A program made the translations under genes and the position numbers. From Flavobacteriaceae bacterium PRS1 (lineage in GTDB: Bacteria > Bacteroidota > Bacteroidia > Flavobacteriales > Flavobacteriaceae), in the NCBI GenBank assembly GCA_003709165.1, contig RDRZ01000001.1, positions 1-64,000 of the forward strand: 64,000 nt of DNA. Direction: 5' to 3'. The number at the start of each line of letters is the position of its first letter. The stretch's first letter is position 1. Shown here one piece after another: positions 1-64,000 of this stretch. Under the pieces are notes generated by a model. It ran no database searches, was not told where the DNA came from, and was given only the letters and a program-made list of their open reading frames with translations.

Positions 1-429
1 GGATTGGGATTTGCTGTACATTATAGTTTTTACTCTTATGTAGCTTCTGTTGTGGAAGTTTCTGTGAAAGATGATAAATTGAAAGTGCATAAAATTCATT
101 CGGTTATAGATTGTGGAACAGCAGTAAATACTGATACTATTACAGCGCAAATGGAAGGAGCAGCAATATTTGGAATGTCTTTAGCTTATTACGGAAAAAT
201 TACCGCTAAAGATGGTGCCATTGAACAAAGTAACTATAACGATTATCAAATGGTACGAATGGATCATGCTCCAGAAATTCATGTGGAAATTATTAAGAGT
301 AATGACAAACCAACTGGAGTTGGAGAACCTGGAGTTCCTGTTATCGCTCCAGCAATACTAAACGCTATTTATAATGCGACTGGAAAACGTTATTACACCT
401 TGCCATTAATGGATCATGGTTTAGTGTAA
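1..429 (+). CDS. Molybdopterin-dependent hydroxylase large subunit, C-terminal part (IorB-like), partial
   Basis: This is the last 142 codons of a gene that enters from the left edge; the frame is open from base 1, so no start is visible. It resembles the C-terminus of the isoquinoline 1-oxidoreductase beta subunit / aldehyde oxidase-xanthine dehydrogenase family, which binds the molybdopterin cytosine dinucleotide cofactor and hydroxylates aldehydes or N-heterocycles. The segment GVGEPGVPVIAPA contains the conserved active-site glutamate of the family. The stretch HSVIDCGTAVNTDTITAQMEG is also typical. The next gene is a MobA/MocA-like nucleotidyltransferase, which fits cofactor maturation for this enzyme. 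The substrate cannot be told from this fragment. Confidence 0.85.
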   Translation, partial: GLGFAVHYSFYSYVASVVEVSVKDDKLKVHKIHSVIDCGTAVNTDTITAQMEGAAIFGMSLAYYGKITAKDGAIEQSNYNDYQMVRMDHAPEIHVEIIKSNDKPTGVGEPGVPVIAPAILNAIYNATGKRYYTLPLMDHGLV

Positions 430-566
430 AATATAATTTTAAAATACCAAATTCGAAGTACCAATTATCAAAATAAAAAAATAGGTTTGGAATTTGGAAT
501 TTTAGACTGTTTAAAAGAAGAAAAAACATTAATTCTCAACATAAGTGTATATTGAGCGGTAACTTT

Positions 567-1196
567 ATGGTATCACCAGTTTTAATTCTTCTTGCTGGAG
601 GAAAGTCTGCCAGAATGGGATTTCCAAAAGGCTTGTTGGATTATCATGGGACATTCTGGATTTTAGAGCAAATATCTCGTTATAAATATGTTGATAATCC
701 AAAGGTAGTTATTAGCTTGGGATATGATTACGAACTTTATTTTAAAGCTATTCCTTGGTTTTATAAAGCAAAAGATGATTTTTATTTGTATGATGGAGTA
801 GAAGTAAGGGTTGTTATTAACCGCCAGCCGGTATTTGGTGCTTTTTCTACTTTACTAACTGCATTAAATAAAATTAATAAAAAAACTACGGCATTAATAC
901 AACCAGTAGATGTTCCTCTTTTAAATACTAAAGATTTACGTTCTATTATCAATAAAAATAATGATATAATTATACCAAAATGCAAAGGTAATAACGGTCA
1001 TCCAGTTAAGTTATTACCACAGTTTTGGAACACACTTCTAAGAGTAGATAAATCTTCAAAAAATGCACGTTTGGATTTACAGATTAAAGCTCAAAATACT
1101 TCAACTATTACTTACGTTAAAGTTTCAGATAAAGCTGTATATCTAAATATTAATACTTCTAAAGATTGGAATAATTATTTAAAGAATGTTTTGTGA
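567..1196 (+). CDS. MobA/MocA-like nucleotidyltransferase for molybdenum cofactor
   Basis: A 209-residue NTP-transferase of the MobA/MocA type, which attaches GMP or CMP to molybdopterin. The N-terminal nucleotide-binding signature LAGGKSARMGFPKG lies at about residues 8-22, and the metal-binding region QPVDVPLL at about 112-119. I chose the ATG at 567; a TTG at 552 would add five residues before the first beta strand. It follows a molybdenum hydroxylase large subunit by about 135 bases, so a MocA-like role (cytidylyl transfer for that enzyme) is the likely job, but this is inferred from context. It is convergent with psuG, with one base between the stop codons. Confidence 0.75.
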   Translation: MVSPVLILLAGGKSARMGFPKGLLDYHGTFWILEQISRYKYVDNPKVVISLGYDYELYFKAIPWFYKAKDDFYLYDGVEVRVVINRQPVFGAFSTLLTALNKINKKTTALIQPVDVPLLNTKDLRSIINKNNDIIIPKCKGNNGHPVKLLPQFWNTLLRVDKSSKNARLDLQIKAQNTSTITYVKVSDKAVYLNINTSKDWNNYLKNVL

Positions 1197-1197
1197 T

Positions 1198-2112
1198 TTA
1201 GTTACAGAAAGCTTTTGCAATTTGAGCAGCCAGCTTAGCATTGTTATAAACTAACTCTATGTTAGCCTCAAGACTTAATCCTCCTGTTAGTTCCTTTACT
1301 TTTTGGAGTAAAAAAGGTGTACTGTCTTTTCCTTTGATGCCGAGTTTTTTTTCTTCAGCTAATGCTATATCAATAGCTTTTTTCATGACATCAAAATCCA
1401 ATTGTTTATCTTTAGGAATAGGATTGGCAATAATAACACCACCTTTAAGATTTAAGCTCCACTTAGTTTTTAGAAGTTCAGCAATTTCTGTAGCGTTTTT
1501 CATGTTATAATTCACTTTAAAGCCACTTTTTTGAGTATAAAACTCCGGTAATTCATCTGTTTGATAACCGAGAACAGGAATACCAAATGTTTCTAAATAT
1601 TCAAGAGTTAAGCCCAAATCTAGTATTGCTTTTATTCCAGCACAAACCACAGCAACATTTGTATTTGCAAGTTCTTGCAAGTCGGCCGAAATATCAAAAG
1701 TTTCGGTAGCACCTCGATGTACACCACCAATTCCTCCAGTTGAAAAAACACGTATTCCAGCCAGGTCGGCAGCTATCATAGTAGATGAGACTGTTGTAGC
1801 TCCATCAATTTTTTGTGATAATAAATAGGGAAGGTCTCTACGACTTGCTTTTATAATTTTCGAACCTGATTTGGCTAAGTAATCAATTTCATTTTCAGTT
1901 AATCCGACTTTTAGTTTCCCATCAATTAAAGCAATAGTTGCAGGTACAGCACCATAATCTCTTACAATTTGCTCTACGTGTAATGCTGTATTCTTATTTT
2001 GTGGATAAGGCATTCCGTGAGAAATAATAGTAGATTCCAAAGCAACAATTGGTAAGTTGCTGGCTATTGCGTTTTCAACTTCAGGATTTATATCAAGGTA
2101 ATTTTCAATCAT
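1198..2112 (-). CDS. psuG: Pseudouridine-5'-phosphate glycosidase
   Basis: A 304-residue protein of normal length for PsuG, which splits pseudouridine 5'-phosphate (C-C glycosidic bond) to uracil and ribose 5-phosphate in the cytoplasm. The N-terminal ALESTIISHGMPYPQN carries the metal-binding glutamate region, AVVCAGIKAILDLG the conserved lysine, and STGGIGGVHRGAT a family signature. The start ATG overlaps the end of the upstream psuK by 8 bases, so the two are translationally coupled. Together they form the kinase-glycosidase pathway for pseudouridine from RNA turnover. Confidence 0.93.
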   Translation of the reverse strand: MIENYLDINPEVENAIASNLPIVALESTIISHGMPYPQNKNTALHVEQIVRDYGAVPATIALIDGKLKVGLTENEIDYLAKSGSKIIKASRRDLPYLLSQKIDGATTVSSTMIAADLAGIRVFSTGGIGGVHRGATETFDISADLQELANTNVAVVCAGIKAILDLGLTLEYLETFGIPVLGYQTDELPEFYTQKSGFKVNYNMKNATEIAELLKTKWSLNLKGGVIIANPIPKDKQLDFDVMKKAIDIALAEEKKLGIKGKDSTPFLLQKVKELTGGLSLEANIELVYNNAKLAAQIAKAFCN

Positions 2113-3028
2113 TCAGTATATTTAAAACCATTTGTTCACAAATATCCGGATGTACCGCATTTTTATGCATAATCGTAATTTGGGCACAAGCAGAAGCAAA
2201 TTGCATCATATCGTATAACTCTAATCCTTTGGTTTCGCCATAGAGAATTCCAGCCATAAAAGCATCACCAGCACCATTAGTATTTACAGCACTAATAATA
2301 TTATTTTTACCAATATATATTTCATTTTTATCTCCATAAGCCACACCATCGATACCCAAAGTAATAAATACTTTTTTAATACCTAAATCTAAAAAATAAG
2401 CAACAATCTTTTCGTAATCGCTTTCGTATTCTACCTTAATATTACTTAACAATTCTGCTTCCAAAGCATTACATTTTAATATATATACCCGATTGAGAAT
2501 CGACTTTGCCTTTAAGGCTTTTTTCGCGGAAACTGCTTCTAAAGCAAACTTTGTGTCTGGCAGTTTTTCGGTAACTAATTCTAAGATTGAAGTCGGTAAA
2601 TTTGTTTCAATAATACAATAATCGCTTTGAGCTATGATATCCAAATTATCTAAAATGAAAGAATCCGGAATATCATCATAAATATCCATTGCAGAAAGCC
2701 CTAAAGCCATATCATGAAAACGATCCATTATCGCCATAAAGAAAGAGGTTTTACGATTTTTTCTTATTAAACTGTGCTTAATTGAAATATCTAAATCATT
2801 ACATGAATCTGTTATCATTTTTGAGAATTGATCGTCGGCAAAAACACTTAAAAATTCAACATCAAAATCAAGGTGTTTTAAATTTTCAGCAATATTTCTG
2901 CCAACACCTCCAAGAATGGTTTCAAGAGTTCCAATATTAGAATCTTTATAGATTAGTTTCTCTTTTGAAAATCCAATCAAATCAATATTGGCAGCACCAA
3001 TTACGGTTATTTTAGGTTTGTCTGACAT
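2105..3028 (-). CDS. psuK: PfkB-family pseudouridine kinase
   Basis: A 307-residue ribokinase/PfkB-family kinase. The N-terminal segment GAANIDLIG and glycine pair GGVGRNIAENL are the substrate-binding region, and the C-terminal NTNGAGDAFMAGILYG is PfkB signature 2 with the catalytic aspartate. Its 8-base overlap with psuG identifies the substrate as pseudouridine, phosphorylated to pseudouridine 5'-phosphate for PsuG. No PsuT-like nucleoside transporter is present next to it. The divergent gene, 66 bases away, encodes a BtpA-family protein. Confidence 0.9.
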   Translation of the reverse strand: MSDKPKITVIGAANIDLIGFSKEKLIYKDSNIGTLETILGGVGRNIAENLKHLDFDVEFLSVFADDQFSKMITDSCNDLDISIKHSLIRKNRKTSFFMAIMDRFHDMALGLSAMDIYDDIPDSFILDNLDIIAQSDYCIIETNLPTSILELVTEKLPDTKFALEAVSAKKALKAKSILNRVYILKCNALEAELLSNIKVEYESDYEKIVAYFLDLGIKKVFITLGIDGVAYGDKNEIYIGKNNIISAVNTNGAGDAFMAGILYGETKGLELYDMMQFASACAQITIMHKNAVHPDICEQMVLNILND

Positions 3029-3094
3029 CTTTATTGAGGATTAAATATTAACTATCCTAAATTTAAGTAAATTTACAAGATATAGCTAAAACGA

Positions 3095-3898
3095 ATGCAA
3101 AAGATTATAACAATTTTTAAAAAAGAGAAACCAATTATTGGGATGATTCATGTACAGGCATTACCTGGAACTCCGAGACATAAATTGGAGTCATCATACA
3201 TTATAGACCAAGCTCTTAAAGAAGCAAAAATTTATAAATCTGCTGGTATCGACTCCATAATGATAGAAAACATGCATGACATTCCGTATATAAAGACAGG
3301 AGTAGGGCATGAGATAAGTTCTTTAATGTGCTTAATTGCATATTTAATAAAACAGGAAACCAAATTACCAGTTGGCATTCAACTATTGGCAGGAGCAAAC
3401 AAAGAAGCGATGGCAGTTTCAAAATCATCCTCTATAGATTTTATTCGTGCCGAAGGATTTGTGTTTGCTCATACTGCAGACGAAGGTATTATTGAAGCAC
3501 AAGCAGGCGATTTATTGCGTTATCGTAAACAAATTGATGCAGATAGTGTGGCTATTTTTACTGATATAAAAAAGAAGCACAGTTCGCATGCCATCACTCA
3601 AGATGTTTCCTTATTAGATACTGCAAAAGCAGCGCGTTTCTTTTTAAGCGATGGTGTTATTGTAACCGGAAACCATACAGGTGAGGCTGCATCTGTTGAA
3701 GAATTAAAAGAATTGAAACGTTTTTTAGATTTTCCTATTCTCGTAGGTTCCGGTATCACTCAAGATAATGTAGCTAGCTATTTCCCGATTTGCGATGCTA
3801 TGATTGTTGGCTCCTATTTTAAAGAAGATGGCTATTGGGAAAATAAGCTCAATTATGAGCGTATTGCGAAATTTATGGAATGTGTTGGAGCACTCTAA
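3095..3898 (+). CDS. BtpA/SgcQ family protein
   Basis: A 267-residue TIM-barrel-like protein of the BtpA family. The start KPIIGMIHVQALPGTPRH and the segments GVGHEI, LPVGIQLLAGANKEAMA and PILVGSGITQDNV are typical. BtpA was named for photosystem I accumulation in cyanobacteria, but homologues occur in non-photosynthetic bacteria (SgcQ in E. coli) with no settled reaction. Here it is divergent from psuK-psuG across 66 bases, so a shared control region and a role in pseudouridine or ribose phosphate metabolism are plausible; that is inference from position only. The family call is firm, the function unknown. Confidence 0.82.
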   Translation: MQKIITIFKKEKPIIGMIHVQALPGTPRHKLESSYIIDQALKEAKIYKSAGIDSIMIENMHDIPYIKTGVGHEISSLMCLIAYLIKQETKLPVGIQLLAGANKEAMAVSKSSSIDFIRAEGFVFAHTADEGIIEAQAGDLLRYRKQIDADSVAIFTDIKKKHSSHAITQDVSLLDTAKAARFFLSDGVIVTGNHTGEAASVEELKELKRFLDFPILVGSGITQDNVASYFPICDAMIVGSYFKEDGYWENKLNYERIAKFMECVGAL

Positions 3899-3941
3899 AG
3901 GGTTATAAATAAAAAAATTGTTATCTATCTACAAAGAAAAA

Positions 3942-4703
3942 TTACTCTTTTATTGAAGAATCCGATGCCTTTCTAAAAAGAGCTTCTTCAGGAAACGGAA
4001 ATACTATGGTAGAATTTTTCTCGCTGGCAATATTAGATAAGGTTTGATATAATCTTAGTTTTATAGCAGAAGGCGATTGATCAATAATTTTCCCTGCTTC
4101 AAGTAAACTTCCTGCAGCTTGTTTTTCAGCTTCAGCTAAAATAATTCTTGCTCTTCGTGAGCGTTCAGCCTCTGCTTGACTAGCCATGGTACGCTTCATG
4201 TTTTGAGGTAATTCTATGTCTTTTATTTTTACATCCTGAATGGCGATTCCCCATATTGCGGTTTCTTGTTCAACGATAGTTTTAATATTTTGACCGATTT
4301 CTTCTCTTTTTGAAAGTATTGTATCCAATTCTACTTTACCACAAACATCTCTTAAAGAAGCCTGTGCCATTTGTGAAATAGCAAAGTCGAAATCTTCGAC
4401 TTCTAAAATTGCTTTTGTAGCATCAATAATTTTAAAAAATAAAACACCATTAATATGACAGGGCACGTTATCCTTGGTCATAACTTCTTGCTTATCTATA
4501 TTAATTGTTATAATCCGGATGTCAACAATTTGGACTCTGTCTACTATTGGAATAATCCAACGAAAACCTGGATTTAGTAATGCTACATATTTCCCAAACC
4601 TAAACTTTAAAGCTCTCTTATATTCGTAGATGATACGAATACCAGACAATAGAAAAAGCACAAAACCACCCATTAATACCGCGTACAATGTCATAATATT
4701 CAT
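3942..4703 (-). CDS. Slipin (SPFH/band 7 domain) membrane protein
   Basis: A 253-residue stomatin-like protein. One N-terminal membrane segment (about residues 5-22) is followed by an SPFH domain containing ALKFRFGKYVALLNPGFRWIIP and a C-terminal coiled coil rich in A, E and R (SQAEAERSRRARIILAEAEK). Such proteins scaffold membrane microdomains and often partner with NfeD, but no nfeD lies beside it. The frame could start at GTG 4730; I prefer the ATG at 4703 because it directly precedes the membrane segment. The far upstream side shares an intergenic region with the broken S41 peptidase. Confidence 0.85.
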   Translation of the reverse strand: MNIMTLYAVLMGGFVLFLLSGIRIIYEYKRALKFRFGKYVALLNPGFRWIIPIVDRVQIVDIRIITINIDKQEVMTKDNVPCHINGVLFFKIIDATKAILEVEDFDFAISQMAQASLRDVCGKVELDTILSKREEIGQNIKTIVEQETAIWGIAIQDVKIKDIELPQNMKRTMASQAEAERSRRARIILAEAEKQAAGSLLEAGKIIDQSPSAIKLRLYQTLSNIASEKNSTIVFPFPEEALFRKASDSSIKE

Positions 4704-4918
4704 TTTAAATAGAACACAAAATAAATTCACTTATAAAATACGAAATATTTTTGTGATTTTATAAGAAATAATAATTAATTATAGATCGAATCATTATTAT
4801 AAAGCTATTTTTTACCTCCATAAGTAATCTTATAAATTGGATTACTAATATTAGATCTGGCAAGAAACAATAGTATCTTATCTTTAAGTTTAAAAAAGTG
4901 TAACAATTTAAAAAGATT

Positions 4919-4940
4919 GTACTCATACTAGTATGAGTAC
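4919..4940. promoter_or_regulatory. Perfect 22-bp palindrome, operator-like
   Basis: The half GTACTCATACT is followed immediately by its exact reverse complement, giving 22 bases of perfect dyad symmetry with no spacer. It ends 32 bases before the ATG of the S41 peptidase pseudogene. A TATCTTTA element (4875-4882), close to the Bacteroidota -7 consensus, lies about 36 bases upstream. The position suits an operator or a 5' UTR hairpin. No regulator gene is adjacent. Confidence 0.6.
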
Positions 4941-4972
4941 TCGATAAATCATTAATCAAAAAATCAACCACA

Positions 4973-6625
4973 ATGCAAAAACTAATTTTATTACTAATAA
5001 GTTGTTTTGTGCTGCAAACTGCAGCACAGTCTTCTTTAACTGCCACACAATGGCAAGACGACCTTAGATTTCTTCAAAAAACTATTCACAACGACTATTC
5101 CTTTTTATTTAAAAAAACGACTAAAGAAGCTTTTGATGCTGATGTAGAAACACTCTATAGTAACATTCCAAACCTAGAGGAGCATGAAATTGTGATTGGA
5201 TTAGCCAGACTAGTATCATCATTTAAATATGGACATACTGTTCTTGGGTTTAGATATCAACCCCATGCGTTTCATCAGTTACCTTTTAATTTGTATCAAT
5301 TTAATGATGGTGTTTTCATTCAGGGTGTGCATAAATATTACCAACAAGCACTTGGCGCAAAAGTAATTGCTGTTGCTGGAGTTCCTATTGAGAATGCTTT
5401 AAAAGCTATTTATCCAGTTGTTCCAGTTGAGAATGATCAGTTTTTTAAAGCCTATGCAGGAATGTATTTAAGTTGTCCTGAAGTATTACATGCACAAGGA
5501 GTTATTAAAGAGCTATCTACTACAGTTGAATTCACTTTAGAAAAGGAAGGGAAGACCTTTAAACAAACTTTTAATGCCTTACCAATAGGAGAACGTGTTC
5601 CAACAAAATACAGCCTTGTACAGCAAGAAGGAGATTGGCTTGATGCTCGTGAGCAAAATTACACACCTAGGTATCTTAAGCAGCTTGATAAGATCTATTA
5701 TTATGAATATCTACCGGAACAAAAAACAGTTTATATTAGACATAGTCAGATATAAGACGATCCCGAAGAGGATATTCCAGCCTTTTACGAGCGTGTTTTC
5801 GATTTTATCGATAATAATGATGTTGAACGTTTGGTGTTGGATGTACGTTTAAATGGTGGTGGAAATAATTACAAGAATAAGCCTATCGTAACTGGTATAA
5901 TTGAATCGAAAAAGATAAACAAGATAGGGAAGTTTATTGTGATATTAGGCCGACGTACTTTTTCGGCCTGCCAGAATTTGGTGAACGAACTTGATAATTA
6001 TACTAATGTTATATTTATTGGTGAACCAACTAGTGAAAATATTAATTTCTACGGTGATAACAATCGCGTTGAGTTACCAAATAGTAAAATTCCGGCATAT
6101 CTGTCATTTGCCTGGTGGCAGGATAAACCACAATGGGAAAATGACGATTGGTTGGCTCCTCATATTGCTGTCGATATGAGATTTGAAGAATATAGAACGA
6201 ATCAAGACCCTGTTCTGGATACGGCCTTAGCTTTTTCGGATGATAATTTTATTACTGACCCCATGCGATATATGACGAATTTATATATGGCAGGAAAAAT
6301 GGAACAATTAGCCACCGACACTAAACGGATGATCAATGATTAATGTTATCGCTTTTTCGATTTCGAAAGTAAATTAAACAATACTGGTTATAATATGATC
6401 AATCGCAAACAGATTGAACAGGCTATAGCTATTTTTACCTTTGTTACTCAACTTTTTCCAGATTCAGCAAACGCATGGGATAGTTTAGCAGAAGGATTCT
6501 TAAAAGCTGGTGATAAGCAAAAGGCTGCCGAATACTACAACAAGACCATTGCAATGGATCCCGATGGCCCAACAGGTAAAAATGCGCGTGAGATGTTAAG
6601 AACTATGGCTGAAGGACATGACTAA
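4973..6625 (+). pseudogene. S41 family peptidase, broken by two in-frame TAA codons
   Basis: One continuous frame of 551 codons encodes a signal peptide (MQKLILLLISCFVLQTAAQS), an N-terminal accessory domain, an S41 peptidase domain and a C-terminal TPR-like region (SANAWDSLAEGFLKAGDKQK). Two TAA codons at 5753-5755 and 6341-6343 interrupt it without any shift of frame. The first falls in RHSQI-stop-DDPEED and is explained by one C-to-T change of a Gln codon. The second lies between the peptidase domain and the TPR-like tail. The family's catalytic serine region (RRTFSACQNLVNEL) lies after the first stop, so the 260-residue product would be inactive. A hairpin with a T run follows at 6645. 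Exported, probably periplasmic, when intact. Confidence 0.85.
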
Positions 6626-6644
6626 AAAAAGAACTTACTAAAAT

Positions 6645-6677
6645 AAAAAGAGCCTAATGTAACTTTAGGTTCTTTTT
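6645..6677 (+). terminator. Rho-independent terminator after S41 peptidase
   Basis: An AAAAAGAGCCTAA arm and a TTAGGTTCTTTTTT arm form a short stem that ends in a T run, 20 bases after the last stop of the S41 peptidase reading frame. Confidence 0.75.
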
Positions 6678-6946
6678 TGTTCAAGGTACCACACTGAAAA
6701 TAACATATTAGAGATTAATTAATTTAGTAAAACTCATGTGGTTAGAATACTAATGATCAATTATATTTAGATTTGTAGTTGGATATTGTTCTCTAAAAAA
6801 TTTCTTCTAAATTTCTCTTTTACTAAAGTTAGTATATTGATATTAAAACACTGTTTTCAAATAACAACAGAAATTACTGTCCCTTTTTATTATGATAGAT
6901 ACAAATTTATCTTTAACTTATAGCCTTAGTCAGACATTTAAGAGTT
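6678..6946. other. Intergenic region without recognised gene
   Basis: AT-rich spacer between the S41 peptidase terminator and the next gene. I see no open frame with protein-like composition, no tRNA fold and no convincing promoter pair. Confidence 0.5.
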
Positions 6947-7408
6947 ATGAAAACATCACCGAGATTAGAGCAGGCAATTACAAAACTCTACTTAGCTTTT
7001 CATAGAGGTGCATTACATCCCGAATGTTGTAAAAGTTGTGCTGTTGGCAATATTTGTGACAATACTGATACCTGGAATTATCTTACGGAATCTCATGGTT
7101 CTTTAAAACTGAGTTATTTAGGAATACTGAATGAGAATTTAGGCCGTAAAATATTTGGTTATTCTCCTAAAGAATTACTTCAAATTGAATTTATTTTTTT
7201 AAAAGGATGTGGTTATAACCTGCCATTAGTCCGAGGTTCTAAAAGACCCGAAAACCCTACTAATAAAGACCTTTTATTTAATGGTCTTTGTGATACCGTG
7301 GAATTTCTTTGTAAACTTGATCATATTCCTAATGTGATGGATTATTCAAAACTTTTTGAATTCGTAAATGATACGCCGAAATATAAATTACCTCACTTTG
7401 TTAATTAG
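6947..7408 (+). CDS. Conserved flavobacterial protein with Cys-rich N-terminal motif
   Basis: A 153-residue soluble protein with no signal peptide. The motif CCKSCAVGNIC at about residues 26-36 clusters four cysteines and may bind a metal or Fe-S cluster. The remainder is mixed helix with GYSPKELLQIEFIFLKGCGYNLP and GLCDTVEFLCKLD. From memory, similar Flavobacteriaceae proteins carry the legacy label Na+-translocating NADH-quinone reductase subunit F. The sequence shows no FAD- or NAD-binding motif and is far too short for NqrF, so that name should not be used. Function unknown; it stands alone. Confidence 0.7.
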   Translation: MKTSPRLEQAITKLYLAFHRGALHPECCKSCAVGNICDNTDTWNYLTESHGSLKLSYLGILNENLGRKIFGYSPKELLQIEFIFLKGCGYNLPLVRGSKRPENPTNKDLLFNGLCDTVEFLCKLDHIPNVMDYSKLFEFVNDTPKYKLPHFVN

Positions 7409-7617
7409 GCTTATAATAAAACAAGTTATACCTGATGAAATTTAAAATGACCTTGTAGTAGCATATTATTCCTTAAAATATTTCTTCTAAAATCCTTTTC
7501 TAAAAAAAGTATTGCAATGCGTAATATTCAATGAGCACCACTAAAAAAATAAAACAACTTAAAAACATATCTTAAAATGCGAGTGTTTAATATCTTTATA
7601 ATGTTAAAATTATAAAC

Positions 7618-8202
7618 ATGGAGTATAATAATGTAAGTGAAGCCAAAAAGCGAATTGCTACAAATATAATATCAGAAATTGTAAAACCGGGGTCTCAAAA
7701 AGATTTTGAAGCCTGGTCGAAAGGCATTAATAAAGCCGTGTCCAGACAACCCGGATTTATCAGTTCAGATATATTACGTCCTCGAGATCCAAACCATTTG
7801 GAATATATCATTATTGTCCGATTTGAAAATTCAGACGCTTTAAATGTCTGGCAGGCATCCGAAACCTTTAAAACTATTTTTAAAGAAGCCGAACCCTATT
7901 TGGTATCGCATCGGTCACAACAACAATCGCATGGCATTGAACAGTGGTTTGAACTTCCTGCACATCAAATTCATCAGATAAAAAAACCCGCTTTTTACAA
8001 ATTGGTCTTTATGGGAATTTTGGCTGTATATCCATTAGTATTGCTAGCAAACTTTTTATTGAAACCGATTGCGCACATGCTTCCGTATTGGTTTGTTATT
8101 TTAATTTCAGTAATATTTATTTCGGTATTAATGACGTATCCCGTAATGCCTGTTATTAGTAAGATGTTATCAACTTGGCTATATCCGAATCCGAAAAAAT
8201 AA
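7618..8202 (+). CDS. Antibiotic biosynthesis monooxygenase (ABM) domain membrane protein
   Basis: A 194-residue protein with an N-terminal ABM ferredoxin-like fold (about residues 15-105; EIVKPGSQKDFEAWSKGINKAVSRQPGFISSD and YIIIVRFENSDALNVWQAS) and two C-terminal membrane helices (about 130-150 and 158-180). This domain layout is common in Bacteria and Rhizobia as ABM-type membrane proteins. ABM domains bind small aromatic or haem ligands, but the substrate here is unknown. The ATG at 7618 gives the only sensible start. It is a single gene followed by the foldback element. Confidence 0.8.
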   Translation: MEYNNVSEAKKRIATNIISEIVKPGSQKDFEAWSKGINKAVSRQPGFISSDILRPRDPNHLEYIIIVRFENSDALNVWQASETFKTIFKEAEPYLVSHRSQQQSHGIEQWFELPAHQIHQIKKPAFYKLVFMGILAVYPLVLLANFLLKPIAHMLPYWFVILISVIFISVLMTYPVMPVISKMLSTWLYPNPKK

Positions 8203-8250
8203 GCTAGCTAAAGTTTCTTGTTTTTTAAAGGTATATTTTAAGTTGTACTA

Positions 8251-8412
8251 ATACCATTAAGACATATAAAATAGTCCAATAAATTGTTTCTTTTCCCTTT
8301 ATATTTCATCATAAAAATATACCGTAGCTATTGCTATGCTTGATTTTTATTCTTTATCTAAAGAAAAAATAATTCCGTTTATTTTAGACTATTTTACATC
8401 TCATAATGGTAT
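8251..8412. repeat. Foldback (MITE-like) element with 29-bp inverted ends
   Basis: The 29 bases at 8251-8279, starting ATACCATTA, and those at 8384-8412, ending TAATGGTAT, are inverted repeats with 5 differences (shared ATACCATTA, GA, T, TAAAATAGTC, AA). Inside, ATAAAAAT/ATTTTTAT and GTAGC/GCTAT continue the symmetry, so most of the 162 bases can fold into one long hairpin. It contains no open frame. No clear target-site duplication is visible. Confidence 0.65.
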
Positions 8413-8850
8413 AAATTATCCATTTTTATTCCAGATCATGACCTTGACATTCTAATTTTTGAAACCACTAAAATGAATACATACAAAGCTGTGGATTGAA
8501 ATTTATTTTATCTCAAGTTGAAATAAAAAACGCTATCGTATAATTAAACCTTTTTATCTATAAACAGTCTTAATTAGTGACTCCGCACCAAGTGCTGATG
8601 CATTAGTGGCAATTAAAATGGCCTTTAGGGCTGTAAATGAATTGGGGTAGATTAGGCAAGTAAGTTAAGATTTCATGAGCTCCACTAAAACAATATTAAC
8701 CTAGCCGAATAAACACTTTTTATGCGACTAACCTGTGCTGAGCGTAGTAGAAGTATATGAGGGAAGTATAATATGTGTGGAATTGAAATTAATGTATTTA
8801 TATTTTGAATGTTAGCAAGCATTATATATATTGCACCAATAATATTAAAT
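8413..8850. other. Intergenic region with possible gene remnant
   Basis: This stretch between the foldback element and the antitoxin has no complete gene. A short frame ending at the TAG at 8648-8650 reads SDSAPSADALVAIKMAFRAV and ends NELG; it looks protein-like but has no start and I cannot assign it, so it may be the tail of a lost gene. At 8734-8756 the string TGTGCTGAGCGTAGTAGAAG resembles a palindromic repeat that I recall being scattered through Bacteroidota genomes. No promoter is certain. Confidence 0.4.
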
Positions 8851-9111
8851 ATGGTTCAAATGGGAGTTATAAGAAAATCAATAACATTTACAGAACAACA
8901 AGATACTTTTATAAAAAGCTTAATAGAACAAGGGTTTTACACTAACGATAGTGAATATATAAGGGATGTTATACGTAAAGACCAAGAAAGTAGAAAACAT
9001 ATAGTTGATTTACAAGAAGCTTTAATTGATGGTATAGAAAGTGGACCATCTGATGCAACAATCTCTAGTATATGGGATGATGCAATAAAAGAATATGAGG
9101 GGAAAAAATAA
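8851..9111 (+). CDS. ParD-family antitoxin of type II toxin-antitoxin pair
   Basis: An 86-residue antitoxin. The N-terminal IRKSITFTEQQDTFIKSLIEQGFYTNDSEYIRDVIR is a ribbon-helix-helix DNA-binding domain of the ParD/CopG type; the acidic C-terminal half (DGIESGPSDATISSIWDDAIKEY) would wrap the toxin. The frame is open to an ATG at 8809, but the ribbon starts just after the ATGs at 8851 and 8860, so I use 8851. Its end overlaps the toxin start by 17 bases. It would neutralise the toxin and repress the shared promoter. Confidence 0.85.
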   Translation: MVQMGVIRKSITFTEQQDTFIKSLIEQGFYTNDSEYIRDVIRKDQESRKHIVDLQEALIDGIESGPSDATISSIWDDAIKEYEGKK

Positions 9112-9400
9112 GTATATATTAAGTGTACGTTCAAAAGAAGATTTAAGAAGCATTGCCTTATATACAATTGCAAAATTTGGGGTTGAACAATCTAAAAAGT
9201 ATGCTACAGGATTAGCAAAAGAGTTAGATTTGTTAAGTAAAAATCCTAATCATGGTAAAAGATATCTTTCTACTAGTAAGAAAATGTTATTTAGATATAG
9301 ATATATTTCGCATATGATTTTTTACTACCCAACAGAATCTGGAATTTTTATTGTAAGAATTCTGGGAGGAAGAATGAATTTTTTGAAACACATTGAATAG
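9095..9400 (+). CDS. RelE/ParE-family toxin
   Basis: A 101-residue toxin of the RelE/ParE superfamily. Typical features are RSKEDLRSIALYTIAKFGVEQSKKYATGL near the N-terminus, the conserved NPNHGKRY turn, and the C-terminal FRYRYISHMIFYYPTESGIFIVRILGGRMN strands. With a ParD antitoxin the closest subclass is ParE, which poisons DNA gyrase; some RelE members cut mRNA instead, so the target is inferred. The gene overlaps the antitoxin by 17 bases, as in most such operons. It sits in a patch with a foldback element and a large hairpin, consistent with horizontal acquisition. Confidence 0.87.
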   Translation: MRGKNKYILSVRSKEDLRSIALYTIAKFGVEQSKKYATGLAKELDLLSKNPNHGKRYLSTSKKMLFRYRYISHMIFYYPTESGIFIVRILGGRMNFLKHIE

Positions 9401-9527
9401 TATTTTTTAACAAGAAAAAGATTAAGCCAAGGTTTATATGATAACTTTGGCTACTGCGATCGATGCACATCACGAGGACTTATTTATAAAATAAGTATTG
9501 GCCGAGTAATATTAAATAACGAAGCCA

Positions 9528-9623
9528 CAAATTGGCTTTTACATAATATCTGCCGATATGATCCTAAAGGCGTCATATCTGATATTATGTAAAATATCGC
9601 GAAAAGCGCTATTCGCCAATTTG
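9528..9623. repeat. Large imperfect hairpin after toxin gene
   Basis: The outer arms CAAATTGGC (9528-9536) and GCCAATTTG (9615-9623) enclose an inner stem of ACATAATATC (9541-9550) with GATATTATGT (9581-9590), continued by GATATGA with TCATATC. A small GCGAAAAGCGC fold sits on the right side. The whole element can form a branched hairpin of about 95 bases. It lies between convergent genes, so it could act as a terminator or be a mobile foldback sequence. Confidence 0.6.
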
Positions 9624-9685
9624 CTAACAAAATGTACTATAATTTATATTATGTCAAATAGATTGTTTAGTGACTTATAACTATA

Positions 9686-9868
9686 CTACTGCTCTATGCT
9701 TTCGATATTTACCGAAATTAATTCATAATTAGCATATACAACACGTATCTTAATAGGATTGCAACACACTTCGCAGTCTTCAATATAATCCTGTTTATCT
9801 ATCGAGGAATCAAATAACATCGAAATGGTTTCCCAACAATATGGACATTGAAAAAAATGCTCTTCCAT
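9686..9868 (-). CDS. CPXCG motif-containing cysteine-rich protein
   Basis: A 60-residue protein of the small Cys-rich CPXCG family. Two Cys pairs, CPYC at about residues 8-11 and CEVCC at about 32-36, make a likely zinc ribbon; the second Cys pair variant is normal for the family. The end ANYELISVNIESIEQ matches the usual beta-strand tail. Function is unknown. It starts 22 bases from the end of the upstream helicase on the same strand, so the two may share a transcript. Confidence 0.85.
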   Translation of the reverse strand: MEEHFFQCPYCWETISMLFDSSIDKQDYIEDCEVCCNPIKIRVVYANYELISVNIESIEQ

Positions 9869-9890
9869 TTAAACAAATAATTAAACAACA

Positions 9891-11408
9891 TTAATGCACA
9901 GCAGCAGATAACTGGCTGATTCTACTCCGTAATTTACGCATATAGTCTTCCTCTAACCATTCCTTATAGTTGTTGGTATTATTCATAATACAATACGAAT
10001 ACAAACGTACACGATACGAGATGTCATCTTTTAATGTTTTGGATAGAAGTCGTGCATCAAAAATATCTTCGGCATTCTCAACACACATCTGCGCATGCTG
10101 CTCTACAGAGAGTTCAAGCGTTTTTTTAGATTTATGACCTTGTGAAATCACTTCTTTATATACCTTTTTAATATCGAAATCTGTAGTTTTAGATTTAGAA
10201 AATAAATGCGATACCGTATCAGGCATCTTATAAACAAAATTACGCTCTATATCTTCATCGCTTACTAAATTGTCGTAATAATAATTAGGGTATTTAAAGG
10301 CTTTATCCCAATCCACAGGGTCACTCCACATACCAAATCTTGCCACGTTATTTCCAAGATCAATAACAGTAAATTCGGTTTTATCAGGTAGAATTCTGGA
10401 GCCTCTGCCAATCATTTGAAAATATAATGTCAAGGATTTTGTCGCTCTGTTAAGAATAATAGTATCTACAGTAGGTTCGTCAAAACCTGTGGTAAGAATA
10501 CTTACCGAAGTTAAAATAGCATCCGGAGTTTCCTTAAACCATTCTAAAACTTCACTTCTTTCGGTTTTGTTCAAGGTGTTATCAAGGTGTTTTATAATGT
10601 ATCCTGCATTTGTAAACAACGTATGCACATACTTAGACGTATTTATTCCATTGTTAAAAATAAGCGTTTTCTTGCCTAACGATAATTCCTGATAAGCAGT
10701 TAATAGTTTACCTTGCATTACTGTATTTGTAAATAATTCTTCCGAAGATTTTACAGTATAATCGCCACTTATTCCTATTTTTAGTGACTTCAAGCCTACA
10801 TCAAAACAATAAATATTTGCTTTCGATAAAAACTTTTTTTCAATCAATGAAGGAATCGTTTCGCCTACAATAAGATCTTCATAATTGTCCTTCATTGGAA
10901 GCTTTATATTAGAACTCAAAGGTGTTGCGGTAACTCCAAGAATAAAAGAGTTTTCGAAATATTTAAAGAGTTTCCGAAACGAATTGTAATGCGCCTCATC
11001 AACAATCACTAGGCCTATATTTTTAATATCTAACTTATCTTCTTCAATTCTGTTATTAAGTGTTTCCACCATTGCGACAAAACACATATATTGGTCTTGA
11101 TCATCAAGCTCCTTCACTTCGCTGTTTATTACCTTATTAACCACGTTAAACTCGGTTAACATTTTAGAAGTTTGTTTACTTAATTCAATTCTATGGGTAA
11201 GAACCACAACTTTTTTCTTGGTTTCAGTGATGTAGCGCCTTACAATTTCTGAAAAAATCACGGTCTTCCCTCCTCCTGTTGGTAACTGATATAATAGGTT
11301 GTAGTTAGATGGTTTTTCGTGAAAACAATCAAAAATCTTTTTTAAATCAGCTTTCTGATAGTCGTACAGAGTCTTTAAAATGCTAGGTTCTTTAACTGTG
11401 AATTTCAA
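9891..11408 (-). CDS. DEAD/DEAH-box superfamily 2 helicase (RadD-like)
   Basis: A 505-residue SF2 helicase. Motif I is QLPTGGGKTVIFSEI (about residues 41-55), motif II VDEAH, motif III GVTATPL, and motif VI QMIGRGSR. The layout of helicase core plus about 130 C-terminal residues resembles RadD/YejH-type proteins linked to DNA repair. The only available start is TTG at 11408; a stop lies two codons upstream and no ATG occurs before motif I. It stands without methylase or nuclease partners, so a restriction or defence role is not supported. Confidence 0.85.
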   Translation of the reverse strand: MKFTVKEPSILKTLYDYQKADLKKIFDCFHEKPSNYNLLYQLPTGGGKTVIFSEIVRRYITETKKKVVVLTHRIELSKQTSKMLTEFNVVNKVINSEVKELDDQDQYMCFVAMVETLNNRIEEDKLDIKNIGLVIVDEAHYNSFRKLFKYFENSFILGVTATPLSSNIKLPMKDNYEDLIVGETIPSLIEKKFLSKANIYCFDVGLKSLKIGISGDYTVKSSEELFTNTVMQGKLLTAYQELSLGKKTLIFNNGINTSKYVHTLFTNAGYIIKHLDNTLNKTERSEVLEWFKETPDAILTSVSILTTGFDEPTVDTIILNRATKSLTLYFQMIGRGSRILPDKTEFTVIDLGNNVARFGMWSDPVDWDKAFKYPNYYYDNLVSDEDIERNFVYKMPDTVSHLFSKSKTTDFDIKKVYKEVISQGHKSKKTLELSVEQHAQMCVENAEDIFDARLLSKTLKDDISYRVRLYSYCIMNNTNNYKEWLEEDYMRKLRSRISQLSAAVH

Positions 11409-11551
11409 TGGTTATAGTGTAAAAATTAATCTTGTAATTTATAATATTGTTGTGGTTATTAAAACATTTATTTAAAAAAGTTATAAAAAAACTAATACAT
11501 ATTATTTAGGTATGTTATTTTTGCAACATATTAATTTAATTTTTGTTTTCA

Positions 11552-11830
11552 ATGCTTAATACATTTAGAATTATTGCTTTCCTCGAAGGCGTTTCATATA
11601 TACTTTTACTCTTTGTTGCTGTTCCTGTTAAATACCTTATGGACGATCCGCAATATGTAAAAATGCTTGGTATGCCACATGGACTCTTATTTATTTCATA
11701 TATAACTTTAGCCATACTATTGAGAAGTGAGTTTAAATGGAATACTAAAAATTTTGGATTTATTTTATTAGCTTCCATAATCCCTTTTGGCACATTTTAT
11801 ATCGATAGAAAATATTTAAAACACAGTTAA
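11552..11830 (+). CDS. DUF3817 family integral membrane protein
   Basis: A 92-residue protein with three hydrophobic segments, matching DUF3817: RIIAFLEGVSYILLLFVAVPVKY at the N-terminus, the conserved MPHGLLFISYI in the middle, and a C-terminal helix before DRKYLKH. The ATG at 11552 is chosen over an upstream TTG at 11543. The stop is two bases from the start of the mechanosensitive channel gene, so the pair is probably an operon. Function unknown. Confidence 0.85.
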   Translation: MLNTFRIIAFLEGVSYILLLFVAVPVKYLMDDPQYVKMLGMPHGLLFISYITLAILLRSEFKWNTKNFGFILLASIIPFGTFYIDRKYLKHS

Positions 11831-11832
11831 TT

Positions 11833-13080
11833 ATGTCGAATTTAAAACACCTTTTATATGACTATTTAGTTTCGGTTGGAGTGACAGAATCTTTGTCTGA
11901 ATACCTTAATATGATTGCATTACTGATTTTATTATTCATAGTAATGTTTATAATCGGTTTTGTTGCACGAAAAATTTTATTGACAGTTTCTACAAGGCTA
12001 TCAAGTAAATCGAAAACAAATTTTGATGATTTGTTGGTTGCAAATAAAACGCCGAGAAATATTGCACGCATCATACCATTACTTATTGCGATAGAGTTTA
12101 ACCCTTTTGTTTTTTCGGATTTTGACTATGCTGAAAAAGTTGTAGAAAAAGGCTTGCAGGTATTTGCTATAGTGCTTACCCTTTGGATTGTAAGGAGTTT
12201 TTTGAATACTCTGAAGGATTATTTTAAAACCTTACCTAGACTCAAAGACAAACCTATAGACAGTTTCATGCAAGTATTTATGATTTTTACTTGGATTGTT
12301 GGTGTGTTTTCTGCTTTTGCTATTATTACCGATACTGAAATTTGGGCGTATTTCACAGCTCTCGGCGCAGCTTCAGCAATTATTATTTTGGTGTTTAGAG
12401 ATACCATTCTTGGGTTTGTGGCAAGTATTCAAGTTTCCATTAACGATATGGTGCGTATTGGTGATTGGATTACCTTTGAAAAATATGGTGCCGATGGTGA
12501 TGTTATTGAAATTAATTTATCTACTGTAAAGGTTCAGAATTTTGATAAAACAATAACCACTATTCCAACGTATGCGCTTATTTCAGATTCGTTCAAGAAC
12601 TGGAGAGGCATGGAAAATTCAGGTGGAAGACGTATTAAGAGGTCTTTAAATATTAAGTTAAATAGCATAAAGTATCTTTCTGAAAATGAAATAGATAAAC
12701 TAAAAAAAATCGATTTAATTTCTGCGTATCTAAAGAAACGTCATTCAGATATTTCGGAATATAACATTAAAAATAATATCAATAAAGAATTGCTTTTAAA
12801 TGGAAGAAATCTTACCAATATTGGTGTGTTTCGGAAATATTTGGAAACTTATGTAGAACACCACTCTGCCATTAATAAAGATATGATGATAATGGTACGA
12901 CAATTAGCTCCCACAACTCAAGGGATTCCGTTAGAAATCTATGCGTTTAGCAGTGACAAACGCTGGAAAAATTACGAATATATCATGTCTGATATTTTTG
13001 ACCATCTAATAGCTGCTGTGCCTTACTTTGATTTAGAAATTTTCGAGCTTCCAAATAACTCAAATTTTGTGACTAAATAA
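11833..13080 (+). CDS. MscS-family mechanosensitive ion channel (YbdG-like)
   Basis: A 415-residue inner-membrane protein with about four or five N-terminal membrane helices followed by an MscS beta domain (VRIGDWITFEKYGADGDVIEINLSTVKVQNFDKTITTIPTYAL, about residues 206-250). The pore-helix equivalent is ALGAASAIIILVFRDTILGFVASIQ. Length and the long soluble C-terminus resemble YbdG (miniconductance type). It would release solutes on hypo-osmotic shock. It lies two bases after the DUF3817 gene and is convergent with the leu operon. Confidence 0.9.
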   Translation: MSNLKHLLYDYLVSVGVTESLSEYLNMIALLILLFIVMFIIGFVARKILLTVSTRLSSKSKTNFDDLLVANKTPRNIARIIPLLIAIEFNPFVFSDFDYAEKVVEKGLQVFAIVLTLWIVRSFLNTLKDYFKTLPRLKDKPIDSFMQVFMIFTWIVGVFSAFAIITDTEIWAYFTALGAASAIIILVFRDTILGFVASIQVSINDMVRIGDWITFEKYGADGDVIEINLSTVKVQNFDKTITTIPTYALISDSFKNWRGMENSGGRRIKRSLNIKLNSIKYLSENEIDKLKKIDLISAYLKKRHSDISEYNIKNNINKELLLNGRNLTNIGVFRKYLETYVEHHSAINKDMMIMVRQLAPTTQGIPLEIYAFSSDKRWKNYEYIMSDIFDHLIAAVPYFDLEIFELPNNSNFVTK

Positions 13081-13236
13081 AAAGTTTACTAAATATTATT
13101 AACCTCAGTTTGACTTAAGGTTTGTTTACAGTTTAGATGAATTTTTATTCAATTTGAAGTTAGATTTTAGAAGGACTAACTGGTTAGTTTGAGAAAATTT
13201 AACAAGAATTGGGGAAAATTCATCAAATCCGAAGGA

Positions 13237-13332
13237 AATTCAAAGAAAAGGCAATATTTTCGTGTAAAATTTTTAAAATATCTAGATATTCATTTAAATT
13301 TGACACTTCAAACCTCACCTTTTCTTTGAATT
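13237..13332. repeat. Inverted repeat between convergent genes
   Basis: AATTCAAAGAAAAGG (13237-13251) is exactly complementary to CCTTTTCTTTGAATT (13318-13332) across a 66-base loop that itself holds AATATCTAGATATT. It lies between the convergent channel gene and leuB and may stop transcription from either side. No other feature is seen in 13081-13346. Confidence 0.45.
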
Positions 13333-13346
13333 CTGTATATGAAATC

Positions 13347-14418
13347 TTAAGTCGAATTGAGGTTATTAGCCAACCAATCTCCTACTTCACTTGTTTTATA
13401 GGCTTTGTTGCCACTTGCCAAATCTTCTGTAATAATACCTTCATCAAGCGACTTATTTACAACAGCGCGAATAGCTTCGGCTTCTTCCTTCAATCCGAAA
13501 GCGTCTTCAAACATCATAGCTGCCTATAACACAGCGGCTAATGGGTTTGCAATATCCAGTCCTGCAGCCTGTGTGGATAAGAACCGTGAATAGGTTCCAA
13601 ACAATGAGGTGTGCTCTCCAACAGAAGCGGATGGCATTAAGCCCATAGATCCGGAAATTACAGAGGCTTCATCAGTTAAAATATCACCAAATAAATTTTC
13701 GGTAATTAATACATCGTAAGAGTTTGGCCATTGTACTAATCTCATGGCAACAGCATCAACAAATTCGTAGCTTACTTCTACTTCCGGATAATCTTTTTCC
13801 ATACTTTGAACAGTTTCCCGCCATAAGCGTGAAGTTTCCAAAACATTGGCTTTATCTACACAACACAATCTTTTAGAGCGTGTCATAGCCAATTCAAAAC
13901 CTTTTTTTGCCAACCTCTTAACCTCTGCTCTTGTATAGACACAATTATCAAAAGCAGTTTCTCCATCATCTCTTCTCCCCTTTTCTCCAAAATAGATTCC
14001 TCCTGTCAATTCTCTTAAAAACACCAAATCGGTACCCTCAATACGTTCTCTTTTTAATGGTGATTTATCAATGAGCGAAGGAAATGTAAAAGTTGGACGT
14101 ATATTGGCAAACAAGCCTAATTTTTTACGCATTTTTAAGAGCCCTTGTTCTGGTCGTACTTTTACACTTGGGTCGTTATCGTATTTAGGATGTCCGATGG
14201 CTCCAAATAAAATAGCGTCAGCATTCAAACATATTTCGTGAGTTTCATCAGGATAGGGTTCTCCAACAGCATCAATAGCAGCAGCACCAGTAATTCCTGA
14301 TGTCCAACTTATTTCGTGGTTAAATTTTTTTTTCAATGGCGTCACTTACCTTTACGGCTTGTTCTATTACTTCAGTACCAATACCATCACCAGCCAAAAG
14401 TGCTATATTTAATTTCAT
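13347..14418 (-). pseudogene. leuB: 3-isopropylmalate dehydrogenase, broken (frameshift plus TAG)
   Basis: The full gene would make 356 residues from the ATG at 14418 (MKLNIALLAGDGIGTEVIEQ) to the TAA at 13347. A run of nine T on the plus strand (14325-14333; A9 in the mRNA) is one base too long and shifts the frame after about residue 31. A TAG at 13524-13526 then interrupts ANPLAAVL-stop-AAMMFEDAF, removing the last 58 residues of the dimer and active-site region. The central frame is otherwise well conserved ([41 protein letters not shown]). IPMDH oxidises 3-isopropylmalate, so leucine synthesis should fail unless another enzyme replaces it. leuC, leuD and leuA upstream look intact. Confidence 0.9.
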
Positions 14419-14448
14419 GTGTTAATACTTATTGTTTTTAAAAGGTCA

Positions 14449-14466
14449 TCCCGATAATTATCGGGA
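14449..14466. repeat. 18-bp perfect palindrome, TCCCGATA family
   Basis: TCCCGATAATTATCGGGA is a perfect palindrome between leuA and leuB. The same arms occur at 16685 and 34859, so this is a dispersed REP-like sequence. As RNA it forms a short stem. Confidence 0.7.
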
Positions 14467-14539
14467 CTGTTCGCTATTAATCATTTCATTGGGTGATAAA
14501 CTTTTTGTATGTTCGTTTCATATGTTTTCTGTAGTAGTC

Positions 14540-16063
14540 TTAATTAGTAATGATATTAAGCATTTTCTCAGTGGCTTTAATAGCAGACACTGTTTGGTCA
14601 GAATCCAGTCCGCGCGTTTTAAATTCTTTTTCAACACTTTTCCATGTAATAATAGTTTCACATAATGCATCCGAACGACTTCCTGGAGGAATACGAACAG
14701 CATAATCTACCAAATCGGGTAAAACCAAGTCCTTTTTTTTAAATACACTTCTAATGGCATTCATAAAGGCATCAAATTGTCCATCACCTTGTGAATGTTG
14801 TTCGTGTGTTTCTCCATTGATGGTTATAGAAACAGTTGTTGAAGGTCGTAATCCTTTAGAATGTGTTAAAACATAAGAATCTACGCTTACCTTTTCTTCT
14901 TTAGAATAGTTGTCTAAAACTTCGGCAATTATATATGGCAAGTCCTCTTTTGTAACCACTTGTTTTTTATCACCTAATTCAATAATACGTTGCGTTACCT
15001 TTTTTAAATCGTCATCATTTAGCTGTAATCCCAGCTCTTGCAGATTCTTTTGAATATTGGCCTTTCCTGATGATTTCCCTAAAGCATATTCACGTTTTCT
15101 ACCAAAACGTTCGGGCAATAAATCGTTAAAATAAAGATTCTTTTTATTATCACCATCAGCATGAATGCCTGCAGTTTGCGTAAATACATTGGCGCCAATA
15201 ACCGGTTTATTAGCTGGAATCATAAATCCGGAAAAGGTTTCGACCAACTTACTTACTGTATATAAAGCTTTTTCATTTACCGAAGTTTGAAGATTTGGCA
15301 TAAAATCGTTTATAATTGCCACAACACTCGACATTGGTGCATTTCCAGCACGCTCGCCCATGCCATTTACAGTTAGATGAAGTCCATCGGCTCCTGCTTT
15401 TAGGGCTTCCATAACATTGGAAACACTCAAGTCGTAATCATTATGTGCATGAAAATCGAAGTGTAAATGAGGATATTTTTCTTTAATTTCTGAAACAAAT
15501 TCAAAAGTTTCTCCAGGTGTCAAAATACCTAAAGTATCAGGAAGCATTATACGTTTTAAAGGTTGTTGTGATAGAAATTCTAAAAATTCAAAAACATATT
15601 CTTTTGAATTTCGCATACCATTGCTCCAATCTTCTAAATAAACATTAGTTTCAATACCATTTTTCTGGGCAAGTTTAACAACTTCTGAAATATCTGCAAA
15701 ATGTTGTTTAGATGTTTTCTTTAATTGATGTGTTAAATGATTTAATGATCCTTTGGTTAATAAATTCTGAACTTTAGCTCCTGCCTTTTTTATCCATTCA
15801 ACAGAAATGCCACAATCAACAAAAGTTAATACTTCAACGACATCTAAATAACCATTTTCAGAAGCCCAGTTAGCAATACTTTTTACTGCTTGAAACTCTC
15901 CTTCCGATACTCTTGCTGAAGCAATTTCTATCCTATCTACCTTTAATTCTTCTAATAAAAGCTTTGCTATGGTTAATTTTTCTGAAGCTGAAAACGATAC
16001 GTTCGAGGTTTGCTCACCATCTCGCAAAGTAGTATCCATTATTTCTATTCTGCGCATAGTCAT
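14540..16063 (-). CDS. leuA: 2-isopropylmalate synthase
   Basis: A 507-residue enzyme of the isopropylmalate/homocitrate synthase family. The N-terminal DTTLRDGEQTSNVSFS contains the metal-binding aspartate and catalytic arginine, HFDFHAHNDYDLSVSNV the metal-binding histidines, and TVNGMGERAGNAPMSSVVA the substrate loop. The C-terminal 130 residues are the LeuA regulatory domain that senses leucine. It condenses 2-oxoisovalerate with acetyl-CoA. Position between leuD and leuB supports LeuA rather than citramalate synthase, though the substrate is not proven by sequence. Its ATG directly follows the leuD stop. Confidence 0.88.
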   Translation of the reverse strand: MTMRRIEIMDTTLRDGEQTSNVSFSASEKLTIAKLLLEELKVDRIEIASARVSEGEFQAVKSIANWASENGYLDVVEVLTFVDCGISVEWIKKAGAKVQNLLTKGSLNHLTHQLKKTSKQHFADISEVVKLAQKNGIETNVYLEDWSNGMRNSKEYVFEFLEFLSQQPLKRIMLPDTLGILTPGETFEFVSEIKEKYPHLHFDFHAHNDYDLSVSNVMEALKAGADGLHLTVNGMGERAGNAPMSSVVAIINDFMPNLQTSVNEKALYTVSKLVETFSGFMIPANKPVIGANVFTQTAGIHADGDNKKNLYFNDLLPERFGRKREYALGKSSGKANIQKNLQELGLQLNDDDLKKVTQRIIELGDKKQVVTKEDLPYIIAEVLDNYSKEEKVSVDSYVLTHSKGLRPSTTVSITINGETHEQHSQGDGQFDAFMNAIRSVFKKKDLVLPDLVDYAVRIPPGSRSDALCETIITWKSVEKEFKTRGLDSDQTVSAIKATEKMLNIITN

Positions 16064-16660
16064 TTAAAATACCATATCATTAGCAAAGGTTTCAATATCA
16101 CTTATTATATTTTGCAAATAATCAATATCGTCATAGCCATTGAGCATATTTTCTTTTTTATAGCTGCTAATATCAAAAGATTCTTGGGCTCCTGTAGAAA
16201 GAATAGTAATAGTTTGTTCCTGAAGGATTACTTCTATTTCCGTTTTTGGGTCATCGTAAATCGCGTTAAAGATTTGTTTAGCAAATTCTGCACTCACTTG
16301 TACTGGTAAAACACAAATATTCAAACAATTGTTTCTAAAAATGTCGGCAAAAAAACTGGATACTACACAACGAAAACCGTAGTCGTAAACTGCCCAAGCT
16401 GCGTGTTCTCTTGATGAGCCGGAACCAAAATTCTTTCCACCAACCAAGATCTTTCCTCCGTAAATAGGATTATTTAGAATAAAGTTTTCTTTAGGTGTAT
16501 TATCACTATTATATCTCCAATCGCGAAACAAATTATCTCCAAAGCCTTCACGTTTTGTCGCTTTTAAAAATCGTGCAGGAATAATTTGGTCCGTATCGAC
16601 GTTTTCTAAAGGTAATGGAACCGCAGTACTTTTTAATGTATTGAATTTATCGTAAGCCAT
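16064..16660 (-). CDS. leuD: 3-isopropylmalate dehydratase small subunit
   Basis: A 198-residue swivelling-domain subunit that pairs with LeuC to isomerise 2- to 3-isopropylmalate. VDTDQIIPARFLK near the N-terminus and GKNFGSGSSREHAAWAVYDYGF with YGGKILVGG are the family signatures. Length is normal. It is followed without a gap by leuA and preceded by a 143-base spacer after leuC that holds a TCCCGATA-type palindrome. Confidence 0.95.
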   Translation of the reverse strand: MAYDKFNTLKSTAVPLPLENVDTDQIIPARFLKATKREGFGDNLFRDWRYNSDNTPKENFILNNPIYGGKILVGGKNFGSGSSREHAAWAVYDYGFRCVVSSFFADIFRNNCLNICVLPVQVSAEFAKQIFNAIYDDPKTEIEVILQEQTITILSTGAQESFDISSYKKENMLNGYDDIDYLQNIISDIETFANDMVF

Positions 16661-16684
16661 ACTTTTAGTATTCAGTCTGTCAGT

Positions 16685-16702
16685 TCCCGATAACTATCGG
16701 GA
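16685..16702. repeat. Palindrome, TCCCGATA family
   Basis: Arms TCCCGATA and TATCGGGA around a central AC, in the leuC-leuD spacer. It is the second copy of the element at 14449 within the same operon. Confidence 0.65.
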
Positions 16703-16803
16703 CAGTTGACAGTCATATTTTGTTTTATTTATTTATAATTTTTTTTTGCCAAAAACAGTGCTTTCATTCATATTTAAAAAAATGTTGACTGCTAACTGAC
16801 GAC

Positions 16804-18198
16804 CTAAATAAATTCTCTAGGGTCGGTTACTACACCAGTTATGGCTGCTGCTGCTGCAACAAGAGGGCTCGCTAACAGTGTTCTTGACCCAGGACCTTGT
16901 CGACCTTCAAAATTTCTGTTAGATGTGCTTACTGCATATTTTCCGGCAGGAATTTTATCGTCATTCATTGCCAGACATGCCGAACATCCGGGTTGTCTTA
17001 AAGTAAAACCTGCTTCAGTAATAATATCAAGAATGCCTTCCTCTTTAATTTGTAATTCAACTTCGTGAGACCCCGGAACCAACCAAACTGTAACACTATC
17101 GGCTTTTTTCTTCCCATTAATAATCGATGCAAAAGCACGGAAATCCTCTATTCTACCATTGGTACAACTCCCTACAAAAACAAAATCTACTTGCTTACCA
17201 ATCATCGGCTCGTTTTCTTTGTAGTCCATATATGCCAATGATTTTTTATAGGTTTCTTTTCCGCCTTCAACTGCATCAGCAAAAGGAATACTTTGAGATA
17301 TTCCCATTCCCATTCCAGGATTTGTTCCGTAGGTAATCATTGGTTCAATATCACTTGCATTGAAAGTTAATTCTTTATCAAATTGAGCATCAACATCTGT
17401 TTTTAATGTTTTCCAATGTGTAACTGCATTGTCCCAAGCTTCACCTTTTAATGATAATGGTCTCCCTTTTAAATATTCAAAAGTTGTTTCATCAGGAGCA
17501 ATCATGCCTCCACGAGCTCCCATTTCAATACTTAAGTTGCATACAGTCATACGACCTTCCATCGTCATGTTTTTAAATACATCCCCAGTATATTCCACAA
17601 AATAACCCGTTGCTCCAGAAGTAGATAATTGTGAAATAATATACAAGGCGACATCTTTTGGCGTAACTGCTTTGCCTAATTGACCATCTACATTAATACG
17701 CATTCTTTTAGGTTTGGGTTGCATAATACATTGTGTAGCAAGCACCATTTCAACCTCCGACGTTCCTATACCAAACGCTACAGCACCAAAAGCACCATGT
17801 GTGGATGTGTGCGAATCTCCACATACAATAGTTGCACCTGGAAATGTAATTCCATTTTCAGGACCTACAACGTGTACTATGCCGTTTTTTCGATGTCCAA
17901 GTCCCCAATGACTGATGCCATATTCCTTTGAATTATCTTCTAATGCTTTTAATTGATTTGCCGATAACGGATCTTTAACTGGTAAATGCTGATTAATGGT
18001 TGGTGTGTTATGATCGGCAGTTGCGAATGTTCGTTCGGGGTATAGAACTTTTAGCCCTCTGCTCTTTAATCCAAGAAAAGCAACAGGACTAGTAACTTCG
18101 TGAATAAAATGACGATCTATAAAAAATACGTCGGGACCACCTTCAATTTTTTTAACAACATGCGAATCCCATACTTTGTCAAACAATGTTTTACTCAT
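16804..18198 (-). CDS. leuC: 3-isopropylmalate dehydratase large subunit
   Basis: A 464-residue aconitase-superfamily protein with the three [4Fe-4S]-cluster cysteines visible in [17 protein letters not shown] and [14 protein letters not shown]. The N-terminal [12 protein letters not shown] and the segment [27 protein letters not shown] are typical LeuC. Length is normal. It is the first gene of the leuC-leuD-leuA-leuB operon; a TAAATTTG element lies about 58 bases upstream of its ATG. Confidence 0.95.
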
Positions 18199-18255
18199 AA
18201 ATTGTCAAATTTTTAAATCTGCTGTAATTTAACAACAGACAAAATTGTAAGTTGG

Positions 18256-18263
18256 CAAATTTA
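18256..18263 (-). promoter_or_regulatory. Possible -7 promoter element for leuCDAB
   Basis: On the minus strand the string TAAATTTG matches the Bacteroidota -7 consensus TAnnTTTG, 58 bases upstream of leuC. A TTTG lies further upstream, but with a spacer of about 30 bases rather than 19, so the -33 box is not convincing. Between it and leuC a CTGcTGT/ACAaCAG inverted repeat (18219-18238) may act as an operator. Confidence 0.35.
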
Positions 18264-18512
18264 TAAAAACTACTTCTTAGATATTAAAATTGACAAACTA
18301 AGATACGATATTCAACATTTTATATATTATTGATCCAAGTGCTTAAATCGACCTTATTGTAATGAAATCAAAGGATTGCTAAAATATTATTGATGATCAT
18401 TTTACGAAAGCCAAGTGTTTTAATTACCATAAGTTTATGGAATAGAAAACTGAATCATCTATACTTTTGTAGTTTTGGTAGCAGATGAATTAGAATAAAA
18501 AAATTAGTTGGG
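18264..18512. other. Intergenic region upstream of leu operon
   Basis: AT-rich spacer between leuC and the thioesterase. I see no open leader peptide, no T-box-like fold and no tRNA. Confidence 0.4.
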
Positions 18513-18899
18513 CTACTTTAACCTATCCTTAACAAATTCAATTTTAGTTTTACCATGAGGTGTTGGCTTGCCATTTTTATCAAGGTTTACCATAATAATA
18601 TTATCTACAGTTAGTATGGTTTCGTGAGTCATTTTGTTTCTTACTTCACATTTAATGGTAATCGATGATCTTCCGAAGTTTATTGCTTCCATTCCTATTT
18701 CAACAATATCGCCTTGTTTTGCTGAACTCATAAAATTAATTTCAGAAATGAACTTGGTAACTATTTTTGGATTTTCTAACTGGATTATGGTATATAAGGC
18801 TACTTCCTCATCTATCCAAGCTAAAAGTTTACCACCAAATAAAGTCCCATTTGGGTTTAAGTCTTCTGGTTTTACCCATTTTCGTGTGTGAAACCTCAT
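18513..18899 (-). CDS. Acyl-CoA thioesterase, hotdog fold (YciA-like)
   Basis: A 128-residue single hotdog-domain protein. WVKPEDLNPNGTLFGGKLLAWIDEEVALYT contains the N-x-x-G-x-x-F-G-G signature and the catalytic acidic residue at the start of the central helix. Length matches YciA/BACH-type thioesterases, which hydrolyse a broad set of acyl-CoAs. It follows the formimidoyltransferase gene by three bases on the same strand and is probably co-transcribed with it. Confidence 0.88.
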   Translation of the reverse strand: MRFHTRKWVKPEDLNPNGTLFGGKLLAWIDEEVALYTIIQLENPKIVTKFISEINFMSSAKQGDIVEIGMEAINFGRSSITIKCEVRNKMTHETILTVDNIIMVNLDKNGKPTPHGKTKIEFVKDRLK

Positions 18900-18902
18900 A
18901 AG

Positions 18903-20597
18903 CTAAATTGTTTCATTTATAAATTCTATGATTTCATTTTCTAATGCAACTGTGTTGTCAAAAGTTACTTTTGCTCTACTCAAAATATCATCTGCAAATG
19001 TTCTGTCTTTAATATCTTTGGCGTTAATGCGCACATTAAAATAAGCTCCATACACTGCTGTTCTGGCACATAATGCTCCTACTCCAGCATCAGACAAAGA
19101 GTTTTGCAATCCAATTTTTGCCATAGCAAACACCACTTCCATAGATTGATACGCGGTTTCCATAACCTGAAAAGGAATTTCGGTCGCGTATTTTGTTGCT
19201 TCTTCAATAGTTACTGCTCTTTCCTCCTTTTCTTTTTCGGTAGATTTTGGCATTCTAAATCCATCAATAATTTTATTGAAAGCGTTAGTATCTTCATCTA
19301 TCAAAGCCAGTAATTTGTTTTTATAGGCTTGTCCTTTTTCTGCCCATTCCGAAAATTCTTCCCAACGCTCATCCCAACCTGCTTTGTGAGCCGAAAGATT
19401 AGCAACCATAGTTCCTAAAGAAACACCGAGAACACCAACATACGCTGAAATAGAACCACCTCCTGGAGCCATAGACTCTCCAGCAGTTTCATCAGCAAAA
19501 TCAGTTAAAGTTAAATCAATTAATTGATTGCTAACATTGCCCTTTAAAACATATTCTATAATTTTTTTGTTTGGAGAAAAAGGTTTTAAATCGTCTAAAC
19601 CTAATGACTTTACAGCAATTTTAATCTTTTCTGCATCTGAAATACCCAATGAACGCTCTTGTTTTCTTAAATAAAAATCTCCAGCATCTAACATTGCTTT
19701 CAACGGAATTAATCCAATAAGTTCAGAACCTGTTACTCGTAAACCGCGTTTCTCGGCAGCAATACACGTTTCGTAAAATGCAGTATGCATAGATGTTATG
19801 CTAATGTTGGTTAGGTTATAAGAAATCTGGGCAATGCCATACTCTTCAATATACCAACCAATGCCTTTTACGGCTTTTAGTTTCCCTGGAATCCTTACAG
19901 GTTCACCATTTTCATCCAATACCTTTTTTCCAGTAATTGCATTGCCTTCACGTTTAAAACGTCCCGCTTCACGTATATCAAAGGCAATAGCATTTGCTCG
20001 TCTGGTTGATGTTGTATTAAGATTTACATTATAAGCCACTAAAAAGTCGCGTGCAGAAATTGCTGTAACTCCTGTTTTTGAAATAGCATCGTTATATTCT
20101 GCTGGACCAAAATCTGGTTTCCAGTCTGGGTCAGATAACTTTTTATGTAGCCCTTCGTATTCTCCAGCTCTACAATTTGCCAAGTTTATACGTTTATCTT
20201 CTTGAGCAGCTTTTTCATAAAGATAGACAGGAATTTTTAGTTCATCTCCTACTCTTTTACCTAATTCTTTTGCATATAGTGCCGTTTCTTCAAGAGAAAT
20301 TCCAGAAATGGGAACAAGAGGACAAACATCAGTAGCTCCAAAACGTGGATGCTCACCAGTATGCTTACTCATATCGATAAGTTGCGATGCTTTTTGGATG
20401 AGTAAAAAAGCAGCTTCAATTGCTTGTTTTGGTTCGCCAACAAATGTGATGACTGTTCGGTTGGTAGCACTACCGGAATCAATATCTAATAAAGTTACGC
20501 CTTCAACAGTTTCAACAATATTTGCTATTTCATTTATTTTATTAATATCACGACCTTCACTTATATTTGGTACGCATTCAATAAGTTGTTTTTGCAT
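18903..20597 (-). CDS. ftcD: Glutamate formimidoyltransferase / formimidoyl-THF cyclodeaminase fusion
   Basis: A 564-residue fusion. Residues 1-300 are the formimidoyltransferase (LIECVPNISEGRDINKI at the start; catalytic His in MSKHTGEHPRFGATDVCPLVP). Residues 355-564 are the all-helical cyclodeaminase (ESMAPGGGSISAYVGVLGVSLGTMVANLS). It moves the formimino group from formiminoglutamate to tetrahydrofolate and releases ammonia, the end of one histidine breakdown route. The frame extends 34 codons further upstream, but the ATG at 20597 (MQKQLIECVPN) is where the family begins. No other hut gene is in the window. Confidence 0.93.
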   Translation of the reverse strand: MQKQLIECVPNISEGRDINKINEIANIVETVEGVTLLDIDSGSATNRTVITFVGEPKQAIEAAFLLIQKASQLIDMSKHTGEHPRFGATDVCPLVPISGISLEETALYAKELGKRVGDELKIPVYLYEKAAQEDKRINLANCRAGEYEGLHKKLSDPDWKPDFGPAEYNDAISKTGVTAISARDFLVAYNVNLNTTSTRRANAIAFDIREAGRFKREGNAITGKKVLDENGEPVRIPGKLKAVKGIGWYIEEYGIAQISYNLTNISITSMHTAFYETCIAAEKRGLRVTGSELIGLIPLKAMLDAGDFYLRKQERSLGISDAEKIKIAVKSLGLDDLKPFSPNKKIIEYVLKGNVSNQLIDLTLTDFADETAGESMAPGGGSISAYVGVLGVSLGTMVANLSAHKAGWDERWEEFSEWAEKGQAYKNKLLALIDEDTNAFNKIIDGFRMPKSTEKEKEERAVTIEEATKYATEIPFQVMETAYQSMEVVFAMAKIGLQNSLSDAGVGALCARTAVYGAYFNVRINAKDIKDRTFADDILSRAKVTFDNTVALENEIIEFINETI

Positions 20598-20716
20598 ATT
20601 ATAATTTTCACAAAGATACGTATTCAAAATGTTAATGTTAATAAAAAATAAATCTTGAGTAGTAACATTTTTGTAATTTGTAAGACAAACAAATATCAAT
20701 CAAAATTTAAAATAAT

Positions 20717-21486
20717 ATGAAAACTTTAAAACTACTTGTCCTGGGATAACATTTTGTTTTGTGCCAACTCTTAATGCACAAACAGCAGAAGAAATTATTG
20801 AAATTTATATCGAAAACATTGGAGGTCAAAAGGCATGGTCTAAAATTGAATCGATGAAAGTTATTGGAGTCGGAAGACAACAAGATGTTGATTATCCCTT
20901 TGTTGCAACCTATATGAAAGATGGCAGAAGAATTGTTGATATAAATTTACAAGGCAATTCTTTTATTTTTGACGCTTTTGATGGCGAAAGTGCTTGGGCT
21001 ATGAATTTTAATACACAAAATGCTGAAGCTCTAGATGCTGAAACTTCATTGAACACGAAAAACAGTGCAAATGATTATTTACCAGATGCTTTTATGAATT
21101 ATAAAGAGAAAGGCTATAAAGTAGAATTACTGGGTAAGGAAGTTTTTGAAGGGACAGAATGCTTTAAAATTAAACTTACAAAAATACCTGTTTTAGTAGA
21201 TGGAATAGAGGAAGAAAATATAGAAACCTATTATTTTGACACAGAAAACTATGTTCCTATAGCGATGGAATCAATTATTAAATACGGACAAGGAAAAGGT
21301 GCCACAATGCAAATGTTATTAAGCGATTATCAAGAAGTTGATGGGCTGTATATCTCCTTTTCACAAATACAAAAATTTAATGGTCAAATTGGGTTGGAAT
21401 TGACCACTAAAACCATTGAATTTAATACTGAAGTTGATAATAATATATTCAAAATACCTGAAGAAATTGAAACTAAAAAGAACTAA
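20717..21486 (+). pseudogene. LolA-like exported protein with frameshifted signal peptide
   Basis: The mature part (from TLNAQTAEEIIEIYIENIGG) is a full outer-membrane lipoprotein-sorting-like domain, parallel to the next gene. Its signal peptide starts at ATG 20717 as MKTLKLLVL but runs into a TAA at 20747-20749; the rest (GITFCFVPTLNAQ) is one frame away. One base appears lost at about 20738-20746. A GTG at 20761 could start a product without a working signal peptide. The mature sequence has no stops, so the lesion is recent, or a low level of slippage rescues it. The paralogue at 21603 shows the expected signal MKTLKLVLVALVVGFSTQVNA. Confidence 0.75.
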
Positions 21487-21602
21487 TAAATTAAGAAATC
21501 ATTATTTTTTAAAAATGATATTAAAAGAAAAGTGCTCGTAAGGTGTCACAAATAAGTATATTTAATGACAAACAAAAAAACAATAACACTCATTAGTAAA
21601 TT

Positions 21603-22379
21603 ATGAAAACATTAAAATTAGTATTAGTAGCATTGGTTGTTGGGTTTTCTACACAAGTAAATGCACAAACAGTAGATGAAATATTAGCAAACTATTTCGA
21701 AAACATTGGAGGCTTAGAAAATCTAAAAAAAATTGAAGGTATGAAAATGACTGCAAAAGTTAATAATGGTGGTATGGAAATCCCTCTTGAAATTTACCAA
21801 TTTAAAGGCGGAAAACAATTGACTATCATTAACTTTCAAGGTAAAGAATTAAAGCAAGGTGTTTTTGATGGCGAAACACTTTGGGGTCATAATTTTATGA
21901 CATTGAAAGCTGAAAAAAGTGATGCGGAAACTACTGCTAACATGAAGTTAAATAATAACGATTTTCCCGATCCATTTATTGATTATAAAGAAAAAGGCTA
22001 TTTAGTTGAGCTGTTAGGAAAAGAGGATATTGATGGTACAGAAACTTTTAAAATTAAATTAACCAAAGAACTTATAACTGTTGATGGTAAAGAAGAAGAA
22101 GATGTTAGTTTTTACTTTTTTGATACCGAAAATTTTGTGCCAATTGCTATTCAAAGTGAAATTAAAACTGGTCAGGGAAAAGGTATGATTCAAGAAATAA
22201 CATTTAGTGATTACCAAGAAGTTGATGGTTTGTATTTTCCGTTTTCTATGACACAAGGTGTTAAAGGACAACCTGGAGCTCCAATTACAATATCAGCAAT
22301 AGAATTGAACCCTGAAGTTGATGATAGTGTTTTTGCATTCCCTGAAGAAACTGAATCAACTGACGATAAAAAAAATTAA
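21603..22379 (+). CDS. LolA-like outer-membrane lipoprotein-sorting family protein
   Basis: A 258-residue exported protein with a clear signal peptide ending in VNAQ. The body resembles the outer-membrane lipoprotein-sorting protein superfamily (LolA/LolB-like half barrel), with repeated blocks also found in the upstream paralogue: ENIGG, FDGE, NYKEKGY/DYKEKGY, VELLGKE, YFFDTENFVPIA, SDYQEVDGLY. The C-terminus is acidic (EETESTDDKKN). The tandem pair probably arose by duplication. A terminator follows at 22394. Likely periplasmic; ligand unknown. Confidence 0.8.
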   Translation: MKTLKLVLVALVVGFSTQVNAQTVDEILANYFENIGGLENLKKIEGMKMTAKVNNGGMEIPLEIYQFKGGKQLTIINFQGKELKQGVFDGETLWGHNFMTLKAEKSDAETTANMKLNNNDFPDPFIDYKEKGYLVELLGKEDIDGTETFKIKLTKELITVDGKEEEDVSFYFFDTENFVPIAIQSEIKTGQGKGMIQEITFSDYQEVDGLYFPFSMTQGVKGQPGAPITISAIELNPEVDDSVFAFPEETESTDDKKN

Positions 22380-22393
22380 TATTCTTTATTAAA

Positions 22394-22427
22394 TCCTTAA
22401 TATTTTAATGTTGAGGATTTTTTATTT
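22394..22427 (+). terminator. Rho-independent terminator
   Basis: AAATCCTTAATATT pairs with AATGTTGAGGATTTTTT, ending in a T run, 15 bases after the stop of the LolA-like gene. Confidence 0.7.
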
Positions 22428-22454
22428 ATAATTAACCAATTCAATCAAAATAAA

Positions 22455-25400
22455 ATGAAAAAATTATTATTTACAATTGTATTAAGTGTTGGGTTGCTGC
22501 CTATATACTCCTATGCACAAGATTCAAAGTCCATTAATCTAAAAAACCTTTTTGGAGACTTAAACGCACGACATATTGGTCCTGCCTTAATGAGTGGAAG
22601 AATAAACGACCTAGAAGTACATCCTACTAACCCAAGAATTATTTATGCAGGAACTGCTGGTGGTGGTGTTTGGAAATCTAATGATGCAGGAACAACTTTC
22701 AACCCTATTTTTGATGATTATTGCCAATCTATAGGTGCTGTTGCAATAGATCCAAATAGTCCAGATAAAGTTATATATGTTGGTACTGGTGAAACCTGGA
22801 CACGTAATAGTGTGTCTGTTGGCGATGGTTTGTATAAATCTATTGATGGTGGAACGAATTGGAAAAAAATAGGTTTTGATAATTCTGAACGTATAGCAAA
22901 TATCATTGTCAACCCAAACAACTCGAATGAAGTATATGTAGCAGTTTTAGGAGCCCTCTGGTCTGATAGTGAAGAACGAGGTGTTTATAAATCTAACGAT
23001 GCTGGCAAAACATGGAACAAAGTATTATATGTTGACCAAACAACTGGTTGTGCAGATTTAGCTATGGATCCAAATAATCCAAATGTACTTTATGCTTCCA
23101 TGTGGGAATTTAGAAGAACAGGGTGGTCTTTTAATTCCGGAGGTGATAAATCTGCACTTTATAAATCGACTGATGGTGGAAAAAACTGGAATAAAATCCA
23201 TAATGGTTTTCCAGAAGGTAAATTAGGAAGACTTGCAATAGCAGTAGCTCCTTCAGATTCTAATATTTTATATACGATTATTGAAGCTGAAAAGGATAGT
23301 AAAAAAGGATTGTATAGAAGTGATGATGCAGGAGCTAATTGGAAACAACTCAATAACGATTTTGGAATTACAGTAAGACCGTTCTATTTTTCAAGAATTG
23401 TGGTAGACCCAAGAAATCCTGATGTTGTTGTAAAAGCTGGTTTGAGTGGTTCTATTTCCAGAGATGGTGGAAAAACCTTTAAGGGCTTAGGAAATATGCA
23501 TGGTGATATTCATGACATCGTTTTTGATGTTAATGATTCCGATCGTATGTATGTAGGAACAGATGGAGGTGTGTATCGTTCATGGAACGGAGGAACAACT
23601 ATGGAAATTGTTGAAGGGCTACCATTATCGCAATTTTACCATATTAGTGTAGATAATGAAGAACCCTATAATATTTACGGTGGGTTACAAGATAATGGCT
23701 CTTGGTATGGCCCTTCAACCTCAAGTGGAGGTATCAATGCCAGAGACTGGAACTCTATTGGTGGTGGTGACGGTTTTAGAGTTTTAAAACATCCTACAAA
23801 ACAAATAATATATTCCGAAATGCAAGGCGCAGCAAACGTATGGCGCTACGATGTTGAGAACAAACTTATAAAAACCATACAGCCGTTACCAAAAAAAGGA
23901 TATGAAAAATTGCGTTTCAACTGGAATCCTCCAATGGCAATTAGTGCACATCAACCCGATCGTTTTTATATGGGAAGCCAGTTTCTTCACAGATCAGAAG
24001 ATATGGGAGATACGTGGACGATTATCTCTCCAGACTTAACTACAAACGATAAGAGTAAACAAGAGCAAGAAGATTCTGGAGGGTTATCGATGGACAATTC
24101 TGGGGCAGAAAATCACACTACAATATTTACTATTGCCGAATCGCCATTAGATGAAAATGTCCTTTGGGTAGGAACAGATGATGGTAATGTACAAGTAACA
24201 ACAGATGGTGGAAAAACTTGGACCAACACTATTACAAATATTTCCGGCTTACCAGCAAACACTTGGGTATATCACATAGAAGCGAGCTCACATGATAAAG
24301 CCACTGCATACGTGGTATTTGAAGGGCATACTACTGGAGATATGACATCTTATACCTATAAAACTACCGATTATGGTAAAACATGGAACGATATAATTAC
24401 CGACGATGTAGTTGGGTTTGTTAGAAACATACAAGAAGATTATGTAAACCCTGATTTATTATATCTGGGAACTGAATTTGGTTTGTATATTACCTTAAAT
24501 GGAGGACAAAGTTGGAGTAAGTTTACTAAAAACATGCCTTCAGTAGCTATACACTTTATCGATTTGCAAAAGCGAACTAACGACTTGGTAATGGGAACTC
24601 ATGGTCGTGGTGTTATTATTATTGATGATATTTCACCGCTTCGTGAGTTTTCCACAGAAATGATGACTAAAAAAGTACATTTCTTTGATTCAAAACCAGC
24701 AGTCATGATAGATCAAAGTAGTTTTTCAGGAAGTTTTGGTACTGAAACACAGTTTGTTGGGCGTAACCCTTTAAGAGGAGCACAAATAAAATACTTACTA
24801 CCAAAACGTCATACATTTGGAAAAATGACTTTGGAGATTCAGGATATGGAAGGCAATATGATAGTTTCTCTTGGTCCAGGAAAATCTAAAGGAATTAATA
24901 TTGTAAACTGGAACTTTACGATTAGGCAACCAAAAGTTGCCAAAGGAAAAACCTTCAGTTTTGGTGGATTTACATCTCCAAAAGTCAAAGCTGGTACATA
25001 TAAAGCTGTTTTAACTAAAGGGAAAGAAACCTTTGAACATACTTTTGAAGTGATTTATGATAAGCGCTCTGGTTTATCAAGTGAAGACAGAGAACTTAAA
25101 TATGAGACCACAATGAAAATGTATGACATGACTCAAGAGCTTGCATATTTGGTTTATGAACTCGATGCAATTTTAGATGTTTCAAAAGATAAAAAGAAAT
25201 TAGTTACTGCATTAAATACACTTAAAGAAACCTTAGTTATTACTACTGGTGATAATTATGTAAGTTCAGCCGAGCCACAATTAAGAGAAAAAATGGCTGA
25301 TCTCTATAGTAAAATTGCAAGCAGCTACGATAAGCCATCCAATGCTGAATTTGATAATTTAAGTGTTATAGAAGAACGTTTTAACAAAGCAAAAACAGAT

Positions 25401-25475
25401 TTTGAAAAACTTAAAAAGAAGGCAAGATTAAAAGACTTCAAGATTAAGACTTTTGAAGAATTTGTAAAGGATTAA
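22455..25475 (+). CDS. Exported BNR/VPS10-type beta-propeller protein
   Basis: A 1006-residue protein with a signal peptide (MKKLLFTIVLSVGLLPIYSYAQ). Residues 35-720 carry many Asp-box/BNR repeats of the form S-x-D-x-G-x-T-W (KSNDAGTTF, KSIDGGTNWKKI, KSNDAGKTWNKV, KSTDGGKNWNKI, TTDGGKTWTN), making one or two beta propellers of the sortilin/VPS10 kind. A C-terminal region of about 250 residues is Lys-rich with a coiled-coil tail. Flavobacterial databases often call these glycosyl hydrolases, but no catalytic residues can be named. No T9SS C-terminal domain is obvious. Probably cell-surface or periplasmic. Confidence 0.85.
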   Translation: MKKLLFTIVLSVGLLPIYSYAQDSKSINLKNLFGDLNARHIGPALMSGRINDLEVHPTNPRIIYAGTAGGGVWKSNDAGTTFNPIFDDYCQSIGAVAIDPNSPDKVIYVGTGETWTRNSVSVGDGLYKSIDGGTNWKKIGFDNSERIANIIVNPNNSNEVYVAVLGALWSDSEERGVYKSNDAGKTWNKVLYVDQTTGCADLAMDPNNPNVLYASMWEFRRTGWSFNSGGDKSALYKSTDGGKNWNKIHNGFPEGKLGRLAIAVAPSDSNILYTIIEAEKDSKKGLYRSDDAGANWKQLNNDFGITVRPFYFSRIVVDPRNPDVVVKAGLSGSISRDGGKTFKGLGNMHGDIHDIVFDVNDSDRMYVGTDGGVYRSWNGGTTMEIVEGLPLSQFYHISVDNEEPYNIYGGLQDNGSWYGPSTSSGGINARDWNSIGGGDGFRVLKHPTKQIIYSEMQGAANVWRYDVENKLIKTIQPLPKKGYEKLRFNWNPPMAISAHQPDRFYMGSQFLHRSEDMGDTWTIISPDLTTNDKSKQEQEDSGGLSMDNSGAENHTTIFTIAESPLDENVLWVGTDDGNVQVTTDGGKTWTNTITNISGLPANTWVYHIEASSHDKATAYVVFEGHTTGDMTSYTYKTTDYGKTWNDIITDDVVGFVRNIQEDYVNPDLLYLGTEFGLYITLNGGQSWSKFTKNMPSVAIHFIDLQKRTNDLVMGTHGRGVIIIDDISPLREFSTEMMTKKVHFFDSKPAVMIDQSSFSGSFGTETQFVGRNPLRGAQIKYLLPKRHTFGKMTLEIQDMEGNMIVSLGPGKSKGINIVNWNFTIRQPKVAKGKTFSFGGFTSPKVKAGTYKAVLTKGKETFEHTFEVIYDKRSGLSSEDRELKYETTMKMYDMTQELAYLVYELDAILDVSKDKKKLVTALNTLKETLVITTGDNYVSSAEPQLREKMADLYSKIASSYDKPSNAEFDNLSVIEERFNKAKTDFEKLKKKARLKDFKIKTFEEFVKD

Positions 25476-25493
25476 TTAACTCCTCAAGAAAAA

Positions 25494-25519
25494 GCCAATC
25501 AATTGTGATTGGTTTTTTT
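25494..25519 (+). terminator. Rho-independent terminator after BNR protein
   Basis: GCCAATC and GATTGGT arms with loop AATTGT end in a run of seven T, 19 bases after the stop. Confidence 0.8.
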
Positions 25520-25609
25520 AATTGTTAACAACATCGTTAACAATAACTCTCCTCCCCTATTTATATTACCTCAAAGATTCTATATTTTTAATAAAAATAT
25601 TTGATCATC

Positions 25610-26026
25610 ATGATCACAAGAAACCTTGACCTAAAAAGTATTCGTCCAGATTTTATGACCACTACTATAAATGATGAAATGAGTTCAGAAGAACGCTTTC
25701 AGAATTTAGTTTTAAGACCAATAATTAAATTTCAAAAACCTCTATTTATTGAAGTTTTTAAAAATTACATCAAAAAGCATAAAAGTGTTTTTTATGAGCT
25801 TTCTATTGATAAACGTACTGATTATATTGAAAATGCAATTCATAAAGACATGAAATTTAGAAATGGTATTAAAGGTATGATTATAGGTCTATTTACAATT
25901 GATGAATATAAACTCTATATTCTTAATTCTTCAGCGTTAAATAAACGGATGATGAGTATTGTAAAAGAATCTCTTATTAATAATATTCAGTTATTAGAAA
26001 AGTCGGAAATACTTACGGCCGTTTAA
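25610..26026 (+). CDS. Conserved hypothetical protein
   Basis: A 138-residue soluble, helix-rich protein without signal peptide. I do not recognise a named domain. Features are the segment SSEERFQNLVLRPIIKFQKPLFIEVFKNYI and a basic middle part (DKRTDYIENAIHKDMKFRNGIKGMIIG). The ATG at 25610 is preferred to TTG at 25601. It is convergent with the DUF2461 gene, 11 bases apart. Protein-like codon use and length support a real gene. Confidence 0.65.
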   Translation: MITRNLDLKSIRPDFMTTTINDEMSSEERFQNLVLRPIIKFQKPLFIEVFKNYIKKHKSVFYELSIDKRTDYIENAIHKDMKFRNGIKGMIIGLFTIDEYKLYILNSSALNKRMMSIVKESLINNIQLLEKSEILTAV

Positions 26027-26037
26027 TTAGTGTAATT

Positions 26038-26715
26038 TTACAATAAAGATTCGCCATTCAAATCGGTAGTAAGCACGTCGCTCATATAATCAAAATATGG
26101 ACGAATGGCTTTAAAAGAATTGTCAACTTCTTTTAAGAAATCTTCTGAAATTACTTCTTTATCTGTATATTTTATAGTAAAGATATATTGTTTTTTCTTG
26201 ATTAAATCTATAGCTGGATGGTCTTTGTCAAAATCTCTCGGAGCAGTTTTTAATTCGTCTCCCAAGAGGCTTCCCCAAACGGATTTAAATTTTTTATTGG
26301 ATATTATTTTTCTCATTTCCTGATCGTCCATTTCGAACTCTTTTCTAATTCTGAATAAATCGTCCTTATTAGGTTCCCAAAATCCAGTAGCGAGAAATGA
26401 TTGGTTATTTGGTGCAAGATGTAAATAATAACCTCCTCTTAATTTCGGTTTAGTTCTGTGAAAAGAGCCACCAAAATGTGTTTTGTAAGGTGTCTTGTCT
26501 TTTGAAAACCGAACATCGCGATAAATACGAAACATTTTGAGTTTATCAACATCGTCGTGAGACTTGATGTTTTCAAAAATGATGGTATAAATATTCTTTA
26601 CTTCTGTTTCAATGGCTTTAAATTCTTTTTTATGCTCGTTAAACCAATCGCGATTGTTATTCTTATCAAGTTTTTTAAAAAAATCTAAAGCTGATTTTGG
26701 TATAGTTAAATTCAT
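26038..26715 (-). CDS. DUF2461 domain-containing protein
   Basis: A 225-residue protein that matches DUF2461 throughout: DFFKKLDKNNNRDWFNEHKKEF at the N-terminus, then FRIYRDVRFSKDKTPYKTHFGG, RGGYYLHLAPNNQSFLATGFW and a C-terminal charged region. Function is unknown. It is separated from the upstream TruA-like gene by about 100 bases that contain a 20-bp palindrome. Confidence 0.9.
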   Translation of the reverse strand: MNLTIPKSALDFFKKLDKNNNRDWFNEHKKEFKAIETEVKNIYTIIFENIKSHDDVDKLKMFRIYRDVRFSKDKTPYKTHFGGSFHRTKPKLRGGYYLHLAPNNQSFLATGFWEPNKDDLFRIRKEFEMDDQEMRKIISNKKFKSVWGSLLGDELKTAPRDFDKDHPAIDLIKKKQYIFTIKYTDKEVISEDFLKEVDNSFKAIRPYFDYMSDVLTTDLNGESLL

Positions 26716-26732
26716 TACAATTTATTTTGTAG

Positions 26733-26752
26733 ATTCCTGCCATGGCAGGAAT
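26733..26752. repeat. 20-bp perfect palindrome
   Basis: ATTCCTGCCATGGCAGGAAT is a perfect palindrome between the TruA-like gene and the DUF2461 gene. It resembles the CCTGCC-type intergenic repeats that I recall from many Flavobacteriaceae. Confidence 0.65.
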
Positions 26753-26819
26753 GACACGTTATATGAAACCTTGATGCAACCATCAAGGAATTATTTGGAA
26801 AATTACAAAAAGGCAAACA

Positions 26820-27602
26820 CTATTCAAATTCTATTTTGTTAAGAATTAAACCTGAAGCAGGTGCAATATAATCCATAACTTCTGTGTTTTCGGGTTTTAA
26901 ACTGTTTTCTATATCTTTTAATGTAATCTCTTCTTTACCTAATTTAATAAGTGCTCCCATCATTAATCGTATTTGATTACGACCAAATCCTTTGCCTCTT
27001 ACTCTTAACATATAAGTCTTGTCAGGAAAAAAGTTAGCCTTGAATACTTTGTTTTCTATAAGTTCACAAGTCATTATTTTTCTATTATAAATACCCTTCT
27101 CGGTAGTTCTAAAACAGTAGGCTTTAAAATTATGATTGCCTTGAAACAGCTTTGCTCCTTTTTTCATGAGTTCTATATCCAAATCATCCAGAATAGTGGT
27201 TAGTATTGGCGCACAAAATGGATGATTTTTTTGCCCTTGAGAAAATAGGTACACATACTCTTTTACTTTTGAATGCTGAATAATATTAAAACTATCATCT
27301 ACTTCTTTAATAGTAAGTGCTCTTATATCTTGTGGTAAATTGTGATTAAATAGTAATAGAAACACCTCCAAATCTTCTATAGGCGATTGTAAAAATAATT
27401 CGAAAGCCGCTTCTTGAGCCGAAACCATAGCATCAGTTCGTCCAGCACCTAAAGTTTTGAATTGCTGTTCTTCAAGAATGAATTTTAATGTCCTGTCTAT
27501 CATTAAATGAATCGTTTTTACATTTGGTTGTTTTTGCCAACCATGAAAACGATAGCCTAAAAACTGAATTTTAAAGACATAATAATATTTTTTGATTAGC
27601 AT
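26820..27602 (-). CDS. TruA-family tRNA pseudouridine synthase
   Basis: A 260-residue TruA-like enzyme. LGYRFHGWQKQPNVKTI is the N-terminal signature, and LGAGRTDAMVSAQEAAFEL holds the catalytic aspartate; canonical TruA has GRTDAGVHA here, so this is a divergent branch. FKAYCFRTTEKG, RVRGKGFGRNQIRLMMGALIKLG and the C-terminal PASGLILNKIEFE are also conserved. It would make pseudouridine in the tRNA anticodon stem-loop, but the site may differ from positions 38-40. A second, canonical truA elsewhere in the genome would be expected. Confidence 0.82.
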   Translation of the reverse strand: MLIKKYYYVFKIQFLGYRFHGWQKQPNVKTIHLMIDRTLKFILEEQQFKTLGAGRTDAMVSAQEAAFELFLQSPIEDLEVFLLLFNHNLPQDIRALTIKEVDDSFNIIQHSKVKEYVYLFSQGQKNHPFCAPILTTILDDLDIELMKKGAKLFQGNHNFKAYCFRTTEKGIYNRKIMTCELIENKVFKANFFPDKTYMLRVRGKGFGRNQIRLMMGALIKLGKEEITLKDIENSLKPENTEVMDYIAPASGLILNKIEFE

Positions 27603-27614
27603 AGGTGTTTATTA

Positions 27615-27651
27615 AAAACAATAAAGCCTTGGCTGATTAGACCAAGGCTTT
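27615..27651 (-). terminator. Rho-independent terminator after prohibitin gene
   Basis: AAAGCCTTGG (27623-27632) and CCAAGGCTTT (27642-27651) form a perfect 10-bp stem; read on the minus strand it is followed by ATTGTTTTT. It ends transcripts of the prohibitin gene whose stop is at 27672. Confidence 0.85.
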
Positions 27652-27671
27652 AAATAATATTTTATAAATTC

Positions 27672-28487
27672 TTAGTTATTCCCCAAAATAATTGGCATTC
27701 CATTTTTACCCGAACCAATAATAACCACTTTACTATTTGGTGATTGTGCGAGTTTAAGAGTTGCCTCAATACCTTTGTCCTGAAGAATTTTATCAGTAAG
27801 TGAGGCACTTAAAATACGGTTTGCATCGGCTTTACCTCTTGCTTCAATAATTACTTTTTCAGCTTCTTTTGAAGCTTTTTGTAAGCGAAATTCGTATTCC
27901 AGAAATTCTTGTTCCTGACCTAATTTGCGTTCAATAGCATCTCTAATAGTTTTAGGCAATGTTACATCCCGAACTAAAACCTTATTTAATTGCACAAATT
28001 GGGCATCTAATATAGCTTTTGTTTCGTCAAATATTTCTTTCTGTATTATAGCTCTTTTAGAAGAGTAAATTTCTTCTGGCGTATAACGACCAACAACTTC
28101 TCTTGTAGACGACCTTAAAGCAGGACGTACAATTGTTGCCAAATAATCAATTCCTTTTTCTTTGTACAAAAATCCTAAATTTTCTTGTTGAGGTTGATAC
28201 CAAATAGTAGCATCTAATTGAATATCCAGACCATTAGATGATAAAACTTTCATTTCATCAAAATATTCTTGTTGACGTACATTAAATCGTTGTACCGTAT
28301 TCCACGGTAAAATAAATTGAAAACCTTCATCTAAAGCAGGTTTGTCAGTTACTATTCCATTACCTAATGTTTTATATAATACACCTCTTTCTCCTCCTTG
28401 TATTGTTATTGTTGATTTAGAAATCACAACGATTACAATTATAAAAAATATGATTACTGGCAATGCGACTTTTGGTAATTTTTCCAT
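27672..28487 (-). CDS. Prohibitin family (SPFH) protein
   Basis: A 271-residue membrane-anchored SPFH protein. One N-terminal membrane helix (about residues 7-25) is followed by GGERGVLYKTLGNGIVTDKPALDEGFQFILPW and a prohibitin-type domain; the C-terminal coiled coil includes EQEFLEYEFRLQKASKEAEK. It ends IGSGKNGMPIILGNN, a tail common to bacterial prohibitin-like proteins. It would form oligomeric rings in the inner membrane, possibly regulating FtsH. It is co-oriented with the vWA gene upstream, 21 bases away. Confidence 0.88.
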   Translation of the reverse strand: MEKLPKVALPVIIFFIIVIVVISKSTITIQGGERGVLYKTLGNGIVTDKPALDEGFQFILPWNTVQRFNVRQQEYFDEMKVLSSNGLDIQLDATIWYQPQQENLGFLYKEKGIDYLATIVRPALRSSTREVVGRYTPEEIYSSKRAIIQKEIFDETKAILDAQFVQLNKVLVRDVTLPKTIRDAIERKLGQEQEFLEYEFRLQKASKEAEKVIIEARGKADANRILSASLTDKILQDKGIEATLKLAQSPNSKVVIIGSGKNGMPIILGNN

Positions 28488-28508
28488 TATTATTTTTATT
28501 TATTTTGG

Positions 28509-30542
28509 TTAAATGAGCCCGTTATATTTTCTTAAAAACCACTCTATTGACAGACTCAAAACAATAAGTGATAACAGGTATTTAAAATCAATCAAAGGTA
28601 CGATATTTTTATCACTCTTTTGAATAATTGCAAAGCGTAAATCATTTAGCAAATCTTCAATTAAAAAATCTGTATTTGCTATAAAATAACTTGTCCCTTT
28701 ACTATTAGCAGCAATTTGTTGCAACTTTGTTACATTAGCATTCAAAAATTGTTGCTCAACATTGTAATCTAAAATTTTTATATGCCCGGATTGCTTTACT
28801 TCTCCATCATTTACACTCACAATAAAATTGTATTCTGAAGGTGAAAAACCGTTCAAATTAACTTCGTACGAATTGTTTTTCAGAATAAATGGTAAAATTG
28901 TAGCAGTACTAGAATCAATATTTTTTAGTGAAATGTTTAAGTTAGCCTTATTATCGAATTCATAGTTTTTATTAAAAAATTGTGCTGTTATTTTTATATC
29001 ACCAGTTCCATCATAAAACGATTCGTAATTTAAATTCAAACGACCTCTTCTTTTATTTACAGTTAGATACTGTACAAGTTTGCCAATAAAATTATCGAAT
29101 TGCTGAAACGATTTATTATTCAAGTAGCTTTGCGCTCTCCATTTCCAAATATGCTCTCCAAAAAGGACAGCTTCTCTCCTATTATTGTTTTCAAAAGTCA
29201 CCAATAAGGGTTGTTGTTTTATAGAATCGTTAAATACATGTTTGTACAGTATGGTTTCAACAGGTATATTAAATGTAACGCTTCCAAATTCAGATTGCAA
29301 TGGAGGAAAGGAATTAAAATCTAAATCGTCTATAATAAATGTTGAATAGTTTGAATTTACAGTTGGTTGAAAATTTTCAGTTTGTAACGTAATTTCTTGA
29401 GAATAATTAGTTTGCATTCCATTTAAAAACGACCATTGTGTTTGTGTTCCCGTTATTACAAAGGTATTTCCCCCTGCTTTTTTAATAGCTTCAAAAACGG
29501 CTTTAAATTTTACGTTGGGCTGGTATAAAATTGTGAGTTGAAAATCGTCCAGTCTTTCTAAATACTCTTTGGGTTTTAAAATTGAAACACTACGCTGCTC
29601 ATTACTTTCAATAGCTTTTATTAAGGCTCCCAAATCGGGATGAATAATATCGCTAACAATAGCAACATTTGTTTTTTCGTCTATAATTTCTACAGCAAAT
29701 AGCTTCGAATTATTTATTTTATTTTGTTCTGTTTTTAAAGGAACAATAACAGCGTTGTACGCATTAACTCCTACTCTATTTGCAGAAAGTGTTAGATTTG
29801 TAATATGAGAGTTTTCCGTTTTTGAAAAGCTTAAATTTTTTCTGAATATTATTGAATTTCCTGATGTGATTATTAATTGAGAATTTACAGTTTCTAAACC
29901 ACTATATACTGTAATGATCTCTACCGGAAATTTGTTTTTTAAATAGGCATATTTATTAACATTTAATTGCTGAATTTTTAAATCGGAATGAGTTATTGTA
30001 TCACCAAGAATTATTGGAAATATAGGCTGTTTATAATGTAGTGATTCAAATTCATAATCCCTGCCATAGGTCTGATTACCATCAGTAATTAATACTATTG
30101 GAGCAACAGCATTTTTATATATCTGGGACAGATTGTCAAAAACGGTTGTAATATTACTTTGAGTTTCATTAAAAGTTAATGAATCTAAAGGTTTTAAATC
30201 GTTCCCAAATGTGTAATATTCTATATTGAAGTTTTCAAATAAAGACTTGTCTCGTTTTAAATTATCGAGTAACTGTTCAATATTTTCAGTTTGCTTTAAA
30301 TGTTTTATAGATTCTGAATTATCTATTACAACTATAAGATTAGGTTTTTCGTTATAGACTTTAGTTAGTTCAAATTTTGGATTAATAAGCAATAACAAAA
30401 CAGAAAATATCGTAATAAACCTTAACAAAGCAAACAATATATTTAAGTTACTTTTTTTAGATTTATATAAATATTGAAACAGCGCTAATAAAAGCGCTGT
30501 AATACCAGCGAGAATGATATAAATAAGTGTTACTGAACTCAT
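28509..30542 (-). CDS. vWA-like membrane protein (BatA-type architecture)
   Basis: A 677-residue membrane protein. Two N-terminal helices (about residues 4-23 and 37-53) are followed by a vWA-like fold (NLIVVIDNSESIKHLK with a MIDAS-like DxSxS; VLITDGNQTYGRDYEFES), then a long periplasmic Ig-rich region, and a C-terminal helix near residue 655. Such flavobacterial proteins are annotated as VWA or hypothetical membrane proteins; a role in peptide or envelope handling is only a guess. It is co-oriented with the prohibitin gene. Confidence 0.78.
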   Translation of the reverse strand: MSSVTLIYIILAGITALLLALFQYLYKSKKSNLNILFALLRFITIFSVLLLLINPKFELTKVYNEKPNLIVVIDNSESIKHLKQTENIEQLLDNLKRDKSLFENFNIEYYTFGNDLKPLDSLTFNETQSNITTVFDNLSQIYKNAVAPIVLITDGNQTYGRDYEFESLHYKQPIFPIILGDTITHSDLKIQQLNVNKYAYLKNKFPVEIITVYSGLETVNSQLIITSGNSIIFRKNLSFSKTENSHITNLTLSANRVGVNAYNAVIVPLKTEQNKINNSKLFAVEIIDEKTNVAIVSDIIHPDLGALIKAIESNEQRSVSILKPKEYLERLDDFQLTILYQPNVKFKAVFEAIKKAGGNTFVITGTQTQWSFLNGMQTNYSQEITLQTENFQPTVNSNYSTFIIDDLDFNSFPPLQSEFGSVTFNIPVETILYKHVFNDSIKQQPLLVTFENNNRREAVLFGEHIWKWRAQSYLNNKSFQQFDNFIGKLVQYLTVNKRRGRLNLNYESFYDGTGDIKITAQFFNKNYEFDNKANLNISLKNIDSSTATILPFILKNNSYEVNLNGFSPSEYNFIVSVNDGEVKQSGHIKILDYNVEQQFLNANVTKLQQIAANSKGTSYFIANTDFLIEDLLNDLRFAIIQKSDKNIVPLIDFKYLLSLIVLSLSIEWFLRKYNGLI

Positions 30543-30757
30543 TATAATGATTGACGATTATAGCTTTTAGATTTACGATTTAAATACATAAGAATGATTT
30601 TAGTTAACTTATAACCATATCACAGATTATGAAAAATAGAATTGAAATATATGACAATGAAAAGCAACTAATTAATAAAGCTAACTCTTTAAACTGTCTG
30701 CGAACTTTTGATTTGTAAAGAAAAAACTATATTAATTCAACAATCAAAAATCGTAAA
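30543..30757. other. Intergenic spacer
   Basis: AT-rich sequence between fabG and the vWA gene. A frame of 29 codons from 30629 (MKNRIEIYDNEKQ) is open, but it is too short and isolated to support as a gene. No terminator is evident. Confidence 0.35.
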
Positions 30758-31504
30758 TTATGTTAGCATTCCACCATCAACATTAAGTGTTTGACCTGTA
30801 ATATATGCCGACATATCGCTTGCGAGAAACACACAGGCATTTGCTATATCTTCAGGAGTACCACCACGTCTTAAAGGAATTGCTTTTCGCCAACCTTCTA
30901 CTGTATCTTGGTCTAGTTTTGCTGTCATTTCGGTTTCAATAAACCCTGGGGCAATTACATTGCTTCTAATATTTCGAGAGCCCAATTCTAAAGCCACCGA
31001 TTTAGAAAAACCAATAATTCCAGCCTTTGATGCTGCATAATTTGTTTGTCCGGCATTTCCTTTTAAACCAACAACCGAACTCATATTTATAATAGAGCCT
31101 TTGCGTTGTTTCATCATTGGTCTAATAACAGCTTTTGTGAGGTTAAATACTGATTTTAAATTCACTTCTATAACTTTATCAAAATCTTCTTCACTTATGC
31201 GCATTAAAAGATTGTCCTTTGTAATTCCTGCGTTATTGACAAGAATGTCGATACTTCCAAATTCTTTTAAAACATCTTCAGCTAATTTTTGCGCATCATC
31301 AAAGTTTGCTGCATTACTTTGGTAGCCTTTAGCTTTTACACCTAAAGCGTTTAATTCTTTTTCTAATTCTTGAGCAGCTTTAACTGATGAGCTATAAGTA
31401 AATGCGACGTTTGCGCCTTGTTCAGCAAAAACTTTTGCTATTCCTTTTCCAATTCCTCGGGTTGCTCCTGTAATTATTGCTGTTTTACCTTCTAATAATT
31501 TCAT
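30758..31504 (-). CDS. fabG: 3-oxoacyl-[acyl-carrier-protein] reductase
   Basis: A 248-residue short-chain dehydrogenase. TGATRGIGKGIA is the NADPH-binding loop, NNAG follows, and SSVVGLKGNAGQTNYAASKAG supplies the Ser-Tyr-Lys catalytic set. The end DMSAYITGQTLNVDGGMLT is characteristic of FabG. It reduces beta-ketoacyl-ACP in fatty acid elongation. It lies 128 bases downstream of sucD on the same strand, but a terminator-like hairpin lies between, so it may be expressed separately. Confidence 0.93.
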   Translation of the reverse strand: MKLLEGKTAIITGATRGIGKGIAKVFAEQGANVAFTYSSSVKAAQELEKELNALGVKAKGYQSNAANFDDAQKLAEDVLKEFGSIDILVNNAGITKDNLLMRISEEDFDKVIEVNLKSVFNLTKAVIRPMMKQRKGSIINMSSVVGLKGNAGQTNYAASKAGIIGFSKSVALELGSRNIRSNVIAPGFIETEMTAKLDQDTVEGWRKAIPLRRGGTPEDIANACVFLASDMSAYITGQTLNVDGGMLT

Positions 31505-31562
31505 TATTTATAAGTTGATTAGTTGACTGTCAAATATAATAATTACAAGTTGCATCAAATAT

Positions 31563-31615
31563 AAAAACCTCACAAAATTACTGAGCTAAATTCAGCATAA
31601 TCTTGAGAGGTTTTT
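31563..31615 (-). terminator. Terminator after sucD
   Basis: AAAAACCTCA (31563-31572) pairs with TGAGAGGTTTTT around an inner CTGAG/TTCAG stem; on the minus strand the hairpin ends in a T run, 18 bases after the sucD stop. Confidence 0.7.
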
Positions 31616-31632
31616 AACAATTATTAAAAATT

Positions 31633-32505
31633 TTATGACATTACTTCAGCAACTTTCTTGCCAATCTCTGCTGGAGAATCCACAACATGAATACCACATT
31701 CTCGCATAATTCGTTTTTTTGCTTGTGCAGTATCATCACTTCCTCCTACAATTGCTCCTGCGTGTCCCATTGTTCGACCTGCAGGTGCTGTTTCACCGGC
31801 TATAAAACCTACAACGGGTTTTTTGCTCCCACTTGCTTTATACCAATGAGCAGCGTCACTTTCTAATTGTCCTCCAATTTCACCAATAATTACAACACAT
31901 TCTGTTTCAGGATCGTTAATCAACATTTCTACAGCTTCTTTAGTTGTCGTTCCAATAATTGGGTCTCCTCCAATTCCAATTGCAGTTGTAATTCCTAAAC
32001 CTTGTTTTACAACCTGGTCAGCTGCTTCATACGTTAATGTTCCAGATTTTGAAACAATACCAACACTGCCTTTTTTAAACACAAATCCTGGCATAATGCC
32101 AACTTTAGCCTCACCTGGAGTAATAACTCCCGGGCAATTTGGACCAATTAAACGACAGTCTTTATTTTTGATATAATCGGCTGCTTTAATCATATCTGCA
32201 ATTGGAATCCCTTCGGTAATTGTAATAATTACTTTAATTCCTGCGTCTGCAGCTTCCATTATGGCATCTGCAGCAAAAGCTGGTGGCACAAAGATAATAG
32301 TGGTATCTGCTCCTACTTCTTTTACAGCATCTTTTACTGTATTAAAAACGGGTCTGTCTAAATGTATTTGTCCACCTTTTCCTGGTGTGACCCCTCCTAC
32401 TACATTTGTTCCGTATTCTATCATTTGTGTAGCGTGAAACGTGCCTTCACTTCCCGTAAAGCCCTGAACAATAATCTTTGAATTTTTATTTACTAAAACA
32501 CTCAT
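31633..32505 (-). CDS. sucD: Succinate-CoA ligase, alpha subunit
   Basis: A 290-residue CoA-binding subunit. [22 protein letters not shown] binds Co[21 protein letters not shown] is the family signature, and [14 protein letters not shown] contains the phosphorylated histidine. It makes ATP (or GTP) from succinyl-CoA in the TCA cycle with SucC, which is not in the window. It lies 23 bases after the second lpxD-like gene, a common flavobacterial order. Confidence 0.95.
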
Positions 32506-32528
32506 TTGTTTCTAATTTTAAAATGATT

Positions 32529-33470
32529 TTATTTCTCTTTATTCTTTAGTTTTTCTAAAATTTCTGGAATTTTTCTGATGTAAGCCATTTGCTTAAACCT
32601 TTCTCCAGCTTCAGAAGCTGGAGATCCAAAATAGGTTTTATTTTCTTTAGTAGAAAAACCTAAACCAGATTGTGCGTATATTTCAGTCCCTTTTGCTATT
32701 GTTATTCCGCTTTTAACGCCTACTTGTCCCCAAAGTGTAACATTATCTTCAACTATAACACAACCAGCAATACCAACTTGCGAAGCAATCAAACAGTTTT
32801 TCCCAATTACAGTATCATGAGCAATTTGAACTTGATTATCTAATTTAGAACCTGTTCCAATAATTGTATCGTTAGTAACTCCTCTATCAATAGTACAAAC
32901 AGCACCAATATCTACATTGTCTTCAATAACAACTTTTCCTCCTGATAATAATCTGTCAAAGCCATCTTCTCTTTTTTTATAATAAAACGCATTTGCACCT
33001 AAAACTGTTCCTGAATGAATAGTAACATTGTTTCCTATAATCGTGTCGTCGTATATGCTTATGTTAGAATGAATTACACAATCATTGCCAATAAAAACAT
33101 TATTACCAATAAAACAATTGGGTTGAATTATAGTGTTTTTGCCAATTTTTGCTGTGGTAGAAATATTTAATTCAGAAAGTAGAAAAGGATTAAAATGATT
33201 AGTTAACACATTAAAGTCACGAAAAGGGTCTTCAGAAATTAATAATGCTTTCCCTTCCGGACATTCTACGTCTTTATTAATTAAAACAACAGTCGCTTCA
33301 GATTGTAACGCTTTATCATAATATTTAGGATGGTCCACAAAAACAATATCTCCTGATGAAACAACATGAATCTCATTCATTCCTAAAACAGGAAAGTTAT
33401 CTTTTCCTACATATTTGCAACCTATTAATATTGCAATTTCTTTTAAGGTATATGGTCTTGGAAATAACAT
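32529..33470 (-). CDS. LpxD-like UDP-3-O-acyl-glucosamine N-acyltransferase
   Basis: A 313-residue left-handed beta-helix acyltransferase with LpxD architecture: N-terminal uridine-binding-like domain, then hexapeptide repeats. The catalytic-type histidine is in [17 protein letters not shown]. Compared with the full lpxD at 36335, the segment [18 protein letters not shown] replaces GADGFGFAPNEDG, so substrate or acyl chain choice may differ. A second LpxD-like gene beside efp is standard in Flavobacteriaceae; whether it acts on lipid A is not known. Confidence 0.85.
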
Positions 33471-34037
33471 TTATTCCTTAACTCGTTCTTTATAAGTTCC
33501 TTTTACGGTTTCTACTTTAATTTTATCTCCTTCGTTTATAAATAAAGGGACATTTACGATTGCACCAGTTTCAACAGTAGCAGGTTTAGTTGCATTTGTT
33601 GCTGTATTGCCTTTAATTCCGGGTTCGGTTGCTGTAACTTCTAAAATTACATTTGCTGGCAATTCTACCGAAAGCGGCATTTCGTCTTCCGAATTAATAA
33701 TGATAGTTACAATTTCACCTTCTTTCATTAATTCGGGATTATCTATCGTGTTTTTGTTTATAATAATTTGGTTGTAATCGTCAACATTCATAAAATGAAA
33801 AAGCTCCCCTTCGGGATATAGATATTGAAAACGATGCGTTTCCACTCTCACTTCATCTATTTTATGTCCGGCTGAAAACGTATTATCTATAACTTTGCCA
33901 TTTGTTACACTTTTAAGTTTTGTTCTTACAAATGCTGGACCTTTACCAGGCTTAACATGTAAAAACTCTATTATTTTATAAATATCGTGATTGTATTTTA
34001 TGCACAATCCGTTTCTTATATCTGAAGTACTTGCCAT
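33471..34037 (-). CDS. efp: Translation elongation factor P
   Basis: A 188-residue EF-P of normal length with three beta-barrel domains. HVKPGKGPAFVRTKLK places an unmodified-type lysine at the tip (K32), and the C-terminus VNVPLFINEGDKIKVETVKGTYKERVKE is the standard signature. EF-P relieves ribosome stalling at polyproline. It directly abuts the second lpxD-like gene and follows lpxA by 18 bases. Confidence 0.96.
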   Translation of the reverse strand: MASTSDIRNGLCIKYNHDIYKIIEFLHVKPGKGPAFVRTKLKSVTNGKVIDNTFSAGHKIDEVRVETHRFQYLYPEGELFHFMNVDDYNQIIINKNTIDNPELMKEGEIVTIIINSEDEMPLSVELPANVILEVTATEPGIKGNTATNATKPATVETGAIVNVPLFINEGDKIKVETVKGTYKERVKE

Positions 34038-34055
34038 ATTTGTTTAATATTAATT

Positions 34056-34835
34056 TTATCTAATGTATCCTTTCATGATACCTCTATGTGAGTCTTTGAT
34101 GAATTGAAGAATTTCGTCACGTTCTGGAGTTGCTTCCATTTCGGCTTCGATGATTCTTGAAGCTTGTGTATTATTGTAATTTTTTTGATAGAGTAATCTG
34201 TATATATTCTGAATTTCTTTAATTTTTTCTGAAGTAAAACCTCTTCTACGCAATCCAACAGAATTTATTCCGACATACGAAAGTGGTTCTCGTCCCGCTT
34301 TTACATAAGGAGGCACATCTTTTCTTACCAAAGTGCCACCAGTTACAAATGCATGGTTACCGATTGAACAAAATTGATGAACTGCAGTCATTCCTGCAAG
34401 AATTACATAATCGCCAATTGTAATATGACCTGCCAATGTACTGTTGTTAGAAAAAATACAATTATTTCCAACAATACAATCGTGAGCAATATGACAATAG
34501 GCCATAATCAGGCAGTTATCACCAATTACAGTTTTCATCCTATCTGAAGTTCCTTTGTTAATAGTTACACATTCCCGAATGGTAACATTATTACCTATTA
34601 CTACAGTTGTATCTTCGTCGTTATATTTTAAATCTTGTGGAATAGCCGAAATTATTGCTCCTGGAAAGACATTACAGTTTTTTCCGATGCGTGCGCCTTC
34701 CATTATGGTAACATTAGAACCAATCCATGTTCCATGTCCAATTTTAACATTGTTATGAATGGTTGTAAAAGGCTCAATCACAACATTTTTTGCGATTTTT
34801 GCACCTGGATGCACATATGCAAGAGGTTGGTTCAT
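34056..34835 (-). CDS. lpxA: UDP-N-acetylglucosamine O-acyltransferase
   Basis: A 259-residue hexapeptide-repeat enzyme that starts lipid A synthesis by moving a 3-hydroxyacyl chain from ACP to UDP-GlcNAc. MAYCHIAHDCIVGNN holds the catalytic histidine, and AGMTAVHQFCSIGNHAFVTGG the following turn. The C-terminal helical domain (LRRRGFTSEKIKEIQNIYRLLY) is normal. It lies 106 bases downstream of lpxC-fabZ, with a palindrome in the spacer. Confidence 0.95.
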   Translation of the reverse strand: MNQPLAYVHPGAKIAKNVVIEPFTTIHNNVKIGHGTWIGSNVTIMEGARIGKNCNVFPGAIISAIPQDLKYNDEDTTVVIGNNVTIRECVTINKGTSDRMKTVIGDNCLIMAYCHIAHDCIVGNNCIFSNNSTLAGHITIGDYVILAGMTAVHQFCSIGNHAFVTGGTLVRKDVPPYVKAGREPLSYVGINSVGLRRRGFTSEKIKEIQNIYRLLYQKNYNNTQASRIIEAEMEATPERDEILQFIKDSHRGIMKGYIR

Positions 34836-34858
34836 TTCTTATATTTTAGTGTTTCTTA

Positions 34859-34876
34859 TCCTGATAGCTATCGGGA
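34859..34876. repeat. Palindrome, TCCCGATA family (diverged)
   Basis: TCCTGATA and TATCGGGA arms around GC, in the spacer between lpxC-fabZ and lpxA. One arm has a C-to-T change that still pairs as G-U in RNA. Confidence 0.6.
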
Positions 34877-34941
34877 GTGAAATGTATTCGCTTATCATAA
34901 TTTTAGCAAACTTAATAAAATTGATTTTGCTCTGTTTATAA

Positions 34942-36342
34942 TTATTTAATTTTTGTTATTTGAGCCAATAGTTCAGCTTCGGCGCAAAGCACACCGTTTG
35001 CATACGCATAGCCTTGCATGTGGCAAATACCTCTTCTAATTGGTGTTATTAATGAACACTTAAAGATTAATGTATCGCCAGGTTTTATTTGTTTTTTAAA
35101 CCTCACCTTATCTATTCTCATAAAAATTGTTAAGTAATTTTCCGGATCAGGAACTGTACTTAAAACTAAAATCCCTCCTGTTTGTGCCATTGCTTCCACA
35201 ATTAAAACTCCAGGCATTACCGGAGCTCCAGGAAAATGACCAATAAAAAAAGGTTCGTTCATTGTCACATTCTTCATTCCAATGACATACGAATCAGTAA
35301 GCTCAAAAATTTTGTCGATAAACAAAAATGGCGGTCTGTGTGGCAACATATCCATTATCTGATTAACATCCATTAATGGCTCTTGATTCAAATCTACAAT
35401 AGGTACATTATTCCGCTTTTCAAGCTTTATTATCTTTGCCATTTTCTTTGCAAACTGGGTATTTATAAAGTGTCCAGGTTTATTGGCAATAACTTTTCCT
35501 CTGATTCTTGTACCTATTAAGGCTAAATCTCCTATTACGTCTAGCAATTTATGCCTTGCTGCTTCATTAGGATAGTGCAATGTTAAATTATCTAAAATTC
35601 CATTGGGTTTAACAGCAATATTGTCTTTTTTAAAAGCTACCTTTAAACGTTCCATTGTTTCTGGAGATAATTCTTTATCTACATAAACTATGGCATTATT
35701 TAAATCACCTCCTTTTATTAATCCATGTTCGAGTAACATTTCTATCTCATGCAAAAAGCTAAATGTTCGGGAGTCGGAAATTTGATCTTTAAAGTCTGAA
35801 ATATGCAGTAATGTTGCGTTTTGAGTGCCTAAAACTTTAGTGCCAAAATCAACCATTGTAGTCACTTGATATTCATCTGAAGGGATAATTGTGATTTCAC
35901 TGCCAGATTCTTCATCAAAATAAGATATCACTTCTTTTACTACGTATTCTTTTCTATTGCTATCCTGTTCAAGACTTCCAGTTTTTACCAACGCTTCAAC
36001 AAAATATTTTGAAGAACCATCCATAATTGGAGTTTCAGATGCATTAAGTTCAATAATAACGTTATCTATTTCTAAACCAACCAAAGCTGCTAAAACATGC
36101 TCACAAGTTTGAATAATTACACCATTTTTTTCTAAACAAGTACCTCGTTGTGTATTACTAACATTATTTGCAGTAGCTTCAATAATGGGATTGCCTTCAA
36201 GATCAATTCTTTTAAATGAATATCCATTATTAACATCTGAAGGTATAAAAGTTAGTGTCACTTCTTTTCCTGTGTGAAGCCCGACTCCTTTTAGTGATAC
36301 TTCTTTAGCAATTGTTGTTTGCTTATGCTTAGTATTAACCAT
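34942..36342 (-). CDS. lpxC/fabZ: Bifunctional LpxC deacetylase / FabZ dehydratase
   Basis: A 466-residue fusion, typical of Bacteroidota. Residues 1-310 are LpxC (KGVGLHTGKEVTLTF, CEHVLAALVGLEIDN, and HKLLDVIGDLALIGTRI with zinc ligands H and D), the committed lipid A step. Residues 320-466 are FabZ (DMLPHRPPFLFIDKI, GHFPGAPVMPGVLIVEAMAQTGG with the catalytic His and Glu). Linking the two may balance lipid A and fatty acid flow. It overlaps lpxD by 8 bases. Confidence 0.96.
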   Translation of the reverse strand: MVNTKHKQTTIAKEVSLKGVGLHTGKEVTLTFIPSDVNNGYSFKRIDLEGNPIIEATANNVSNTQRGTCLEKNGVIIQTCEHVLAALVGLEIDNVIIELNASETPIMDGSSKYFVEALVKTGSLEQDSNRKEYVVKEVISYFDEESGSEITIIPSDEYQVTTMVDFGTKVLGTQNATLLHISDFKDQISDSRTFSFLHEIEMLLEHGLIKGGDLNNAIVYVDKELSPETMERLKVAFKKDNIAVKPNGILDNLTLHYPNEAARHKLLDVIGDLALIGTRIRGKVIANKPGHFINTQFAKKMAKIIKLEKRNNVPIVDLNQEPLMDVNQIMDMLPHRPPFLFIDKIFELTDSYVIGMKNVTMNEPFFIGHFPGAPVMPGVLIVEAMAQTGGILVLSTVPDPENYLTIFMRIDKVRFKKQIKPGDTLIFKCSLITPIRRGICHMQGYAYANGVLCAEAELLAQITKIK

Positions 36343-37372
36343 TATTTTTTATTTTTTTTTCTAAATCGTTTATGTCTTTTACAATTTTTGGTAAATTTTT
36401 AAAATAAACATAAGATTTATTCCAATCTCCATAAAGAAATGCTGGTGATCCTTGTAAGACTTCATTGTCTTTCACATTTCTCCCAACTCCAGATTGTGCT
36501 TGTATTTTTACATTATCTCCTATAATTAAATGACCTGCAATACCTACCTGCCCACCTATTTTGCAATTTTTACCTATTCTTGTAGATCCTGCTATTCCTG
36601 TTTGGGCAGCAATTATTGTATTTTTACCAATCTCGACATTATGAGCAATCTGTATTTGATTATCTAACTTTACACCATCTCTAATTATAGTTGAGCCTAA
36701 AGTAGCTCTATCTATAGTAGTCGCTGCACCAATATCTACATTATCTTCAAGAATAACATTTCCTGTATGTGGCACTTTGCTGTACACTCCATCTTCATTT
36801 GGTGCAAAACCAAAACCATCTGCACCTATAATTACACCAGAGTTTAGGACACAGTAATTACCTATAATACTTTCAGAATAGATTTTAACACCAGAAAACA
36901 CTTGTACAACATTACCAATAATTACATTATCCCCTATATAACTATTTGGATAAATTTTTACATCATCTCCTATTAGTACATTATTACCAATATAAGAAAA
37001 TGCTCCTATGTAAACATTTTTTCCATACGATGACGATTCAGATATAAAACATGGTTGTTCGATTCCAGTCTTATTCATTTTAATATCATTATAATATTCC
37101 AATAATTTCGAAAATGATTTATATGCATCTTTAACTTTAATTAAAGTAGTATTTATATCGTTCTCTGTGCTAAACTCTTTATTTACGATAGTAATTGAAG
37201 CATTTGTGCTATATATATATGGTGTATATTTTGGATTGGCTAGAAACGTAAGAGAGCCTTTAGTTCCTTCTTCAATTTTTGCGAGTTTAGATACTTCAAC
37301 ATCGGGATTTCCAACAATGTCTCCTTCTAAGATTTCGGCTATTTGTGTTGCTGTAAATTTCATTTGACGCAA
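36335..37372 (-). CDS. lpxD: UDP-3-O-(3-hydroxyacyl)glucosamine N-acyltransferase
   Basis: A 345-residue LpxD of normal length. The N-terminal domain (TATQIAEILEGDIVGNPDVEVSKLAKIEEG, FLANPKYTPYIYST) binds the uridine; GADGFGFAPNEDGVYSKVPHTGNVILED and DNQIQIAHNVEIGKNTIIAAQTGIAGST form the helix with the catalytic histidine. It adds the second acyl chain to lipid A. It opens the lpxD-lpxCfabZ-lpxA-efp cluster and overlaps lpxC by 8 bases. Confidence 0.95.
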   Translation of the reverse strand: MRQMKFTATQIAEILEGDIVGNPDVEVSKLAKIEEGTKGSLTFLANPKYTPYIYSTNASITIVNKEFSTENDINTTLIKVKDAYKSFSKLLEYYNDIKMNKTGIEQPCFISESSSYGKNVYIGAFSYIGNNVLIGDDVKIYPNSYIGDNVIIGNVVQVFSGVKIYSESIIGNYCVLNSGVIIGADGFGFAPNEDGVYSKVPHTGNVILEDNVDIGAATTIDRATLGSTIIRDGVKLDNQIQIAHNVEIGKNTIIAAQTGIAGSTRIGKNCKIGGQVGIAGHLIIGDNVKIQAQSGVGRNVKDNEVLQGSPAFLYGDWNKSYVYFKNLPKIVKDINDLEKKIKNNG

Positions 37373-37388
37373 AAGTATAAAAAATGTA

Positions 37389-38618
37389 CTAAAGTTTGTC
37401 TTTTGGATAACATATATAATACTTCGTAACAGGTTTTGAAAGCACTTTTAAATTTAAATGATCTGAAGCATCTACAATATCAATTACTTTTCCTGTATTA
37501 AACAAGATGTTTATATTTTGATTATTTAATTGATAGGCTTGATTAGTTACCTCTCCTTTAAATACAAAAAACGATGCTTCGTAATTTGTTACATTATATT
37601 TATGCATCAAATTAGTGATGTGCTTATTTAATTTATCATTATTAATTTGATCATTCTTTATTTCTATTTTTAAAAGATCTCTGTTAATAATCATTTGGCA
37701 AAGATTACTCAGCACAAAGTCATCATGAATCTGCCATTCTTTCATTGCGGAAATTATATCAAAATCGTCTAGATTAGCATAAGTTTCAAGAGTAAAATCA
37801 TTAAAAGTGTCATGAGTGATTTCATTTTTTAAAAAATACAATAATGCTTTACTAGTTATTAGTGTAGCTCCTTTAAGTGTTAATTCTTTTGCACGTTGCA
37901 GTACTCTAATCATTAATTGTTCTGCAACCAAACTGGTTTTATGCAAATAAACCTGCCAATACATGAGTCGTCTTGCTGTTAAAAACCGTTCGACTGAATA
38001 TATTCCTTTTTCTTCAACAACAAGTTCGTCTTCTACAACATTAAGCATTGTTATTAAATGAGCACTATTTATATTACCTTCGGAAACTCCTGTGTAAAAA
38101 CTATCTCGTTTTAAATAATCTGAACGATCCATGTCTAACTGACTGGAAATTAACTGACACATGAACTTTCGATGATACTTTCCTTTAAATACTTTAATAG
38201 CAAGCGTTAAATTTGAGTTAAATTCGGTATTGAGCTTTTGCATAAACAACAGCGAAATTTCTTCATGCGAAACGCCCTTTACAATGCTGTGTTCCATAGC
38301 ATGACTAAATGGACCATGACCAATATCATGCAACAAAATCGCAATTAATAACGCATTTTCTTCATCTTCAGAAATTGTAACCCCTTTAAAACGAAGTATC
38401 CTAACCACATTTTGCATTAAATGCATACTGCCTAATGCGTGGTGAAATCGTGTGTGATGTGCACCTGGATATACCAAATAGGACAATCCCATTTGAGTAA
38501 TTCTACGAAGTCTTTGAAAATACCTGTGTTCTATTAATTCAAAAATTAAAGAATTCGGAATTGTAATAAATCCGTAAATTGGGTCGTTAAATATTTTAAG
38601 TTTGTTTTTAGTATGCAA
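37389..38618 (-). CDS. HD-domain phosphohydrolase
   Basis: A protein of about 409 residues of the HD superfamily (dGTPase-like). GAHHTRFHHALGSMHLMQNV and LLHDIGHGPFSHAMEHSIV contain the metal-binding H...HD residues. FNDPIYGFITIPN marks the usual start of the protein. No ATG precedes this part except within the divergent porX gene; a TTG at 38618 is the best start, leaving only 38 bases between the two. The HD-porX pairing is common in Flavobacteriaceae. Nucleotide substrate unknown. Confidence 0.82.
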   Translation of the reverse strand: MHTKNKLKIFNDPIYGFITIPNSLIFELIEHRYFQRLRRITQMGLSYLVYPGAHHTRFHHALGSMHLMQNVVRILRFKGVTISEDEENALLIAILLHDIGHGPFSHAMEHSIVKGVSHEEISLLFMQKLNTEFNSNLTLAIKVFKGKYHRKFMCQLISSQLDMDRSDYLKRDSFYTGVSEGNINSAHLITMLNVVEDELVVEEKGIYSVERFLTARRLMYWQVYLHKTSLVAEQLMIRVLQRAKELTLKGATLITSKALLYFLKNEITHDTFNDFTLETYANLDDFDIISAMKEWQIHDDFVLSNLCQMIINRDLLKIEIKNDQINNDKLNKHITNLMHKYNVTNYEASFFVFKGEVTNQAYQLNNQNINILFNTGKVIDIVDASDHLNLKVLSKPVTKYYICYPKDKL

Positions 38619-38656
38619 ACCTTTAATTGAATTAAAATTTATACAAATATAAATAT

Positions 38657-40210
38657 ATGAACAATATAAACATTCTTTGGGTTGATGATGAGATAGATTT
38701 ATTAAAACCACACATTTTATTTTTAGAAAAAAGAAATTATGTAGTTACCACTTGCCAGAGTGGTACAGAAGCCATAGAAATTATTGAAGACCAAAATTTT
38801 GATATTGTTTTTTTAGACGAAAATATGCCAGGTTTAACGGGTTTGGAAACTCTATCAGAAATTAAAGAGAAACGAAGTAACCTTCCTGTGGTAATGATTA
38901 CCAAAAGTGAGGAAGAATATATTATGGAAGAAGCTATCGGAAGCAAAATTGCCGATTACCTTATAAAACCTGTAAATCCACATCAGATTTTATTGAGTTT
39001 AAAAAAGAATTTAGACCTTACACGTTTAGTCTCCGAGAAAACAACATCCAGTTATCAGCAGGAATTTAGAAAGATAGCCATGGATCTATCAATGGTAAAT
39101 AGTTATGAAGAATGGGTCGAGCTATACCAAAAATTAATCTATTGGGAAATTGAACTCGAAGATATTGAAGATCATGCCATGTTCGAGATTTTAGAATCTC
39201 AAAAAAATGAAGCAAACCTTCAGTTCGGAAAGTTTATTGACAAAAATTACGAAAACTGGCTTCAACCCAGCGCTGAAGCTCCAATACTATCTCATACCCT
39301 TTTTAAAGAAAAGGTTGTTCCGGAGTTAAGTAAAACCCAACCAACACTTTTAGTAGTTGTAGATAATTTAAGATACGACCAGTGGAAAGCATTCGAACCT
39401 ATTGTAAACAATTATTACAAAACCCAAAGTGAATCACCATATTATAGCATTTTACCAACAGCTACCCAATACGCAAGAAACGCTATTTTTTCTGGATTAA
39501 TGCCAAGCAATATGGAGCAATTACATCCAAACTATTGGAAAAATGACAATGATGAAGGCGGAAAAAATTTATTTGAAAATGAGTTTCTAACAGCTCAATT
39601 AAAACGTTTGGGATTAAGCCATATAAAACATGAATATTTTAAAATAACAAATCTAAAGGCTGGCAAAAAATTAGCTGACAATTTTAAATCTCAAAAAGAT
39701 AACGATCTTACAGTTGTTGTTTACAATTTTGTAGATATGTTATCGCATTCTAAAACCGAAATGGACGTTGTAAAAGAATTAGCTTCTAACGACAAAGCAT
39801 ATCGCTCTTTAACTGTTAGCTGGTTTAAAAACTCTCCTTTGCTAGAAATAATTCAACAAGCACAACAATTAGGCTTTAAACTTATTATAACTACAGATCA
39901 TGGTACAATTAATGTAAAAAATCCTTCTAAAGTTATTGGAGATAGAGAGACTAGTCTTAATTTGAGATATAAAACCGGAAGAAGTTTAACGTTTGAAGAT
40001 AAAGATGTGTTTGTAGCAAGAGACCCAAAAAAGATTTTTTTACCTTCAATAACTATGAATAGTTCCTTTATTTTTGCAAAAGGAAATCTATTTTTTGCGT
40101 ATCCAAACAATTACAATCATTATGTAAGCTATTATCGTAACACCTATCAGCATGGAGGCGTATCTTTAGAAGAAGTTATTATCCCATTTGCAGTCTTGAG
40201 TCCAAAATAA
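38657..40210 (+). CDS. porX: PorX, response regulator with PglZ phosphatase domain
   Basis: A 517-residue fusion. Residues 1-125 are a receiver domain: acidic DDEID at 10-14, phospho-acceptor aspartate in DIVFLDENMPG, Thr in VVMITKSE and Lys in YLIKPVNPHQ. The remainder is a PglZ/alkaline phosphatase-fold domain (LLVVVDNLRYDQWKAF, FSGLMPSNME, NFVDMLSHSKTEMD, IITTDHGTINV). PorX with PorY regulates type IX secretion and acts on cyclic oligonucleotides. Its presence implies a T9SS. It is divergent from the HD gene and precedes tsaE. Confidence 0.95.
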   Translation: MNNINILWVDDEIDLLKPHILFLEKRNYVVTTCQSGTEAIEIIEDQNFDIVFLDENMPGLTGLETLSEIKEKRSNLPVVMITKSEEEYIMEEAIGSKIADYLIKPVNPHQILLSLKKNLDLTRLVSEKTTSSYQQEFRKIAMDLSMVNSYEEWVELYQKLIYWEIELEDIEDHAMFEILESQKNEANLQFGKFIDKNYENWLQPSAEAPILSHTLFKEKVVPELSKTQPTLLVVVDNLRYDQWKAFEPIVNNYYKTQSESPYYSILPTATQYARNAIFSGLMPSNMEQLHPNYWKNDNDEGGKNLFENEFLTAQLKRLGLSHIKHEYFKITNLKAGKKLADNFKSQKDNDLTVVVYNFVDMLSHSKTEMDVVKELASNDKAYRSLTVSWFKNSPLLEIIQQAQQLGFKLIITTDHGTINVKNPSKVIGDRETSLNLRYKTGRSLTFEDKDVFVARDPKKIFLPSITMNSSFIFAKGNLFFAYPNNYNHYVSYYRNTYQHGGVSLEEVIIPFAVLSPK

Positions 40211-40298
40211 TTAATCCATAAATTGCATAAAACATCGACGAAATACACATTTTACTTGTTTATTAACAAAATATACCTTATTATTGCCTAACAATTGG

Positions 40299-40715
40299 AT
40301 GAATGAAACTGTACATTTCGATTTAGAAACTATTGATGATGTAGCAAAATTGTTACTTAAAAATTTTAAAACGAAAACAGTTTTATTTTATGGAGACATG
40401 GGAGTTGGTAAAACAACGCTTATAAGTGCTTTATTAAAAGCATTAGGCGGAACAGAGAAAGCTACGAGCCCAACTTTTTCGATTGTGAATGAATATAAAA
40501 TAAAAGATGATATTGTATATCATTTCGATTTTTATAGAATTAATGACCTAGAAGAAGCTTTAGATTTAGGAATTGAAGAGTATTTTTATTCTAAACATTG
40601 GATTTTTATTGAATGGCCAGAAAAAATTAGCCCTTTTCTGCCGAATAAAGTTGATAAAGTGCACTTAAGATTGAATAAAAATAACTTTAGAGCACTTAAA
40701 TTAAGTGTATATTAA
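40299..40715 (+). CDS. tsaE: tRNA t6A biosynthesis ATPase TsaE
   Basis: A 138-residue P-loop protein. LFYGDMGVGKTTLISALLKALGG is the Walker A motif, followed by SPTFSIVNEY and HFDFYRINDLEEALDLGIEEYF and EWPEKI. It powers the TsaB-TsaD complex that makes N6-threonylcarbamoyladenosine in tRNA; tsaD is at 58367. The ATG at 40299 is preferred to the TTG at 40284. It follows porX and precedes a small secreted peptide gene. Confidence 0.93.
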   Translation: MNETVHFDLETIDDVAKLLLKNFKTKTVLFYGDMGVGKTTLISALLKALGGTEKATSPTFSIVNEYKIKDDIVYHFDFYRINDLEEALDLGIEEYFYSKHWIFIEWPEKISPFLPNKVDKVHLRLNKNNFRALKLSVY

Positions 40716-40868
40716 GAAAAAAGTAAAATAAAATTAAAATAATTAGTTAAAAAATAGTAAACACAACCCAAATCAAAATCACATAAGTACGGTAAAACCG
40801 TAACGTTCAAGAGTTTTTTTGAAATTGATTTTAACAAAATATTAACATTTTTCGAGATACCTGAAAGT

Positions 40869-40876
40869 TATCTTTG
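40869..40876 (+). promoter_or_regulatory. -7 promoter element upstream of small exported protein
   Basis: TATCTTTG matches the Bacteroidota -7 consensus TAnnTTTG exactly, 30 bases before the ATG at 40907. No good TTTG box sits 19 bases upstream. A GGT/ACC hairpin (TACGGTaaaACCGTA, about 40788) lies further upstream in the tsaE spacer. Confidence 0.45.
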
Positions 40877-40906
40877 TTATTATTAATTAATTAAATCCCT
40901 TGAATT

Positions 40907-41047
40907 ATGAAAACAAAAAAAGTTTTAATCGCAATTGCGATATTTGGTGGTGTTTTGTTTACAGCGCAAGCTACTAATCTAATAGATTTAGATGGACAAA
41001 CAACAACTCAAATTGAAAAAGCAAAAGTCAAAATTCCTGGACAATAA
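40907..41047 (+). CDS. Small exported protein of 46 residues
   Basis: A short gene encoding MKTKKVLIAIAIFGGVLFTA followed by QATNLIDLDGQTTTQIEKAK and VKIPGQ. The basic start, hydrophobic stretch and AQA cleavage-like end make a signal peptide; the mature peptide is only about 24 residues and has no cysteine. A -7 promoter element lies 30 bases upstream. Similar tiny proteins occur near tsaE and ald in other Flavobacteriaceae as far as I recall. Function unknown. Confidence 0.6.
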   Translation: MKTKKVLIAIAIFGGVLFTAQATNLIDLDGQTTTQIEKAKVKIPGQ

Positions 41048-41519
41048 AAAGGAGTTGATTATTGGGAGTTTAATAGCAACGATTATTGCTATTACTCCCT
41101 ATTTGTTTACAATATGGGAAGGTGCTCCAAATGAAAAACCCTGGGACACCTTTTTATTTTCTTATACTAGCCCTTATTATGAGAGTGCACAAATTTTAGT
41201 GTGGACTTTATTAGGTAAAGTCATTCCTCTCCTTTTACTAATAATTTGGATTTTTACATGTCGCCACTGGTGGTATCATGTATTGTTAGTACCAATAGCG
41301 ATGTATGTTTACCATATTATTACAATTATTAATGACGATTTAGAATTTTCAGAGGAAACACAAATTTTATATTTACTTCCTGTAATGGCTGTAGTTATCC
41401 CTTCAATCTATTTAATCAGAGCCAGAATGTTTAATAAACTAACTGATGCCGATAAAACTTTAGAAGAACTTGAAGAAGAATTTAAAATTACTAAACGTTC
41501 GTTTAGAGATTATTTTTAA
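40992..41519 (+). CDS. Conserved membrane protein with three hydrophobic segments
   Basis: A protein of up to 175 residues with three membrane helices (IIGSLIATIIAITPYLFTIW; VWTLLGKVIPLLLLIIWIF; LLPVMAVVIPSIYLI) and the conserved FTCRHWWYHVLLVPIAMYVYH. The ATG at 40992 lies inside the small exported gene in another frame. A better start may be TTG at 41055, directly after AAGGAG and just before the first helix, which would give 154 residues. No name is known; it precedes ald. Confidence 0.7.
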   Translation: MDKQQLKLKKQKSKFLDNKKELIIGSLIATIIAITPYLFTIWEGAPNEKPWDTFLFSYTSPYYESAQILVWTLLGKVIPLLLLIIWIFTCRHWWYHVLLVPIAMYVYHIITIINDDLEFSEETQILYLLPVMAVVIPSIYLIRARMFNKLTDADKTLEELEEEFKITKRSFRDYF

Positions 41520-41567
41520 GACTTATACCAAAAATTATTTGTAATTTGGATTTTCAATAAATCCTAA

Positions 41568-42767
41568 ATGGGTAAATCTCTTTCTCCTTTTACAAAAGAA
41601 CAACTATTACCTCAAGAAGAAATGCTTGAAGTCCTTAAACGCAAAGGCAATTTATTTATAGGAATCCCAAAAGAAACATCCTTCCAAGAAAAGCGCGTTT
41701 GCCTTACTCCAGATGCTGTTTCAGCATTAGTAAATAATGGTCATCGTGTGCTTTTAGAATCTGGAGCTGGAGATGGTGCTAAATATAATGATAAAGATTA
41801 TAGCGAAGCTGGCGCAAAAATAACAAAGGATAAAGCCAAAGTGTTTTCCTGCCCTATTATCTTAAAAGTCGAGCCTCCTTCGTTTAGTGAGATTAAACTC
41901 CTTAATCCTCAAACCATTCTCATTTCTGCTTTACAACTTAAAACGCAAAGCAAAGCCTATTTTGAAGCTTTGGCAAAAAAAAGAATTACTGCTCTTGCTT
42001 TCGAATTTATTAGAGATGAAGATGGTGCTTATCCAGCAGTTCAGCAATTGAGTGAAATTGCAGGCACTGCTTCTGTATTAATAGCTGCAGAATTATTATC
42101 GAATGTTAACAACGGAAATGGGTTGTTATTCGGAAACATAAGTGGTATTCCTCCTATTGAAGTTGTTATTCTAGGCGCAGGAACTGTAGGAGAATTTGCT
42201 GCACGATCAGCAATAGGAATGGGAGCAAATATAAAAGTTTTTGATAATTCTATAACTAAATTGAGAAGGCTGCAATCTAAATTAGGAAGAACAATATACA
42301 CATCTACAATGCAGCCGAAAAATATACATAAAGCATTAATCCGTTGTGATGTTGCTATTGGTGCGGTTAGAGGTAAAAACAGAGCTCCTATTTTAGTCAC
42401 GGAAGCTATGGTTGAAAGCATGAAAAAGGGTTCACTTATTATTGATGTTAGTATAGATATGGGAGGCTGTTTTGAAACCAGCGATATTACTTCACACGAT
42501 AGTCCAACATTTGTTAAACATGGTGTCATTCATTATTGTGTGCCAAATATTCCAGCTCGCTATTCGAGATCTGCTTCAGTTTCAATTAGTAATATATTTA
42601 CGCCTTATTTATTAGAAATCGCCGAAAATGGTGGCATAGAAAATGCTCTGCGTTTTGATCGTGGTTTAAAAAATGGTTTGTATTTTTACCACGGAATTTT
42701 AACTAACAAATCGGTTGCAGATTGGTTTGATTTGGACTACAGCGATGTTAATCTTCTTATTTTTTAA
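41568..42767 (+). CDS. ald: Alanine dehydrogenase
   Basis: A 399-residue NAD-dependent alanine dehydrogenase of the AlaDH/PNT family. GIPKETSFQEKRVCLTPDAVSALVNNGHRVLLESGAG is the N-terminal signature, and VVILGAGTVGEFAARSAIGMGANIKVFD the NAD-binding fold. YSRSASVSISN near the C-terminus is also typical. It interconverts alanine and pyruvate plus ammonia. The N-terminus is about 30 residues longer than classical Ald, which is usual for flavobacterial forms. Followed by the DUF4258 gene. Confidence 0.93.
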   Translation: MGKSLSPFTKEQLLPQEEMLEVLKRKGNLFIGIPKETSFQEKRVCLTPDAVSALVNNGHRVLLESGAGDGAKYNDKDYSEAGAKITKDKAKVFSCPIILKVEPPSFSEIKLLNPQTILISALQLKTQSKAYFEALAKKRITALAFEFIRDEDGAYPAVQQLSEIAGTASVLIAAELLSNVNNGNGLLFGNISGIPPIEVVILGAGTVGEFAARSAIGMGANIKVFDNSITKLRRLQSKLGRTIYTSTMQPKNIHKALIRCDVAIGAVRGKNRAPILVTEAMVESMKKGSLIIDVSIDMGGCFETSDITSHDSPTFVKHGVIHYCVPNIPARYSRSASVSISNIFTPYLLEIAENGGIENALRFDRGLKNGLYFYHGILTNKSVADWFDLDYSDVNLLIF

Positions 42768-42800
42768 TGCTTAATAAAAGCATCAATTTATTAATTACAC

Positions 42801-43172
42801 ATGAAACTTATACACCGCATTGGTTATTACCTTGGAGGATTCTCTATTGGACTTATATTTTTAGCTTTTTTTTTAAGTGGTAAAAAAGCCTCTTGCAGTT
42901 ATGGACTAGATGCAAGAGTATCAAAAAATATTAGCACAAAACAACTTGTTTATTCTCAAAATGTTCTTGAACTTCTAAAAAACAGATCTATTGATACTTT
43001 TACAATTTCTGAAATATTAAAATTTGGAGATGTAGATTTTTCTAAAGTAGATAGAGACCTTGATTTTTGTAAGCTTTATATAATTGAACACGAAATTGAT
43101 GAAAAGGATATTGCTTTAACTGTTGAGAATTGTGAAACTATTGCAACAATAATGTCAGTAAGTTTTGAATAA
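42801..43172 (+). CDS. DUF4258 family protein
   Basis: A 123-residue protein with an N-terminal membrane helix (about residues 8-27, GYYLGGFSIGLIFLAFFL) followed by a cysteine (CSYGLDARVSKNI) and an acidic C-terminal half typical of DUF4258. It follows ald by 33 bases and precedes the decayed aminotransferase by 14. Function unknown. Confidence 0.8.
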   Translation: MKLIHRIGYYLGGFSIGLIFLAFFLSGKKASCSYGLDARVSKNISTKQLVYSQNVLELLKNRSIDTFTISEILKFGDVDFSKVDRDLDFCKLYIIEHEIDEKDIALTVENCETIATIMSVSFE

Positions 43173-43186
43173 AACAAACTCTCCTT

Positions 43187-44314
43187 TTGCACACAAAAAC
43201 TAAAATATGGCTTTCTCCTCCTCACATGTTCGGCAAAGAGCAAAGCTTTATTGATGTTGCCTTTAGAGAAAATTTTATCGCTCCTTGTGGTTCAAATATT
43301 TCTGGTTTTGAAGCCGATTTAGAACACTATTTAAAACATGATTGTTTTGTAGCTGTATTAAATTCTGGAACTGCTGCAATTCATTTAGCATTAATTCTTT
43401 TGGGAGTTGGTAAAAATGATGAAGTAATTTGCCAAAGCAACACTTTTATTGCTTCAGTTAATCCTGTAATTTATCAAGGAGCAACACCAATTTTAGTAGA
43501 TAGTGAAACAGATACCTAGAATATGTGTCCTGAATTATTAGAAATCGCAATTAAGGATCGTATCTCTAAAGGGAAAAAACTCAAAGCTATTATTGCAGTT
43601 CATCTTTATGGAATGCCTTATAAAGTAGAAGCTATTCATTCAATAGCAAAAAAATATGAGATTCCTATTATTGAAGATAGTGCTGAAGCTCTTGGAAGCT
43701 CATATAAAGAGAGGAAATGTGGCACTTTTGGTGATTTGTCTATAGTATCGTTTAATGGAAATAAAATAATTACAGCATCTGGTGGTGGCGCTTTAATTAC
43801 AAAACATAAGGCATTAAAAGAAAAGGCTATTTTCTTATCTACTCATGCTAAAGTAAATCTGTAGATTATCTACATTCTAACATTGGATATAATTATAGAA
43901 TGTCTAATATTTCTGCTGGAATTGGTAGAGGACAAATGTTAGCTTTAGACAAATATATAAGCACAAGGAGACAAAATTATGTGTTATATAAAGAACGCTT
44001 AAAAGAGTTTGATACAATTCGCTTTTTAGATGAGCCTAAGCATCATTTTTCGAGTAGGTGGCTCACATGTGTTTTAACAGAATCTTTTAGTAAACGTGAA
44101 GAATTAAGAACGTTTTTTGAAAAAGAAAACATCGAAACAAAACCTTTATGGAAACCAATGCATCAGCAACCTATATTTAAAAATGTACCCAAATATATAA
44201 ACGGTATTTCCGGATGAATTGCATAATAAAGGTTTATGTTTACTTAGCGGTTCTAATCTAACCGAAAATGATTTCGATAGAATAATACATTGTTTTACAG
44301 AAATATATGGCTGA
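43187..44314 (+). pseudogene. DegT/DnrJ/EryC1 sugar aminotransferase, decayed
   Basis: Three fragments cover one PLP-dependent aminotransferase of about 375 residues. The first (43187-43519) ends at a TAG that replaces the Trp expected in SETDT-W-NMCPELL; the frame continues. The PLP lysine is still present in VSFNGNKIITASGGG. A one-base loss at about 43853-43866 shifts to a frame reading VDYLHSNIGYNYRMSNISAG, and a second shift at about 44196-44216 restores FPDELHNKGLCLLSGSNLTE to the final TGA at 44312. The start is a TTG at 43187. It would make a 4-amino sugar nucleotide for a surface glycan. Its end overlaps the next gene by 8 bases. Confidence 0.85.
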
Positions 44315-45431
44315 TTTTAAAGGAAAACAAATACATGATAAATATATAGAAGAGTTTTTATCAATAGAACAATCTGGTTTGGTAGACTCTAATTTAGCTT
44401 CCGAATATAATAATGAGATTATTTTAATTACAGGAGCTGCAGGATCTATCGGAAGCGAACTTGCACGAAAAATAGCAATGTTTGGTTATAAAGAATTAAT
44501 ACTAATTGATATTTCTGAATCTTCATTATATAATCTTCAGCAAGAGTTTTTTATGTTAGGCATTAAAAATTTTATTCTCATTGTTGCAGATATTAGAGAT
44601 ATGCATAGAATGTCTCAAATTTTTGACAATTATAAACCAAAAATCGTTTTTCATGCTGCAGCTTACAAGCATGTACCACTAATGGAAAGCAATCCCAACG
44701 AAGCTGTTGGAGTAAATATTTTAGGCACAAAAAACATTGCAGACCTTTCAATTACACATAATATTAAAAAGTGTATTCTAATTTCTACAGATAAAGCAGT
44801 CAACCCAACTAATGTAATGGGTGCGACAAAACGCATTGCAGAATTATATGTAAAATGCCTAAACGGAAGAGGAAATACTAAATTTATAACCACACGTTTT
44901 GGAAATGTTTTAGGCTCGAACGGTTCAGTTATTCCATTATTTAAAAAGCAACTAATCTCTGGTGGACCAATTACTATTACACATAAAAATATTACAAGAT
45001 ATTTTATGACGATTTCTACTGCAAGCCAATTGGTTTTACAAGCATCAACTATGGGAAATGGTGGTGAAATATTTGTTTTTAATATGGGGAAACCTATTAA
45101 AATCTATGATATCGCTTTGCATATAATTCGTCTTTCAGGTTTAAAATTTCCTGATGATATTGATATAAAAATCATTGGCTTACGTTCTGGCGAAAAATTT
45201 TCGGAAGAATTATATTCAGAAAATGAAATTATAAAATCTACTTCTCATGACAAAATTTTAATGATAGAAACAAAACCTTTCAAAAAAGAAATAATTGAAA
45301 CAAAAATAAATATGTTATGCAAAAAGAATTTTAAGTCTCAAAAATTAGAAATTGTAGCTATAATGAAAAACATATTACCCGAATATGTTTCGAATAACTC
45401 AAAATTTGAATTGTTGGATTCAACCAATTAA
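44307..45431 (+). CDS. Polysaccharide biosynthesis nucleotide-sugar dehydratase/epimerase (soluble CapD/FlaA1 type)
   Basis: A 374-residue protein of the extended SDR family. ILITGAAGSIGSELARKIAMFGYKELILIDISE binds NAD(P), STDKAVNPTNVMGATKRIAELYV carries the MGATKR motif of the UDP-GlcNAc 4,6-dehydratase group, and RFGNVLGSNGSVIPLFKKQ is conserved. Many flavobacterial members have an N-terminal membrane half; this one starts directly before the catalytic domain, so it is a soluble form or a shortened gene. With the broken aminotransferase just upstream it formed one aminosugar pathway. Confidence 0.88.
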   Translation: MADFKGKQIHDKYIEEFLSIEQSGLVDSNLASEYNNEIILITGAAGSIGSELARKIAMFGYKELILIDISESSLYNLQQEFFMLGIKNFILIVADIRDMHRMSQIFDNYKPKIVFHAAAYKHVPLMESNPNEAVGVNILGTKNIADLSITHNIKKCILISTDKAVNPTNVMGATKRIAELYVKCLNGRGNTKFITTRFGNVLGSNGSVIPLFKKQLISGGPITITHKNITRYFMTISTASQLVLQASTMGNGGEIFVFNMGKPIKIYDIALHIIRLSGLKFPDDIDIKIIGLRSGEKFSEELYSENEIIKSTSHDKILMIETKPFKKEIIETKINMLCKKNFKSQKLEIVAIMKNILPEYVSNNSKFELLDSTN

Positions 45432-45435
45432 GGTG

Positions 45436-46608
45436 TTACATTTTTCTTCTTTTCCGTTCTTCTTTAAGTAAATTCAGCTCTCTACTGGTTTGTCCTGCAA
45501 CCGAAGTGTTCTCTTCTGCTCTACGTATTAGATAAGGCATAACATCTTTTACTGGTCCAAAAGGCACATATTTAACAACGTTATAACCAGCAGTTGCAAG
45601 GTTAAAACTAATATGGTCGCTCATACCATAAAGTTGTCCAAACCAAACTCGTTTATCGGTCTTTGCTATATTTTTTTCTTGCATGATAACCATTGCTAAA
45701 TACGAACTGGCTTCATTATGAGTGCCAATACACAATGAAATATCATTTAGGTTATCCAAAATGAATGTAAGCGTATCATTAAAATTTTTATCAGTAGCTT
45801 CCTTGTCGATACAAATTGGCGAAGAATATCTGTTTTTTTTCGCTCTTTCACGTTCTTTCTCCATATAAGCACCACGTACAATCTTCATTCCTAATTTAAA
45901 TCCTTGGTTTTTAGCACGTTCATTCAGGAGTTTTAAATAATCTAACCGATCCCAACGATAAGCTTGCAAAGTGTTGTACACAATGGGTTTTTCGGTATTA
46001 TATTTACGCATCATTTCTTCGGTAATTGCATCAGCTGCATCTTGCATCCAGCTTTCTTCAGCATCTATAAAAATTAAAACATCTTTTTCTTTAGCTAATT
46101 TACAGGTCTCATCAAAGCGCTCAATAACTCTATTCCATTCTTGTTCTTCAGCTTCAGTTAATTTTAATCCTTTTCCTTTTTTTTTATATAAAGAAATGCG
46201 TCCAAACCCTGTTGGCTTAAATACTGCAATTGGTAAGGCATCTTTTTGGCTGGCAAAATTTATAATTTCGAGTGTTTTATTTAAAGCCATATCAAATTGT
46301 ACTTCATTTTCTTTTCCTTCTACCGAATAATCTAAAACACTTGAAATTCCTTTACTGTACATTTTATCAATTACAGGCAAACAATCTTCTTCGTTAATAC
46401 CACCACAAAAATGATCGAAAACCGTAGCTCTAATCAATCCTTCAACAGGCAAGTTTGTTTTTAAGGCAAAATTTGTAGCTGCTGTACCAATTCTTACCAA
46501 AGGTTGATGGGAAATCATTTTAAATAAAAAATAAGCTCGTTCTAACTCCGAATCATTTTTAAGTTGGAATGCTACTTTTGTATTATTGAAAATTTTTTCT
46601 GCCGACAT
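45436..46608 (-). CDS. Proline dehydrogenase
   Basis: A 390-residue monofunctional proline dehydrogenase (FAD-dependent TIM barrel). RATVFDHFCGGINEEDCLPVI, FIDAEESWMQDAADAI, YNTLQAYRWDRLDYL, and KIVRGAYMEKERERAK are conserved, with the substrate-binding arginines in the C-terminal YLIRRAEENTSVAGQ. It oxidises proline to pyrroline-5-carboxylate. The ATG at 46608 is preferred to the TTG at 46629. The gene is convergent with the SDR gene, 4 bases apart. Confidence 0.92.
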   Translation of the reverse strand: MSAEKIFNNTKVAFQLKNDSELERAYFLFKMISHQPLVRIGTAATNFALKTNLPVEGLIRATVFDHFCGGINEEDCLPVIDKMYSKGISSVLDYSVEGKENEVQFDMALNKTLEIINFASQKDALPIAVFKPTGFGRISLYKKKGKGLKLTEAEEQEWNRVIERFDETCKLAKEKDVLIFIDAEESWMQDAADAITEEMMRKYNTEKPIVYNTLQAYRWDRLDYLKLLNERAKNQGFKLGMKIVRGAYMEKERERAKKNRYSSPICIDKEATDKNFNDTLTFILDNLNDISLCIGTHNEASSYLAMVIMQEKNIAKTDKRVWFGQLYGMSDHISFNLATAGYNVVKYVPFGPVKDVMPYLIRRAEENTSVAGQTSRELNLLKEERKRRKM

Positions 46609-46626
46609 ATTAATAAAGATTAGTAG

Positions 46627-46634
46627 CAAAGATA
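46627..46634 (-). promoter_or_regulatory. -7 promoter element for proline dehydrogenase
   Basis: On the minus strand TATCTTTG matches TAnnTTTG exactly, 18 bases upstream of the ATG at 46608. This implies a very short leader. No TTTG box lies at 19-base spacing. Confidence 0.4.
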
Positions 46635-46792
46635 TTTATTAAGAAGATATTTTATTGCATAAAAATAACTAATTTTAACAGTCAAATAATATGAGTTATA
46701 TATGAAACATATATCAAATATAAGTTTCTCATTTATGAGAATTATAGTATTAAATGTTACATGTAACCGAATTAAAAAAATATTATGAACAC

Positions 46793-47860
46793 ATGAAATC
46801 TATAGTTACTTCAGAATATTCAATTCACTTTAATTCAAAGTGTTATACTGAATTAAATGCATATTTAAGAAAATCTAATTTTTCAAAAATAGTTGTTATT
46901 GTAGATACAAATACTCATAATTATTGCTATCCATACTTTATTGAAAAGGTTGAAACGAATCTTGAAATCGAAATTATTGAAATTGAAGCAGGCGAAATTC
47001 ATAAAACCATAGATACTTGTGTTGGTGTCTGGAATGCTTTATCCGAACTTAATGTAGATAAAAAAAGCCTGATAATTAATCTTGGTGGTGGCATGGTTAC
47101 CGATTTGGGTGGTTTTGTAGCTTCAACTTACAGAAGAGGTTTAAAATATATTAATGTCCCAACTTCATTATTGGCAATGGTAGATGCTTCGGTTGGCGGA
47201 AAAACAGGAGTAGATTTAAACACGCTTAAAAACCAGATTGGTGTTATAAATACTGCACAAATGATACTTGTGGATACTCATTTATTAAGCTCTTTACCAC
47301 AAAATGAGATACGTTCAGGCTTTGCAGAAATGCTTAAACATGGTTTGATTCAAAGTGAAGCATACTGGAATTCACTTAAGGATTTATCAATGTCAACACA
47401 TCAAGATTTTGATGATTTAATTTACGAATCTATACTTATAAAACAAGATATTGTAGATCTAGATCCTTTTGAAAACAACTTACGCAAAACTTTAAATTTC
47501 GGACATACACTTGGTCACGCCATCGAATCCTACTATTTGAGCAAACAAAAAAAACAAGCTCTACTGCATGGCGAAGCTATTGCTATAGGTATGGTATTAG
47601 CTACTTATATTTCAAGAGAACTCCTCGGTTTTTCAGATATTATGTGCGAAGAAATCAAAACTACTTTAATTAAAATATTTGATAAAGTTAAAATTAACAG
47701 AGAAGATATTGACCCAATAATTGAGTTATTAAAACATGACAAAAAAAATGAGTATGGCAATATTAATTTTGTTCTTTTGGATGCCATAGGAAAGCCTAAA
47801 ATAAATTGCTCGGTCGATAATGAAATTATAATAAATTCCTTTAAATATTACAACAGTTAA
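46793..47860 (+). CDS. aroB: 3-dehydroquinate synthase
   Basis: A 355-residue AroB of normal length. NLGGGMVTDLGGFVASTYRRG and VPTSLLAMVDASVGGKTGVD bind NAD, FAEMLKHGLI and LNFGHTLGHAIES supply zinc ligands, and LLHGEAIAIGM is the substrate-binding histidine region. It catalyses the second step of the shikimate route. The ATG at 46754 would add 13 residues; the ATG at 46793 (MKSIVTSEYSIHF) matches the family start. Confidence 0.93.
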   Translation: MKSIVTSEYSIHFNSKCYTELNAYLRKSNFSKIVVIVDTNTHNYCYPYFIEKVETNLEIEIIEIEAGEIHKTIDTCVGVWNALSELNVDKKSLIINLGGGMVTDLGGFVASTYRRGLKYINVPTSLLAMVDASVGGKTGVDLNTLKNQIGVINTAQMILVDTHLLSSLPQNEIRSGFAEMLKHGLIQSEAYWNSLKDLSMSTHQDFDDLIYESILIKQDIVDLDPFENNLRKTLNFGHTLGHAIESYYLSKQKKQALLHGEAIAIGMVLATYISRELLGFSDIMCEEIKTTLIKIFDKVKINREDIDPIIELLKHDKKNEYGNINFVLLDAIGKPKINCSVDNEIIINSFKYYNS

Positions 47861-47946
47861 TTTTGAATTAAAATAATTTGTAACTTTATAGCATATAAAT
47901 TATATTAAAGTTGTTGCCAATTTTAATTTTGACACATTTTTTTATA

Positions 47947-48219
47947 ATGAAAAGAATTATTGTTGATTTAAAAAAACTAACTCCTAACATCTTTACACTT
48001 TTAACAAAAAAGTTTCCTGATGGTTATAATGATAAGGATATTATTGTTTTTGAAAATCATCATAATGAAATTATAGAAGCTGTTGAAGTTAAAACAGATG
48101 ACACAATTTATTTAGTTAAAGTTAGCAGTAAGCTACATTATACCATGACTAACTTTAGAAATGCTGATCTGAAAGTGAGTAAATTAGGGGAAATTATGTT
48201 CAATGAGGAAGAGAAATAA
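47947..48219 (+). CDS. Conserved flavobacterial hypothetical protein
   Basis: A 90-residue soluble protein. It begins MKRIIVDLKKLTPNIFTLLT and includes FPDGYNDKDIIVFENHHNEIIEAVEVKTDDTIYLVKVS. The end is acidic (IMFNEEEK). I have seen this kind of protein in Flavobacteriaceae without a function. It is convergent with the Lrp regulator, with two bases between stops. The ATG at 47947 is chosen over a frame start at 47911 that has no support. Confidence 0.7.
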   Translation: MKRIIVDLKKLTPNIFTLLTKKFPDGYNDKDIIVFENHHNEIIEAVEVKTDDTIYLVKVSSKLHYTMTNFRNADLKVSKLGEIMFNEEEK

Positions 48220-48221
48220 AG

Positions 48222-48701
48222 TTACAATTCATTAAAGATTGTATGCATTAAACGTTTTTTATCATTAATACTTTCTTCAAGAGAAATCATGGTTTCAGTA
48301 CGGTAAACACCTTCAATATCATCTAGACTAAAGATGATATCTTTAGCATGAGCTGTATCTTTCGCTCTGATTTTACAAAATATATTGAATTTTCCTGTAG
48401 TTATATGTGCAACCGTTACAAAAGGAATATCTCTAATACGCTCTAAAACAAATTTAGTTTGAGAAGTATTCTGTAAAAATACTCCAACGTAAGCTATAAA
48501 TGAATATCCCAATTTTTCGTAATCTAAAGTTAACGAAGACCCTTTTATTATTCCTCCTTCTTCCATTTTCTTAACTCTTACATGAACAGTGCCTGCAGAA
48601 ATTAATAGATTTTTTGCAATATCTGTAAAAGGAATTCTTGTATTGTCTATCAACATCTCAAGAATTTGATGGTCGGTTTGGTCTAATCTAAATTTTGTCA
48701 T
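48222..48701 (-). CDS. Lrp/AsnC family transcriptional regulator
   Basis: A 159-residue regulator. Residues 5-55 are a winged helix-turn-helix (DQTDHQILEMLIDNTRIPFTDIAKNLLISAGTVHVRVKKME) and residues 65-150 an RAM ligand-binding domain (YVGVFLQNTSQTKFVLERI; VAHITTGKFNIFCKIRAKDTAHA). Such proteins respond to amino acids as octamers. Which genes it controls is not visible. It is co-oriented with the M14 peptidase gene upstream, 64 bases away. Confidence 0.92.
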   Translation of the reverse strand: MTKFRLDQTDHQILEMLIDNTRIPFTDIAKNLLISAGTVHVRVKKMEEGGIIKGSSLTLDYEKLGYSFIAYVGVFLQNTSQTKFVLERIRDIPFVTVAHITTGKFNIFCKIRAKDTAHAKDIIFSLDDIEGVYRTETMISLEESINDKKRLMHTIFNEL

Positions 48702-48765
48702 TTTATGTTTTTGTTAGATAATAAGCGAAAGTAGTACATTTTTAATAATAAATTTATATAATAAA

Positions 48766-49929
48766 TCAATAATTTTCAAGTATTAATGAATATTTTACAT
48801 TATTTATTAATACGAAATCGTTTTCGTAACCTACTTTTAACTCACATCTATCTGACGATAACACCTCATTTTTATTGGCATTAATTTCTTTATGACCATG
48901 ATATTTACTTAAATCAGTAATTTTATCAATAATTGGAATAAATTCTATTGAATTTTCTACTAATCGTTCTTCATATAAAATTCCTATATCAAGATATTGC
49001 TCTTTGTTTTCAAGAGAAACAACTGCATTTCTAATGATAATATCGAAAAAATTGCTTTCGTTTTTTGGAATATTAAAATAGGTTCTGTAATTATTACCTT
49101 TTATCGTGTTTAATGCAATGTACTGCAAGGCTGTTAATAACGATTGAAATATATATTCTCTTGTTTTCTCTCTTGAATAGTCATTTTTATAGTGTCCAGC
49201 TTCAAATAAAATGGTTGGAACATTAAGGCTTTGAAAAGTGTCACCAACACAATCTATATTAAACGCATCGTCATATACTCCAATCTGATTTGGAATTTGC
49301 TTTTGAAGCATGACATTCATCACTCCAATAATTTCCATTGCGATAGCTCTGTTTTTCGTAATACTGCAACTTGAGTCTTTTGCTGGAGATAGAAACGAAA
49401 TTGTTGCAGGATTGTTAGTCTTTCCTGCACTAAAAATAGTACGTTGCCCATGAAGATTAAAACAAAAATCTGGTTGAAAGGTATCAAAACAGTGCCGCAG
49501 TGCGATACTTTCAGGTTGAGATAAATCTTGTGCATCTCGGTTTAAATCAATATTATTCGTATTAAAACGCTTATAAGTCAATGCTCCATCAGGATTTAGT
49601 ATGGGAATGATCTTAAGTGTGCAATTGTTAATAATAGTGCTTGAAAGCGCGTTAGAATCATTCAAAAAATTAAAAATATCGAATAAAGCCTTGGTAGTAG
49701 TAGATTCGTTACCATGCATTTGCGACCACATCAATACTTTTTTCATGCCAGTACCAATAGTTACAGAAAATATATTTTCATCATTTACTGATTTGCCGAT
49801 AGTATCCACTTTAAAAATTGATGGCAGATATTCTAAAAGAAGTTCAATGTTTTTGGTATGAATATATCTACCAAAAAGTGACTTTTCTTTATGAGTTTTA
49901 TAGAGTGATTTCAGGCTTTCTATTTGCAT
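48766..49929 (-). CDS. M14 family zinc carboxypeptidase
   Basis: A 387-residue metallocarboxypeptidase. Zinc ligands H and E are in WSQMHGNESTTTKALFD, a further His is in FNLHGQRT, and the catalytic Glu is likely in ILFEAGHYKNDYSREKTR. DLNRDAQDLSQPES is also typical. No signal peptide is seen, so it may be cytoplasmic and act on cell-wall or other peptides. The gene faces the XRE regulator across about 290 bases of palindrome-rich DNA. Confidence 0.87.
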   Translation of the reverse strand: MQIESLKSLYKTHKEKSLFGRYIHTKNIELLLEYLPSIFKVDTIGKSVNDENIFSVTIGTGMKKVLMWSQMHGNESTTTKALFDIFNFLNDSNALSSTIINNCTLKIIPILNPDGALTYKRFNTNNIDLNRDAQDLSQPESIALRHCFDTFQPDFCFNLHGQRTIFSAGKTNNPATISFLSPAKDSSCSITKNRAIAMEIIGVMNVMLQKQIPNQIGVYDDAFNIDCVGDTFQSLNVPTILFEAGHYKNDYSREKTREYIFQSLLTALQYIALNTIKGNNYRTYFNIPKNESNFFDIIIRNAVVSLENKEQYLDIGILYEERLVENSIEFIPIIDKITDLSKYHGHKEINANKNEVLSSDRCELKVGYENDFVLINNVKYSLILENY

Positions 49930-49968
49930 AATGCTTTATCCAAGATTACAAAGGTAAACATTTGTATT

Positions 49969-50124
49969 TTTACAATTGTAAACTATAAAATGTAACGTTT
50001 ATGTTACATTACTAAACCAATTTTACTGTAACAGCAAGTTTAGGATGTTACATAATTACTATTTAATTAAATGCTAATTTAATAGACTTTATTTCAATAT
50101 CTTATATAACTTTATATAAAGTTA
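49969..50124. promoter_or_regulatory. Cluster of operator-like palindromes
   Basis: Four symmetric sites lie within 156 bases between divergent genes. TTTACAATTGTAAA is perfect (49969-49982). AATGTAAC and GTTACATT are separated by six bases (49989-50010). TGTAAC (50027) and GTTACAT (50047) form a looser pair with 14 bases between. TAACTTTATATAAAGTTA is a perfect 18-base palindrome (50107-50124). The shared TGTAAC/GTTACA half-sites suggest repeated binding of one dimeric regulator. Confidence 0.55.
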
Positions 50125-50182
50125 AAAATTAAATGTTCTTTTAATTTATTTATAAAGTTTAGCCTAAATTCATTAATATGTT

Positions 50183-50190
50183 TACATTTG
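50183..50190 (+). promoter_or_regulatory. -7 promoter element overlapping dyad for XRE gene
   Basis: TACATTTG matches TAnnTTTG, 31 bases before the ATG at 50222. It lies inside TTTACATTTGTAAA, a 6-2-6 inverted repeat that is nearly identical to the site at 49969, which fits autoregulation. Confidence 0.5.
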
Positions 50191-50221
50191 TAAATAAATA
50201 ATTTCATTTTAATTGTATACA

Positions 50222-50575
50222 ATGATAAACAACGAAGCATTTGCTAAAAGACTACAAAAAGTGATAGATTTCTATAGAGAATCTGCATCTTCATTTGCTG
50301 AAAAAATTGGAGTGCAACGTTCAAGTATTTCGCATATATTATCAGGACGCAATAAGCCCAGTTTAGACTTTATTTTAAAAGTGCTTTCCTCCTATCCCGA
50401 AGTTGAGTTGTATTGGTTGTTAAAGGGAAAAGGTATTTTTCCTGTACCTCAAAATCAACAAAAAGAAATTGTAAAAACAGCATCAATAGAAACTCTTAAA
50501 GAAACTAAAGTCAAAACTATAGACCGAATCGTTATTTTTTATAAAGATGGTAGCTTTAAGAGTTTTAAAGAATAA
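50222..50575 (+). CDS. XRE-family helix-turn-helix regulator
   Basis: A 117-residue protein. Residues 5-60 are an XRE/Cro-type HTH (FAKRLQKVIDFYRESASSFAEKIGVQRSSISHILSGRNKPSLDFILKVL), followed by YPEVELYWLLKGKG, typical of flavobacterial members. The C-terminal tail is charged. I use the ATG at 50222 instead of TTG at 50213. A -7 element within a dyad lies 31 bases upstream, so it may repress itself and perhaps the divergent M14 gene. Confidence 0.88.
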   Translation: MINNEAFAKRLQKVIDFYRESASSFAEKIGVQRSSISHILSGRNKPSLDFILKVLSSYPEVELYWLLKGKGIFPVPQNQQKEIVKTASIETLKETKVKTIDRIVIFYKDGSFKSFKE

Positions 50576-50785
50576 ATGAGTTTAGGAAAATTACGTTTAT
50601 TGGTTAAGATATCGTTCTGTTTTAATAAACGATATTGTTCTTTAAGTAAAGGTAGTTTTTTATAACTTATTAGTCAATAGATTATAAAATTTAATCAAGT
50701 AAAATTAATAACGAATAATGATATCGCGTCACCAACTATCCGACGATTATCAGGATTTATCGAAATTCTTCACAATAAACATAAC

Positions 50786-51646
50786 TTACAAATTACTCAC
50801 ATGGTAACTTACCAAACCTTCAATAGGTCTGCGTTTAAAATTACCAACGGTAAAACCAAGTTCTTGAGCAACTTCTTTAATTTCATCTTGTGAAAAGAAT
50901 GCAATAGAACCAGCAAAATGTACAGGAACAGTTTTGAGTTCTTCTTTAAATTGCAAAATCATATTTTTTGCAAACAACCTGATTCCCTTTTTTATGAGAT
51001 TTGTTGCGTACTCGGAATCTTTATTCAAAAACATAAATTCTGCAAAAGAAGCTAAATAGGCATTTGGGTTTGGTTGTTTGTATAAATTGTATTTTATAAA
51101 ATCGTCTTCTACATTATATCTGTCAGCAAAGGCAACTTTTATATCTTTTGGCATTTGATTATAATAATAATCTCTAATTAACTGTCTGCCAAAATAATTA
51201 CCAGAAGCATCATCCATAATTGTATATCCCAAAGATTTTACACGTTGATGCAGTATTTTACCATCGTAATAACTGCAGTTGGATCCTGTGCCCAAAATAC
51301 AAACTACTGCAGCTTCATTATTGGTTTTAATTGTTGCATATACAGCTGCATAAGTATCTTCCTTAACTTCAACTTTTGTATTATAAAAAAACGCTTGTAA
51401 AACACCTTGTAATAATAAACGTGGTTTTTCGGTGCCACATCCTGCTCCGTAAAAGAAAACGTGTGAAACATTTTTACGAATTCCTTTTAATGCTGAATTC
51501 TTCTTTATAATTTTTGTTAATTTCTTTTGAGATAGAATGGCAGGATTTAGTCCTTTGGTCCTAATTTTTTCTAAAAGTCGATTGCCATCTTTATCGATTG
51601 CAATCCAATCACATTTTGTAGAGCCACTGTCAACAATAAGAATCAT
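50786..51646 (-). CDS. BadF/BadG-family N-acetylglucosamine kinase-like ATPase
   Basis: A 286-residue actin-fold ATPase. VDSGSTKCDWIAIDKDGN is the phosphate 1 loop, CILGTGSNCSYYDG phosphate 2, and VHFAGSIAFFSQDEI the adenosine motif. Related proteins phosphorylate N-acetylglucosamine in peptidoglycan recycling. It is the last gene of a run pfkA-gapA-kinase on the minus strand, 13 bases after gapA, so a sugar substrate is likely. Confidence 0.85.
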   Translation of the reverse strand: MILIVDSGSTKCDWIAIDKDGNRLLEKIRTKGLNPAILSQKKLTKIIKKNSALKGIRKNVSHVFFYGAGCGTEKPRLLLQGVLQAFFYNTKVEVKEDTYAAVYATIKTNNEAAVVCILGTGSNCSYYDGKILHQRVKSLGYTIMDDASGNYFGRQLIRDYYYNQMPKDIKVAFADRYNVEDDFIKYNLYKQPNPNAYLASFAEFMFLNKDSEYATNLIKKGIRLFAKNMILQFKEELKTVPVHFAGSIAFFSQDEIKEVAQELGFTVGNFKRRPIEGLVSYHVSNL

Positions 51647-51659
51647 CTCAACTAAAGTA

Positions 51660-52661
<1,002 letters not shown>

Positions 52662-52679
52662 TTATATTTCTCTTTGTTT

Positions 52680-53666
52680 TTATGTACCCATTATATCTGA
52701 CACTCTTAATAATTCTTTATTTATTTTTGAATGAGTTTTTACAGCCTCTTTTAATAGCGTTAACACCATTTTATTATTGATGCTTCCAACCATAAAATTG
52801 GTTTTTCCATCAAGTAAGGATTCTACAGCTTTAACTCCCATTCTACTTGCTAAAACACGATCGAAACAACTTGGCGAGCCTCCACGTTGAAGATGTCCTA
52901 AAACAGATACGCGTACTTCATACTCAGGTAAATGTTCTTCGACATAATCACGAAGTTCAAATACGTTTTTTCCTATTTTATCGCCTTCGGCAACCACAAC
53001 AATACTGGAAGATTTTCCAGATTTTTTACTTCGACGCAAAGATTCTAATAAGCGTTCGAGTCCTAAATCTTCTTCTGGTATTAAAATTTCTTCGGCTCCT
53101 GCACCAACTCCAACATTTAAAGCAATATGTCCTGCATCTCTTCCCATTACTTCAATAAAAAACAAACGTTTATGAGAGCTTGCCGTATCACGTATTTTAT
53201 CAATAACCTCTACAATAGTGTTTAAAGCTGTATCGTAACCTATTGTATAATTTGTACCAAAAATATCGTTATCGATTGTACCAGGAATACCAATGATTGG
53301 AAAATTAAATTCTTCGTTAAATAACATGCCTCCTGTAAAAGTGCCATCGCCTCCAATAAGCACTAAAGCATCAATGTTTTCTTTTGTTATTTGTGCATAA
53401 GCTTTTTGACGACCTTCTTTTGTTCTAAACTCTTCAGACCTTGCCGATTTTAAAAAAGTTCCTCCTTTATTTATAATATTATTGACACTTCTTGCAGATA
53501 GTTTTTTAAAATCTCCTTCAATCATGCCTTCATAACCTCTGTAAATTCCAATGCAATCAATATTATGAAACGCACAAGATCTAACCACAGATCTAATTGC
53601 AGCGTTCATTCCAGGAGCGTCTCCTCCTGACGTTATTATACCAATCTTTTTAATATTTACTGACAT
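52680..53666 (-). CDS. pfkA: 6-phosphofructokinase (ATP-dependent)
   Basis: A 328-residue PfkA. IITSGGDAPGMNAAIRSVVR is the N-terminal nucleotide region, LIGGDGTFTGG binds ATP, GIPGTIDNDIFGTNYTIGYDTALN holds the catalytic aspartate, and VMGRDAGHIALN and LGHLQRGGSPSCFDRVLA bind fructose 6-phosphate. The glycine in GGDGTF points to ATP rather than pyrophosphate as donor. First gene of the glycolytic run with gapA. Confidence 0.96.
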   Translation of the reverse strand: MSVNIKKIGIITSGGDAPGMNAAIRSVVRSCAFHNIDCIGIYRGYEGMIEGDFKKLSARSVNNIINKGGTFLKSARSEEFRTKEGRQKAYAQITKENIDALVLIGGDGTFTGGMLFNEEFNFPIIGIPGTIDNDIFGTNYTIGYDTALNTIVEVIDKIRDTASSHKRLFFIEVMGRDAGHIALNVGVGAGAEEILIPEEDLGLERLLESLRRSKKSGKSSSIVVVAEGDKIGKNVFELRDYVEEHLPEYEVRVSVLGHLQRGGSPSCFDRVLASRMGVKAVESLLDGKTNFMVGSINNKMVLTLLKEAVKTHSKINKELLRVSDIMGT

Positions 53667-53719
53667 TTATTTTCTTATGAAAAGTAAAACTAATAAACTT
53701 ATATAACAAAAAGCTATGA

Positions 53720-56700
53720 TTAATCATATTTTGCCCAAAAGTTAGAACTCAAACGTTTTCGTAAAGTATTATTTTGAGAGAATGGTAAATTAACAGCTTT
53801 TTTTACTGTTTTAATGTGTCTTTTTTTTTTGAAACTAAGATATTCTGGAAGTGCATTTTCATCACTATTTTTTTTATCTTCTTCATTTGACTTTTTATTT
53901 CCTTTAAAAATTTTGGCAAGAAGTTCTCTAAAATTATCAAACTCTACATTATAAGATATTCCCATTCCTTGCGTATAACCAATTTGTTCACCAAAGTTTC
54001 TAATGTCATTTTCACGATTGAAAAATTTCATCGAAAAATTACCTTCTTCATTTAACAATACTTCAATTTCAAAATCTCCTGCTACCACAGTTTCGTTTAC
54101 ACCACCAATTGGCACACCAACTTTCCCATTTATCAGTACTCTATCGCTCAACTTTGTCGATAAGGTTACACCTAACCTATCGTCGGTTTGGTATTCTGGT
54201 GTGTCTTGTCCTAATTGATAATCGATACCAAATTTAACCTTTCCATCAGCATCATTGAAAAAGCTACTTATAATTGCTGAAGCTCTTTCAGCAAGATTGC
54301 CATAAATAGCTTGTTGATCAAATTTTAATTGATTAAAGAATGAACCAGTAGCCAATAATGATAAAGCTTGTAATTGTTTACTCTCGTTACTATTTAATCT
54401 ATATTGAAGTTCGGAATTTAAAGTTGTGTTAACACTCGGAAAACTTAAATCAAAAATTGGATCAGGTTTTTCAAGATTTCCTGAAAGGAGAATTCTTACT
54501 TCCACAGGAATACTTCTATTTACAGGATTATCCAACAAAACAGATGGATTGGCTACAATGTCATCATATACTGCTTCAATATTGATTTGCGCTTTTAGAG
54601 GGTCGCCTTCCCAAACCAATGTTCCTCCTTGTTTTACCTTAAATTCTTTTTGAATTAAGCCTCCATAAACAAAATTATATGTTCCCACATCTACAATAAA
54701 ATCGCCATACATTTTAAATTTGCCATTAGTATTTATTTGAGCCAATACCACTCCATTTCCTCTGCCCTTAATAGAGCTGCCTGTATCTTTATCTATTACA
54801 ATTTCAATTTCAGCATTTTCATTAACAGAAAGATCAAAATCTAATTCCAAACCTTTAATATACTTTTGGACTATAATCTCTCCTTTTAATCTGGCTTCTT
54901 TTTCTTCGGGAGTTAAAAAATGAATGTATGAAAGGTTTACAAAAGTTTCGGTGTCGTTTAATGGGATTTTAAAAACTGTACCTTCTTCAGTAGTTACATC
55001 AGCTATAATAACCAATTGATCCATTGGGCCATCAACATTAATAATTCCACTAACAAAAGCAGTCCCATAGTATAAGGCATCTTCACTGTCTTCAGTATTT
55101 AAAACCAATAGTTTATTAGTGTCAATCGAAAGTCCCAAAGACCATTTCGAAAAGTTAATATGACTTATATTTCCACTTAAAGTAGCTTTAGAAAAAAATT
55201 CAGTATCTTCTAAATTCGCTTTATTAAATATAAAACTTTGTTCTTTCAAACCAATAGTGGTATTATCATTAAATGCATAATCTATATTAAGATATGGCAT
55301 ACTTAAACCTCCATTATCTAATGTTAATTGTCCATTAATTTGAGGTCGTTGCAGCCTACCTGTAACTTTTGCTTTACCTGTAATCTCGCCACGTATATTT
55401 GTAATAACACCTCCTCCAAAAGGATTTAATGGGTTTAAAATAAATTTATTGAAGTTAATATCTAAATCTAAATTAGAATTCGTTCCAGATACATCTAAAT
55501 TGCCCACTACTTTAAGAGATTCGGTAGTATCATCTTTTAAACTCACATTCACACTATAATTGGTTAAAGATTTATTGCCTTTAATATTGGCTTTAAAAGA
55601 CCCAAGATTAAAATTGTTAACTTTAAAATCATCAATTGTTATTTTAGATTCTGGAAAATAAGCAGCATTTTGCTGCTGTATGCTTAACATTCCGTTTACT
55701 TTACCTGCAAGGGCAAGGCTATCAATTCGAGGTGTTATCTTTGCCAACTCAACATCTTTAAATGTTAAATTAAAATTTTTGTATGAAGAAGAATCTCTAA
55801 TAATTCCTGACAATTCAATTTCTTCTTTAAGGTAGCTTAAACGCAAATTATCAATTTTTATATTTCGAAACGATCTGTCAAACTCAATTTTATTTAAGTT
55901 ATTTTTCTCTTCATTTACAAACCATACATTGTTTTTAAATTCTATTTCAGATTTTTTAAATCCAAATACTGAATTATTTTCTTCGTTAATTGTATAAAAT
56001 AAATTTAAGCTAAAATTGTCTTCGTTAGATTTTCCGCCTCTAAATTCAGTTTTAATAAATAAAGTATCATTTTTGGTTACATTTATCAAGCTGAATTTTG
56101 ATGTGTTGTAGTACTTTGTGTTTATACTATCTATTTCAATATAGGTATTAAAAATTGGGTTTCTATTATTAATTGTAAGCTGAATATTATTTGCAAAATA
56201 ATCGTCTAAACGTATTTGTGGGGACTTAAATGTTAAATTTAAATTTTTAGCATCACTTTCTACCCTTCCTTTAATAAATGTATTGCTTCCAAGTTTTAAA
56301 TCTGGATAAAAAACTTCGGCTATTTTATTATAAATCTTAAAATTGAAATTTATAAATTGGTCTGAAGACAATTCGTGAGGTAAGTAATTTGCATAAATGT
56401 TTCCGAATGAATTTTCTAATAGTTTAGTGACATCTCTAAACTTAAATTTTCCATACAAACTACCCTCAATAATGTCGGGGGAATTTACATCAATATAGCG
56501 TATGCCATTTTCAAAGTAAGAGGATATTGAGAAATCTTTAAAATAATATTCGTCGTTTTGATTTTTATATAATGTGTTAATAAACGAAACACTTCCCTGG
56601 GCATTATCAAGATTTGTTCCTTTCATATTCATCTTTACCTGTCCTGTAAAAATTGAAGTACTATCTTTAGAAACAAAGTTTAAAGCATTAAGGTTTGCAT

Positions 56701-58207
56701 AGTTTACATTGGCTGCAAAATTATAATTGTATATATCTTCAGAAAAATCTACTAATCCATTAAATTGAAGGTCTAAATTTTTATCCTTGGCAACCAGGTT
56801 GCCATTAAATATCATTTCTTGTATAGTTCCTGAAACAACAATATCACTATAACTATAGCTATTATACTCTAAATTATAAATATCTCCTGAAACAAAGATA
56901 TTAAGTAATTGTATTGTAAACCCTTTACCATTTACATCAAGGTTTACAGATGCTTTTCCAACTTTTGGATTATTTAAAAACCTTCCTAAATCAAAATCGT
57001 CTAAAGTTATATTCCCCTTGTAGGATGCATTGTCAATATTATCAATATCGTTCATTTCTAAATTAGCAATTATATAGCCTAGTTTAGTATCCATTTCAAT
57101 ATCAGCATTTAAAGTTTTAGAAGTCACTATCGTGCTGCCATGAATAGTGAATTTTCCTAATTCATTTAAAGATGATGGCAATGATTTGCCAAGTACATTG
57201 GGCAGCAATGCTTTTAAGTCTTTATATGTTGAAGAAAGCCTTTTAAAATGAGCATCCATAACAAAATTACCTCTCTCTTTATTAAACAGGTTTTTAAAAT
57301 TGATGGTTCCGTCAATTAAAGTTTCACGAGAAGTTTTGAGAAACAAGTTGTTTGCAATTAAATCGTTTAAAGTGCCTGAAAGCGTAACATTAAACGTTGC
57401 ACTTTGATTTTTACCAAATTCGTTATAAAATTTGTTAAGCTCATTTAAAGCAATTTTAGAGTCAATAAATGTTGCACTCACTTTAACGCTATCAACAAAA
57501 TATTGTAAATCTTTTCGATTATAATCAAATTTCAAACTGCCTTTAAGTGTTGAGTTTTCAGTTTTAATTTGAAGATTTTCAAAAGTCATTCCCTGTAAAG
57601 AATAGTTAAAATTTGTTATTAGGTTTTTAATTTCTACACCACGAGTATCTTTAAAACTAAACTTGTTTATTCTTGCGCTAACAATAGGTCCACTAATTAA
57701 AAAATTTGTAGCATTAATGTTTAGGTCTTTAAAAACAAAAACCTGTTGTATGTCACGATTTTCATTGCTTAATCTAAATTCACTATTGTAAATGGACACA
57801 TCACTTGATGATAATAAAAAAGTATTTGTTTTTTTTTCTTTTTTTCTTTCATCAAACTTTGCAACAAAAATGTTCAGGTTGGTTTCTGTTTCGCCATTAT
57901 ATGTTTTTAAATTAAAGGTAAGTCCGATTATATCAATATCACCAAAAGTTAATTTTTTATCATATAATTTTTTAAAACTTAAAATGGATGTGTTTAATTC
58001 AATAATACTAAACAGTGTATCGTTTTTATGGTCTGCTATGTAGATGTTTTTAAGTTCAATATCACCATTAAACTGCAAGCCTACTTTTTCTATATTTATG
58101 TTAGTGCCAAAGTCTTCATCCAACCTTTTTGTTGCGTAGTTACCAAGATGTATTTGTACAGCAGGAATGGAGAGTACCAACACCAAAATGATGAAAAGAA
58201 GTAGCAA
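53720..58207 (-). CDS. tamB: TamB-like translocation/assembly protein
   Basis: A 1495-residue protein with an N-terminal signal anchor (LLLFIILVLVLSIPAVQIHLG) and a very long AsmA/TamB-type beta-rich body; the last 400 residues are the TamB domain (KQGGTLVWEGDPLKAQINIEAVYD, GLIQKEFKV, FDLSFPSVN). It would bridge inner and outer membranes for lipid or protein transport. The only start codon in frame is TTG at 58207. The frame stays open 21 more codons upstream (KVITLSRIKKVLKIAAKIVA) with the basic residues expected before the anchor, but has no ATG, GTG or TTG, so the true start may be mutated or unusual. Confidence 0.88.
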   Translation of the reverse strand: MLLLFIILVLVLSIPAVQIHLGNYATKRLDEDFGTNINIEKVGLQFNGDIELKNIYIADHKNDTLFSIIELNTSILSFKKLYDKKLTFGDIDIIGLTFNLKTYNGETETNLNIFVAKFDERKKEKKTNTFLLSSSDVSIYNSEFRLSNENRDIQQVFVFKDLNINATNFLISGPIVSARINKFSFKDTRGVEIKNLITNFNYSLQGMTFENLQIKTENSTLKGSLKFDYNRKDLQYFVDSVKVSATFIDSKIALNELNKFYNEFGKNQSATFNVTLSGTLNDLIANNLFLKTSRETLIDGTINFKNLFNKERGNFVMDAHFKRLSSTYKDLKALLPNVLGKSLPSSLNELGKFTIHGSTIVTSKTLNADIEMDTKLGYIIANLEMNDIDNIDNASYKGNITLDDFDLGRFLNNPKVGKASVNLDVNGKGFTIQLLNIFVSGDIYNLEYNSYSYSDIVVSGTIQEMIFNGNLVAKDKNLDLQFNGLVDFSEDIYNYNFAANVNYANLNALNFVSKDSTSIFTGQVKMNMKGTNLDNAQGSVSFINTLYKNQNDEYYFKDFSISSYFENGIRYIDVNSPDIIEGSLYGKFKFRDVTKLLENSFGNIYANYLPHELSSDQFINFNFKIYNKIAEVFYPDLKLGSNTFIKGRVESDAKNLNLTFKSPQIRLDDYFANNIQLTINNRNPIFNTYIEIDSINTKYYNTSKFSLINVTKNDTLFIKTEFRGGKSNEDNFSLNLFYTINEENNSVFGFKKSEIEFKNNVWFVNEEKNNLNKIEFDRSFRNIKIDNLRLSYLKEEIELSGIIRDSSSYKNFNLTFKDVELAKITPRIDSLALAGKVNGMLSIQQQNAAYFPESKITIDDFKVNNFNLGSFKANIKGNKSLTNYSVNVSLKDDTTESLKVVGNLDVSGTNSNLDLDINFNKFILNPLNPFGGGVITNIRGEITGKAKVTGRLQRPQINGQLTLDNGGLSMPYLNIDYAFNDNTTIGLKEQSFIFNKANLEDTEFFSKATLSGNISHINFSKWSLGLSIDTNKLLVLNTEDSEDALYYGTAFVSGIINVDGPMDQLVIIADVTTEEGTVFKIPLNDTETFVNLSYIHFLTPEEKEARLKGEIIVQKYIKGLELDFDLSVNENAEIEIVIDKDTGSSIKGRGNGVVLAQINTNGKFKMYGDFIVDVGTYNFVYGGLIQKEFKVKQGGTLVWEGDPLKAQINIEAVYDDIVANPSVLLDNPVNRSIPVEVRILLSGNLEKPDPIFDLSFPSVNTTLNSELQYRLNSNESKQLQALSLLATGSFFNQLKFDQQAIYGNLAERASAIISSFFNDADGKVKFGIDYQLGQDTPEYQTDDRLGVTLSTKLSDRVLINGKVGVPIGGVNETVVAGDFEIEVLLNEEGNFSMKFFNRENDIRNFGEQIGYTQGMGISYNVEFDNFRELLAKIFKGNKKSNEEDKKNSDENALPEYLSFKKKRHIKTVKKAVNLPFSQNNTLRKRLSSNFWAKYD

Positions 58208-58366
58208 GATTGCTACAATTTTTGCTGCTATTTTTAAAACTTTTTTGATACGTGATAAAGTTATAACTTTCTATAAGAATAAACTACATTTGTATTTACG
58301 AAAATATAAAAGATTTAGACTTCTTATTAAACTTAAAACTAACATTATTGTGCCTAAATTTTATTT

Positions 58367-59389
58367 ATGAATTCCCAAAATATTTATATACTAGGAATTG
58401 AATCTTCTTGCGACGATACTGCTTCATCTGTAATTTGCAACGGAAAAGTTATAAGCAATGTTGTGGCAAATCAAAAAATTCATGCCGAATATGGTGGTGT
58501 TGTACCCGAATTAGCCTCAAGAGCGCATCAGCAAAATATAGTTCCAGTTGTACATCAAGCATTAAAAAAAGCTGAGATTAACAAATATCAACTTAATGCT
58601 GTTGCTTTTACTCGTGGTCCTGGGTTAATGGGTTCGTTGCTTGTTGGTACGTCTTTTTCAAAATCTTTGGCTTATGGATTAAATATTCCGCTTATAGATG
58701 TAAACCACATGCAAGCACATATTTTGGCACATTTTATTGATGAAGACGGTTTTGAAAAACCTAAATTTCCGTTTTTGGCCTTGACTATTTCCGGAGGCCA
58801 CACACAAATTGTAAAAGTGAATGACTATTTTGATATGGAAGTTATTGGTGAAACCATAGACGATGCTGTTGGTGAAGCCTTTGATAAAAGCGGAAAAATT
58901 TTAGGTTTAAATTATCCTGCTGGATCAGAAATTGACAAACTTGCACAGTCAGGTAATCCTAAAGCTTTCAAATTTACAAAGCCAAAAGTTGAGGGTTTAA
59001 ACTTTAGTTTTTCAGGCTTTAAAACTGCTGTTTTATATTTTATTCAGCGCGAGGTAAAAGTTAATCCAAACTTTATAAAAGAAAATCTAAACGATATTTG
59101 TGCTTCTATACAATATACTATTATCGGAATTTTAATTGATAAACTAAAATTGGCGACAAAGCAAACTGGCATAAACCAAATTGCAATTGGTGGTGGCGTT
59201 TCGGCAAATTCAGGAATACGAAAAGCCTTAAAAGATGGCGAACAAAAATTTGGGTGGAAAACTTATATTCCAAAATTTGAATTCACTACAGACAATGCTG
59301 CAATGATTGCCATTGTTGGCTATTTAAAGTATTTAGATAAAGATTTTGCTGGACAGGATGTGATGGCTTCGGCAAGGCTTAAAATTTAA
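58367..59389 (+). CDS. tsaD: tRNA t6A threonylcarbamoyltransferase TsaD
   Basis: A 340-residue Kae1/TsaD protein. GIESSCDDTASSVI at the start, VPELASRAHQQNIVPVV and MQAHILAHF with the iron-binding histidines, LTISGGHTQIV, GEAFDKSGK and IGGGVSANSGIR are all present. With TsaB and TsaE (tsaE is at 40299) it makes t6A37 in ANN-decoding tRNAs. It is divergent from tamB. The TfoX remnant follows after four bases. Confidence 0.95.
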   Translation: MNSQNIYILGIESSCDDTASSVICNGKVISNVVANQKIHAEYGGVVPELASRAHQQNIVPVVHQALKKAEINKYQLNAVAFTRGPGLMGSLLVGTSFSKSLAYGLNIPLIDVNHMQAHILAHFIDEDGFEKPKFPFLALTISGGHTQIVKVNDYFDMEVIGETIDDAVGEAFDKSGKILGLNYPAGSEIDKLAQSGNPKAFKFTKPKVEGLNFSFSGFKTAVLYFIQREVKVNPNFIKENLNDICASIQYTIIGILIDKLKLATKQTGINQIAIGGGVSANSGIRKALKDGEQKFGWKTYIPKFEFTTDNAAMIAIVGYLKYLDKDFAGQDVMASARLKI

Positions 59390-59393
59390 AGAT

Positions 59394-59672
59394 ATGCCAT
59401 ACAACGAAACTATAGCAATCAGAATTAGAGAGCAACTTAAACTTTTTATACCAATGCAAGATGACTGTTGGTATAGTAAAAGAGGATTTGGTAGTTAGGA
59501 TTATTGCTTCTAAAATGGAAACTATTATGCAAAATTAAAATGTTGACCTATGGATTTTACCAAACGAGCTATGAAAGAATTTATTTATGTAGCTTCTGAA
59601 GGCTTTAAAACTGAATCTCAATTATTACATTGGATAGAACTTGGTTTAGAACACGCAAAAAGCAAGTTGTAA
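59394..59672 (+). pseudogene. TfoX N-terminal domain protein, decayed
   Basis: The start reads MPYNETIAIRIREQLKLF, as in small TfoX/Sxy N-domain proteins. The same frame ends MDFTKRAMKEFIYVASEGFK followed by ...LLHWIELGLEHAKSKL, matching the PMDFTGRPMKGFVFV part of the family. Between them stops occur at TAG 59496, TAA 59511 and TGA 59544, and about a third of the normal middle (the GGLCFMVDGKM region) is gone. It is a relic of about 93 codons. Position coordinates of the stops are approximate. Confidence 0.7.
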
Positions 59673-59698
59673 TTACTAAATCTTTTTATCTTCGTAAC

Positions 59699-60500
59699 AT
59701 GCAGTTATTCCACAATCCAAATATTTCTAATAAAACCAAACTGTTTTCTTTTAGCAAAGAAGAAAGTAGGCATATAGTTAAAGTGCTTCGGAAAAAGATA
59801 GGAGACAAACTGGATATTACTAACGGAATGGGTTGGCTATTTACATCGAAAATAATAAGTGCTGATATTAAAAAATGTGTGGTGTCAATTGAGACAAAAA
59901 CACTTCAACCCAAAAAAAACCAGCTGCTCCTCCTCCTATAATTGCTACTTTCATTAAAGCATTATTTTTCTGATATAAGCAGATTTTTCATGGCAGATTG
60001 AATACCATCCAGGGTCATTGGGTACATTTGCTGATTCATAAACAAAAATGAACGACCGCTATGAATGGTTTCTGGAAAAAGCTACCGAAATTGGTATCGA
60101 CAGCATCACTCCTATTATTTGCGACCATAGTGAACGGAAAATCATTAAGCACCAACGCTTTGAGAAGATATTACAATCTGTAATGAAACAGTCGCTGCAA
60201 TGTTATTTACCACAATTAAACCAAGAAATATCGTTTAAGAAATTTATAAATCAAGATTTAAAAGGACAGTTATTTATTGCACATTGCAACAAAAGGGATA
60301 GAAAATCACTTAAAAGCGAACTATTATCAAAACAAGATATAACCATTTTAATTGGTCCAGAAGGCGATTTTTCTGTTAAAGAAATTGAAATGGCTATCCA
60401 AAATAAATTTATTCCCGTAACTTTGGGAGAAACCAGATTACGAACTGAAACTGCTGCTATTATAGCGTGTCATAGTGCAGCAAATACAAATGAATCTTAA
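59699..60500 (+). pseudogene. rsmE: 16S rRNA m3U1498 methyltransferase, disrupted by replaced internal segment
   Basis: The N-terminal PUA-like part (MQLFHNPNISNKTKLFSFSK to CVVSIETKTLQPKK) is open from ATG 59699 to about 59910. The C-terminal SPOUT knot is open from 60048 in another frame (MNDRYEWFLEKATEIGIDSI, LIGPEGDFSVKEIEMA, LGETRLRTETAAI). In between, where about 11 residues such as LHIAIAPTK are normal, lie about 130 foreign bases (59912-60045) with a stop at 59939. On the opposite strand these read MKVAIIGGGAAGFF, the start of an HI0933-type flavoprotein, plus the end of another gene. The enzyme cannot be made as one chain. Confidence 0.85.
59913..60045 (-). pseudogene. Antisense fragment: 5' end of HI0933-like flavoprotein plus 3' end of upstream gene
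   Basis: On the minus strand ATG 59954 begins MKVAIIGGGAAGFF, the dinucleotide-binding start of the NAD(P)/FAD-dependent oxidoreductase (HI0933/BaiN) family, cut at an A-tract after 14 codons. A frame before it reads ESANVPNDPGWYSICHEKSA and YIRKIML, ending with TAA that overlaps the ATG as TAATG, a classic coupled junction of two genes. The fragment sits inside rsmE. Confidence 0.6.
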
Positions 60501-61197
60501 CTTAAACACCGATAACGGATTAATTCTTTCCTTTTGGGAAAGATGTCCAAAGGACAGAAAGGGCATTTTCTCTTTTCTCTTTTGTCTTTTTTCTCTTATC
60601 TTATTCTCCCAAGACATCGCCATTTTAAAATACAAAGGTGGAGGCGATTGGTATAGTAATCCAACATCGTTACCAAATCTTATTAAATTCTGCAATGATA
60701 ACATCAATACTAAAATCAATCCCAAACCACAAACTGTAGAAACTGGAAGTATTGATATTTTTCAATATCCTTTTATTCACATGACAGGACATGGAAACGT
60801 GTTTTTTAACGATACTGATGCCAAAAATTTACGAAACTATTTAATATCTGGAGGTTTTTTGCATATTGACGATAATTACGGAATGCAACCTTACATTACC
60901 AAAGAATTAAAGAAAATTTTTCCAGATAAAGAATTAATTGAACTTCCAAAAAACCATGAGATTTTTAATATTGCTTATAAATTCCCAGAGGGATTGCCAA
61001 AAATACATGAACACGATGGCAAGCGCCCACAAGCATTTGGTTTTTTTTTTGAAGGCAGACTCGTGCTGCTTTTTACTTTTGAAAGTGATTTAGGTGATGG
61101 CTGGGAAGATGCCGAAGTACATAATGATCCTAAAGAAGTGAGAGAAAAGGCCTTGAAAATGGGAGCAAATATTATAAAATTTGCTTTTGAAAACTAA
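60490..61197 (+). CDS. DUF4159 domain-containing exported protein
   Basis: A protein of up to 235 residues. The DUF4159 part starts at AILKYKGGGDWYSNPTSLPNLIKFCN and includes YPFIHMTGHGNVFF, LRNYLISGGFLHIDDNYGM and GFFFEGRLVLLFTFESDLGDGWED. The hydrophobic stretch IFSFLFCLFSLILFSQ is a signal sequence, but it has no ATG directly before it; the nearest ATG is 60490, inside the end of rsmE, with a repeat-like sequence (60526-60563) read through in between. The product therefore has an odd N-terminus with about 27 extra residues. Periplasmic; function unknown. Confidence 0.75.
   Translation: MNLNLNTDNGLILSFWERCPKDRKGIFSFLFCLFSLILFSQDIAILKYKGGGDWYSNPTSLPNLIKFCNDNINTKINPKPQTVETGSIDIFQYPFIHMTGHGNVFFNDTDAKNLRNYLISGGFLHIDDNYGMQPYITKELKKIFPDKELIELPKNHEIFNIAYKFPEGLPKIHEHDGKRPQAFGFFFEGRLVLLFTFESDLGDGWEDAEVHNDPKEVREKALKMGANIIKFAFEN
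60526..60563. repeat. Repeat-like sequence at DUF4159 start
   Basis: CTTTCCTTTTGGGAAAG followed by ATGTCCAAAGGACAGAAAG contains two short dyads (CTTTCC/GGAAAG and GTCC/GGAC). It resembles an intergenic repeat family that I recall from Flavobacterium-type genomes. It lies where the start of the DUF4159 gene would be. Confidence 0.4.
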
Positions 61198-61391
61198 TAA
61201 CAAGTACGGATTACTATTGGCAATTATTGATTTAGGGTAGTTAAATAAGTTTTCTTATATACCTTTTCATGAGTTTTTTGGCTAAAAAACCTAATCAATT
61301 AATATACTTTTTTCTAAAGTTAAACCATTGGAAAACTTTCCTTTTTCGCAGTACTCCTTAGCCTTGGATAAGGGGTTTAGAAATTGGGATG
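61198..61391. other. Intergenic region
   Basis: Spacer downstream of the DUF4159 gene. A weak GGTTTTTTAGCC-type hairpin at about 61269-61289 may stop transcription. No gene is seen. Confidence 0.35.
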
Positions 61392-61418
61392 CCTGTCTGC
61401 AGACAGGCAGGCTTTTTT
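61392..61418 (+). terminator. Palindrome with T run, terminator-like
   Basis: CCTGTCTGCAGACAGG (61392-61407) is a perfect 16-base palindrome followed by CAGGCTTTTTTG. It would act as a terminator for plus-strand transcripts; the sequence also resembles the CCTGCC-type intergenic repeats. Confidence 0.6.
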
Positions 61419-61511
61419 GTTTAAGAGCATTTAGTATTCTTTAATAAATGTCAACCTCGCTAACTTCTTTAACCAACAAAGGTAACATAGGTGGTAACAC
61501 CAAATATTTTT

Positions 61512-62411
61512 CTAATATTTGTTAGGAACAGGCAATGGTTCTGCAATAATAGGTTTTTCTACTTCCACATAAATAGTACAAGGTTCACAACGTATTCCTC
61601 CACAAATAGGAGTGAAAATTACTTCATAATTACCAAAATTGCTAAAACTGTAGTTAAAGGTTTTGCCCTTACCAGATTGTATGATATTATTTTTGGTATC
61701 CACAATACTCCATATGTAGCTTACATCACAATTTTCAGGATTACAAGCATAATCGGGAGCGGTAAACGTATAGTACTTAGACGGTTTTAACTCAATGTTT
61801 TTACCACAAGTTACAGCGTTTGTATCCGATGCTGGGATAGTAATTTTTAAATCAGGGTTTTGTGGAATAGGAAGTAAATATGTGGTTACCGTTACATAAT
61901 CTGTTAGCCACTCTCCACAATTACAATCTGTTTGTTGTTGGCAACATTCAATAGTAAACGGATCACTTCTATCCAAACATAACCTTTCCGAATCTTCAAC
62001 AATTAAAGACCAAGACCTTGGTGGGTCGCAAGGAATACCCGATGGAATGGTGTAAGTATAGGTGCCCGTAGGTAAATTGGTGGCAATAACCTGATAAACT
62101 GTTGCGTTCGTGTTATCAAACAAGGAAATATTAACTGTTCCTGTTGCTGTTGTTCCGTTCCAATTTAAAACTATAGTATCACCTGGGCAATACTTTTTAT
62201 CTTGACCAATATCTGTAATGCTTATTTCACAAGGTTCAGGCTCTTGTTCAGATGAATAGCAAATAACAATCCCGCAAACATTACAATTTACGTCTTTCAC
62301 TCTTATTTTTAAACAGAAATAAAAATCTACATCACAGCAATCTAAATTTAAAGCTAAAGGGTCTATAACATCTAAAATAACACTGGAATTTATAATGGCT
62401 GGAAGTCCATC
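61512..62411 (-). pseudogene. 5'-truncated copy of Cys-rich extracellular repeat protein
   Basis: The frame is open from a TAA at 62412-62414 to the TAG at 61512. It begins DGLPAIINSSVILDVIDPLA, directly parallel to GSPAILNNSVNLDIIDPLTL in the upstream gene, but has no ATG; the first usable start is a GTG at 62300. It then follows the upstream protein to the end (Cys-pairs, CPGDTIVLNWNGTTATGTVN, GKTFNYSFSNFGNYEVIFTPICGGIRC). It ends EVEKPIIAEPLPVPNKY, which the upstream copy lacks. This is a tandem partial duplication with the 5' part missing. Confidence 0.7.
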
Positions 62412-62426
62412 TTAAGTTCTTCTTAG

Positions 62427-62461
62427 AACAAACAGTCTCTTATTTTAAGAGACTGTTTGTT
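62427..62461 (-). terminator. Strong hairpin after right-edge gene
   Basis: AACAAACAGTCTCTTA (62427-62442) and TAAGAGACTGTTTGTT (62446-62461) form a perfect 16-bp stem with a three-base loop, just after the stop of the gene at 62469. The T run is weak on either side. It also marks the junction with the truncated copy. Confidence 0.65.
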
Positions 62462-62468
62462 TAAAAAC

Positions 62469-64000
62469 TTATTCTACAGCAATGCTTATAAAACAAGGCC
62501 TGCATTCTTTGCTTCCACATATTGGCGTGAAAAATACTTTATATAATCCTCCTCCTTTGACAAAACTATAATTGAAAGTTTTACCGGTTCCAGATTGTAT
62601 AATATTGTTAGCACTATCTATAACTTCCCATTTATAGCTAGCTCTACAATTTGCTGAAGTGCAAATATAATTAGGTGCTGTAAATGAATAATGTATAGAA
62701 GATCTTAATTTGATTTTGCTACCACAAGTAACTTTTTCTCCTAAGTATGGTTTAATAGCTGTCTTTATTTTAGGGTCATATGGTATTTGCTTTAACTTTC
62801 TTTTAATGATAATAGAATTATTCTCCCATTTTCCGCAATCACATTCTGTTTGCTCACAGCATTCTATAGTAAAAACAGGGCCATAATTCCAACATGTTTT
62901 TTGAGGGTCTTCAATATAAAACTGCCAAGACCTTGCTGGTTCACAAGGAATACCAGTAGGAATTGTATAAGTGTATGAACCAGAATTAGGAATGTTAGTT
63001 GCAATTATCTGGTAAACAACCCAATTGGTAACATCAATTAAAGAAAGGTTTACTAAACCTGAAGGTGATGTTCCAGACCAATTTATGGTAACAGTATCTC
63101 CGGGGCAGAAACTTTTACTGATAGCAGAGTCAGTAATTTTTAAGTCACACGGTTTTGGTGGAGGCTCAGATGTATAGCAAATAATTTTTTCGCATACATT
63201 ACAGTCCACATCTTTAACTCTTACTTTTAAACAGAAAGAAATTTTAACATCACAGCAGTCTAAATTTAAGGTTAACGGATCTATAATATCTAAATTAACA
63301 CTATTGTTTAAAATTGCAGGTGAACCTAAAAGCCAACTTAAACTACTTGTATTATTGTCACTTGCATTTAAAAGTAAACCTGCAAGGTTTGTAGTGGTTG
63401 TAGATAGGATCCCAAAATTACCCATATCGTCCGGTTTACAATCTTCGTTAGAGTATTCTATATGGTAATCGATCATAGATATTTCTACTTCTTGTATAGA
63501 CACATTACCTCCATTTATGCTTACACTAAAACTACCGTTGTTTTCTGTAAGTGTAGCTTCAAAACCATCAATGTCACAACATGGTGTTGGGTTTGGCTCA
63601 TCAACACAAGCCCAACAGAAATTATCAAATGAAATTTCTTCACTTGGTCTACTATGGTAGTCTGAAGATAATGCTACGCCTTGTACATCTTTAATAAGAT
63701 TTAACCATGCAGTTACGGCAGTAGCACCACTAAGTTTTTCAGCATTTCCAGTGCCATCATAATAATGAATTATCCATGAACCAAATTTATTTGAAGGTAA
63801 TTCAGCATTGTTACTTTGTTCTAGCGGCAAACAATATTTTTTCCATATATCTTTGGGAATTATGGGGTTTGCAGGATCAGCAACAAACACTGCTCTAAAT
63901 CCCTTAATTTGTCCTCCGTTTGGTGGAGGATATAGTAGAATATTAGTATTAGTAAATCTAGATCTCATAAAATCCTGGTAATCAGCAATAGAAGTAATTT
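62469..64000 (-). CDS. Large Cys-rich extracellular repeat protein, partial
   Basis: At least 509 codons; the frame stays open past an ATG at 63968 to the right edge (ITSIADYQDF precedes it), so the start lies outside. Residue layout: an N-terminal region with NGGQIKGFRAVFVADPANP and ATAVTAWLNLIKDVQGVALS, many CC and CxxC pairs (NFCWACVDEPNPTPCCDIDG; LDCCDVKISFC; CNVCEKIICY; ECCEQTECDCG), a Kre9/KNH-like Ig domain (CPGDTVTINWSGTSPSGLVN ... SGSYTYTIPTGIPC), and a final PKD-like block (NIIQSGTGKTFNYSFVKGGG). Surely exported or surface-bound. No T9SS domain is seen at its end. Confidence 0.65.
   Translation of the reverse strand, partial: ITSIADYQDFMRSRFTNTNILLYPPPNGGQIKGFRAVFVADPANPIIPKDIWKKYCLPLEQSNNAELPSNKFGSWIIHYYDGTGNAEKLSGATAVTAWLNLIKDVQGVALSSDYHSRPSEEISFDNFCWACVDEPNPTPCCDIDGFEATLTENNGSFSVSINGGNVSIQEVEISMIDYHIEYSNEDCKPDDMGNFGILSTTTTNLAGLLLNASDNNTSSLSWLLGSPAILNNSVNLDIIDPLTLNLDCCDVKISFCLKVRVKDVDCNVCEKIICYTSEPPPKPCDLKITDSAISKSFCPGDTVTINWSGTSPSGLVNLSLIDVTNWVVYQIIATNIPNSGSYTYTIPTGIPCEPARSWQFYIEDPQKTCWNYGPVFTIECCEQTECDCGKWENNSIIIKRKLKQIPYDPKIKTAIKPYLGEKVTCGSKIKLRSSIHYSFTAPNYICTSANCRASYKWEVIDSANNIIQSGTGKTFNYSFVKGGGLYKVFFTPICGSKECRPCFISIAVE

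Follow-up and report, generated by a model that had tools for sequence, protein, structure and literature searches.

The rsmE locus and its foreign-looking patch

The draft assembly, of 61 contigs and 2.42 Mb, is 84.65% complete, and its contig C11 (158,472 bases) contains the stretch of DNA analysed here (64,000 nucleotides, hereafter the window). The plus strand carries, in this order, tsaD, a probable tfoX-like relic, rsmE in two parts and a DUF4159 gene (Table 1). With the exception of the relic, the tsaD-rsmE-DUF4159 order is common with the relative G002, in which tsaD directly adjoins rsmE, the listed open reading frames (ORFs) overlapping by 4 nt. The relic yielded PF04993 matches below the cut-off (E 0.015–0.025; 15–16 bits, with a cut-off of 30.1 bits), the pieces of which lie in different frames, and a PADLOC scan of tsaD gave no match.

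Table 1. Features of the interrupted rsmE locus, with positions in the window
Feature	Positions	Strand	Evidence and remarks
tsaD	58367–59389	+	Intact flank; PF00814 6.5e-93
Probable decayed tfoX-like relic, in the tsaD/rsmE interval	59394–59672	+	Sub-cut-off PF04993; absent there in G002
rsmE 5' part, PUA domain	59699–59914	+	Open frame up to the junction; PF20260 (PUA_4) 5.8e-12; 77% aa identity with G002
Foreign-looking patch replacing 33 nt of relatives	59915–60041	-	Single copy in the assembly
First 13–14 codons of a flavoprotein, probably HI0933/TIGR00275-like	59915–59954	-	DNA matches; weak profiles
Last ~26 codons and stop (TAA 59964–59962) of a CoxE-like VWA gene	59962–60041	-	Tail motif; PF05762 in a full-length member
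rsmE 3' part, methyltransferase domain	60042–60500	+	PF04452 3e-39; 85% aa identity with G002; ten-relative alignment
DUF4159 gene	60475–61197	+	Intact flank; PF13709 1.6e-72

In the assembly, rsmE, a gene for the methylation of ribosomal RNA, is cut in two by unrelated DNA. The patch puts 127 nt in place of 33 nt in G002, and this net gain of 94 nt results in a frameshift. These lengths bear out the claim of the earlier note that about 33 bases of rsmE had been replaced by about 130, and it was also correct in describing the insert as the point where two genes unrelated to each other meet, in antisense orientation, inside rsmE. The upstream rsmE frame enters the patch and stops at 59941. An ATG at 60048 gives a 150-aa ORF over the 3' part, open to its stop, and the PF04452 match to this part (60048–60500) begins at profile position 16, the first 15 positions being missing. 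By comparison, rsmE is one frame in G002, G009, G010 and G012, and each of these four relatives matched both halves in two different frames, with 9–10 residues left unaligned between them. The PUA and methyltransferase domains, which RsmE has in one chain, are thus both present here, on two ORFs in different frames.

The edges of the patch were defined by comparison with the DNA of G002, in which host identity extends on the left through the three A residues that follow CCC (59912–59914) and resumes on the right at 60042. As G002 has only three A residues at this position, the host share of any overlap at the left edge is at most about 3 nt. Runs of A or T are common in the window, with 36% of its bases in or touching runs of at least three and 7.4% in or touching runs of at least five. 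Given the three host A residues at the left edge and the frequency of such runs, the suggestion of microhomology-mediated template switching via A-tracts is unsupported.

The 3' part of rsmE has accumulated nine amino-acid changes specific to the genome under study and one specific to G002, as against 92 and 76 in seven neighbouring genes (Fisher p 0.045, with the 3' subset chosen post hoc). For the whole of rsmE, the same relaxation test (12:4 versus 92:76) was not significant (p 0.19). Among the 59 columns identical in ten relatives, the genome under study differs at two, and G002, in the same test, at one. The substitution pattern is at most a hint, and a weak one, of relaxed constraint. 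Separately, a contig of another genome of the same genus (G004, contig C53; L055) seems to end about 13 nt from the site of the rsmE split; this is probably a coincidence, with a chance of about 1% given 610 contigs in 2.5 Mb.

The two gene ends in the patch and their source

On the minus strand, from 59954 downward, the patch reads MKVAIIGGGAAGFF, a flavoprotein-type start. HI0933-like flavoproteins (PF03486/TIGR00275) have an N-terminus with the Rossmann sequence GGGAAG. The closest DNA matches of the start in the patch are the starts of HI0933 genes in other genomes (90% over 41 nt and 90% over 40 nt). Protein profile searches with the 13–14 codons, in which the queries extended into host-derived residues, gave weak and unspecific matches: HI0933_like at 0.063, Pyr_redox_2 at 0.29, and TIGR00275 at 0.11, behind two other nucleotide-binding families (0.047 and 0.053). 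A GFF form of the flavoprotein start is common among the relatives. From these matches, the start is probably HI0933-like. The earlier note had described the patch as the end of one gene and the first 14 codons of an HI0933-type flavoprotein; the two gene ends, those of a VWA gene and of a flavoprotein, were recovered, the HI0933 identity being probable.

The frame upstream of the flavoprotein start reads, on the minus strand, FMNQQMYPMTLDGIQSAMKNLLISEK, and its TAA (59964–59962) precedes the flavoprotein ATG (59954–59952) by 7 nt. Its tail motif, MYPMTL[DE]G[aliphatic], was searched for as a degenerate DNA pattern in genome contigs and was found at 119 loci or more. Among the matches listed, the motif forms the C-terminus of one VWA protein family at 117 of 119 loci, 116 of which also have W[LI]NP upstream, the remaining one being truncated by a contig end. 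The tails, counted from the M of the motif, are 17–34 residues long (median 18) in the 116 measured among the matches listed, and that of the patch has 21 residues. A full-length member of the tail family, with which an alignment was made, carries PF05762. The tail motif assigns the upstream frame to the 3' end of a CoxE-like VWA gene. Going by name, nearly all of the 80 titled loci among the 119 matches listed are presumably from Proteobacteria; the exceptions among these titled matches were a Chitinophagales MAG (L167) and a Kapaibacterium MAG (L133), the latter not being a VWA tail. In viral_contigs, the tail pattern had no matches.

The earlier note placed the end of the upstream gene at a coupled TAATG junction. 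It ends elsewhere, as the TAATG is out of the VWA frame, which has its stop at 59964–59962. In a protein search of the phylum, the VWA frame gave weaker matches (best E 0.124; 19 of 395 genomes, including that under study) than the frame ending in TAATG (best foreign E 0.0036; 101 of the 395 genomes at E of 1 or less, again including that under study). However, eight of the ten best foreign matches of the TAATG frame fall within frames of 1051–1274 codons, and the one checked was not at a gene end. For this reason, and since the pattern scan confirmed the VWA frame, we set the TAATG frame aside as the upstream gene. Neither upstream frame of the patch had a match in Pfam, NCBIfam or PDB.

No second copy of the patch was detected in the assembly, the other matches being short and with E values of 0.16 or worse. 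The resident HI0933 gene (contig C16) starts MKHYDVIIIGGGAAGYF, with different DNA, and was rejected as the source because of this different start. The full HI0933 gene with an exactly duplicated 5' junction that the earlier note had suggested looking for elsewhere was accordingly not found in the genome: the resident gene starts differently and the patch DNA is single-copy. Since the assembly holds no source copy, a rearrangement would mean import, or an origin in the unassembled part of the genome.

When the patch was compared with 40 relatives, with 395 genomes of the phylum and with 226 from the order to which G408 belongs, the best matches covered only the flavoprotein start or short stretches of up to 54 nt. 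No match spanning both gene ends was obtained in the 395 or the 226 genomes, and the donor was not found there; nor was the junction of VWA tail and flavoprotein start present in genome_contigs, searched with an exact degenerate pattern. Within 600 nt downstream of the VWA motif, GGG[AP]AG occurs at one of the 119 loci listed (L149), with a different spacing. The VWA profile matched none of 40 genomes, which range from that under study to members of its order. This search had no internal positive control, a role filled by a search with a single VWA protein, which was positive in 2 of the 395 phylum genomes (G408 and G227, both of family f24) and not in G000. With PF05762 at 1e-10, VWA proteins were identified at three loci in 2 of 40 relatives; the tail motif is absent from all three loci, and we count these proteins as a putative other subfamily. 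The single plasmid match (90% over 30 nt, E 0.4) and the two phage records (92% over 26 nt, E 0.5) were taken as chance, and both kinds of source were rejected.

The G+C content of the patch is 35.4%, as against 31.8% for the window, and 29% of the 130-nt windows along the sequence reach a value as high. This content is not unusual, so composition gives no sign of foreignness. Nevertheless, the patch is most likely foreign, to judge from its single copy, the different start of the resident HI0933 gene and the lack of VWA profile matches in the 40 genomes.

Decayed genes around rsmE

About 8 kb on from rsmE, on the same contig, lies a pseudogene of a Thump-like methyltransferase (PF18096 in G002): the segment C11:67945-68175 (L112) aligns over the first 77 of 403 residues and has two in-frame stops. 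The SpoU gene that follows the DUF4159 gene in G002 is missing from the C11 matches listed at 45% identity or more. On contig C22 (C22:116515-118847), two neighbouring genes are frame-shifted relative to G002. In the best explanation of the locus, the neighbourhood of rsmE is losing genes. Two further observations concern the flanking sequence. Between 61198 and 66860, C11 has about 5.6 kb where G002 has the SpoU methylase gene, and within the window this interval includes two ORFs that match Kre9/KNH-like domains, one of them just below the cut-off. The Thump-like pseudogene is followed by unrelated sequence and then, by eye, by apparent tRNA genes.

A survey for similar splits was carried out with the G002 ORFs of at least 110 codons, antisense frames included, that had matches of at least 60% identity in 534 kb of the genome under study (116 ORFs). 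Seven of these ORFs were matched in several pieces; four correspond to paralogue neighbours, and the rest are rsmE and the two frameshifted genes of C22. Another three were matched in part, one of them being the Thump-like gene. The reverse survey, with 121 ORFs of the genome under study, yielded five multi-piece rows (four paralogues and one short ORF) and three partial rows. Apart from rsmE, the 116-ORF survey showed no ORF interrupted by unrelated sequence; two of its partial rows, and one split and three partial rows of the reverse survey, fell outside the check.

Possible origins and known systems

Our best guess from the sequence, evenly poised between right and wrong and closely rivalled by an assembly error, is that the cell really did acquire a short foreign fragment by illegitimate capture. 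The chromosome of another bacterium would have supplied 127 nt in which a VWA gene ends and a flavoprotein gene begins, and illegitimate joining on either side would have fixed this fragment in a break within rsmE, with the loss of 33 nt of rsmE. The gene would thereby have turned into a pseudogene, recently, where other genes nearby are also being shed. It is established that rsmE is split, how much of it is replaced, that the VWA end is what it was identified as, that the assembly has the patch only once and that decayed genes lie nearby; we infer, in addition, that the structure is present in the DNA of the cell and not only in the assembly, and that the fragment is foreign and arrived by uptake of free DNA or by end-joining at a break. 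The decay on the same contig (the Thump-like pseudogene and the probable tfoX-like relic) counts in favour of capture, as does the finding that rsmE is the sole ORF in the survey seen to be split by unrelated DNA. However, the 3' part of rsmE is open and has kept 57 of the 59 shared columns, and the patch is about as long as one short read.

The earlier note had left a choice between a rearrangement and an assembly chimera, and these are still the alternatives to be weighed. Random ligation of library fragments fails as an explanation, because the flanks are the same gene, in order and 33 nt apart, with the gene order of G002. A more specific artefact, to which we give somewhat less than an even chance, would be a small gap between correctly ordered rsmE pieces that was filled, through short A-rich overlaps, by a read from a co-occurring organism. 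The genome has no second copy of the patch, the VWA profile matched 0 of 40 genomes and one VWA protein 2 of 395 in the phylum (not G000), both parts of rsmE are otherwise open, and 127 nt is close to one short read, in a draft of 61 contigs that is 84.65% complete. The junction overlap that can be proved is also small; in published work on bacterial rearrangement junctions, microhomology cut-offs of 7–9 bp served for telling true junctions from ligation chimeras (PMC3411829). Nonetheless, there is no sign of a gap at the locus, which lies on a contig of 158 kb, the 116-ORF survey turned up no further patch like it (a few rows being outside the check), and k-mer assemblers would not be expected to join twice on a few shared bases.

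It is very unlikely that the patch was copied from a VWA-flavoprotein locus in an unassembled part of the same genome. Judged by its completeness, the assembly lacks about 15% of the genome, which would leave room for such a locus, but none of the four other genomes of the genus (77–94% complete) has a VWA match, and G000 and the two relatives of the genus in which an HI0933 gene passed the cut-off have one each. Still less credible is a functional split, in which each domain would be translated as a protein of its own, with the ATG at 60048 as the start of the second. The cut does fall between the PUA and methyltransferase domains, and the 3' part does begin with an ATG and stays open for 150 codons. 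However, the first 15 positions of the methyltransferase profile are left unmatched, and in the intact relatives RsmE is one chain in which this ATG is an internal codon.

To return to capture, its fuller statement would be that a conserved gene for RNA modification took in 127 nt of foreign DNA, whose source may be a distant lineage, in a real event that came to dominate the population. Illegitimate recombination would then have occurred twice, under natural conditions, in a part of the genome from which RNA methyltransferase genes are being lost. We put this forward tentatively from the sequence, as a serious possibility that falls short of an even one. If the event is real, it shows that conserved genes can be inactivated in nature by very small pieces of foreign DNA that lack homology, a route called insignificant in natural populations in a published account (PMC7192050). 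If it is an artefact, the locus provides a clear template for spotting genes that are falsely broken in draft genomes, with a read-sized foreign patch, intact flanks and no second copy.

Among known systems, SPDIR (Harms et al. 2016) is reportedly a process in which a short piece of host DNA is replaced by a short unrelated piece through two non-homologous junctions, and it is already in print. The present locus is similar in that, in the assembly, a short host segment of 33 nt is replaced by an unrelated segment of 127 nt. It differs from SPDIR in that this patch is longer than the segments reportedly involved there and in that the event is a putative one. SPDIR is also said to involve microhomology at the junctions and an identified donor; here, three host A residues lie at the left edge, with an overlap of at most about 3 nt, and the searches of genome_contigs and of the 395 and 226 genomes yielded no donor. 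Gap-fill chimeras and local misjoins occur in metagenome-derived genomes. We found no literature on such chimeras with microhomology. The locus resembles a gap-fill chimera in having foreign DNA of about the length of a read at a small replaced interval of a draft genome, but the 116-ORF survey would then contain only this one example. Lastly, bacterial end-joining by Ku/LigD captures filler DNA at double-strand breaks, and the locus shares with such captures a small deletion accompanied by an unrelated insert, with little overlap at the joins.
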